From IMG/VR virus record IMGVR_UViG_3300023284_000377, positions 1 to 32,020 of that record: a DNA stretch of 32,020 nucleotides; one strand, 5' to 3'. The first letter of the stretch is position 1. Every line of letters starts with the position of its first letter. A program made the translations under genes and the position numbers. Positions 1 to 32,020 of this stretch are shown piece after piece. A model generated the notes under the pieces. The model was not told the origin of the DNA. It saw only the letters and a program-made list of their open reading frames with translations, and made no database searches. Source of the DNA: a virus.

Positions 1-222
1 AATCCTTGCCATCGTAGCCAGATACGCAGCCGCGACTTCTTGTGATCTTGCGTCATCCTTGCGGTCACGATACCAAATCTACAGCGATGAACCGATAGTT
101 CCTATTACATACAGGTTTGTTATTGTTCTTAAGGCGCTGGAGATTTGGTATCGTGACCGCAAGGATGACGCAAGATCACAAGAAGTCGCGGCTGAGTATC
201 TGGCTACGATGGCAAGGATTGT
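1..222. repeat. 80-bp inverted repeat at the left window end
   Basis: Bases 1-80 are the reverse complement of 143-222 with a single mismatch seen, separated by a 62-bp spacer (81-142). The inner copy is in frame with the gene that follows, so the outer copy is the intruding one. A single strand would fold back into an 80-bp hairpin. The simplest reading is an amplification or assembly chimera; a natural hairpin end is less likely. Confidence 0.95.
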
Positions 223-373
223 AGCCGACCAGGAAATTGGCGCACCGAGAATGAGATTAAATCCCGGTGTCAGTCCCTACAGGAGAAAGGCAAAAAGACC
301 TTGGCATTCCACTGGACGGTTTGATACCGGCGACAGGTTTGATCGTTTTGAAGACAGATTCAGGCGTAGATAA
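59..373 (+). CDS. Virion protein fragment, possible head-tail adaptor C-terminus (5' truncated)
   Basis: Only the C-terminal part of this protein is reliable. The first eight or so residues are encoded by the outer arm of the end inverted repeat, so the true N-terminus is lost. The rest is helical and charged (WYRDRKDDARSQEVAAEY), then proline- and arginine-rich, ending in repeated DRF/RFE units (residues ~88-104). It overlaps the stop of its own frame with the next start (TAATG). Its place directly before the beta-propeller tail protein would fit a connector or adaptor such as the P22 gp4 position, but no motif proves this. Confidence 0.5.
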   Translation: MRSRYQIYSDEPIVPITYRFVIVLKALEIWYRDRKDDARSQEVAAEYLATMARIVADQEIGAPRMRLNPGVSPYRRKAKRPWHSTGRFDTGDRFDRFEDRFRRR

Positions 374-1959
374 TGGGCAGTCGTGATCTTGACTTACGAC
401 ATTTCTTTAACGGGGGATGGGCAACAGACTTTGCAATCAACGCTGATGTTCCCCCTGATAAGTTGGGGCGGGTAAACATTCCCTATCTTCTGCAAGCCAA
501 AAACACCATTTATGAACTAGACGGCTCTCCCCACAAGATGCCGGGAACATTAAGATTAAACTCATCTGCTCTCGACGGGCCGGTAAGAGGACTTACCGAC
601 TTCTTTATTCAGGGTACAAGTGGAACCCCGGCCCAACACCGTGTTCTCCATCACGATACAAAGATTGCCAAGGATGATGCAGACGGGACATTTACCAATA
701 TTTTCACCGGGCTGGATTCTGGCTCTATTCCCAACTATTGTACTTTTGATGACTTTTTAATAATCTGTTCCGATAAAGAAGTTCCTAAGTCGTGGGATGG
801 CACCACAGCCCAGAATTTAGCTGGTACACCTCCCAATTTCAGTTTTTGCGAAGTCCATAAAAATAGAGCCTGGGGAGCAGGAGATAATTCAAACCCCTCT
901 ACTCTTTCCTTTTCAGTCCTGTTAGACCCCGAAGATTGGATAGGGGCTGGGTCTGGAACCATTCTTATTGATCCTGACGATGGTGATAGAATAATGGCGA
1001 TTGCTTCTTTTAAAGATGATTTATGGGTATTTAAAGGGCCTAATAAAGGATCAATTCACCGTATTACAGGCAGCGCCCCAACCGGAGACGATGGGTTTGC
1101 CCGCAGACCTTTCGTTAAAGGGGTGGGGGCTGGCGGGCCTAATCTTTTATTCGAGTTCAGAGGTGATCTGGGATTTGTGGATTTTACAGGTGTTGTCAGG
1201 TCTTTGGCAGCCACCCAGAAATTTGCTGATTATGTTGGAGCCTCAATAACCTTCCCGATTAACAGGGATTTTATTGGCAGAAGAGTAAACTTTTCTGTTC
1301 TGAATAAAGGCTGGGCGATTGCTGACGCAACACAAGGCGTTATATTGATTACATGGGCGATAGATAGTGCCACAGTTCCTAACCACATAACAATGATTGA
1401 CTACAGATTTGACCCTCCACGATTGGCAGAATGGGATTCTTTCTCTGCCAGCGCGTTAGCTAATGTCGTAGATAGTGCCAGCAATAACACCCAGACAATA
1501 TTTTCAGGTGATTCAGCCGGTTTTGTAAACATCCTTTTCCAGTCCAACAGAAGGGTTGAAAATGGCACAGCAATAGACTGGACTATTGAAACACCTGCGT
1601 TCTCCTATGGAACCGCCAGAGGAGCCAAGACACTTGCTGCTGTAGGACTGGGAATAGAACCCAAAAACGATGGAAATATCACATTTGGGTTTACCAGAGA
1701 TAATTTCCCTGAGAAGACGGTTTCAATCGGTCAAGGAGGAGGAGACACACTAGCGCCCTCGAGTAGTCAGTTTACGCTTGGGACTTCGGTACTTGGTGGC
1801 GCTTCCTATCGTGAAGCATATCAAGATACAATTTCAGGCGGGGAATTTAGAATAATAAAATATCGCATCAACCAACCCACTCTCGACCAGGATGCCCAGA
1901 TAAAAAACATAGCGGTTGTAATAGACGCTGATGGAAAAATTCTAGAGGATTTAATTTAA
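373..1959 (+). CDS. Beta-propeller tail hub/nozzle-like structural protein
   Basis: A 528-aa protein made almost wholly of short beta-strand-like segments with repeated features such as DDFLIICSD, KDDLWVFKG and GDLGFVDFTG, the pattern of bladed propeller proteins. Proteins of this size and type sit at the tail nozzle of short-tailed phages (the P22 gp10 position), binding below the adaptor and sealing packaged DNA. It starts at the TAATG overlap with the upstream fragment and ends one base into the next gene, so the three are translationally coupled. The family assignment rests on strand pattern and position rather than a diagnostic motif. Confidence 0.6.
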   Translation: MGSRDLDLRHFFNGGWATDFAINADVPPDKLGRVNIPYLLQAKNTIYELDGSPHKMPGTLRLNSSALDGPVRGLTDFFIQGTSGTPAQHRVLHHDTKIAKDDADGTFTNIFTGLDSGSIPNYCTFDDFLIICSDKEVPKSWDGTTAQNLAGTPPNFSFCEVHKNRAWGAGDNSNPSTLSFSVLLDPEDWIGAGSGTILIDPDDGDRIMAIASFKDDLWVFKGPNKGSIHRITGSAPTGDDGFARRPFVKGVGAGGPNLLFEFRGDLGFVDFTGVVRSLAATQKFADYVGASITFPINRDFIGRRVNFSVLNKGWAIADATQGVILITWAIDSATVPNHITMIDYRFDPPRLAEWDSFSASALANVVDSASNNTQTIFSGDSAGFVNILFQSNRRVENGTAIDWTIETPAFSYGTARGAKTLAAVGLGIEPKNDGNITFGFTRDNFPEKTVSIGQGGGDTLAPSSSQFTLGTSVLGGASYREAYQDTISGGEFRIIKYRINQPTLDQDAQIKNIAVVIDADGKILEDLI

Positions 1960-3236
1960 TGGCTGTTTCTGCTTTTAAAACATGGATAGCGGGAGAAGTT
2001 CTCACTGCATCTGATTTGAATAATTCATTCTCCCAGGTCTTCAATAACGGAGAAGACTTGGGCTTTCCCAGAACCAAGGACGCCGACTTTAACGGTAACG
2101 CTCTTATCCTCGATACCGATGCTGATTCCGAACTGGTAGAAATCTCTGATGATATTATAGGTCTTCAGTTAACCGGCGTAGCCGGGATAATCAAGTTTGA
2201 TGGTGCTACCGCAGGCGGAGCCTTAACTAACGGGTTTACATTTGAAGTACAGGATACTGGCAACGCCGTAAGGATTATAGCCCAAGGAACAGATACAGAT
2301 ATAAGTATTGCGCTTGTTCCCAAGGGAACTGGAACTGTAACAGGTGTAACTTTTGATCTTGTAAATGACGTAACTCCTCAGTTGGGAGCGCAACTGGATG
2401 TTAATGGCTTTGCTTTGGGAACCGGGACTTTAGAGCTTCTTGATTTTGTTGAAACCGCGAGTGCTGTTAATGAAGTAACTATTACTAACGCAGCCACAGG
2501 TAACGCACCAAGATTAAGTGCTACCGGAGACGACACTGACATAGATTTTGCTTTTGTAGCCAAAGGGACAGGCGATTTTACTATTCTTGATCCTGCTGAT
2601 CTTACGTCAGTGTGGAAGTTTGACCCTTCACCAATTGCTACAGCAACAACACGTATTGTAACGATGGTCGACGCAAATGTTGATTTGGCCGATGTCAACA
2701 CTTCTTACCAACAAGGCAAGGAAACTATCTGGATACCTGCCGCCGCAATGACACCAACGGTATCAAATGGTTCTGCTACACTTACTTCGGTAGAAACGAC
2801 TGCTGGCAGACCTGATTTAATTGTTCTGGATTTTGACAAGGATGCTGATGAGCGTGCCCAGTTTCAGGTGGCTTTCCCTAAAAAATGGAACCTTGGAACA
2901 GTTACTTTTCAGGCTTTTTGGACGCAATCGGTGGGAGCAGTAACCGATGGTGTTGCGTGGGGGCTGGTAGCTGTCGCGGTCTCTGATAATGAAACCATTG
3001 ATGTTGCTTATGGGCTCCCTAAGATTGTGACCGACGATGCACAAGGCGCTGTTGAGGAGTTGTATGTCACGGTTGAAAGTACAGTTCTAACAATTGCCGG
3101 TACACCTGCTGATGATGACATGGTGTTTTTCAGAATTTTCAGAGATGTTTCAGATGGAAATGATGATTTGGCGGGCGATGCCCGTCTTATTGGAATTAAA
3201 TTATTCTTCACCACAGATGCGAATGATGACACATGA
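1959..3236 (+). CDS. Tail fibre-like protein with internal sequence repeats
   Basis: The N-terminus, with FKTWIAGEVLTASDLN, is the short anchor seen at the start of many phage tail fibre and tail-associated proteins. The middle holds at least two copies of a beta repeat: GTDTDISIALVPKGTGTVT near residue 113 and DDTDIDFAFVAKGTGDFTI near residue 192. The C-terminal half is a different beta-rich region with acidic loops. Such repeats usually build trimeric beta stalks. The gene is coupled to the propeller gene upstream (TAATG) and overlaps the next gene by ATGA. A role in host attachment is inferred. Confidence 0.65.
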   Translation: MAVSAFKTWIAGEVLTASDLNNSFSQVFNNGEDLGFPRTKDADFNGNALILDTDADSELVEISDDIIGLQLTGVAGIIKFDGATAGGALTNGFTFEVQDTGNAVRIIAQGTDTDISIALVPKGTGTVTGVTFDLVNDVTPQLGAQLDVNGFALGTGTLELLDFVETASAVNEVTITNAATGNAPRLSATGDDTDIDFAFVAKGTGDFTILDPADLTSVWKFDPSPIATATTRIVTMVDANVDLADVNTSYQQGKETIWIPAAAMTPTVSNGSATLTSVETTAGRPDLIVLDFDKDADERAQFQVAFPKKWNLGTVTFQAFWTQSVGAVTDGVAWGLVAVAVSDNETIDVAYGLPKIVTDDAQGAVEELYVTVESTVLTIAGTPADDDMVFFRIFRDVSDGNDDLAGDARLIGIKLFFTTDANDDT

Positions 3237-3967
3237 GTTTTGGTTATACCATACTTGGGTTTGGGAGTGGTGGCGCTCGTTACATCACCACAGCTAACGA
3301 TTATGATGGTTCTAATGATTTTGCCTTAAGGGGCGCGGACTTAACTGGTGCGGCTGACGGTAAGGCCGGGACGGTTTCTTTCTGGGTACGATTGGATGGA
3401 GGGGATGGTTCTAATCTGGTAATAATAGAAAATAACAGTGTTCGTTTCAGGGCATTAAGAACGAGTAACGACTTTTTTCTTATAAGAGGAAGAAATACCA
3501 GCGATTCAACTATTCTTCAAATAGTGTCCAACACCGCTTTCACCGCCTCATCGAGTTGGATACATGTTCTTTGCTCTTGGAACTTGGCCACACCAGAAGC
3601 TCATCTATTTATAAATGACGCAAATGATGAAGCAGCCGGAGCCACAGAAACAGACGACACGATAGATTATACGGATACAGATTGGGGTATAGGCGCGAAA
3701 GTAGACGGGACTCTGAAATTTAACGGTTGTATTTCCGAATTCTGGTTTGAAGACACTTTTATAGATATTACAGTTGAAGCCAACCGCAGAAAGTTTATAA
3801 ACTCTGGTCTTAAGCCGGTTGATTTAGGTAGCGATGGGTCTAGACCAACAGGCGCTAGTCCTTTAATTTATGCTACAAATGGCGACCCCTCAACTAACAA
3901 CGGAACAGGTGGCAACTTTGTCATTACAGGCGCTTTAACAGCCTGTTCGACCTCACCAAGCGATTAA
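3233..3967 (+). CDS. LamG/concanavalin A-like jelly-roll structural protein
   Basis: This 244-aa protein carries the landmarks of a laminin-G-like jelly roll: YDGSNDFALRG, TVSFWVRLDG, WIHVLCSWNL, AHLFINDAND and a closing FNGCISEFWFED. Such domains bind carbohydrate and are common on fibre tips or virion decorations. A glycine-rich N-terminal stretch (residues 6-15) precedes the domain and could be an attachment segment. The start overlaps the fibre gene stop (ATGA), which suggests coordinated synthesis, perhaps as the tip or a partner of that fibre. Confidence 0.7.
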   Translation: MSFGYTILGFGSGGARYITTANDYDGSNDFALRGADLTGAADGKAGTVSFWVRLDGGDGSNLVIIENNSVRFRALRTSNDFFLIRGRNTSDSTILQIVSNTAFTASSSWIHVLCSWNLATPEAHLFINDANDEAAGATETDDTIDYTDTDWGIGAKVDGTLKFNGCISEFWFEDTFIDITVEANRRKFINSGLKPVDLGSDGSRPTGASPLIYATNGDPSTNNGTGGNFVITGALTACSTSPSD

Positions 3968-3968
3968 G

Positions 3969-4415
3969 ATGCCTGAACTACATGGCATAACAACCCGCGT
4001 TCTTAAAGGTGAAGATGAAACCCGTGTACGAGAACTTTTACAAGGCAAGGGGTATGAATGGTTAAGGGATTTGGACTGGACAAATCCCGAGACATGGGTG
4101 GCTGCTGAAGTTGATGAAATAATAGAGGCTTTTATACAGGTATCCGGAGGAAGACCAATAGCCCGCCTTGAGTTTTTAGTCACAAATGATAATCTAAATC
4201 CTGTAAAGAAGGCCAAAATCGTTAAGGTTCTTATTTTGACAGCAACTAATTATTTAAGATTGTCGGGGTCAGATATGGCAATGGGAGTTGTTCCATTTGA
4301 GAAAAAAAGTTTCAAGAAATTATTAAAAAACAGGGGAGGATTTGTCGTCCTCTCAGGAAACATGATCGCAATGAGGTTTAAACATGGGAAGCACAACAAC
4401 TACGACAGTCAGTGA
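3969..4415 (+). CDS. GNAT-fold-like protein in the virion gene row
   Basis: A 148-aa protein with the rhythm of a reduced GCN5-type acetyltransferase fold: an N-terminal helix pair with RELLQGKGYEWL, strands AAEVDEIIEAFIQV and ARLEFLV, a long helix KKAKIVKVLILTATNYLRLSG, and a last strand pair ending NMIAMRFKHG. The glycine-rich acetyl-CoA loop is not evident, so catalysis is doubtful. Small GNAT-like proteins are often found among podovirus structural genes. Its last 32 bases overlap the next gene, whose start lies inside it. Confidence 0.45.
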   Translation: MPELHGITTRVLKGEDETRVRELLQGKGYEWLRDLDWTNPETWVAAEVDEIIEAFIQVSGGRPIARLEFLVTNDNLNPVKKAKIVKVLILTATNYLRLSGSDMAMGVVPFEKKSFKKLLKNRGGFVVLSGNMIAMRFKHGKHNNYDSQ

Positions 4416-5748
4416 GCAGCGCAGGATTACGCCTGACCCGCCCTCTCCAGAGGAGGTGGCTCTTTTACGACAACAGGCTAAAATAGCCTCGTCTATCTCT
4501 AAAAGCATAGACTTGACCAGTGGTCTGTTTGCTGAACAACTGGAAGCCATACAACCTCTTCTGGATTTGGCAGCAGAAGAAGCCCAAATTAGAGGAGAGG
4601 TTTTAACCCCAGAGATACAGACAAGAATTATTGAAAATGAGGTTGCTTTAAGAGAAGCACAGGTTTCAATAATCCAGCAACAGTTGGAAAGTGAAGTCGC
4701 TTTGGAACCTCAAAGACGGCAATTCCTTGAAAGCCAACTAGCGACAGCACAAGCTGATTTACAGAGAGAACAGGAACTCGCCCCAATAAGAGATCAGGCA
4801 GTAAGGCAACAGTTTGATATTCTTGCCAGAGGTGGTGTACCAACGGCAGAACAAACACAGTTTTTAGATGAGGCCACGCGCCGCACCATAGAAGCTGGCG
4901 GGTCTGATATTCAGGCTTTCGCTGATGAGCAATTAAGACTAATAGGCCAAGAGCTAGGCCCGTCATTAGGTTTAAGAGGTGCTTCGCCTTCAGGAAGGTT
5001 CCAGGGGGGCGATACCCCACTAATTGATAGAGGCCAATTGGTAGGTAGAGAAGCACTAAGACAATTTGGTCAATTGCAATCAACCGCCAGAGGACAGGAA
5101 GCTGCTGCGCTCTCTGGTTTGATAGGAGCTAACTTGCAATCAGCCGGAGGGATTACAGGACTTTCAGCCAGTTTAACTGACGCCGCACAAAGAAACAGAA
5201 TAGCCTTGTCAGGCGCTTTAGACCCTAATGTTCAAGGTGTAGGAGCAGGAGCTATATTAGGACAACCTAGCGCCTTGTTAGGACAGACCTTTGGTCTGGG
5301 ATTAGGCGTGTCAGGTCTTCAAACTGGGATTCCTCAGACATTAGGTAGTCTGCAAAGCTTCCGCGCAGCGACAGCAGATCAGTCCCTTACTGGGAGAACT
5401 GTTTCTGAAACTTTCGACCCATTAACATCATTTGCTAATATCCTTAGCGGCGCTGGGGCTGCTGCTACTGCTTTTTCTGATATAAGAGTGAAAGAAAACA
5501 TAGAGGAAATTACTGTTCTTGATAAACTGGATCAAATAGAAGCCAAGTCGTTCAACTTTATAGGCAACGATGAACCAAGAATAGGTGTTATGGCTCAAGA
5601 TGTAGAGAAGGTCTTCCCCGCACTCGTTAAAGAAATAGATGGGGTTAAGACAGTAGATTATGGTGGACTGGCGGCTATTGCCATACAAGCTATTAAAGAA
5701 CTGATTAAAAAACAAGAATTTCAGATAGCAAGATCGGTAGGAATGTAA
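4384..5748 (+). CDS. Virion protein with C-terminal S74 self-cleaving chaperone domain
   Basis: Residues 1-150 are a glutamine/glutamate-rich coiled coil and the middle is glycine/serine-rich. The last 90 residues are a peptidase S74 (endosialidase-type) intramolecular chaperone: SDIRVKENI at 365-373 with the catalytic Ser365 and Lys370, then the characteristic GVMAQDVEKVFPALV and VDYGGLAAIAIQAIKEL. In known members this domain drives trimer assembly and then cuts itself off before the serine. Here the body upstream is helical rather than beta-helical, and the gene sits beside the large internal-protein genes, which is unusual for a fibre chaperone. Confidence 0.8.
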   Translation: MGSTTTTTVSEQRRITPDPPSPEEVALLRQQAKIASSISKSIDLTSGLFAEQLEAIQPLLDLAAEEAQIRGEVLTPEIQTRIIENEVALREAQVSIIQQQLESEVALEPQRRQFLESQLATAQADLQREQELAPIRDQAVRQQFDILARGGVPTAEQTQFLDEATRRTIEAGGSDIQAFADEQLRLIGQELGPSLGLRGASPSGRFQGGDTPLIDRGQLVGREALRQFGQLQSTARGQEAAALSGLIGANLQSAGGITGLSASLTDAAQRNRIALSGALDPNVQGVGAGAILGQPSALLGQTFGLGLGVSGLQTGIPQTLGSLQSFRAATADQSLTGRTVSETFDPLTSFANILSGAGAAATAFSDIRVKENIEEITVLDKLDQIEAKSFNFIGNDEPRIGVMAQDVEKVFPALVKEIDGVKTVDYGGLAAIAIQAIKELIKKQEFQIARSVGM

Positions 5749-5749
5749 A

Positions 5750-7516
5750 ATGCCACATGTAGAAGTACCAAAAAAAAGCATAGGTGGTTTGGGGCTGACT
5801 CAGGCTACCAACCCCAACGCCCCGGTAGACTTGCCCAGTCTTCGCGGACAAGCAGCCCAACTTCAAGCTCCAGCACAACAACCCGCCGCTCCTCAAGGAC
5901 AAGCCCTTCAACAACAGGCACCGGAACAGGCACCGGGCCGGACTATTAATTTTGCGCCACCGGGACGACGCTCTTTTAAGGAACGATTTAAAGATGACCC
6001 TGGAGGCACTTTAGGATTCTTGTTTACAAGTGTAGCCCAAGGATTAAGAGGACAACCTGTTGCCGTTCAACAGTCTTCAGACAGCCGCGCTGCTGCCTCG
6101 AAAGCCAACGCTGATTTTATTGATTCTGTCTTTAGTATAGTTAAGGACGGAGTAGAGTTTGCCCAAGATAAAACCCAACCAGAAACAGAAGCCGTAAGAA
6201 GCCAGATTACGCAAATTGTCGCCCAAATGACAGGCGACATTGAAGGCGCGCAGAACTTTGTTAATGCTGCTTTTGGAGAGGGCGGATTTGATGACTTTAC
6301 CAGTTTTGCACAAGCAGAAGGATTAGGAGAAACCCTTGCTAGTATCAACATGACACCCGATACAGTTGACGCGACAACTCTGGCCGGTATTCTAAATGAT
6401 CCTAACCAGAGAGAAACACTTTTCACTTTAGCTGACAATCTTCATTTGGGAGATGCTGCTTCCAAGACCAAGTTTGTCATGGGCCAATTCAGAAACATCA
6501 GAGGCTCTCAGCAGTTACAAAATATTCCCGGTTCCCAAGGAAGAACAGCTTTAGATGACATACAGTCTCTCTTCGATGAGGGGGGAGGTTTCATAGGAAC
6601 CCAAGAGGAATTTCTTAATGTAATCAAAGACTTGCCTGATCCTGAAAATCCTGACCAGCCATTCTTCAGTGCTGGAGAAATAGGTGTTTTAAGAAGAAAC
6701 CCTGAATTAATTCAAGAACTGTCAGGAGCTAAATCAACAGAAACACTGGCGACAGAACAACAGACCATAGCTGGCAGGGCGGGTGATCTTGGTACTAATG
6801 TTAATCAACTTCTGAATGAATTCAACGCAGCCAAAGAGGCCGGAGCGCCACAAAGCGAACTTGATATTAGAGCCGCCGCCATTCAGAAGGCCGTAGCAAG
6901 CGAAGAATTTAGTTTTGAATTTGACCCGGCAACAGGCGCCGTGAGCATTAGTCGGGGTGCTAAAACCGGAGCCGCAGTTGAAAAGAAACTACAAGAAAAC
7001 ATTCTCGCTAACAATGAGGGTTTGTCGCGCCTTAATAATATAAGATCAACCTTCGATGAAAGATTCCAAAGAGTAGGCGGAAGGTTTGCCGCCGCATTCA
7101 CATCTTTTCAGGAAAAACTTGCGGATACACCCTTCTCTGGCTTGGTAGGAACAGCAACATCAGCGGAAAGAGAGTTCTTGGGTAACTTTGCTGAATTTAA
7201 ACGCAATGCAATTGAAAATATCAATTTATATATTAAACAAATTACCGGCGCTCAAATGTCTGAACCTGAAGCAAACAGGTTAAGAAGGGCTGTACCTGAT
7301 CCAGGTGATGGAATATTTGACGGCGACGATCCTGTAACTTTTCTCAGAAAACTGGATTCTGTTCTGGGAGAACTCAACGCAGCTAACGCAAGAGCGCAAA
7401 CCGCGTTGGAACAAGGGGTTAATCCTCTAAGTCTTCCGCTTGAAGATTTCCTTGGTGGAGAAGAAACCGAAGAAAGCGCGCCAATCACCGTAGATGAATT
7501 CGGCAGAAGAAGATAA
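5750..7516 (+). CDS. Large internal virion/ejection-type protein, 588 aa
   Basis: The N-terminus is low in complexity and rich in Q, A and P (about residues 20-60), followed by a long, mostly helical body with the LLNEFNAAKEAG and FERQVGG-type helices of ejection proteins and no enzymatic motif I recognise. Its place, between the S74 protein and an 840-aa protein and before the lysis genes, matches the internal or ejection protein block of short-tailed phages, whose products leave the capsid with the DNA. It starts two bases after the previous stop and ends in a TAATG overlap. Function is inferred from position. Confidence 0.5.
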   Translation: MPHVEVPKKSIGGLGLTQATNPNAPVDLPSLRGQAAQLQAPAQQPAAPQGQALQQQAPEQAPGRTINFAPPGRRSFKERFKDDPGGTLGFLFTSVAQGLRGQPVAVQQSSDSRAAASKANADFIDSVFSIVKDGVEFAQDKTQPETEAVRSQITQIVAQMTGDIEGAQNFVNAAFGEGGFDDFTSFAQAEGLGETLASINMTPDTVDATTLAGILNDPNQRETLFTLADNLHLGDAASKTKFVMGQFRNIRGSQQLQNIPGSQGRTALDDIQSLFDEGGGFIGTQEEFLNVIKDLPDPENPDQPFFSAGEIGVLRRNPELIQELSGAKSTETLATEQQTIAGRAGDLGTNVNQLLNEFNAAKEAGAPQSELDIRAAAIQKAVASEEFSFEFDPATGAVSISRGAKTGAAVEKKLQENILANNEGLSRLNNIRSTFDERFQRVGGRFAAAFTSFQEKLADTPFSGLVGTATSAEREFLGNFAEFKRNAIENINLYIKQITGAQMSEPEANRLRRAVPDPGDGIFDGDDPVTFLRKLDSVLGELNAANARAQTALEQGVNPLSLPLEDFLGGEETEESAPITVDEFGRRR

Positions 7517-10038
7517 TGGCCGACGTAACCAAAACCTTTACACTCCCTGATGGGGAAGAGGTAACATTTACCGGCCCCACAGAAGAAGCTGTACAATTGG
7601 CCTTAATAAGACACTTGGGAGAAAAGAGATTTAGTGGGCAATTCGCTGATGCTCCTGAACTGACTGATGTAATACCTTTGCCGACTGGCAGAGGAACAGA
7701 TGTCGACTCCGCTACATCATTGAGAGAACAATTTCCTGATATTTCTGATGAAAACATACAAAAGTTTATCAATGTACGACAAAAATTAGGAACAGCCCGT
7801 GATGATGTCGGAGCCGCAGAGGTTCTAAGAAATGAATTTGGTGATGATCTGTTTATTTTCCCTGCAACAGTAGGAGAAGAATTTGCTATTGACCCAAGTA
7901 CTGTATCACCTATAGCCGGAGCGCAACCATTAATAGCAACAGGCGCGGAATTTGGAGAAGCAGCTAAAGCCCCGAGAGAACAGGTGTTTTTTAATATCCC
8001 TAGCGTTTCTGGTGACTTTTTGTTCACAACCAACAAACAAGGTTTAAGCGCAGCAGATACAAGACCTTTGGCCGCTGAAGTTATTTTAGGCGCTGCACAA
8101 GCTCTCCCTTTGGCGAGGCTTGGTGGAGCAGCCGCCAAAGGAATACAGGCTGGTATCAAGGGAATCACGGGAGGAAGGGCGGTACAGGCCTCTCCGCTTA
8201 TAGGCAGGATAGGAGAGGTATTAGGAACTGCTGGTGCTGGTGCGGCTACTAGTCTTGAACTTGATGTTGCCGCAGGCATAAAAGAAGGAAGAGCAGAAAG
8301 AGCCAAACAAACCGCTATAGCGTTTGGCGCGGGGGAAATTCTTGCTCCTATATTTATAGGTTTAAGTGTTAGAGGATTTCAAAGAGTTAAGGGTATGGTT
8401 ACAGCGGGAACTCTAATTAAGAACGGTAAACCAACTGAAAAGTTCAAAGCCCTGGCGGCAGAAGAAAATATCTCTCTTAAGAATCTAACCCCTGAAGCCG
8501 GTATTTTCATGTCTGATTTAATCAAACAGGGCGCAAGCAAAGAACAAATCATTCAAGGTCTTAAAGCTGCTACGCTTCCTGTTCCTGTTAAGTTAACCAG
8601 AGGACAACTAACTAGAGACCCACGCTTACGAACTTTGGAACGCGAAGCACGAGAAGGGCTAGTAGGTGAGGAACTAAAAGGGACAGCCGCAGCCGTACAA
8701 AGAGAGCAATTAGCCAGACTTGGAAGAAACGTACCGGAAGCCCAACAAAGAATAAACCCCTCCAGAAGAACGCCGGAAGAAGTCCAAGACAGCCTTATCA
8801 CCAGACGCGAACAGATGAAAGAAGCCGTTGATGATACTTTCAAAGAGGTTCGGGAAAAAGCTAGGGTTCCTGTAAAAGATACAGAAACAGGGAAAATATT
8901 AGGTGAAGAGGTAACAGGGGTACGTCCTGAAAGCGCCCAGCAACTCTTAAAGACAACTTCTGATTTGGTAGAATCATTCCCTGTTGAGGCGGGAGAGTTT
9001 CCCGGTCTGAGAAAAGCCTTAAACTTTCTGGAAGACCTTTCCAAATCCAAGACAACTGTCAGTATTGGCGACCTGATAAAATACCGTCAAATACTTACAA
9101 ACGCTGGCAGAGAAGGTAAAGCAGTAAAAATAGCCAAGGACGAGTTTGACAAGTTTCTCGGAGACGCAGGGGCAAGAGGACTCCTTTTCGGAGATGACGA
9201 GGTTATCAAGTTATTCTTCAAGGGCAAAGAACAGCGCGCTTTATTGGGAGAAATTTTTGAACGCCAGGATATTATTGCATTATATACAAACACCCTTCCT
9301 GATGGGACTGGTCGTTTAGCAGTACAACCAGATGAAATGGCCAATCTTTTATTTGGCAGAGGTCGCCTAGATTTAAAGAAAGGTCTACTCAGGGACGTTA
9401 AAAAACTTGAAGATGTTTTATCACCAGAAGAGTTCAGTTCAATAAAAGAAGCGGCCTTTATGAGGTTCTTCCGTAATGCTCCTGATGTTAGTACCCCTGC
9501 GGCTTGGAAAGCTTATAGCAAAGAATTAGAACTCGCGCTAAGAGATTCACCAAAATTAATGAAAGAGTTGTTTACCCCTGAAGACATAGCTTTCATGAGA
9601 CAGCTTGATGATGTGGCAAGAACCGTTCTTGACGGGGGAGATGTCCCTGCGGCTTTTCTGTTAAAATCACAAACTATCGGAGACTATGTTCAGCGTGGTG
9701 TTGACAGACTCCCCATCCCGGTTTTCCTGATTTCCCGTCCTTTGGAACAAGGACGTAAAGTATTCGCCAGAAGAGCCATAAGGCGCAGTCTGGCACCGGG
9801 GGCTGAAGTGCAACCGATCAGAGGAACACCATTGACCAAAATAAGAACCCCACTGAAAGGAGCAGCGCGCCCACCTGGATTAGGCGGGCCACTGTTAGGG
9901 ACGGGGTTGGCGGCAGATGTTGTGGGAGCAGGAATAGGTTTGGGGGCAGAGGGGGTTAGAGGATTAGGAAGAGGAGCAAGCAGAGCAGGTGATCTTCTTG
10001 GCCGCATCTTCGGAGAAGAAAGTCAGCCCCCAAGATGA
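7516..10038 (+). CDS. Very large internal virion/ejection-type protein, 840 aa
   Basis: The N-terminus (VTKTFTLPDGEEVTFTGPTE) is a small beta motif. Residues ~185-300 form an alanine- and glycine-rich hydrophobic region that could cross or insert into membranes. Most of the rest is charged helix, and the end is arginine-, glycine- and proline-rich. Large size, amphipathic regions and gene position suggest a DNA-ejection protein that forms a conduit through the envelope (the T7 gp15/gp16 or P22 gp16/gp20 role). No lysozyme, transglycosylase or protease motif was found. Coupled upstream (TAATG) and downstream (ATGA). Confidence 0.5.
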   Translation: MADVTKTFTLPDGEEVTFTGPTEEAVQLALIRHLGEKRFSGQFADAPELTDVIPLPTGRGTDVDSATSLREQFPDISDENIQKFINVRQKLGTARDDVGAAEVLRNEFGDDLFIFPATVGEEFAIDPSTVSPIAGAQPLIATGAEFGEAAKAPREQVFFNIPSVSGDFLFTTNKQGLSAADTRPLAAEVILGAAQALPLARLGGAAAKGIQAGIKGITGGRAVQASPLIGRIGEVLGTAGAGAATSLELDVAAGIKEGRAERAKQTAIAFGAGEILAPIFIGLSVRGFQRVKGMVTAGTLIKNGKPTEKFKALAAEENISLKNLTPEAGIFMSDLIKQGASKEQIIQGLKAATLPVPVKLTRGQLTRDPRLRTLEREAREGLVGEELKGTAAAVQREQLARLGRNVPEAQQRINPSRRTPEEVQDSLITRREQMKEAVDDTFKEVREKARVPVKDTETGKILGEEVTGVRPESAQQLLKTTSDLVESFPVEAGEFPGLRKALNFLEDLSKSKTTVSIGDLIKYRQILTNAGREGKAVKIAKDEFDKFLGDAGARGLLFGDDEVIKLFFKGKEQRALLGEIFERQDIIALYTNTLPDGTGRLAVQPDEMANLLFGRGRLDLKKGLLRDVKKLEDVLSPEEFSSIKEAAFMRFFRNAPDVSTPAAWKAYSKELELALRDSPKLMKELFTPEDIAFMRQLDDVARTVLDGGDVPAAFLLKSQTIGDYVQRGVDRLPIPVFLISRPLEQGRKVFARRAIRRSLAPGAEVQPIRGTPLTKIRTPLKGAARPPGLGGPLLGTGLAADVVGAGIGLGAEGVRGLGRGASRAGDLLGRIFGEESQPPR

Positions 10039-10361
10039 AAGTCACAAAGAAACAAGGTTGGATAGGAGGCTTGGCTTCCCTTATTCCTGTCATTGGAGGC
10101 TTCTATGCCTTTGGAGTATGGTCGGGCGTAATGTGGGTAACTCTATCTGACTTTGAGGCTTACAAACAAGCCCAAGCTGGCATAGACGAATACCAGAATG
10201 AAGAAAACTGGCGAGTACAACGCCGCCATGACCGAGAGGACTACGATTTTTACCTTGATAGAATCTGTAACAAGAGACTGATTCTTTCAATTCCTGAAAC
10301 AGAAGCCTTTGAGGATATTTTAGAACGTCTTGGCTACTTATGGCCTAACTGTAATGAATAG
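10035..10361 (+). CDS. Small membrane protein, unknown
   Basis: A 108-aa protein whose residues 8-37 form one long or two short hydrophobic segments (GGLASLIPVIGGFYAFGVWS), followed by an acidic and basic soluble tail. The start codon overlaps the stop of the 840-aa virion gene. It could be a pinholin-like or accessory lysis protein, or a minor virion membrane protein; nothing in it decides between them. Confidence 0.6.
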   Translation: MKVTKKQGWIGGLASLIPVIGGFYAFGVWSGVMWVTLSDFEAYKQAQAGIDEYQNEENWRVQRRHDREDYDFYLDRICNKRLILSIPETEAFEDILERLGYLWPNCNE

Positions 10362-10369
10362 GAGTTTAT

Positions 10370-10579
10370 ATGCCGAATGGATTTAAGAAGCCAGATTTCT
10401 CTAAAGGCCCCACATCCAAACATCTTAATACAATTTGGGACGCTGGAGTTATAGAGTTTAACAAACTGGAAACAAAAATGTCTAATATAGACGGACAATT
10501 GAAGATTATTATTTACATGGGCGGGGGCATGTTGGCTTTACATGTAGCCGTTCTTGCCATTATAGCAGGAGGAGAGTAA
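10370..10579 (+). CDS. XhlA/holin-like protein: helix plus C-terminal membrane span
   Basis: The 69-aa product has a short helix with NKLETKMSNIDGQLK followed by a single C-terminal hydrophobic span (IIIYMGGGMLALHVAVLAII). That is the layout of the XhlA/hemolysin-type lysis accessory proteins, which are soluble at the N-terminus with a membrane anchor at the C-terminus. A good ribosome site (AGGAG at about 10361) lies just upstream. Similarity is by topology rather than a signature motif. Confidence 0.55.
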   Translation: MPNGFKKPDFSKGPTSKHLNTIWDAGVIEFNKLETKMSNIDGQLKIIIYMGGGMLALHVAVLAIIAGGE

Positions 10580-10590
10580 GATAGATATTA

Positions 10591-10655
10591 TGGAGTGTCG
10601 ATCTGGGCATAAACAGATTTATAAATCGCCGCCGGTGAAAACCCGCCGCACTCCA
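10591..10655 (+). ncRNA. Candidate structured RNA leader, three-way-junction type
   Basis: A closing stem of seven pairs (TGGAGTG 10591-10597 with CACTCCA 10649-10655) encloses a hairpin ATCTG/CAGAT (10601-10605 with 10614-10618) and a short GGT-GAAA-ACC hairpin (10634-10643) with a GNRA tetraloop. Loop bases GGC 10606-10608 could also pair with GCC at 10628-10633. The element lies in the gap before the gene at 10689. I could not match it to a known riboswitch or ribozyme. Confidence 0.4.
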
Positions 10656-10688
10656 CTTGAAACAAGCAGAAGCAATAAGGAGAAGAAA

Positions 10689-10991
10689 ATGTTTACGATT
10701 AAAGCCTATAGTGATGATTGCCAACGAACTTATGAGGCCATGTCCTATAACACTGATGCCTATGATGCTAGCTCTGATGGCCAAGACAGCCAAAAGTTCT
10801 ATTTTAAAGATGCAAACGATGGCGGTAAAATTAAACAAATAGATATTACAAATGATCGTTATGCCAAAGAAAATCATTCTCTTTGGAAGTTTGAAGGATG
10901 CGCAGACAAGATAATTATTGAAAACAGCAACGGGAAGACCACAGATATATTTCGTGCGTCAACTAATCCCGAAGCGATTGTGAAGAAATAG
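10689..10991 (+). CDS. Hypothetical 100-aa soluble protein
   Basis: The start at 10689 is chosen because a strong ribosome site (AAGGAGAAGA) sits just before it. An in-frame ATG at 10590 would add 33 basic residues, but it would translate straight through the folded leader element. The protein is polar and beta-rich (FTIKAYSDDC, KFYFKDANDG, DKIIIENSNG), with no domain I recognise. It is bracketed by two candidate structured RNA regions. Confidence 0.6.
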   Translation: MFTIKAYSDDCQRTYEAMSYNTDAYDASSDGQDSQKFYFKDANDGGKIKQIDITNDRYAKENHSLWKFEGCADKIIIENSNGKTTDIFRASTNPEAIVKK

Positions 10992-10996
10992 ATATT

Positions 10997-11181
10997 TGGT
11001 GGCCCATTAAGTTGGCGAATATGGCAAACATGGAAGCCTTCGGACTTTCTAGTGTTTAAGCTCCTCGGACATGGGATGTTGCCGAATAGATGCACCAACC
11101 ACCAGACTCTATGTGGGCGGGATGCGAAGGAACAAGCACATTTAGCTGGCAAGCTATTTACTGCCCTTGGCCCGCCCATAT
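10997..11181 (+). ncRNA. Candidate structured noncoding RNA, two domains
   Basis: Domain one: TGGTGG 10997-11002 pairs with CCACCA 11099-11104. Inside it AAACAT 11026-11031 can pair with GTGTTT 11052-11057, closing a GGAAG/CTTTC stem capped by a C(UUCG)G tetraloop (11032-11049), and CCCAT 11003-11007 can pair with ATGGG 11071-11075. Domain two: TGGGCGGG 11114-11121 pairs perfectly with CCCGCCCA 11171-11178, enclosing AAGG/CCTT and a TAGCT-GGCA-AGCTA hairpin. No convincing coding frame or poly-T tract is present. It does not look like a tRNA, tmRNA or RNase P RNA. Confidence 0.45.
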
Positions 11182-11214
11182 TAATATAAATCCACTAATC
11201 AGAAGGGATATAAT

Positions 11215-11385
11215 ATGACTAGACACGCAGAACTAACTGAAGCATGTGATAAGCTCCGCGAATTAGCTGAAAACTCTGAAGGAGACAAAGCTTTTGACGC
11301 ATGGACGAAAGTAATAGAAAAACATTGCAACGCAATAATCATAAGCTCCCCAACCTGTCCGCCTTCGTGCGGCAACCCGGACTAA
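11215..11385 (+). CDS. Hypothetical 56-aa protein overlapping the next gene
   Basis: AGAAGGG at 11201-11207 is a well-placed ribosome site for this ATG. The product starts with an acidic helix (residues 1-35) and ends in a cysteine- and proline-rich tail (SSPTCPPSCGNPD). Its last 85 bases overlap the start of the 279-aa membrane protein in another frame. No function recognised. Confidence 0.5.
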   Translation: MTRHAELTEACDKLRELAENSEGDKAFDAWTKVIEKHCNAIIISSPTCPPSCGNPD

Positions 11386-12140
11386 CTCGAACGGTAATAT
11401 ATGTTCTAAGCTTTATTTTAATACAGACAGGATTAGAAAATCTCTATCTTCTCTTTCCTGTTGAGAACTATGCCCAACTCCATACTGCAATAACCGGGGG
11501 GATTCTAGATAATATCCTCCCGGCTTTTGTTATATTCTGGTTGCTGTGGAAATATGTTAAAAACTCATTCCTGATAATCATTGCGTTGTTCTGGTTTATC
11601 ATTGAATCTGTTGATGGAATTGTTAGGGTGATTTTACAATTTGCTATCTATTATGCAGACGAACAGGGTTTTGCTTATTGGTTAAATCAGAATTACTTAA
11701 TGCCTATGTACTGGATTTATGTTCTGGTTCCTTTAATCTGGTTAATGGCTATAAGAAAGAACTTCATTGAAGGCAAATCGGACAAGTATATAAAGTCAGG
11801 AACTTATCTATTCTTTAAGAAACCCAAGAGCATACGGGATTTAATAGTTTCATTCTTTGGTGGGTCTACGGCTACCGTATATCCTGTCCATAAAGGAACC
11901 TGTTACTACTTCAGAAAAGGCCAACCTTTTTCTAAGAGTAAATTCATACATCGCGGGGATGGGAGATTAATTAAGATAACTCCTCCCAAAGGGTTTAATG
12001 CCTTTCTTGACAGCAAACTAGGTTCAAAGTATCATATCTACTCAAACAACTGCGTATCTGTAATGCGTGGTTCAGGTCTAAAGATAGGAGTATTAGACTT
12101 TATCCCTTCAATTTTCCTTTTACGCTACAGGAGAAAGTAA
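11301..12140 (+). CDS. Four-span membrane protein with possible permuted NlpC/P60- or LRAT-like tail
   Basis: Hydrophobic segments lie at about residues 31-52, 68-86, 88-119 and 131-150. They are followed by a soluble C-terminal domain (about 160-279) with HRGDGRLIKI (His217) and then HIYSNNCVSVM (Cys251). A histidine before an NNC motif is the order found in circularly permuted papain-fold hydrolases (LRAT and YaeF types), so a thiol hydrolase or acyltransferase is conceivable. The start at 11301 is uncertain: the nearest AAGGAG (11278-11283) is far upstream and translation may be coupled to the overlapping 56-aa gene. Confidence 0.5.
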   Translation: MDESNRKTLQRNNHKLPNLSAFVRQPGLTRTVIYVLSFILIQTGLENLYLLFPVENYAQLHTAITGGILDNILPAFVIFWLLWKYVKNSFLIIIALFWFIIESVDGIVRVILQFAIYYADEQGFAYWLNQNYLMPMYWIYVLVPLIWLMAIRKNFIEGKSDKYIKSGTYLFFKKPKSIRDLIVSFFGGSTATVYPVHKGTCYYFRKGQPFSKSKFIHRGDGRLIKITPPKGFNAFLDSKLGSKYHIYSNNCVSVMRGSGLKIGVLDFIPSIFLLRYRRK

Positions 12141-12373
12141 TGATTACTGTTTCACTTGAATACCCAGATGGTCTTAACGCACAGTTAGACGATCAAATTG
12201 ACCAACTTGCCAAGAATTACTGCGGGGACTTCATTGGTTCCGGGGTGTGCATAGCAACACAAGTGCGTGATATGGAGTTTGAATTTAAATTTGAGACAGA
12301 AGCCGTGGGCTTCAGGGCCGCTCTTGCCCCGTTTATAAGCACCAAGTACCTAATTAAAGAGATAGCACCCTGA
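12140..12373 (+). CDS. Hypothetical 77-aa protein
   Basis: Starts in a TAATG overlap with the membrane protein gene, so it is translationally coupled to it. The sequence alternates short strands and a helix (TVSLEYPDGL, DQIDQLAKNYCGD, MEFEFKFETEAVGF), a ferredoxin-like arrangement resembling a small binding domain. Two cysteines (in NYCG and GVCI) could be structural. Unknown function. Confidence 0.6.
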   Translation: MITVSLEYPDGLNAQLDDQIDQLAKNYCGDFIGSGVCIATQVRDMEFEFKFETEAVGFRAALAPFISTKYLIKEIAP

Positions 12374-12392
12374 CGGGGCTTACAACAAGACT

Positions 12393-12599
12393 ATGGAAGC
12401 AGTTAAAGAAAACATTAAACCAATTGCTCTTAAAAATATGGCAAGGTCAATTGCACGCAGTTACGGGGACAAAGGCGCTATAATTATTACACACGGAGAA
12501 GAGGGAACCCGTGTCGGGTGCTGGGGGCTAACTGACAGAGAAACCCAAGAGGCCTTGTGTGTGGGTATTCATTATAACATGAAACGAATTTGTGAATAA
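12393..12599 (+). CDS. Hypothetical 68-aa protein
   Basis: A small alpha/beta protein with the strand AIIITHGEEGTRVGCWGL followed by a helix. No ribosome site of note precedes it. It lies immediately upstream of the endolysin, and its stop falls within a few bases of that gene's start, so it is probably part of the lysis transcription unit. No family recognised. Confidence 0.5.
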   Translation: MEAVKENIKPIALKNMARSIARSYGDKGAIIITHGEEGTRVGCWGLTDRETQEALCVGIHYNMKRICE

Positions 12600-12600
12600 T

Positions 12601-13092
12601 ATGGATGTAATTAAGAGAAAGTATGTGAAAGCCAACCCAAATCAACGTCTAAGCAAACACTTTACTCTTGGGGAGCTAATTAAAAGCAGCACCGCAACAA
12701 GACTAGATATACCCAACAACCCCCCCGACTGGGCAATAAGAAACCTGAAGAGACTATCCATTCGGATTCTTGAACCTGTCAGAGAAGCCTTTGGCAAGCC
12801 CTTTACTCCTAATAGTGGGTATCGCTCTCATCCTCTTAATGCACAGATAGGAGGGAGCGAACACAGCCAACACACCAAAGGAGAAGCTGTAGATTTTGAA
12901 ATCCCTGGGGTAACAAATTTAACTTTAGCCACTTGGATAAGAGACAATCTTGAATACGATCAAATTATACTGGAATTCTACGACCCCACAGAAGGGCCAA
13001 ATTCAGGCTGGGTACACGTCAGCCTGACAGACGATAACCGTAAACAAACATTAACCATTAACAAGAACGGAACCCAGATAGGGTTCGCATAG
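12601..13092 (+). CDS. Endolysin, M15A-type zinc peptidase
   Basis: The protein has the peptidase M15 layout: RLSKHFTLGELIKSSTAT near the N-terminus, the strand NSGYRSHPLN, the SxHxxGxAxD zinc motif (SQHTKGEAVDFE, His91 and Asp98) and the third ligand in WVHVS (His139). Such enzymes cut peptidoglycan cross-links or stem peptides (D-Ala-D-Ala carboxypeptidase/endopeptidase family), here for host lysis. There is no signal peptide or membrane anchor, so it would need a holin. GTG at 12592, overlapping the previous stop, is an alternative start; neither has a clear ribosome site. Confidence 0.85.
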   Translation: MDVIKRKYVKANPNQRLSKHFTLGELIKSSTATRLDIPNNPPDWAIRNLKRLSIRILEPVREAFGKPFTPNSGYRSHPLNAQIGGSEHSQHTKGEAVDFEIPGVTNLTLATWIRDNLEYDQIILEFYDPTEGPNSGWVHVSLTDDNRKQTLTINKNGTQIGFA

Positions 13093-13102
13093 GAGAACTA
13101 TT

Positions 13103-13267
13103 ATGAAAAAGTATTCAAAACTGATTGGCATGGTCGTTGGCCTGATTATAGGCGCGGCAGTTAATTTCGGTTTACTTCCTGACAGCATGAACGGCCCAGA
13201 AATACAAACTGCTGTACTGGGTCTTTTAAGTGCTATTGGTGTGTATGCCGCCCCAGCTAACAACTAA
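13103..13267 (+). CDS. Holin-like membrane protein, 54 aa
   Basis: A strong ribosome site (AGGAGAA at 13091) precedes ATG 13103. The product has a basic N-terminus, a first span (LIGMVVGLIIGAAVNFGLL), a short polar turn (PDSMNGPE), and a second span (TAVLGLLSAIGVYAA). This two-span hairpin with a short charged head is the layout of class II holins. It lies between the endolysin and the spanin genes, where a holin is expected, and its stop overlaps the i-spanin start (TAATG). Confidence 0.7.
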   Translation: MKKYSKLIGMVVGLIIGAAVNFGLLPDSMNGPEIQTAVLGLLSAIGVYAAPANN

Positions 13268-13677
13268 TGCACTGGGTACTAATAGCGGCCAGTATTATAA
13301 TAGCGGCTCTTTTCGGCACAACTCTTTACCAAGCAAGAGAAATTGGTGAACTAAATGCTGAGATTGCCGCTGCTGAAGCGGTTGCTGAATACAAGGCTGT
13401 AACCGCTGCCGCTTCCCAAAACTTTAACGATGAAGCCGCTGCCAAGATCAAGGCGGCAGAAACCCTAACACAAGAGGCAATCAATGAACGCGATATTTCA
13501 AGAGCCGTTGCCTTCCAGAACTCTCAGGAAAGCCCCGTTGGTTTTGGCGATGCTTTTAATGATGAGCTTGCTGGCTGGATGCGGTGTGTCGCGTCTGATA
13601 ACCGCGCCACCTGTCGCTTACATACCCCCAGCCCCGACCAAGCCAGCAGCACTGATCCAGGCGGGAGCAACCAATAG
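13267..13677 (+). CDS. Rz: Inner-membrane spanin, Rz-like
   Basis: An N-terminal signal-anchor span (residues 3-22, VLIAASIIIAALFGTTLY) is followed by an alanine/glutamate-rich coiled coil (about 25-85), typical of i-spanins. With the o-spanin it bridges the periplasm and fuses the inner and outer membranes in the final lysis step. The tail is cysteine-containing and proline-rich. Its last third overlaps the o-spanin gene in another frame, the classic Rz/Rz1 nested layout. Confidence 0.75.
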   Translation: MHWVLIAASIIIAALFGTTLYQAREIGELNAEIAAAEAVAEYKAVTAAASQNFNDEAAAKIKAAETLTQEAINERDISRAVAFQNSQESPVGFGDAFNDELAGWMRCVASDNRATCRLHTPSPDQASSTDPGGSNQ

Positions 13678-13954
13678 CTTTACAATCACCGTTACCCAGC
13701 AGACTGCTAAGGATTGGGCGGAGATTTGTACTGACTGGCGGGATATGTCAGATGATGAATTCCTGATAGCAAACCCCGGTATCCGAGGTGAGGACTTCTG
13801 CAAGTGGTCAATAACGGGTTTCACCCCGCAGGGTATGATTAGTTTTCAGAACTACCTTGATCGTGTTCTCTTTTATATTGAACAATTAGAAGCAAGAGGT
13901 GAAGGTATGGAAAAGATGTTGCGCTTTTTAACTGAACCCCCAGAGAAAGATTAG
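13484..13954 (+). CDS. Rz1: Outer-membrane lipoprotein spanin, Rz1-like, with long C-terminal extension
   Basis: The N-terminus is a lipoprotein signal: a basic stretch, a hydrophobic core (LVLAMLLMMSL) and the lipobox LLAGC with Cys33. A proline-rich segment follows (APPVAYIPPAPTKPAA), as usual for o-spanins. It starts inside the Rz-like gene (+ strand, different frame) but runs about 280 bases past its end, so at 156 aa it is much longer than a standard Rz1. The extra C-terminal domain (about residues 60-156) is helical and acidic and of unknown role. Confidence 0.75.
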   Translation: MNAIFQEPLPSRTLRKAPLVLAMLLMMSLLAGCGVSRLITAPPVAYIPPAPTKPAALIQAGATNSFTITVTQQTAKDWAEICTDWRDMSDDEFLIANPGIRGEDFCKWSITGFTPQGMISFQNYLDRVLFYIEQLEARGEGMEKMLRFLTEPPEKD

Positions 13955-13956
13955 AC

Positions 13957-14256
13957 ATGGTGGATAAACCTGCCGAACCAAAAGTAGTTTATGTGGATAA
14001 ACCCGAACCAAAGGTAGTTTATAAAACCGTTGAAGCACCTAAAGTAGTTTATAAAACCAATCCCTGGTGGAAGCGGGTTACTGGCGGGATGGTAATTCTG
14101 TTCCTCGGTGGCAATACTTTCATGTATAACTTCATTGAAGATCATGTCCGTGTTGTCAGCGGCAGACTAACTGTGGATTACCAGTTAAGTTCAACAGAAC
14201 ATACTTTCTTCTGTGGCGGTGTAAAACTTTTGGGAATTGATATAGACGGTTGCTAA
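13957..14256 (+). CDS. Single-span protein with PKVVY repeats
   Basis: The N-terminus repeats a short unit three times (PKVVYVDKPE, PKVVYKTVEA, PKVVYKTNPW), a stiff proline-rich arm that may interact with the cell wall or another protein. A membrane span follows (about residues 43-60, GGMVILFLGGNTFMYNFI) and then a small soluble domain with cysteines near the end (FFCGG and DGC). It is the last rightward gene before the convergent terminator. Role unknown; it could be a lysis accessory protein. Confidence 0.55.
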   Translation: MVDKPAEPKVVYVDKPEPKVVYKTVEAPKVVYKTNPWWKRVTGGMVILFLGGNTFMYNFIEDHVRVVSGRLTVDYQLSSTEHTFFCGGVKLLGIDIDGC

Positions 14257-14257
14257 C

Positions 14258-14325
14258 GTGGCCCTGCCCCACTCCTCTCCTTTCCTTTTGGGTGGGGCCA
14301 CACCCTAATCTGAAGCTGGGTTAGG
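14258..14325. terminator. Hairpin region between convergent genes
   Basis: GTGG 14258-14261 and CCCCAC 14267-14272 pair with GTGGGGCCAC 14292-14301, giving ten pairs with a five-base bulge. A second hairpin, CCTAAT 14304-14309 with GTTAGG 14320-14325, follows. No long T-tract follows on either strand, so termination strength is unsure, but the site sits exactly where the rightward lysis block meets the leftward early block. Confidence 0.5.
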
Positions 14326-14497
14326 AGAATGCAATCTCATTTTCAACAGTGTCGGCGCAGTCGCAATCAAGAATTAGTCTGGTTATTAACTTATCTTTCT
14401 TCTGTGTAACCTCTAAATGCGTCCCTTTCTTCCCGCACATCGGGCATTTTTCTGCTTCGCTTAAAAGCCTTTTAATTTCCTTTTTCACCGCGTCCAT
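14321..14497 (-). CDS. Small zinc-ribbon-like protein
   Basis: The start at 14497 has a strong ribosome site (AAAGGAGAT, complement of 14503-14511); an ATG seven codons earlier lacks one. The protein begins with a charged helix (KKEIKRLLSEAEK), then CPMCGKKG and later DCDCAD, two cysteine pairs that could bind one zinc ion. It is the last gene of the leftward early block. Confidence 0.6.
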   Translation of the reverse strand: MDAVKKEIKRLLSEAEKCPMCGKKGTHLEVTQKKDKLITRLILDCDCADTVENEIAFS

Positions 14498-14510
14498 TTC
14501 ATATCTCCTT

Positions 14511-14603
14511 TCATCCAAACAACTCCCCCATTCTATACCCTATAGTATATATTACTATTGATAGCGTAAATGTTATCAAGACAGTTGTATATTTCTCAAC
14601 CAT
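14511..14603 (-). CDS. Mini membrane protein, 30 aa
   Basis: ATG 14603 overlaps the end of the upstream gene and is preceded by GGAGAGG. The product has a single hydrophobic span (TVLITFTLSIVIYTIGY) with short polar ends and stops just before the next gene's ribosome site. One of several very small single-span proteins in the early blocks. Could be a chance frame, but its ribosome site and tight packing argue for a gene. Confidence 0.45.
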   Translation of the reverse strand: MVEKYTTVLITFTLSIVIYTIGYRMGELFG

Positions 14604-14964
14604 TATCCTCTCCCTGCTGTAAAAGGGGTATCTTTTTGGCTTCTGATTTTATGTGGCTATTGGCCGATGAATAGCCCATGTCAAATCCCGCGCCGGGGTC
14701 AGGGTCTACTTCAAGCCCCTCTATCAACGCCCTTAGTGCCTTGGCTTCTGCAATGGCAGAGGAAGCTAGTTTTGCTTGTTTGCAAAGGCTAATAAATATC
14801 GTTTTTCCACCGCCACGGCCGCCCATTGTTCCGTGGCTTTTAACCGAAAGCATCAGCCCATCAATCTCTTTTTCGCTCATGTGTGTTTTAGTCATGGCGT
14901 TTAACCTTTCTTCTTCGTCCTCCCTGCCAATTTGGTTCACAATATCCTGTTGTGTTTCTGCCAT
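14596..14964 (-). CDS. Small early protein with P-loop-like motif
   Basis: AAAGGA lies upstream of ATG 14964. After an acidic N-terminus it carries MSEKEIDGLML, then GGRGGGKT at about residues 48-55, which fits the Walker A pattern GxxxxGK(T/S). A helix AKALRALIEGLEVDPDP follows. No Walker B or ATPase core is present in 122 aa, so nucleotide binding is doubtful. The SEKEID...ALIEGL...NSHI frame is shared with the gene at 17317-17562, suggesting a duplicated small-protein family in which only this copy has the glycine-rich insert. Confidence 0.55.
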   Translation of the reverse strand: MAETQQDIVNQIGREDEEERLNAMTKTHMSEKEIDGLMLSVKSHGTMGGRGGGKTIFISLCKQAKLASSAIAEAKALRALIEGLEVDPDPGAGFDMGYSSANSHIKSEAKKIPLLQQGEDNG

Positions 14965-14966
14965 GT

Positions 14967-15140
14967 CTATCTTTTCCTTTCAGTCGTGCCGCCTATGGGC
15001 GTTTTGCCGGTTCCTTCACAATTTTCACACGGGTCTGGCACTTCTTTTACCGCCTCCCAGCCGAGGGGCATATTTGCTATGCCCGTCCCACTACATATTT
15101 CGCAATCCTGTGTTCCTAACTGTGATTTAAGGTGGGTCAT
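14967..15140 (-). CDS. Small DnaJ-type zinc-finger protein, 57 aa
   Basis: Two CxxCxGTG units are clear: CEICSGTG (residues 13-20) and CENCEGTG (38-45). This is half of the DnaJ cysteine-rich domain, which binds zinc and unfolded protein. Stand-alone minis of this kind are common in phage early regions, with unknown targets. Its start overlaps the stop of the upstream 27-aa membrane protein (ATGA). A related protein is encoded at 22270-22410 on the other strand. Confidence 0.7.
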   Translation of the reverse strand: MTHLKSQLGTQDCEICSGTGIANMPLGWEAVKEVPDPCENCEGTGKTPIGGTTERKR

Positions 15141-15220
15141 TTAAAAATCACCCATAACAGCAGTAAAATTATAAACAGTATTGGCAATTGTATTTTTACG
15201 GGTAGAGGTATGTTATTCAT
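15137..15220 (-). CDS. Mini membrane protein, 27 aa
   Basis: A good ribosome site (AAAGGA, nine bases upstream) precedes ATG 15220. The product is almost entirely one span (LPILFIILLLLWVIF) with a lysine at the end. Its stop overlaps the start of the zinc-finger gene (ATGA), which supports real, coupled translation. Confidence 0.5.
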   Translation of the reverse strand: MNNIPLPVKIQLPILFIILLLLWVIFK

Positions 15221-15235
15221 TTGATTTATCCTTTG

Positions 15236-15322
15236 TTAATATCCAGAAACAAATATGAAATAATACGCTAGTATTGTGGGTGTTAAAATAATTGCCAGCA
15301 TTCCTAAAAGTCCTTCGTTCAT
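15236..15322 (-). CDS. Mini membrane protein, 28 aa
   Basis: ATG 15322 follows AAAGGAG and lies right after the stop of the upstream gene. The product (GLLGMLAIILTPTILAYYFIF) is one hydrophobic span. Second of two adjacent tiny membrane proteins here. Confidence 0.5.
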   Translation of the reverse strand: MNEGLLGMLAIILTPTILAYYFIFVSGY

Positions 15323-15323
15323 G

Positions 15324-15464
15324 TCATTTCTCCTTTGTCTCTGTGAGGGTTTTAGTTCTGCCGTAAGTTATTAAATCAAAAAGAGCGTCTGAAACTTTTT
15401 CTGGTTTTCCAACGTCTAAGAGATAATTCATTTCAACCGCTTGCTCTTTAGGGAACACAATCAA
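15324..15464 (-). CDS. Hypothetical small protein, start uncertain
   Basis: The reliable part is the C-terminus (VEMNYLLDVGKPEKVSDALF and on). The open frame extends upstream to 15608, but there it reads as a shadow of the well-supported gene at 15487-15627 in a different frame. I therefore place the start near the TTG at 15464, without a good ribosome site (AAGGGG is 15 bases away). A frameshift that would fuse it to the upstream gene is the other explanation. Confidence 0.4.
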   Translation of the reverse strand: MIVFPKEQAVEMNYLLDVGKPEKVSDALFDLITYGRTKTLTETKEK

Positions 15465-15486
15465 AGTAGGGTAGGCGTTCCCCTTC

Positions 15487-15627
15487 TTATTTCGCCACTT
15501 CGGATTGGAGGCGGTCAAATTCTGTAACCACCCTTGCAGATAGGCCGTTTGGCAAAGAGTAAAAATCAATTGGGTTCTCCTTGTCCAAAATATCTCGGAA
15601 TAGGTCATATCCGGCTGAAACAGGCAT
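15487..15627 (-). CDS. Hypothetical 46-aa protein coupled to the HNH gene
   Basis: ATG 15627 forms a TGATG overlap with the stop of the homing endonuclease gene. The sequence (PVSAGYDLFRDILDKENPID, then RVVTEFDRLQSEVAK) looks like a normal soluble protein with a charged helix at the end. It ends where the frame shifts by one relative to the downstream small gene, so it may be the front half of a broken protein. Confidence 0.5.
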   Translation of the reverse strand: MPVSAGYDLFRDILDKENPIDFYSLPNGLSARVVTEFDRLQSEVAK

Positions 15628-16238
15628 CACTCACCCCCTTCTAAAATGGCTTGGTTTAAAAGCTCGTTATAGCCGTTTCTCAAGTGATTCCATCCATATC
15701 CAGCAAGAATATAATAAACACTTTTGGGAGACGCCTGGTAATCTTTGGCAATGCTTTTGTACAATTCCCCCGTTTTGTGTCGGGCCAGCATTTCTAAAAC
15801 ATCAACGTCTGTTAATTTGGTTTTCCATTGACGCTCACCGCAGTTGCTTGTTCCATGAATTTTTCTATGATGTTGATTTTCAGATAAGGTGACCCACGCT
15901 AAATTTTCTACATTATTATTTGTGGGGTTCCCATCCATATGAGCGCACTCTAGTCCGCTTGGACAGTCGCCTATAAAAGCAGTGGCGACTAGCCTGTGAA
16001 TACTTAGAACCGTCCGCTTTTGGTGTTTTTGTAGACTAACAGACCCGTAACCCTTCGGCTTAAAATACGGTTTGATAATTCTAGCTTTTTGGGCGCGTAA
16101 AACTGGTCCGTGGGGGCCGCCCCCTGGAATTATTCTTTTAAGCCCTCTAACGCGCCCCAAATTACTAACCTCGTACAAGCCTTCGTAGTTTTTAATAGGA
16201 AGCCATTTTTCTTTTGGTATTGGTTGTTTATTAAGCAT
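15627..16238 (-). CDS. HNH homing endonuclease with NUMOD4 domain
   Basis: NUMOD4 is at residues 12-32 (WLPIKNYEGLYEVSNLGRVR). An HNH_3 nuclease core follows at 80-125: IHRLVATAFIG (His81), CAHMDGNPTNNN (His100, Asn108) and NLAWVTLSENQHH. The C-terminal part (about 138-185, KLTDVDVLEMLARHKTGELY) is helix-turn-helix-like and probably reads DNA. Free-standing HNH genes spread by cutting intron-less or gene-less relatives. It lies between the DUF1367 gene and a possibly broken small gene, and overlaps both. Confidence 0.85.
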   Translation of the reverse strand: MLNKQPIPKEKWLPIKNYEGLYEVSNLGRVRGLKRIIPGGGPHGPVLRAQKARIIKPYFKPKGYGSVSLQKHQKRTVLSIHRLVATAFIGDCPSGLECAHMDGNPTNNNVENLAWVTLSENQHHRKIHGTSNCGERQWKTKLTDVDVLEMLARHKTGELYKSIAKDYQASPKSVYYILAGYGWNHLRNGYNELLNQAILEGGE

Positions 16239-16674
16239 TGATTACTCCTATAGGCGCATTACCCAACAATTCGTCTGGGTCTAGTCCAAATTCCTCGCAC
16301 CAAACATCAAGAGACCTATCAAAGACATCTTGAAATACTTCCTGTCCTAGATTATGAAAGGCCATTGAGTCTGCCTCTAACACCACAGAGCCATCAAATC
16401 TTAACGATGGGGTGCAATATCCTATTTTAATCAATGTGGCCTTACGAAGCAACTCTGCGCTACCAAATCTGTCTTGATTTTCATGGACATTCTTGAGCGT
16501 TACAAAATATTTCCTATGCTGCTGTGGTGATCTTGCTCTCTCTGTTTTAACAGCTAATACTTTTCCCTCTGCTTTTCTAAGGGCCTCTTCTGATTCCTCG
16601 TCTGTGGGGACTAGAGCTATATACCCCATACCAAAAGAATTTATTAGACGTTTGCATTCAAGCATTATCATCAA
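16231..16674 (-). CDS. DUF1367-like protein
   Basis: The 147-aa protein has the core of the DUF1367 family, which occurs in lambdoid and related phages next to recombination genes: ARSPQQHRKYFVTLKNVHEN (with the QHRKYF box), LLRKATLIKIGYC, and the C-terminal VFDRSLDVWCEEFGLDPDEL. The biochemical function is unknown. It is flanked by the Ref-like nuclease upstream (17-bp overlap) and the homing endonuclease downstream. Confidence 0.7.
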   Translation of the reverse strand: MMIMLECKRLINSFGMGYIALVPTDEESEEALRKAEGKVLAVKTERARSPQQHRKYFVTLKNVHENQDRFGSAELLRKATLIKIGYCTPSLRFDGSVVLEADSMAFHNLGQEVFQDVFDRSLDVWCEEFGLDPDELLGNAPIGVINA

Positions 16675-16993
16675 ACAACCTCATTGTTTTTATCCATGCC
16701 ATTTTAGGCCATGTCTCTGCGTCTATCCCATGACCAGCAAAAAACTCTCTCTCATTTCCATTCCCATGTACGCTGTCGTCAGTATTTCTATGGTGGTCAG
16801 GACACAAGGGGAAGATTCTATCATTCCTTCTGGGATTATGTATAATAGAATGGTGTACCTCTGCTGGCCTTCTGCATATAATACACCCTCCTTCTATCAA
16901 TCTTTCGTAATGAAATCCCTCCAGACGACTTCTTAGCCCACGCCTTCTGCGTTTCTTTATTCTCTTGTGTTTTACTTTCTTGTCAATTTGCAC
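16658..16993 (-). CDS. Ref-like RecA-dependent HNH nuclease
   Basis: A strongly basic N-terminus (KKVKHKRIKKRRRRGLRSR) is followed by a zinc-bearing HNH motif: CIICRRPAEVHHSI (Cys37, Cys40, His47, His48), FPLCPDHHRN (Cys64, His67, His68) and VHGNGNEREFFAGHGID. This order matches phage P1 Ref, which cuts DNA at RecA-made strand-exchange joints. The nearby Rad52-type annealing gene supports a recombination role. Catalysis is inferred from motif similarity. Confidence 0.7.
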   Translation of the reverse strand: MQIDKKVKHKRIKKRRRRGLRSRLEGFHYERLIEGGCIICRRPAEVHHSIIHNPRRNDRIFPLCPDHHRNTDDSVHGNGNEREFFAGHGIDAETWPKMAWIKTMRLFDDNA

Positions 16994-16996
16994 TTA

Positions 16997-17317
16997 TCAC
17001 CTCGCGCGCGAGAACTTATTCTTTTTGGGTGTTTTCTTCTCTTCATACTCCATCACAATTTCATATTTCTTCGTTTCTACGGGTGTCCATGTTAGTAAAG
17101 GAGTACTGTGTGTTTTCTTGTAAACCCATACCTTAAGTCGCATTGGTAGTTCCCCGTCTTTAGACGATTGACCAAAAACAACACTCATGTCTTTGTTCGC
17201 ATAACCAAACCGGAACAGTTCATTTAACTTATCAACAGTTTCCACAATTTCTGTGGCTAATTCTTCATAAATCTGGTCTGCTGTTTTAGCCTTTGGTGTT
17301 TTCTTTTTCTTGGTCAT
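16997..17317 (-). CDS. Hypothetical basic protein, 106 aa
   Basis: Lysine-rich at both ends (MTKKKKTPKAK and EKKTPKKNKFSRAR) with a helix and a short strand region between (LKVWVYKKTHSTPLLTWTPV). The charge pattern suggests nucleic acid binding. The stop of the previous gene and this start abut (shared base at 17317). No family recognised. Confidence 0.6.
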   Translation of the reverse strand: MTKKKKTPKAKTADQIYEELATEIVETVDKLNELFRFGYANKDMSVVFGQSSKDGELPMRLKVWVYKKTHSTPLLTWTPVETKKYEIVMEYEEKKTPKKNKFSRAR

Positions 17318-17562
17318 TATCCATTCTCCTCTATCTTTTTGGCAGTTTCTTTAATATGTTCGATTTGTGCGTGTAAGTTCACAATGGTTTCTGTTTCGGT
17401 TAATCCGCTTGTGGGGTCTGCTAAGTAAAGCCCATCAATAAGGGCCTTCAGGGCGTTGTAGTTTTTGGCTTGGCTCATAATATCCCAAAGCGTTTCTTCT
17501 CGACAAGTATCGCCCTTTTGATACTTGCGTCTATATTCATCAATCTCTTTATCACTTAACAT
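17317..17562 (-). CDS. Small early protein, KEID/ALKALIDGL family
   Basis: The ATG at 17562 is chosen because it makes a TGATG overlap and has GAGGAG upstream. The protein starts LSDKEIDEYRRKY, then ETLWDIMSQAKNYNALKALI, and ends NLHAQIEHIKETAKKIEENG. The same skeleton is visible in the gene at 14596-14964 and more faintly in those at 28619, 29389 and 30408. Function unknown. Confidence 0.6.
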   Translation of the reverse strand: MLSDKEIDEYRRKYQKGDTCREETLWDIMSQAKNYNALKALIDGLYLADPTSGLTETETIVNLHAQIEHIKETAKKIEENG

Positions 17563-17774
17563 CACCCATTCTCCTCTATATAATATTCATAATATCTTGA
17601 GTGGCCTGTTTTCGTCCAATACTTTCCTATCGGGATGCCTTTAGCTTTCATGTCAGACATTCGTTTCTGTGCAGAATTTATCCACCCATCATCAAGGTTT
17701 TCAAGCTCTCTCTTCGAGTGTGGTCTTATTTTAAGCGCCCTATATATTCTTCGTTCCTGTGGTGATAGTTTCAT
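17562..17774 (-). CDS. Small winged-helix-like protein
   Basis: Residues 1-60 read like a winged helix: MKLSPQERRIYRALKIRPHS, then LDDGWINSAQKRMSDMKAKG as a recognition helix, then the wing YWTKTGHSRYYEYY. It overlaps the Rad52-type gene by ATGA and may regulate this block. Assignment is by pattern only. Confidence 0.55.
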   Translation of the reverse strand: MKLSPQERRIYRALKIRPHSKRELENLDDGWINSAQKRMSDMKAKGIPIGKYWTKTGHSRYYEYYIEENG

Positions 17775-18484
17775 GACGCGGCCTCCTCTACCTTTTTAAG
17801 TTTCTGTGCGTGTTTGGCACATTCTTTCCGTGTTTCATCATACATTTCAGGGGATAATTGTTTAAGAATATCCAAGAAAGGTTTACAGTCCATCCATGCT
17901 TTTTCATAATCAGTTATGTATTTGGTTACCCAAATAGCATCCAGGATGTCAGCCTTTAATTCCTCGGCACTTTTTATTGGTACGTCTTCCTCTTTTACAG
18001 GTTTGCCCCCGAGGTTATGTCTAAGTCTTGCTAAAGTAATATCGTCAAACTTATAGGACTTCCCTTGTTTCTGAATACCTACCCACGGGGTTCCTGCTGA
18101 ATATAAATATCTTCCTATTCCATGTTGGACTGCGGCTCTCTTGAAGGCGTCAGAGAACTGCCCCTTTTCTCCTTCATAAGAGGTTTGGCCAGCACCGTCT
18201 GATTTCCATATCCAAACAACCTTGCTATGGTCTATAAGTTCTTTCTTCCCCCCAGAGTGGCCGGTGTCTGCTATTCCAATTTTACAACAGACAGCCCCAT
18301 TAACAGGCGAGAATTCAGATTGCCAACCATCAGGCCCACATACCTCATCAAGCCTATCCATTACGTCTCTTGCGTCCACATAAGCCAATGCCATACCCTT
18401 GGTTTTGTCAGCGTTAGTAGCCCCTACCCTGAAATGAACTGTCTCAGGATTGAATGGTTCTGCCAGCTTTTCCCAAATACTCAT
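17771..18484 (-). CDS. Rad52/Rad22-type single-strand annealing protein
   Basis: The N-terminal two thirds has clear Rad52-family features: MALAYVDARDVMDRLDEVCG, GWQSEF, and the most conserved block EGEKGQFSDAFKRAAVQHGI followed by GRYLY. Such phage proteins form rings that anneal complementary single strands in recombination and repair. The C-terminal third is helical and lysine-rich. Partner genes downstream are the Ref-like nuclease and DUF1367. It lies at the centre of the leftward early operon with overlapping stops and starts on both sides. Confidence 0.85.
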   Translation of the reverse strand: MSIWEKLAEPFNPETVHFRVGATNADKTKGMALAYVDARDVMDRLDEVCGPDGWQSEFSPVNGAVCCKIGIADTGHSGGKKELIDHSKVVWIWKSDGAGQTSYEGEKGQFSDAFKRAAVQHGIGRYLYSAGTPWVGIQKQGKSYKFDDITLARLRHNLGGKPVKEEDVPIKSAEELKADILDAIWVTKYITDYEKAWMDCKPFLDILKQLSPEMYDETRKECAKHAQKLKKVEEAAS

Positions 18485-18651
18485 TGTGGTGTCCTCTTTT
18501 TAAATTCCCTTAACCCTATCAGGTAAGCATTAAACTTATCCCATTCTACTTCAATCAACTCAAGATTTGCCAACACAGTCTCTTGATCCTTTGATAGCCT
18601 TATCTTCTTCATGGCTTCTGTTAAATCCCATATGTCAAATTCAGTTTTCAT
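18481..18651 (-). CDS. Hypothetical 56-aa helical protein
   Basis: ATG 18651 overlaps the previous stop (ATGA) and its own stop overlaps the start of the Rad52-type gene. The product is charged and helical (DLTEAMKKIRLSKDQETVLA, VEWDKFNAYLIGLREFKKR). It might act with the annealing protein, but this is only context. Confidence 0.6.
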   Translation of the reverse strand: MKTEFDIWDLTEAMKKIRLSKDQETVLANLELIEVEWDKFNAYLIGLREFKKRTPQ

Positions 18652-18947
18652 TTAGCACCTCGCGGGCGGGACTTTTTAATCATTGCTTTGAGAATTTCGT
18701 TTAACGCTTGGTATGCCGCTTCTTCTAAATCATTCTCTGCGGTGCTTCCTAATTTATCCACAGCGACTTTGAGCGCGTCTATTTCTGTCACAATAACCGC
18801 CTTGCCTTCTATAAGTGCAATGAACTGTTCCATAGGGATTGCTTGTGTTTTTCTCTCCCATTTATCGTCGGTTAAGATTTGGGCTTTAAAAATATAAACC
18901 CCATCGCCGGGATAACCCTCCATGTCGCAAATTACTTTATCGCTCAT
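18648..18947 (-). CDS. Hypothetical 99-aa early protein
   Basis: A beta-rich N-terminus (KVICDMEGYPGDGVYIFKAQ) is followed by PMEQFIALIEGKAVIVTEID and a C-terminal helix ending in a basic tail (KKSRPRGAK). The ALIEGKA.IV box recurs in the gene at 23963 (ALIEGKARIV), hinting at a shared small module. ATGA overlaps tie it to both neighbours. Confidence 0.6.
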   Translation of the reverse strand: MSDKVICDMEGYPGDGVYIFKAQILTDDKWERKTQAIPMEQFIALIEGKAVIVTEIDALKVAVDKLGSTAENDLEEAAYQALNEILKAMIKKSRPRGAK

Positions 18948-19168
18948 TTCTTCTCTCCAAAAAGATTAGCTTTAATTATTGCTTTATTAAGTTTGGCTTG
19001 CTTCCTTTTCCAAGCGTCAGCTTTTTTAAAATACTCTTGTTCTGTAAGTGACATTGGCGTTAAAGGCCCTAATATCTCCAGTTTAGGTGTCCGCACATTT
19101 CCTTCTTCCATACGTCTTTCGTCGTTGGTTTCATGTATAATGTTAGGGTCGTCGCCGTATCTAGACAT
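18944..19168 (-). CDS. Hypothetical 74-aa protein
   Basis: A polar N-terminus (DDPNIIHETNDERRMEEGNV) is followed by a lysine-rich helix (EYFKKADAWKRKQAKLNKAI). ATGA overlap with the next gene. No family recognised; its first half looks unstructured. Confidence 0.55.
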   Translation of the reverse strand: MSRYGDDPNIIHETNDERRMEEGNVRTPKLEILGPLTPMSLTEQEYFKKADAWKRKQAKLNKAIIKANLFGEKK

Positions 19169-19179
19169 GATTTTCTCCT

Positions 19180-19440
19180 CTACTCAAGCGCTTCGATTGC
19201 TTTGAGGGTGTTTGTGACTTGTCCTTTAGTGAGCCAACCCAAAACATCATCGGTAATAGGTGTTTCATAGTTTAAATCACCGTCTTTCAATACTGCCAAT
19301 TCGTATTTACCTTCCTCCCCGCCATAGCTAAAAGAAGTCCTCACCACAGATGCGCCGTAACCATTGTCGAAAGCAACCCTGGCCTGAACACCGCCAACAC
19401 CACCAAGGTGAGGTTTAAAATCTAAATCCGCAAATTTCAT
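19180..19440 (-). CDS. Conserved-looking phage early protein, 86 aa
   Basis: First gene of the leftward early operon, with GGAAAGGAGA just upstream. It resembles small phage proteins with DLDFKPH, then FDNGYGASVVRT, KYELAVLKDGDLNYETPI and a final helix VTNTLKAIEALE. I know the pattern from other phage early regions but not the function. Confidence 0.65.
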   Translation of the reverse strand: MKFADLDFKPHLGGVGGVQARVAFDNGYGASVVRTSFSYGGEEGKYELAVLKDGDLNYETPITDDVLGWLTKGQVTNTLKAIEALE

Positions 19441-19537
19441 CTAATTTCTCCTTTCCCCTAATATACATACCTGTTGGATTAATGCAACCCCTAATTTTGC
19501 GCTTGCATTTAAAATAAGGGTGATGTACAAAGGAACA
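19441..19537. promoter_or_regulatory. Divergent early promoter/operator region
   Basis: Leftward promoter: -35 TTGCAT (complement of 19482-19487), 16 bp, -10 TATATT (complement of 19460-19465). An inverted repeat AATGCAA 19481-19487 / TTGCATT 19503-19509, with 15 bp between the arms and 22 bp centre to centre, overlaps that -35. The right arm could serve as -35 for a rightward promoter with -10 TACAAA at 19526-19531, which would give a nearly leaderless message for the gene at 19538. This fits a repressor-controlled switch. Confidence 0.55.
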
Positions 19538-19789
19538 ATGAAAGAAATTTATATTAAAGAAGTCGTTGCGGAAATTGAGCAAACTGCCAAGAACCATAAC
19601 ATTTCAATAGCGTCTGTGTTGAGACACGCAGATGTAGACAATTCAACCTTTTATCGCTGGAAAAACGCAGAGAGTGACCCCTTTGATACCGTCAATAAAG
19701 TCATTGTTGCTGTTAATTCAAAGATTGCAGATGTTACCCCAACGGGGGAGGGTAGCCCCTTATCCTCCCCCACAGGGAGGGAGACATGA
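19538..19789 (+). CDS. HTH regulator, Cro/CI-like
   Basis: Residues ~8-60 form a small helix-turn-helix domain with IASVLRHADVDNSTFYRWKN, where the second helix DNSTFYRWK is the recognition helix. The short length and position at the divergent promoter suggest a Cro-type or early repressor. The start is ambiguous: ATG 19538 has AAAGGA close by, while ATG 19523 and GTG 19520 follow AAGGG. The C-terminal tail (PTGEGSPLSSPTGRET) is low complexity. Confidence 0.65.
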   Translation: MKEIYIKEVVAEIEQTAKNHNISIASVLRHADVDNSTFYRWKNAESDPFDTVNKVIVAVNSKIADVTPTGEGSPLSSPTGRET

Positions 19790-20139
19790 CAAACTACAGA
19801 CCGTGGTTAAGTTTGGAAATCAAACGGTTAAAAAAATACTACCCGACAATGCACACCAGTGATTTGCTGGAAGCGTTTCCGGGACGCTCAAAAGACTCAA
19901 TTTATAATGCCGCCAGTATAAACAATATAAAAAGACAAAGACGCTGTACCAGATTGCCTGTCAAGGAAATGCTGGAATTAAAACAAAGGCGCAAAGACGC
20001 ACAAATAGATTTGGAGAGCGTGGCACAAATAATGGGCTTTTCCTCTGGTACAATAAGTAACCTTGAACACGGAAAAGTACGCGCCAGTAAATTCCATATT
20101 CAATGCTATAAAGATACTTTGGAAAGGTTGGGGGCGTGA
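19786..20139 (+). CDS. Two-domain DNA-binding protein (Myb/SANT-like plus XRE-like HTH)
   Basis: The N-terminal 50 residues (WLSLEIKRLKKYYPTMHTSD, AFPGRSKDSIYNAASINNI) have the W...E...L..YYP...GRS..SI pattern of Myb/SANT-like or GcrA-like repeats. The C-terminal half (DLESVAQIMGFSSGTISNLE) is an XRE-type helix-turn-helix. It overlaps the first regulator by ATGA, so both are made together. It may regulate the rightward early block. Confidence 0.65.
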   Translation: MTNYRPWLSLEIKRLKKYYPTMHTSDLLEAFPGRSKDSIYNAASINNIKRQRRCTRLPVKEMLELKQRRKDAQIDLESVAQIMGFSSGTISNLEHGKVRASKFHIQCYKDTLERLGA

Positions 20140-20309
20140 GAACTTTTGTTAAAGCAATCCAAACAGACACCGTGACTATCGAGGTTTGGGACTGTGGGAC
20201 CATAGAAATTGAGATTAATAACTATGATGCAACAAGAGGTTATTTAGAAAAAGAAGAAACAAAAGAACTATACAAAATCCTGAAAGAACTTTTTGAGACA
20301 AAGAAATGA
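20136..20309 (+). CDS. Hypothetical 57-aa protein, GTG start
   Basis: GTG 20136 overlaps the previous stop (GTGA), and the stop overlaps the start of the replication gene (ATGA), so the frame fits the operon exactly. The sequence is short strands (TVTIEVWDCGTIEIEIN) followed by a charged helix (LEKEETKELYKILKELFETK). Function unknown. Confidence 0.6.
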   Translation: MRTFVKAIQTDTVTIEVWDCGTIEIEINNYDATRGYLEKEETKELYKILKELFETKK

Positions 20310-21058
20310 AACTGATCCCAAAAAACTGGAAGAGCTTTCAACACTATAAGCACAGGTCTCCCCCCTGGGTGAAACTTCATAGAAGCTTATTAGACGACTT
20401 TGATTACCAATGCTTGCCTGTTGCAAGCAGAGCGCTAGCACCAATGTTATGGTTGCTAGCAAGCGAATCAGATGATGGTACAATAGAGGCCACCAGAGAG
20501 GAGTTGGCATTCAGGCTAAGAATGGGGGAGAAGGACTTCGAGGACGCTCTTAAACCATTGATTAATAAGGGGTTTTTTAAAAATGATAGCAAGGCGCTAG
20601 CAAAGCCCAAGCAAAGTGCTGTACCAGAGATAGAGAAGAGTAAGAGTAGAGACAGAGAAGAGAAGAGAGAGAGTCTCGTGCTTGCAAGCAAGCCCGCCCC
20701 GAAAGGAAACGGTACAGACGGGACGTTGGTTTGGGATTCATATTCAAAAGCATATTTTAGTAGTTATGGAATTGAACCAAAAAGAAACGCAAAGATAAAT
20801 TCCCTTTGTAAGCAATTAGTAAAGAGGCTTGGCAAGAAAGACGCTGTTGCCCTCGCGGGCTGGTATCCCTTTCGTAAGGGAGGAACATACAAGAGATCAA
20901 AACATTGTATGGATTTATTGGTAAGGGACGCAGAAGGATTATATACGGAGTGGGCGACAGGTAAACAGGTCACTGATAAGCAAGCAAGAGAAGAAGACAC
21001 ACAGGCCAGCAAGGGTCAGGTTTGGCAAAACGTAATTCTGGAGGCAGACTATGAGTAG
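20306..21058 (+). CDS. Lambda O-like replication initiator
   Basis: The N-terminal domain (LIPKNWKSFQHYK, PPWVKLHRSLLDDFDYQCLP, SRALAPMLWLLASE, then EELAFRLRMGEKDFEDALKP) is the winged-helix DNA-binding domain found in phage O/DnaT-like initiators. A charged linker (about residues 107-125) separates it from a C-terminal region that probably contacts the helicase loader. The linker DNA holds repeats and a purine tract that may be the origin. The gene downstream is a candidate loader. Confidence 0.75.
   Translation: MKLIPKNWKSFQHYKHRSPPWVKLHRSLLDDFDYQCLPVASRALAPMLWLLASESDDGTIEATREELAFRLRMGEKDFEDALKPLINKGFFKNDSKALAKPKQSAVPEIEKSKSRDREEKRESLVLASKPAPKGNGTDGTLVWDSYSKAYFSSYGIEPKRNAKINSLCKQLVKRLGKKDAVALAGWYPFRKGGTYKRSKHCMDLLVRDAEGLYTEWATGKQVTDKQAREEDTQASKGQVWQNVILEADYE
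20421..20693 (+). other. Candidate replication origin inside the initiator gene
   Basis: Five related sites are visible: TTGCAAGCA 20421-20429, GCGCTAGCA 20432-20440, TTGCTAGCAAGC 20453-20464, GGCGCTAGCAAAGC 20593-20606 and TTGCAAGCAAGC 20682-20693. Between the last two lies a near-pure purine tract (20626-20673). Iterons within the O gene next to an unusual-composition tract is the lambda origin layout. The function is inferred; the repeats could also reflect codon use at Ala-Ser-Lys stretches. Confidence 0.4.
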
Positions 21059-21590
21059 AGAAGTAATAGAGGCATTAGCGGTAACAGCAGAACTGACAAG
21101 CACGGAATTTTCCGAAACCGCGATCAAACTGATAATTAAAAAACTCAAGGTTTATAGTACACAATCTGTTCTGAAAGCATTAGATCGCTGCCAGAACGAA
21201 TGCAGAGGGCGGCTGACCTTAGCTGATATTATTACACGGATTGATTCAGGACACCCTGGCCCGGAAGAAGCCTACTCCATAGCAAAGTATTCAATTGAAA
21301 GCGAAGAGTCCACGGTGGTTTGGACAAAGCAAATTGAAAAGTCCTCTTTTGTAGCAATGGATTTAGACAAGGTCGCCGGACGTATGGCATTTATTGAAAC
21401 CTATAAGAAACAGGACTTCTCACAACCCCCCCATTGGTTTGTATCTTTAGGTTGGGACAAATCACAACGCGAAGGGCCTATCCTGGAAGCAGTAAGACTT
21501 GGAAGACTAACCTCAACTGCCGCACAAAATCAATTACCTGAAAGCGAACAAATAAAACTATTAGCCAACAGCAAAGAGGTGGTGGTGTGA
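21051..21590 (+). CDS. Putative helicase loader-like replication protein
   Basis: The N-terminal half (EALAVTAELTSTEFSETAIK, SVLKALDRCQNECRGRLTLA, DIITRIDSGHPGPEEA) is a helical bundle seen in phage proteins encoded directly after an O-like initiator, the place of lambda P or DnaT-type loaders. No ATPase motifs are present. The C-terminal part contains HWFVSLGWDKSQREG. It overlaps the initiator gene by eight bases. The loader role is inferred from gene order. Confidence 0.5.
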   Translation: MSREVIEALAVTAELTSTEFSETAIKLIIKKLKVYSTQSVLKALDRCQNECRGRLTLADIITRIDSGHPGPEEAYSIAKYSIESEESTVVWTKQIEKSSFVAMDLDKVAGRMAFIETYKKQDFSQPPHWFVSLGWDKSQREGPILEAVRLGRLTSTAAQNQLPESEQIKLLANSKEVVV

Positions 21591-21718
21591 GAGAACAGCT
21601 ATGGGCAGAGTTATTTCTAAAGAACTGGGACGGTAATCCTGACAGCATAAAAGATTTGGCAAAAGATATAGATAAAATAATAGAGGAATTTGATAAAAGG
21701 TTTAAGGACAATGATTAA
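21587..21718 (+). CDS. Hypothetical 43-aa acidic protein
   Basis: GTG 21587 overlaps the previous stop (GTGA), and the stop overlaps the next start at 21711. The product is a single acidic and basic helix pair (LWAELFLKNWDG, KDLAKDIDKIIEEFDKRF). A short frame, but the double overlap supports translation. Confidence 0.5.
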   Translation: MREQLWAELFLKNWDGNPDSIKDLAKDIDKIIEEFDKRFKDND

Positions 21719-22064
21719 GAAAATTAAAATAGGATATAGACACTATGACCTTGAGTTTCATGCCGCTAGCCACGAACTAGAGCCGGGATATGTTGGCCTT
21801 CACCAAACCATGAAACAAAAAATCCTGATTGCCGAAGGCATAACACCAGTCAAACAAGCCAATACGCTTTTACATGAAATTTTACATGCTGTTTGTACTG
21901 AATATGAAATCTTTGAAGACCAAGAAGCGGAAGAGCGTACAGTTTCATGTTTGGCCAATGGCCTTTCCCAATTTATACAAGACAACCCCAAAACCCTAAA
22001 ATGGATTACTGATAATCTTAACAACACCGATAGTCTTGATAAAAGGTTTAAGGAGAAGAAATAA
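21711..22064 (+). CDS. Small zinc metallopeptidase-like protein (HExxH)
   Basis: The start at 21711 has AAGGA upstream and makes a sensible N-terminus (KKIKIGYRHYDLEF). The HEILH motif (His55, Glu56, His59) with a preceding ANTLL helix and following acidic helix (EDQEAEERTVSCLANGLSQF) matches ImmA/IrrE-like or SprT-like phage metallopeptidases; an acidic residue near 72-76 may be the third ligand. ImmA-type enzymes cleave phage repressors, so a role in the lysis-lysogeny decision is possible, but the target is unknown. Confidence 0.7.
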   Translation: MIKKIKIGYRHYDLEFHAASHELEPGYVGLHQTMKQKILIAEGITPVKQANTLLHEILHAVCTEYEIFEDQEAEERTVSCLANGLSQFIQDNPKTLKWITDNLNNTDSLDKRFKEKK

Positions 22065-22273
22065 TGGAAAATCACAGAAAATATCAATTAAATGTAGAAG
22101 AAAAAGGGGGATTTTTATCAGTGACTTGTCCTGAAATGCCCGGTTTAAATCTTTGTTCTACCAATCACGAAGCCGTATGGCACGACATTCCTAAAGCCAT
22201 CAAAGGCATACGGACAAATTGGGGTGAGTATCGGGGCGAAACCTCTATCGCCCCCCAGAAAGAGATAAAATGA
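22064..22273 (+). CDS. HicB-like small protein
   Basis: Residues ~7-52 follow the HicB antitoxin N-terminal fold: strand YQLNVEEKGGFLSVTCPEMP, GLNLCSTNHEAVWHDIPKAI. No ribbon-helix-helix domain and no HicA toxin gene are present, so it is probably a stand-alone HicB-like domain, as often seen in phages. Coupled to the metallopeptidase gene (start shares its stop) and to the next gene (ATGA). Confidence 0.6.
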   Translation: MENHRKYQLNVEEKGGFLSVTCPEMPGLNLCSTNHEAVWHDIPKAIKGIRTNWGEYRGETSIAPQKEIK

Positions 22274-22410
22274 GTGAGAAATGCAAAGCCTGTAATGGGG
22301 CGGGAATAGTTGAAATGGATTTTAGGCCGTGGTTATACAGCCCAAATGATACTTGCCCAGAATGTAAGGGTGTTGGCAAGCTCCTCCAACGCAAAGGAGA
22401 GAAGAAGTAA
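22270..22410 (+). CDS. Small DnaJ-type zinc-finger protein, 46 aa
   Basis: CKACNGAG (residues 5-12) and CPECKGVG (29-36) are the paired CxxCxGxG zinc motifs of DnaJ. ATGA overlap with the HicB-like gene and TAATG overlap with the resolvase gene prove tight packing. It is the rightward counterpart of the gene at 14967-15140. Confidence 0.7.
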   Translation: MSEKCKACNGAGIVEMDFRPWLYSPNDTCPECKGVGKLLQRKGEKK

Positions 22411-22937
22411 TGTGGATTTTAGGAATTGATCCGGGCTTGCGGGGGGCCTGTAGTTTAACAGACGGTAAAACCGTAAGACTATTTTCTATTCCTACTTTTA
22501 AATCTACCAAGGGAAGAGAAGTAAACTGGTCAGAAACAGCTTCTTATATTCAAATGTATGGGAAAATAGATCATTGTTTTATTGAACGCGTTGGAGTTAT
22601 GCCGGGACAGGGAATATCGTCAGGGTTCAAGTTTGGTTATGTGGCGGGAGGATTAAGGGGAATAATAGCTACGCTAAGAATACCTGTTACGTTAGTTACC
22701 CCTTCGGTATGGAAAAAGGAATTCAGTTTAATTGGAAAAGACAAAGACGCCTCGCGGGCGAGAGCTACAGAACTGTTCCCAGAGGCCAGTAGCTATTTTG
22801 TGCTTAAAAGCTATGACGGGAGAGCAGACGCTACCCTGATAGCCTTGTATGGGCTAAGAAAGATACATCGAGAGGGGAGTCTTGGGTTGATTGGTGGTTT
22901 GGCAGCGGCGATGCCGCCAATGGGGATAAAAATATAA
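22410..22937 (+). CDS. RuvC-like Holliday junction resolvase
   Basis: The RNase H-fold signature is clear: GIDPGLRGA with Asp7, IERVG with Glu59, and DGRADATLIA with Asp136 and Asp140 near the C-terminus. VTPSVWKKEF and the helix after it match phage RuvC-like proteins. The enzyme should cut branched DNA during packaging or recombination. It starts in a TAATG overlap and lies within the replication block. Confidence 0.85.
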   Translation: MWILGIDPGLRGACSLTDGKTVRLFSIPTFKSTKGREVNWSETASYIQMYGKIDHCFIERVGVMPGQGISSGFKFGYVAGGLRGIIATLRIPVTLVTPSVWKKEFSLIGKDKDASRARATELFPEASSYFVLKSYDGRADATLIALYGLRKIHREGSLGLIGGLAAAMPPMGIKI

Positions 22938-22958
22938 AGGAACGAAAGGATATGAGAC

Positions 22959-23147
22959 ATGAAATGGGTTAAGTTTGTTAAAGACGACAAGAAAACGTGG
23001 CCGGAGAAAGGCGATTATGTTTGCTCTAAACCAATGGGGCCGATTTGCCTTCTTTGGAGCGGCGAGGGTTGGTGGCTAAACACACACTATCAATATGGTT
23101 TTGACGACATAACCCACTACACAAAAATAACCCCGCCGGAGGCGTGA
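22959..23147 (+). CDS. Hypothetical 62-aa protein, DUF551-like
   Basis: GAAAGGA precedes ATG 22959. The pattern WPEKGDYVCSK, WWLNTHYQYG and DDITHYTKITPPE resembles the short phage proteins grouped as DUF551, which end in a DITHWMPLP-type motif. Function unknown. Confidence 0.55.
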   Translation: MKWVKFVKDDKKTWPEKGDYVCSKPMGPICLLWSGEGWWLNTHYQYGFDDITHYTKITPPEA

Positions 23148-23148
23148 A

Positions 23149-23373
23149 ATGTATATAATAAAAGACATAGACAACAACGCATACTTTACAGGAAATACCG
23201 CAAAAGGATTGTTGAAGGATAACTTGCCCAAGTTTGAGCGTGAGAAACAAAACGCAAGAGAATATAATTACGAACTTGGAAGTGCCGTAGCCAGACGTTT
23301 GGTAATAAGGCTTGGCAGACAAATGAAATTAAAACCAAAGGAGAAAGAAAATGAGCAACAGAATAACAGTTGA
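23149..23373 (+). CDS. Hypothetical 74-aa basic protein
   Basis: Starts one base after the previous stop. A short strand region (YIIKDIDNNAYFTGNTAKGL) is followed by a lysine- and arginine-rich helix with RRLVIRLGRQMKLKPKEKEN. The last 23 bases overlap the next gene. No family recognised. Confidence 0.55.
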   Translation: MYIIKDIDNNAYFTGNTAKGLLKDNLPKFEREKQNAREYNYELGSAVARRLVIRLGRQMKLKPKEKENEQQNNS

Positions 23374-23539
23374 ATACTGCAAAGCCAAAATGGGTTTTAA
23401 ATATGCTAGAGTAAAGGCAGGTAATGGAAAGATTCTTGTTACCACTGAAATGTATTTAAGAAAAGCGGGGGCCAGAAACGCAATGAGAGCCCTGAAAAGC
23501 GGATTTAATGGCGAAGTAAAAGAACGAGAACTCTGGTGA
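23351..23539 (+). CDS. Hypothetical 62-aa basic protein
   Basis: AAGGAGAAAGAA sits directly before ATG 23351. The product is basic (YCKAKMGFKYARVKAGNGK, RKAGARNAMRALKSGFNGEV). It could bind nucleic acid. Unknown. Confidence 0.5.
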   Translation: MSNRITVEYCKAKMGFKYARVKAGNGKILVTTEMYLRKAGARNAMRALKSGFNGEVKERELW

Positions 23540-23565
23540 GCAAATGAAATATGGGGAGAAGCGGC

Positions 23566-23772
23566 ATGAAGAAGTTTTGTTGGTTTGGATTGCATAAATA
23601 CGGCCCCGCCAGAGGCTATACATGTGATTACGAATTTTGGGATCATGGATATTATTTAGGAATGAGCAAAGGCGTAATTAGGGAATCTGTGTGCCAAAGA
23701 TGTGGGAAAGTTAAACAAGAAGCCGTTAGGCCGATACCACGGCCCCTACAATATCAAGGAGAGAAAAGATGA
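23566..23772 (+). CDS. Hypothetical zinc-ribbon-like protein, 68 aa
   Basis: Start 23566 is preferred over ATG 23551 because GGGGAGA lies six bases upstream. It has CWFGLHKYGP at the start and VCQRCGKVK near the end, giving cysteine pairs that could bind a metal. The stop overlaps the next start (ATGA). Confidence 0.55.
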   Translation: MKKFCWFGLHKYGPARGYTCDYEFWDHGYYLGMSKGVIRESVCQRCGKVKQEAVRPIPRPLQYQGEKR

Positions 23773-23966
23773 ATAATTTCAAAGTTGTTGACAAAACAGG
23801 GAGAACATTGGGTCTTTTAACGGACATGACATTGGATCGCGCTATGGAGCATGTAAAAACCACCAAAGAATTTAAATCTGCGGTCAAGCTTGTTGAGCCA
23901 GTTAATGATGAAGTCCAATGGAATTGGTATGTAAAACAAACCCCACCACAAGAGGATAAGACATGA
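23769..23966 (+). CDS. Hypothetical 65-aa protein
   Basis: Small soluble alpha/beta protein (NFKVVDKTGRTLGLLTDMTL, VEPVNDEVQWNWYVKQTPPQ). The AAGGAGAGAAA site precedes it, and ATGA overlaps tie it to both neighbours. Function unknown. Confidence 0.55.
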   Translation: MNNFKVVDKTGRTLGLLTDMTLDRAMEHVKTTKEFKSAVKLVEPVNDEVQWNWYVKQTPPQEDKT

Positions 23967-24220
23967 GCGAAAGACCCCCCACCGCAGGAGTAAATTATGA
24001 CGACCCTACCGCCAGCCCCAATTTCCGGCACATGGACATTTCTGTTGCAGACGCCAAAGCCCTTATAGAAGGCAAGGCCCGTATTGTGCCGGTAGAGCCG
24101 ACACATGAAATGATTAACCGAGGGTATGAGGCCATACGGGGATTCAGGGCAAAAGTTACTCGCGTGACCTTGACAGAAACTTGCTACAAAGCAATGATTA
24201 AACAAGAGGACAGTAAATGA
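23963..24220 (+). CDS. Phage protein with EPTHEMI...YKAMI pattern, 85 aa
   Basis: After a polar N-terminus comes ADAKALIEGKARIVPVEPTH, then EMINRGYEAIRG and TETCYKAMIKQ. Phage early proteins with VPVEPTxEMI and a terminal YxAMI helix are common near DUF551-type genes, without known function. Overlaps both neighbours by ATGA. Confidence 0.6.
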   Translation: MSERPPTAGVNYDDPTASPNFRHMDISVADAKALIEGKARIVPVEPTHEMINRGYEAIRGFRAKVTRVTLTETCYKAMIKQEDSK

Positions 24221-24690
24221 AATTCTTTTACTACGACCACCAATATGTAGAAGACCGTCTTCTTGACGCTGCCTTGGTAGACGAAGCCATGCCTGACAAG
24301 GAAAGAGGCTGGCTTAGAGTAAGGTCTAGTATGCCTGCCCAACTTAAGGAAACATCAAAAGAATACTACGAGGATTTCCTTGAGGATGTTGGGGTGGATG
24401 TACGGCTAGCTCCGACAACAATGAATGATTTAACCAAGAGAAGAATAGACCTGGCTGACGATTGTATTGGGTGGTTAACTTATCCAAGATACAACGACAG
24501 ACAAATAATCACCTACGTTATAAGGATGAAAATGGGGGGTATTGACCCCCCTAAATGGGGGATAATACAACATAAGTTAAAACGCAAACACAGGTCGCGC
24601 CAGACAATTATTAATCACTACAAGCGCGGCCTTAATGCTATTGTTGATGAACTTAATAAAAAATATATATTGACATATTGGAATAGTTAG
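24217..24690 (+). CDS. DUF6362-like HTH protein, candidate late regulator
   Basis: The N-terminus (DHQYVEDRLLDAALVDEAMP, DKERGWLRVR) and the C-terminal HTH-like part (RSRQTIINHYKRGLNAIVDE, LNKKY) match the DUF6362 type found in alphaproteobacterial phages, with a sigma-like helix-turn-helix end. As the last gene of the early block, immediately before a promoter followed by a terminator, it occupies the position of lambda Q. I infer an antiterminator or activator of late genes; this is not proven by motif. Confidence 0.6.
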   Translation: MKFFYYDHQYVEDRLLDAALVDEAMPDKERGWLRVRSSMPAQLKETSKEYYEDFLEDVGVDVRLAPTTMNDLTKRRIDLADDCIGWLTYPRYNDRQIITYVIRMKMGGIDPPKWGIIQHKLKRKHRSRQTIINHYKRGLNAIVDELNKKYILTYWNS

Positions 24691-24698
24691 ACAAATAT
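24670..24698 (+). promoter_or_regulatory. Candidate late promoter (perfect -35)
   Basis: TTGACA at 24670-24675 is a perfect -35 element; 17 bp on, AAATAT at 24693-24698 (or AATATA one base later) is a weak -10. A perfect -35 with a poor -10 fits a promoter needing an activator. It overlaps the end of the DUF6362-like gene, as pR' often does with Q. Confidence 0.45.
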
Positions 24699-24712
24699 AG
24701 CCCTTAATTAAC

Positions 24713-24736
24713 TATAGTGCGAGAAGTGTCACTATA
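24713..24736 (+). promoter_or_regulatory. Inverted repeat in late leader
   Basis: TATAGTG 24713-24719 and CACTATA 24730-24736 are exact inverted copies with a ten-base gap, between the candidate promoter and the terminator. It could be an operator, or an RNA hairpin competing with the terminator. Confidence 0.5.
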
Positions 24737-24742
24737 CCCCAC

Positions 24743-24769
24743 AAGCCCCCTTCCGGGGGTTTATTTTTT
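24743..24769 (+). terminator. Strong intrinsic terminator
   Basis: AAGCCCCC, loop TTCC, GGGGG then TTTATTTTTT: about eight stem pairs followed by a T-rich tract at 24760-24769. It lies upstream of the structural gene at 24793, so it either ends the early block or acts as an attenuator for the late promoter. Confidence 0.85.
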
Positions 24770-24792
24770 CAATCATATTTAGGAGAAATACT

Positions 24793-25761
24793 TTGCCTCT
24801 TACACATTTCCCAAACGGGCTTTCAAGTTTTGGTGTCCCGGTGTTACCGGGTGCGGGGCTTTTCGGTCAAGATTCTCAAGTCTTTTTTGTTGATCCTGCG
24901 AGAGGATCAGACTCAAATCTTGGGACAGACTCAGGCGCTCCCTTAGCCAAACTATCAACAGCCCACACAAAATGTATCGCTGGCCAAAATGATGTTGTTT
25001 ATCTTATCGGCAATGGTGCTACTTCAGGTACGGCCCGTGAGACTACAACTTTAACATGGTCAAAGAACGCTACACATCTGATTGGTATAGCTGCTCCGGG
25101 CTTTATTGCTCAACGGGCAAGAATATCACCGGCCAGTGGCACCAGCAATGTAACACCCATCCTTACTGTAAGTGCTAGCGGATGCCAGTTTCAGAACCTT
25201 CATCTGTTCCAGAACTTCTCCACGGATGCTGCTAATATCTGTGTTGAGATTACTGGTGAGCGTAATGTCTTTATTAACGTTCACATGGCAGGTGGCGGAA
25301 ACGCTACGGGCGCTGACAATGCAGGCATGAGATCACTCAAGATCACCGGAGGTTCCGGTAATGGTGAGCATTTCTTCCAGCATTGTGCAATTGGCCTTGA
25401 TACCATTGCCAGAGGTGACGCTATCTCTGCTGAGATTGAGATTGACGGCGCTTCGACAAGGAACGTGTTTGAAGACTGCCTGATCTTTGCGAGAACCGAT
25501 GGTACTGCTCCCAACTTACTATTAATTGGGACAGGCGGCATTGACCGCTTCTGTATCTTCAAGAACTGCGCGTTCTGGAATGATATTGTAGGCGGCGGAA
25601 CGGCTATGGCTGAACTGCTTGACGTAGTAGCTGCTGCTGGCGGTGACGTTCTGTTATGGAACTGCACAACCAAGGGCGGGACTGCTGTTGAAACCACTAA
25701 CCACGGCGCTGTGTTTATTTCTCAGGAAGTGGATACGGTTGCTGACGCACTGGCCGTATGA
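24793..25761 (+). CDS. Beta-helix structural protein, TTG start
   Basis: TTG 24793 is used because AGGAGAAA sits just upstream. Residues 30-75 have VFFVDPARGSDSNLGTDSGA PLAKL, the lead-in of phage right-handed beta-helix proteins, and the body repeats CVEITGERNVFINVHMAGGG-type coils with ENCLIF/KNCAFW-like turns. Such proteins are capsid decorations or tailspike bodies, sometimes hydrolytic. No catalytic pair is evident. It begins the late structural group and overlaps the next gene by ATGA. Confidence 0.7.
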   Translation: MPLTHFPNGLSSFGVPVLPGAGLFGQDSQVFFVDPARGSDSNLGTDSGAPLAKLSTAHTKCIAGQNDVVYLIGNGATSGTARETTTLTWSKNATHLIGIAAPGFIAQRARISPASGTSNVTPILTVSASGCQFQNLHLFQNFSTDAANICVEITGERNVFINVHMAGGGNATGADNAGMRSLKITGGSGNGEHFFQHCAIGLDTIARGDAISAEIEIDGASTRNVFEDCLIFARTDGTAPNLLLIGTGGIDRFCIFKNCAFWNDIVGGGTAMAELLDVVAAAGGDVLLWNCTTKGGTAVETTNHGAVFISQEVDTVADALAV

Positions 25762-25883
25762 CTCTTACCAAAGAGCAGGGCGATGAGATACTAAAATATC
25801 TGAAACGCATCGCCCTTGCTCTTGAGAAGGGGGCTGAAGCCTTAGAAGGTAAACAGAAGCGGTGGCATGAACAGGAAAAATAA
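25758..25883 (+). CDS. Small helical protein, 41 aa
   Basis: The frame is fixed by ATGA overlap at the start and TAATG at the end. The product is one amphipathic helix (DEILKYLKRIALALEKGAEA). Similar short coiled-coil proteins separate structural genes in other phages. Function unknown. Confidence 0.6.
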   Translation: MTLTKEQGDEILKYLKRIALALEKGAEALEGKQKRWHEQEK

Positions 25884-26158
25884 TGGTCACGTTTACACGC
25901 GGAACAGCAAACAAGTTTTCAAAATTCGATCCGGTTGAGGGCGTGTTAACGGGTAACAAGATAATTAACTTTGCCGAACAATCAAAACAAGTTTACATAA
26001 CAAACGATGCCCCCGGCCAAGACCTTTTATATAAATTCTCTGTTGATGATGAGTTTGGTACACTTAAACCAACTGAAACCGTAGACTTGCCTTTCCAAAC
26101 TACTCAAGTATTCCTATCTTCGAGAGGTGCTAACTTCAGAGTGTGGGGATACCGATGA
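25883..26158 (+). CDS. Small beta-rich structural protein, 91 aa
   Basis: The 91-aa protein is nearly all strand (NKIINFAEQSKQVYITNDAP, YKFSVDDEFG, QVFLSSRGANFRVWGYR), resembling a single beta-sandwich decoration domain. Coupled at both ends (TAATG and ATGA). Confidence 0.55.
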   Translation: MVTFTRGTANKFSKFDPVEGVLTGNKIINFAEQSKQVYITNDAPGQDLLYKFSVDDEFGTLKPTETVDLPFQTTQVFLSSRGANFRVWGYR

Positions 26159-26328
26159 GCTTAGATAAGTTAGGCCCGGAGATTGGTTCTCCAGGGGGTA
26201 GAGGCGAAGTTCAGGTAGAAGACGACGATGTGCGCAATGTTTTGCGCGCAATATTAAAAGAACTGGAAAAAATGAACTTACACATGGAGGTCTTGACAGA
26301 CAATCATATTACAAACGAAGACATATAA
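26155..26328 (+). CDS. Small helical protein, 57 aa
   Basis: ATG 26155 is chosen for its ATGA overlap with the upstream gene (a GTG at 26143 lies within it). An acidic N-terminus with GSPGGRGEVQVEDDD is followed by a helix (VLRAILKELEKMNLHMEVLT). Like the 41-aa protein at 25758 it carries an LKxLxK-type coiled coil; perhaps a linker or chaperone. Confidence 0.55.
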   Translation: MSLDKLGPEIGSPGGRGEVQVEDDDVRNVLRAILKELEKMNLHMEVLTDNHITNEDI

Positions 26329-26344
26329 AAAAAAGAGGTAGAAA

Positions 26345-26944
26345 ATGCCCGATATGATACGCGACGGAACTGGTGCCGCATTCTTACAAAAAGTTGATGC
26401 TAATAACAGAGCGCATGTACAGGCAGTAAATGTAACCGGAGAAAAAAACGCCACTAAAAATGGTGATTCCTATGTTATAAATACTGGCATCATAACTTTA
26501 ACGGATGCAGTCCAAACCCCTGTTTTATACTTAAAAAACAATGAAGGACTGGATTTTCATCTTGCTGCCATTGATGTCGGGCTTGGCCCGACCACAGGTG
26601 GCTCTGGTGGTATTCCAATCGTAACAGCAATTCGCAACCCCACCGCTGGCACGATAGTCTCTAACGCTATTAATACTGATATTAATTCCAATAGAAACTT
26701 TGGCAGCACCAAAACGATAACCGTTGATGCTTTCAAGGGCGCTACTGGTAATACGATGACAAATGGTACTGATCATAATATATTTTATCATCTCGTTAAT
26801 AGCAGAGAGTTCTTCCTAGTTGATGAGGTCTTAACAACAGGGTCTACTATCGGGTTTAAAATTACTCCTCAATCGGGCAACACTTCAATGGATGTGTATA
26901 TTGCTTTAATATGCCATCTCGACGACAGAGCGAATGAGGATTAG
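26345..26944 (+). CDS. Virion surface-type protein, 199 aa
   Basis: A strong AAAGAGGTAG site lies before ATG 26345. The N-terminus IRDGTGAAFLQKVDANNRAH begins a series of three neighbouring genes sharing a DG-GT...(K/A)V...L anchor. The rest is a beta sandwich (DFHLAAIDVG, NIFYHLVNSREFFLVDEVLT, VYIALICHLD). Probably a decoration or fibre component; no enzyme motif. Confidence 0.6.
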   Translation: MPDMIRDGTGAAFLQKVDANNRAHVQAVNVTGEKNATKNGDSYVINTGIITLTDAVQTPVLYLKNNEGLDFHLAAIDVGLGPTTGGSGGIPIVTAIRNPTAGTIVSNAINTDINSNRNFGSTKTITVDAFKGATGNTMTNGTDHNIFYHLVNSREFFLVDEVLTTGSTIGFKITPQSGNTSMDVYIALICHLDDRANED

Positions 26945-26947
26945 AAA

Positions 26948-27490
26948 ATGGGATTTATTATAGAAGACGGCGGCGGCACTGGTAACAAAGCCAAAATCAG
27001 TGTAGACAATCAACTTTTAACAAAAGCAGTTGTTGAAAGCGCAGCGGAGTTTATATCGGTTGACAAAGGTTTAGCGTTTTCATGGGCTAGTGGCACATTT
27101 AACCCAATAGCGGCTGATACTATTCTTTTGGTTAAGAATACATCTCTGACACGTAATCTGCATATTTCGGTAATATATCTGTCTACTGATGTAGATACCA
27201 GAGTTGTTGTTCACTTCCCGATTGCTGAAGTAACCCCAACAGGGACGACTATTGTCGGGACAAATCTTAACAGAACAAGTGCCAATGTAGCAGAAGCAAC
27301 CGCGATTAGAGATGAAACCGACAACACTCAAGGGGATGTTTTTTGGTCAGGTGAAATACATGCTGTCAATGATCCTAAAGAAATAAGCACTGATGGCGTA
27401 ATTATTCTTGGGACTGGTGATTCGATTGGAATAGATTATGTCGCTGATGTAGCTGCGTGTGATGTGACAATTGTAGGACATTTTGAGTGA
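26948..27490 (+). CDS. Virion surface-type protein, 180 aa
   Basis: Begins IIEDGGGTGNKAKISVDNQL, the same anchor as its two neighbours, and then a beta-rich body (LHISVIYLSTDVDTRVVVHF, DSIGIDYVADVAACDVTIVG). Domain order and strand pattern match the gene at 26345, so they appear to be diverged paralogs. The stop overlaps the next GTG start. Confidence 0.6.
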   Translation: MGFIIEDGGGTGNKAKISVDNQLLTKAVVESAAEFISVDKGLAFSWASGTFNPIAADTILLVKNTSLTRNLHISVIYLSTDVDTRVVVHFPIAEVTPTGTTIVGTNLNRTSANVAEATAIRDETDNTQGDVFWSGEIHAVNDPKEISTDGVIILGTGDSIGIDYVADVAACDVTIVGHFE

Positions 27491-27921
27491 CTGCTCCTAC
27501 CCATATTCTGGATGGTGGCGGCACAAGAGCCAAGGCAGGTGTAACTAGTATTGGACAATTGATTATTGCCCCCTTTGCCTATGATACACCAGAATTTAGA
27601 GAGTTAAATATTATAAACACCGCGTTTAGTTTCTTTTCACCCAGAGTAGGTGGACAATTTGTAATCAGTGGCATGAGAATAAAAGCGGGAAGGTTTGTCA
27701 GCAATACGGTGGACGCGACTATAATAATTTATGAGGCTCCCTCTAAAACAAGTTTAACAGAGGATAAAATTCTATTTGAGGAAGCCTTGATAAGAGGGGA
27801 ATCCGCTACATTATTGCCCATCAACATATTGGTAAACGAAGGCAAGTTTATAAATGCAAAGACAGATGATGCAACAATATTTATAAATATATTTGGCTAT
27901 TACATACCGAGGCTGACATGA
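27487..27921 (+). CDS. Virion surface-type protein, 144 aa, GTG start
   Basis: GTG 27487 overlaps the previous stop (GTGA). Third member of the anchor series, beginning THILDGGGTRAKAGVTSIGQ LIIAPF, followed by strands (QFVISGMRIKAGRF, DATIIIYEAP, DATIFINIFGYYIP). Overlaps the next gene by ATGA. Confidence 0.6.
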   Translation: MTAPTHILDGGGTRAKAGVTSIGQLIIAPFAYDTPEFRELNIINTAFSFFSPRVGGQFVISGMRIKAGRFVSNTVDATIIIYEAPSKTSLTEDKILFEEALIRGESATLLPINILVNEGKFINAKTDDATIFINIFGYYIPRLT

Positions 27922-28103
27922 AAATACTTTTAATTCTACTTTTCTTAAACATACCAGTTCTGCAATCTGGTAGTGAGATATGTTACTATCAAAGAGAAAT
28001 GATTACAGGCTTTAACAAGATTTGTTATTATCAGTGTTTAAGTGGCACTGTGGCAATAAATATAGGCAGTCTACAGCTTTGCCCTTTAACAATCAGACGT
28101 TAA
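27918..28103 (+). CDS. Small secreted cysteine-rich protein
   Basis: A signal peptide-like start (KILLILLFLNIPVLQSGS) precedes a 45-residue mature part with four cysteines. The unit ICYYQ occurs twice (residues 21-25 and 35-39). Such small disulfide-type exported proteins could modify the envelope or exclude other phages. No relative recognised. Its stop shares bases with the stop of the opposite-strand gene at 28100. Confidence 0.55.
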   Translation: MKILLILLFLNIPVLQSGSEICYYQREMITGFNKICYYQCLSGTVAINIGSLQLCPLTIRR

Positions 28104-28345
28104 CCCCTTGGATACCTAAGTAATTCTACCATTAACGGGGGGAGTGGTTGACCACCTATCGAGAGATGATATTTATAACCAAACTCATTAACAAGGAGAT
28201 ATTCACTTAAAGCCAGGTCTACCTTGGTTGCTTTGCGCTTTGCCTCTTCGATAGCAACTTGCGGCCATGTTATCGTAAAGCCTACTGTCTCTGCGCTGTA
28301 ACGAGCAGGACGACCAGCACCTTTGCGCTTACCTCCAGAGGTCAT
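28100..28345 (-). CDS. Small DNA-binding-like protein with GGKRKGAGRP motif
   Basis: ATG 28345 fits an ATGA overlap with the upstream gene. The N-terminal SGGKRKGAGRPARYS is a basic glycine/arginine-rich motif found at the start of many small phage DNA-binding proteins, followed by a ribbon-helix-helix-like part (TVGFTITWPQVAIEEAKRKA, LALSEYLLVNEFG). Probably a regulator. Last gene of the leftward right-end block. Confidence 0.6.
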   Translation of the reverse strand: MTSGGKRKGAGRPARYSAETVGFTITWPQVAIEEAKRKATKVDLALSEYLLVNEFGYKYHLSIGGQPLPPLMVELLRYPRG

Positions 28346-28506
28346 GGTCTTTCTCTTAATAGCATAGCTGCACATTCGTTGATTGCTGTGTTTTTTTCAT
28401 CCATTATCTTTTTAGGGACGTAAATTGATTCGAGTACCATTTCGCCATCTATTGCGAAGTAGGCGGTTAATTTTATCCCCATAACATGTTTATCTATTTT
28501 AGTCAT
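28342..28506 (-). CDS. Hypothetical 54-aa protein
   Basis: Start and stop both lie in ATGA overlaps (28506 with the previous gene, 28342 with the next). The protein is a small alpha/beta unit (IGIKLTAYFAIDG-like strands, YVPKKIMDEKNTAINECAAM). Function unknown. Confidence 0.55.
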   Translation of the reverse strand: MTKIDKHVMGIKLTAYFAIDGEMVLESIYVPKKIMDEKNTAINECAAMLLRERP

Positions 28507-28622
28507 TTGCGCCACCTTCTTTGAGTGTTTATGCTTTCATGGTAATTACCTATAACAACTATTAACATAAGCACAGCAAAGCCAGTAATTAAGGTAATTT
28601 CTAATATGTCAAACGGGGTCAT
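28503..28622 (-). CDS. Mini membrane protein, 39 aa
   Basis: One N-terminal span (ILEITLITGFAVLMLIVVIG) and a basic tail (QRRWRK). Coupled at both ends by ATGA overlaps, which makes this one of the better supported tiny membrane proteins here. Confidence 0.55.
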   Translation of the reverse strand: MTPFDILEITLITGFAVLMLIVVIGNYHESINTQRRWRK

Positions 28623-28867
28623 TGGTTTTCCTTTATGAAGGTTTTGATTGCTCCGAGAATAACAGATTGGGCTCCTTCGCTACCACGACAAAATTCATGA
28701 GGATTAGGTCGTTTGGATGGAGGTCTTATAGGGGGCGCTTTAATACTCTCAATAAACCCCACAAGAGAGGCGGCAAAGGTAGCTTGTTTGCCCAACTTCT
28801 TAGCATCATGGCGTGTCCAGTCGCTAAAACGATCAATAATCTCGTTTATTTCTTTTTCTGTAAGCAT
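28619..28867 (-). CDS. Small early protein, KEI family
   Basis: AGGAG precedes ATG 28867. Begins LTEKEINEIIDRFSDW, like LSDKEIDEYRRKY of the gene at 17317, then a helix, a proline-rich centre (APPIRPPSKRPNPHEF) and a C-terminal helix. Unknown role. Confidence 0.55.
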   Translation of the reverse strand: MLTEKEINEIIDRFSDWTRHDAKKLGKQATFAASLVGFIESIKAPPIRPPSKRPNPHEFCRGSEGAQSVILGAIKTFIKENQ

Positions 28868-28872
28868 TTTAT

Positions 28873-29220
28873 TTACTCCTGAGTTAGTGGGGACGGGACA
28901 CAGAAACCGCGCCGATTTGGTGGGTCACGATACCAAATAGAGTCTTTTGAGATTTTTGCTTTATCATATGGATTGGTACTAATGCCCATGTTTTCGAAGG
29001 CTTCAAGACAGGCAATTTCAGTAGGAAAGTGATCTATCGTGACCACTTGCGAAGTTTCGTCAGTCCAAAAGTATAGAATTAATAACCATTCCATTTTGTA
29101 ATTCCTTTCTATAATTCGCCAGGTTAAATAGACAACTATAGCCACCTGAACATTTAAACCCTCTAGCAAGGCTAATATAAGAAGCACAGCAGACCATAAT
29201 AATATATTTGATTTAGTCAT
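28873..29220 (-). CDS. Membrane protein with possible internal start, 115 aa
   Basis: From ATG 29220 (AGGGG eight bases upstream; ATGA overlap with the preceding gene) it encodes a first span (ILLWSAVLLILALLEGLNVQ) and then a second unit starting KMEWLLILYFWTDETSQ. That unit has its own ATG at 29094 with GAAAGGA before it and resembles the stand-alone ~70-aa phage proteins with a hydrophobic start and C-terminal cysteine region. It may make both a long and a short product, or be a fusion of two mini genes. Bases 28974-29117 are copied in reverse at the window end. Confidence 0.5.
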   Translation of the reverse strand: MTKSNILLWSAVLLILALLEGLNVQVAIVVYLTWRIIERNYKMEWLLILYFWTDETSQVVTIDHFPTEIACLEAFENMGISTNPYDKAKISKDSIWYRDPPNRRGFCVPSPLTQE

Positions 29221-29402
29221 TGGGTTTGCCCCTGATTGGTGGAAAGCCCACACGCCTCACAATTAATATTAGGATAAACTTCTGTATGGTAGTGGAGGTC
29301 ATTGTAGCCATTGTACAGCGGCTGTGTTTTGCGGCAAAACTCACATTCCAAAATGGCTTTAAAATCATTCCGGTGCTGAAAAGTATATTCAATGATTTTC
29401 AT
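29217..29402 (-). CDS. Small zinc-ribbon-like protein, 61 aa
   Basis: Cysteine pairs CEFC (residues 20-23) and CEAC (48-51) with an intervening tyrosine/histidine-rich loop (YNGYNDLHYHTEVYP) suggest a zinc ribbon. Its start overlaps the previous gene's end by 14 bases. Function unknown. Confidence 0.6.
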   Translation of the reverse strand: MKIIEYTFQHRNDFKAILECEFCRKTQPLYNGYNDLHYHTEVYPNINCEACGLSTNQGQTQ

Positions 29403-29688
29403 AATCTTTTATCCTTTCATAGCAGGTTAAATCTTTAAGAATGTCTTGGATTTGGTAAAGCCGCCTGTTGAAACTTACTGTGGAGTCTGTAACTTCGCCG
29501 GGGTATGGATCAAAAGGCTTTATAGCTAACGCCTTCTCGATGCGTTCTTTAAGGTCGTGTGCGGTTCGTGCGTCTTTTATACAAGCCCAAATTTCGTTAG
29601 GAGATATTTGCCCATAATCACCAAAGATTTCATCTTTTAATCGCCGAAAGCTTTTTAATTGATGCCAATTTGTTTTAAGATTAGTCAT
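29389..29688 (-). CDS. Hypothetical helical protein, MTNLK family, 99 aa
   Basis: Starts MTNLKT, like the gene at 30408, and shares AHDLK helices with it (DARTAHDLKERIEKAL). The order of a helix, a PFDPYP turn and a final helix also matches the KEID family at 17317. No function recognised. Confidence 0.55.
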   Translation of the reverse strand: MTNLKTNWHQLKSFRRLKDEIFGDYGQISPNEIWACIKDARTAHDLKERIEKALAIKPFDPYPGEVTDSTVSFNRRLYQIQDILKDLTCYERIKDYENH

Positions 29689-29692
29689 TGTT

Positions 29693-29875
29693 TTATCCTA
29701 TATATTTTAAGGCTTCTTTGGCTAGCCCTCGCAAATGGCTTTCAGTTTCTTTGCCGTAGCACTCAATATAGTCTGGCAGCCAAGTGTCGGGTTTTGATAA
29801 GTCAATTTCACCATATTGAGACTGTTCGTAAAACATGGCTTCGGCTTGGTCTAAATTTGATACTTGATTAGTCAT
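29693..29875 (-). CDS. Hypothetical 60-aa acidic protein
   Basis: AAAGAAAGG upstream. Short helical protein (NLDQAEAMFYEQSQYGEIDL, ESHLRGLAKEALKYIG). Follows a gap with two hairpins that may set its expression. Unknown. Confidence 0.5.
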   Translation of the reverse strand: MTNQVSNLDQAEAMFYEQSQYGEIDLSKPDTWLPDYIECYGKETESHLRGLAKEALKYIG

Positions 29876-29893
29876 AATATTTCCTTTCTTTTT

Positions 29894-29944
29894 AGTAGGT
29901 TAAGCCCTACTAGCTAACACCCCCTTAAAGGTGCTAACTGCTAG
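29894..29944 (-). promoter_or_regulatory. Tandem hairpins in leftward transcript
   Basis: In transcript order, CTAGC and TAGCACC pair with GGTGTTA and GCTAG (29910-29944) to form a long stem, followed by AGTAGG/CCTACT with a six-base loop (29894-29911). They fill the gap between the DUF1419-like gene and the next ribosome site. No T-tract follows, so a processing or stability element, or a weak terminator, is more likely than a strong terminator. Confidence 0.45.
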
Positions 29945-29947
29945 AGT

Positions 29948-30379
29948 TTACCAATAAGCGTTCAGGATTTTGACCAGTTTTTCGTCTGAAATGTTGTCAG
30001 CTTCGTCAAATGTCCAATAATCATTATCTTTGTGGGCAAACCAGGTGACAATATTGCCGGTAAGACGTTCAGACATGTGGAAAACCTCGTAACCGCCACA
30101 ATTATGCCACCGACAAGGCGGCAACATAGACAAGAATTCATCGAAACATTTTTCGTCAATCTTTTGGGGCTTGGTCTTGAGTGATTCCAGGTGTTGATCG
30201 TTTAACTTGTCAAACTCTTCCCAGGTTATGACCTCAAGGCGCTCATCTTTGTTTTGTTCACGGTATTCATCCAAAGTAAGCCCGTCAGTATATGCAACGG
30301 TGTCATCCGGTAAAAGAATACTTGAAACGCCCCTGAATGGCTGGGATGTGTCAATAATAGCTTTTGTGTTTTCAAACAT
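29948..30379 (-). CDS. DUF1419-like protein
   Basis: The C-terminal half matches what I know of the DUF1419 family from alphaproteobacterial plasmids: FDEFLSMLPPCRWHNCGGYE, VFHMSERLTGNIVTWFAHK, DYWTFDEADN. The N-terminal half (SSILLPDDTVAYTDGLTLDE) looks like a separate small domain. Function is unknown for the family. It points to gene exchange with alphaproteobacterial mobile elements. Confidence 0.6.
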   Translation of the reverse strand: MFENTKAIIDTSQPFRGVSSILLPDDTVAYTDGLTLDEYREQNKDERLEVITWEEFDKLNDQHLESLKTKPQKIDEKCFDEFLSMLPPCRWHNCGGYEVFHMSERLTGNIVTWFAHKDNDYWTFDEADNISDEKLVKILNAYW

Positions 30380-30407
30380 GGTTTATTTATCCTTTCCTTT
30401 AGTGGTG

Positions 30408-30614
30408 TTAAGAGTCTAAAATGGCTTGTTTTAATTCATGGTAGCCAACGCAATTCATGTTCCCCTCTAGGGCCAAAACCTTTTGTTTTAAATCTTCTAG
30501 TTCGGCCTTGAGGTCATGGGCAGCTATGGCATCGTGGATTGTGTTTTTTGCCCAAGAACCCATATCCCCCATGTGGCTTTCCAGTTCTGCTTTGTCTGTT
30601 TTTAGGTTAGTCAT
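30408..30614 (-). CDS. Hypothetical coiled-coil protein, MTNLK family, 68 aa
   Basis: Begins MTNLKTDKAELESHMGDMG and continues as a coiled coil (AHDLKAELEDLKQKVLALEG). Shares its start and AHDLK core with the gene at 29389. Unknown. Confidence 0.55.
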   Translation of the reverse strand: MTNLKTDKAELESHMGDMGSWAKNTIHDAIAAHDLKAELEDLKQKVLALEGNMNCVGYHELKQAILDS

Positions 30615-30641
30615 AATTTACTTATTCTTTCTTATGGGGGT

Positions 30642-30851
30642 TTAATTAAAATAGACCTTTGCGGCCTTTAACACTGATAAGACTGTTTTATGTGTGCTTA
30701 TCAAATGGCCAATATAAAAGTCTGGTGTTAAGGTTTCAGTCTTGGCTTTTAACTGGTAGCCCTTTTTAGAGTTGCCCTTGACAATGCCAACAATGTTTTG
30801 GCCCTGTAAAACTCTAATGCAAGTTTCGGAATATTTGCTGAAATGTGTCAT
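30642..30851 (-). CDS. Hypothetical 69-aa basic protein
   Basis: AAAGGA lies ten bases upstream. Alternating strand and lysine-rich turns (IRVLQGQNIVGIVKGNSKKG, YQLKAKTETL) followed by a helix (THKTVLSVLKAAKVYF), like a small SH3-type or nucleic-acid-binding fold. Unknown. Confidence 0.5.
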   Translation of the reverse strand: MTHFSKYSETCIRVLQGQNIVGIVKGNSKKGYQLKAKTETLTPDFYIGHLISTHKTVLSVLKAAKVYFN

Positions 30852-30870
30852 TTTATATATCCTTTAATGG

Positions 30871-30960
30871 TTAGAGGTTATAGAAGTCCACCCAAAACAG
30901 TACGTCGTGGACTGTAACAATAATAAAGGCGGCTAAAAGTATGAGTATTGCGGTTTTCAT
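30871..30960 (-). CDS. Mini membrane protein, 29 aa
   Basis: A strong AAAGGAG precedes ATG 30960. One span (AILILLAAFIIVTVHDVLFW) with a short acidic/aromatic end. Too short for most gene finders, but the ribosome site is among the best in this block. Confidence 0.5.
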   Translation of the reverse strand: MKTAILILLAAFIIVTVHDVLFWVDFYNL

Positions 30961-30998
30961 TTTATATTCTCCTTTTCCTATACACTTAATATAATGGG

Positions 30999-31190
30999 TT
31001 AAGAGGTACGTCCAAACGCAATTCGTTCAACTGTAGCCAGAGGATTTGTACCCATATTATATTGACCACCAATAATCTTAATAATTTCAGAAGAAGAACA
31101 TCCTCGATCACGTAAATCACAGATTTCTTCGTTACGTTTAACAAGCGCCAACATTGCAGGTGGTGTTGTATTGATAAGAATTGTAGGCAT
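30999..31190 (-). CDS. Small HTH-like protein, 63 aa
   Basis: AAAGGAG just upstream. Residues 14-50 (LALVKRNEEICDLRDRGCSS, SEIIKIIGGQYNMGTNP) read as a helix-turn-helix with a recognition helix SEIIKIIGG, the sort used by small regulators. It lies near the block promoter and could control it. Confidence 0.55.
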   Translation of the reverse strand: MPTILINTTPPAMLALVKRNEEICDLRDRGCSSSEIIKIIGGQYNMGTNPLATVERIAFGRTS

Positions 31191-31214
31191 GATTTGTCTC
31201 CTTTTAGTGGTGTG

Positions 31215-31385
31215 CTATATAATATCAGCGTTTTCGTATTCAGCTTGTTTAAGGTTGCAAAGGCGAATGATTAAACCTTTGATAAGGTCGTGGTATTCTT
31301 GTTCGGTTATTAAGCCTTCGTGGTACTGATCCTCTCTGTGGGCTATTTTAGCTTCCAGGGTTTTCTTTAATTTTGAGTTAGCCAT
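31215..31385 (-). CDS. Hypothetical 56-aa coiled-coil protein
   Basis: ATG 31385 with AAAGGA is chosen; the open frame upstream to 31493 runs through the promoter. A charged helix (KLKKTLEAKIAHREDQYHEG) and a second helix (YHDLIKGLIIRLCNLKQ) form a helical hairpin. First gene of the leftward right-end block. Confidence 0.55.
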   Translation of the reverse strand: MANSKLKKTLEAKIAHREDQYHEGLITEQEYHDLIKGLIIRLCNLKQAEYENADII

Positions 31386-31412
31386 TTTAAGTCCTTTCCT
31401 TTTGATACTCTT

Positions 31413-31441
31413 AATATAAGGATCATACTTTGAATTGTCAA
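31413..31441 (-). promoter_or_regulatory. Near-consensus sigma70 promoter
   Basis: On the minus strand, TTGACA (complement of 31436-31441), a 17-bp spacer and TATATT (complement of 31413-31418). Transcription would start near 31406 and run leftward through the right-end block. The best promoter match in the window. Confidence 0.8.
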
Positions 31442-31464
31442 GGATAATCAAAGAATAGTTATGG

Positions 31465-31525
31465 GGTATCAGAATACCACACAAGAATAACACTTCAGGA
31501 AATTACAATGAGGTACTAGAATACC
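31465..31525 (-). promoter_or_regulatory. Two operator-like repeats
   Basis: GGTATCAGAATACC at 31465-31478 and GGTACTAGAATACC at 31512-31525, 47 bp apart, each partly palindromic and each followed by ACACA. They lie behind the leftward promoter. Read on the minus strand, TGTGTGGTATTCT could instead be an extended -10 element. Operator, activator site or phage-specific promoter are all possible. Confidence 0.5.
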
Positions 31526-31876
31526 ACACACAATTAAACTGGACACGAAACTAATTGAAACTCAAACGACAAAACAATTACATATTAATTAAGACAATAT
31601 ACATTAGGACTTATTAATAGAGTAAAAGAGATTAAGGGTTATAGACCCATATTAACTAGAAACTTCTCAAACAAATAAATTAACCACAATCAGGTTAATT
31701 ATTTACTAGGAATTAGCAGAATTAAGCCATTGTTAACCAGTTTACAGGTTAGAATATCAACAATTAAGACAAGAATGGCAGAAACAAGCCAATAAGTATT
31801 TAACATAAGACAGATTATGCGAAGTACACCAGGTAACTCATGGGTTTAAAGGCAATTGGGCAAGACGGGGCAGGGG
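31526..31876. other. Gene-free AT-rich region
   Basis: No convincing gene was seen on either strand. The region is rich in TTAA-type strings and holds the TTAACC...GGTTAA repeats listed separately. It may be a control region for the leftward block, an origin or an end region. Confidence 0.55.
31680..31752. repeat. Pair of TTAACC inverted repeats
   Basis: TTAACC-7-GGTTAA at 31680-31698 and TTAACC-8-GGTTAG at 31733-31752, 53 bp apart (about five helical turns). The phasing suggests binding sites for a dimeric protein on one DNA face. Confidence 0.55.
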
Positions 31877-32020
31877 GAATTATAGAAAGGAATTACAAAA
31901 TGGAATGGTTATTAATTCTATACTTTTGGACTGACGAAACTTCGCAAGTGGTCACGATAGATCACTTTCCTACTGAAATTGCCTGTCTTGAAGCCTTCGA
32001 AAACATGGGCATTAGTACCA
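31877..32020 (+). repeat. 144-bp inverted copy of 28974-29117 at the right window end
   Basis: Bases 31877-32020 are the exact reverse complement of 28974-29117 as far as I can read, so the window ends while copying an internal gene in the opposite direction. The join at about 31873-31877 has only a few G bases in common. Best explained as a chimera; a foldback end is the alternative. Confidence 0.95.
31900..32020 (+). pseudogene. Partial inverted copy of the gene at 28873-29220
   Basis: ATG 31900 with GAAAGG upstream starts the same protein as the internal start at 29094 (MEWLLILYFW), running off the window end after about 40 codons. It is part of the inverted copy and is probably not a separate gene. 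Confidence 0.6.

Follow-up and report, generated by a model that had tools for sequence, protein, structure and literature searches.

A probable conserved structured RNA set at unrelated places in two kinds of phage

Positions 10992-11214 of a 32,020-base viral record, which we call the window and which was analysed at its full length, form an intergenic stretch with tail, S74-type fibre and lysis genes on both sides. The question raised by this locus is whether the stretch encodes a noncoding RNA and, if so, where that RNA begins and ends and what it might do. The endolysin of the window is nearest to pelagiphage endolysins (53-57%); its stabilization protein has its nearest named relatives, 21-29% identical, in pelagiphages and Manatee Spring phages. 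A sequence-only reading of the region had proposed a two-domain phage RNA, on the grounds that its density of stems and special tetraloops was unlikely to arise by chance. All the stems it listed were found in place when read directly from the sequence. The argument from density does not hold. The 223-nt region folds at -65.1 kcal/mol with a z score of -1.26, and 21 of 200 shuffled sequences fold equally well, so stem and tetraloop density is by itself no evidence. The first domain alone (z -0.08) lies at the shuffle mean; the sole unusually stable part is a hairpin at 11106-11186 (z -3.96). The observation as a whole is partly confirmed, and it is conservation rather than stability that makes part of the region real.

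The homologue set consists of three sequences, from the window and from two other IMG/VR contigs. The first of these, L005, belongs to a related phage with the RNA at the same locus; it was found by a search with the 100-amino-acid gene adjoining the RNA, and is 79% identical to the window in nucleotides across 10655-11093. The second, L006, is a 4.7-kb contig from another, unrelated phage, found by a gapped DNA pattern. Window and L006 align by blastn at 80% over 111 columns, with an E value of 1.6e-15 for a database of 5e10 bases. That match spans exactly 10997-11104, even when the query carries about 200 nt extra on each side, and its limits coincide exactly with the outer 6-bp stem. Each of the three records has one copy. 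The features of the locus, in window coordinates, are as follows.

10689..10991, + strand: 100-aa gene that stops 5 nt short of P1; 78% amino acid identity to its L005 counterpart
10997..11104, + strand: conserved RNA unit of 108 nt, outer stem to outer stem; homologues at L005:5303-5409 and L006:3475-3581
10997..11002, + strand: P1, 5' strand UGGUGG, paired with CCACCA at 11099-11104; 6 bp, invariant in all three sequences
11003..11011, + strand: conserved one-sided bulge, YCCAUUAAG
11012..11017, + strand: P2, 5' strand UUGGCG, paired with 11093-11098; one-sided changes G-C/G-U and U-A/U-G
11018..11022, + strand: internal loop, 5' side, AAUA(U/A); four of five bases invariant
11023..11027, + strand: P3, 5' strand GGCAA, paired with UUGCC at 11079-11083; closes the three-way junction
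11034..11047, + strand: P4, variable hairpin, beginning 7 nt after GGCA in all three sequences
11062..11076, + strand: P5 hairpin, with invariant loop region UCGGACAU
11084..11092, + strand: internal loop, 3' side, GAAUAGAUG; invariant in all three sequences
11106..11186, + strand: GC-rich hairpin, the second domain of the sequence-only reading; in the window only, not in L005 or L006

The fold of 10997-11104 is thus an outer stem, a one-sided bulge, a second stem, an internal loop and a GGCA/UGCC stem leading to a three-way junction, whose arms are a hairpin that varies and a second hairpin whose loop is invariant. P1 never varies, and therefore gives no covariation support alone; P2 has one C.A mismatch in the window. 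P3 shows a compensatory change from A-U to U-A in L005, P5 one from U-A to C-G in L006, and P4 has two-sided changes at three pairs. The P4 loop is UUCG in the window (11039-11042) and in L005, and is replaced by an AUU triloop in L006, which, with the ordinary folding energy, further undercuts the argument from tetraloops. L005 has a 1-nt insertion immediately ahead of the internal loop strand GAAUAGAUG. In all three sequences YCCAU of the bulge could pair with AUGGG of P5, with one change from C-G to U-G, a possible pseudoknot or switch.

When all possible helices in the three-sequence alignment, hand-adjusted in the P4 arm and near the 3' end, were ranked by two-sided changes, P4, P3 and P5 came first. 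A model-made alignment, which leans to its own structure, has seven pairs with two-sided changes against a shuffled mean of 2.6, a count reached in 1 of 500 shuffles, and the signal is lost when the structure is slid along the sequence. Across the three sequences, invariant positions make up 29 of 31 in the unpaired core, 37 of 54 among paired bases and 7 of 34 in the variable arm. Such a distribution is what a functional RNA shows when an exchangeable scaffold carries a working core, and it is the comparative evidence of homologues, exact boundaries and two-sided changes that makes 10997-11104 significant. A conserved structured RNA very probably exists here. For the first domain the proposal of a phage noncoding RNA is well supported: there are three homologues, the stems covary and the unpaired core is conserved. 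The two outcomes named beforehand as telling against it, homologues without compensatory changes or clear coding conservation, were both looked for, and the RNA stood. The statement that the region has no coding frame needs amending, as a minus-strand reading frame of 101 aa (10874-11179) crosses it. Conserved coding on either strand was nevertheless rejected as unlikely, since 1-nt indels between the homologues put any frame out of register.

The two-domain unit first described is not supported. The conserved unit stops at 11104, and the GC-rich hairpin behind it, with its 8-bp stem (TGGGCGGG at 11114-11121 paired with CCCGCCCA at 11171-11178) and GGCA-capped inner hairpin TAGCT-GGCA-AGCTA (11143-11156), gives way in L005 and L006 to sequence that is not related to it. 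What stands at this position in L005 is a weaker hairpin, itself unrelated. No T run follows the hairpin at 11106-11186, which is therefore not a standard terminator.

Two different kinds of phage carry the RNA unit, at places that are unrelated, and at both it looks acquired. In L004, a closer relative of the window in IMG/VR whose record holds no copy, the flanking genes are about 30 bp apart and most of 10580-11214 is extra in the window; the absence of the stretch from this near relative marks it as an acquired module. In L006 the order is GIY-YIG nuclease gene, terS, RNA and terL (large terminase), with terL starting 9 nt after the RNA. The terL product shares 44% identity with the one from Synechococcus phage Ssp-JY42, whose terS and terL genes lie almost side by side; this empty site makes the RNA in L006 look inserted as well. 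The neighbours differ, being the 100-aa gene and a gene of 56-63 aa in the window and L005, and terS and terL in L006. The 100-aa gene accompanies the RNA in L005, and is absent beside it in L006. It has no match in Pfam or PHROG, and the structure model of its product (mean pLDDT 54.7) is too poor to use. Upstream of this gene, at window 10588-10658, lies a second structured leader (GGAGTG ... CACTCC, z -2.68), which is not in L005 and has no Rfam match. The nuclease gene of L006 (2467-3018), immediately ahead of terS, is a possible homing element.

Mobility between phages, a gene plus folded element layout in the window and L005 and the nearby GIY-YIG nuclease gene in L006 would also suit a folded site acting as DNA, such as a recombination, packaging or homing target. 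Column-shuffle z scores, -4.3 on the plus strand and -4.4 on the minus strand, are alike and agree with such a site; the strand of the RNA rests on gene direction, not on folding. The RNA is oriented with gene direction in all three contigs, however, and compensated stems with invariant loops fit RNA better, so that we regard a DNA-level site as very unlikely. Integron attC cassettes resemble the window and L005 relative to L004 in that a gene followed by a folded element is present or absent as a unit. They differ from this element, whose loops are sequence-conserved and whose L006 copy stands without such a gene; the attC R boxes are absent, a search for RYYYAAC/GTTRRRY boxes at the two ends having found no properly spaced pair in the three loci.

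No Rfam family reaches its gathering cut-off in the window, and no tRNA or tmRNA was found there; no catalogued family matches the RNA above threshold, and it is most likely a new phage-borne structured RNA. VIPR vrRNA, in which 9-16 tandem YNNGG repeats precede a structured tail (PMC13142463), was rejected, the repeat tract being absent when the sequence is read. The flanking proteins of the window led to few relatives. Two more DNA-pattern scans of viral contigs and one of bacterial and archaeal genomes gave no further true homologue, their remaining matches being without the other conserved blocks, and blastn of the RNA against phages and plasmids returned only chance pieces of 20-27 nt. 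A covariance model of the phage RNA found nothing in 1577 genome searches covering four groups of bacteria.

One catalogued family, Methylophilales-1 (RF03011), deserves comparison. By cmscan, the L005 sequence gave a full-length match at 13.2 bits (E 8.1), far below the gathering score of 79.9 bits, and the window and L006 gave nothing. Among six bacterial loci, the best match of the phage model is the Methylophilales-1 RNA of L048. Searched against the phage loci, the Methylophilales model scores highest on the RNA of L005, and a smaller set put L006 in second place; these reciprocal full-length matches are weak, each search scoring at chance level (E 0.9-8) with a family picked from 4227. 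Six members of the family were aligned (four of the six over the family cut-off) and pairs were counted on a structure that combines the Rfam line with the members' alignment. The structure that RNAalifold itself produced, which is without the GGCA/UGCC stem, was dropped. Both RNAs have an outer stem, an internal loop (GAAUAA / GA-AUAGAU), a GGCA/UGCC stem and a three-way junction bearing a variable and then a conserved-loop hairpin, within 95-108 nt. The core motif GAAUAAGGCA ... UGCCGAUAUAGAU closing the junction is mostly shared, with 1-nt differences, although at chance-level scores, and in Methylophilales-1, as in the phage RNA, GAAUAAGGCA is followed by the variable hairpin, the conserved-loop hairpin, 2 nt and UGCCGA-AUAGAU.

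The differences are also clear. The phage RNA has an extra 9-nt bulge that splits the outer stem, and its P5 loop differs from that of the second bacterial hairpin. In all six Methylophilales-1 loci a -10-like box precedes the outer stem at a distance of about 5 nt, whereas none is recognisable before the phage RNAs, which thus show no promoter just upstream of the kind a free-standing sRNA would have. From this box, the bacterial RNAs are probably free sRNAs. In L048-L053 these boxes, which directly precede the outer stem, read TATAATG, TAGAATG or the like; a terminator-like hairpin lies behind the RNA in L049 and L051. The shared layout could mean that the phage RNA is a divergent member of a Methylophilales-1 superfamily, captured from a bacterium and serving as a variant or mimic of that RNA. 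Yet no match appears in the phage records at E 10 in a standard-filter search, and the phage endolysin is nearest to pelagiphages. Two Methylophilales-1 RNAs, compared with phages by blastn, gave chance pieces only. We consider this kinship doubtful, and chance-level scores for a family chosen from so many make it a lead rather than a membership.

Neither a promoter above chance for the RNA element nor a terminator directly behind it was found, and the RNA is therefore probably made within late mRNA. As we picture it, the RNA would be transcribed as part of the rightward late transcript and would work through its nearly invariant unpaired core. It would be a stable RNA within, or released from, the late mRNA, with the core binding a host factor during late infection and the variable P4 arm serving as a structural spacer only. 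The best overall explanation, to which we give a probability of roughly 0.4, is that a phage-borne structured RNA, made within late mRNA, exerts its effect by way of the conserved core. Host-factor binding by the core is proposed because of the conservation pattern and the loose resemblance to the promoter-driven Methylophilales-1 RNAs; it would be the likeliest mechanism, held tentatively and with low confidence in each option. We place a factor-binding RNA slightly ahead of a self-cleaving element and a cis-acting one.

A ribozyme of an undescribed class could instead cleave the late transcript, which is long; the cut would release the message of the 100-aa gene at its 3' end in the window and L005, and that of terL at its 5' end in L006. 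Such an element would be consistent with compact stems and invariant loops, with neighbouring genes that are not the same throughout and with placement 5 nt behind a stop codon (window) or 9 nt before a start codon (L006). Prophage hammerheads offer a precedent: they flank genes that are not constant, and one of them is found 13 nt ahead of a start codon (PMC3088659). Phage and prophage hammerheads share with this RNA a small folded form, a place in phage gene runs and neighbours that are not consistent, and some, like the L006 copy, stand immediately ahead of a start codon (PMC3088659). This RNA differs in having no hammerhead match and no known cleavage. Membership of the known Rfam self-cleaving ribozymes was rejected, as no family model matched even at loose thresholds (E up to 5-10); moreover, no cleavage site can be named and the element is longer than most small ribozymes. 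Self-cleavage is an unlikely explanation.

We hold it similarly improbable that the element acts in cis on termination or next-gene translation, as a put-like antiterminator or a terL leader. It is placed in co-directional gene runs, and in L006 a CCACCCC/GGGGTGG hairpin precedes the RNA while terL starts without a clear ribosome-binding sequence. There is also the precedent of put, a phage RNA that alone can act on RNA polymerase (PMC9378689). But the gene downstream is not the same and its distance varies, being 9 nt in L006 and about 110 nt for the window, no early promoter is near, and the architecture is not that of put. The put RNA of HK022 has about 70 nt in two stem-loops downstream of early promoters (PMC9378689). 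It is phage-encoded within a phage transcript, as is this RNA, and acts as RNA; the present element has 108 nt, a three-way junction and a place in late and structural gene runs. Membership was rejected on size, architecture and location.

A bolder version of the core-acting RNA within late mRNA would make it a new class of small RNA, catalytic or factor-binding: a self-contained module of about 108 nt, passing from phage to unrelated phage and regulating late messages. Such a module might be a bacterial RNA of the Methylophilales-1 type that was captured and reshaped; we rate this bolder version rather unlikely. Structured RNAs known to travel between unrelated phages as independent units are few. 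The activity of this one can be tested directly with three short transcripts, since its boundaries are exact, its core hardly varies, empty sites are there for comparison and a bacterial counterpart is possible.

Some other features of the window record were observed. The 50 bases at window 31-80 match the reverse strand of L004 (9769-9818, 86%) while 85-2651 match the forward strand of L004 beside that place, and an inverted assembly artefact may account for the start of the contig. The protein encoded at 4384-5748 ends in an S74-type region resembling an intramolecular chaperone, and it matches the C-terminal ends of many tail-fibre families. A gene for a Rad52/22-family recombinase lies at 17771-18484 on the minus strand.
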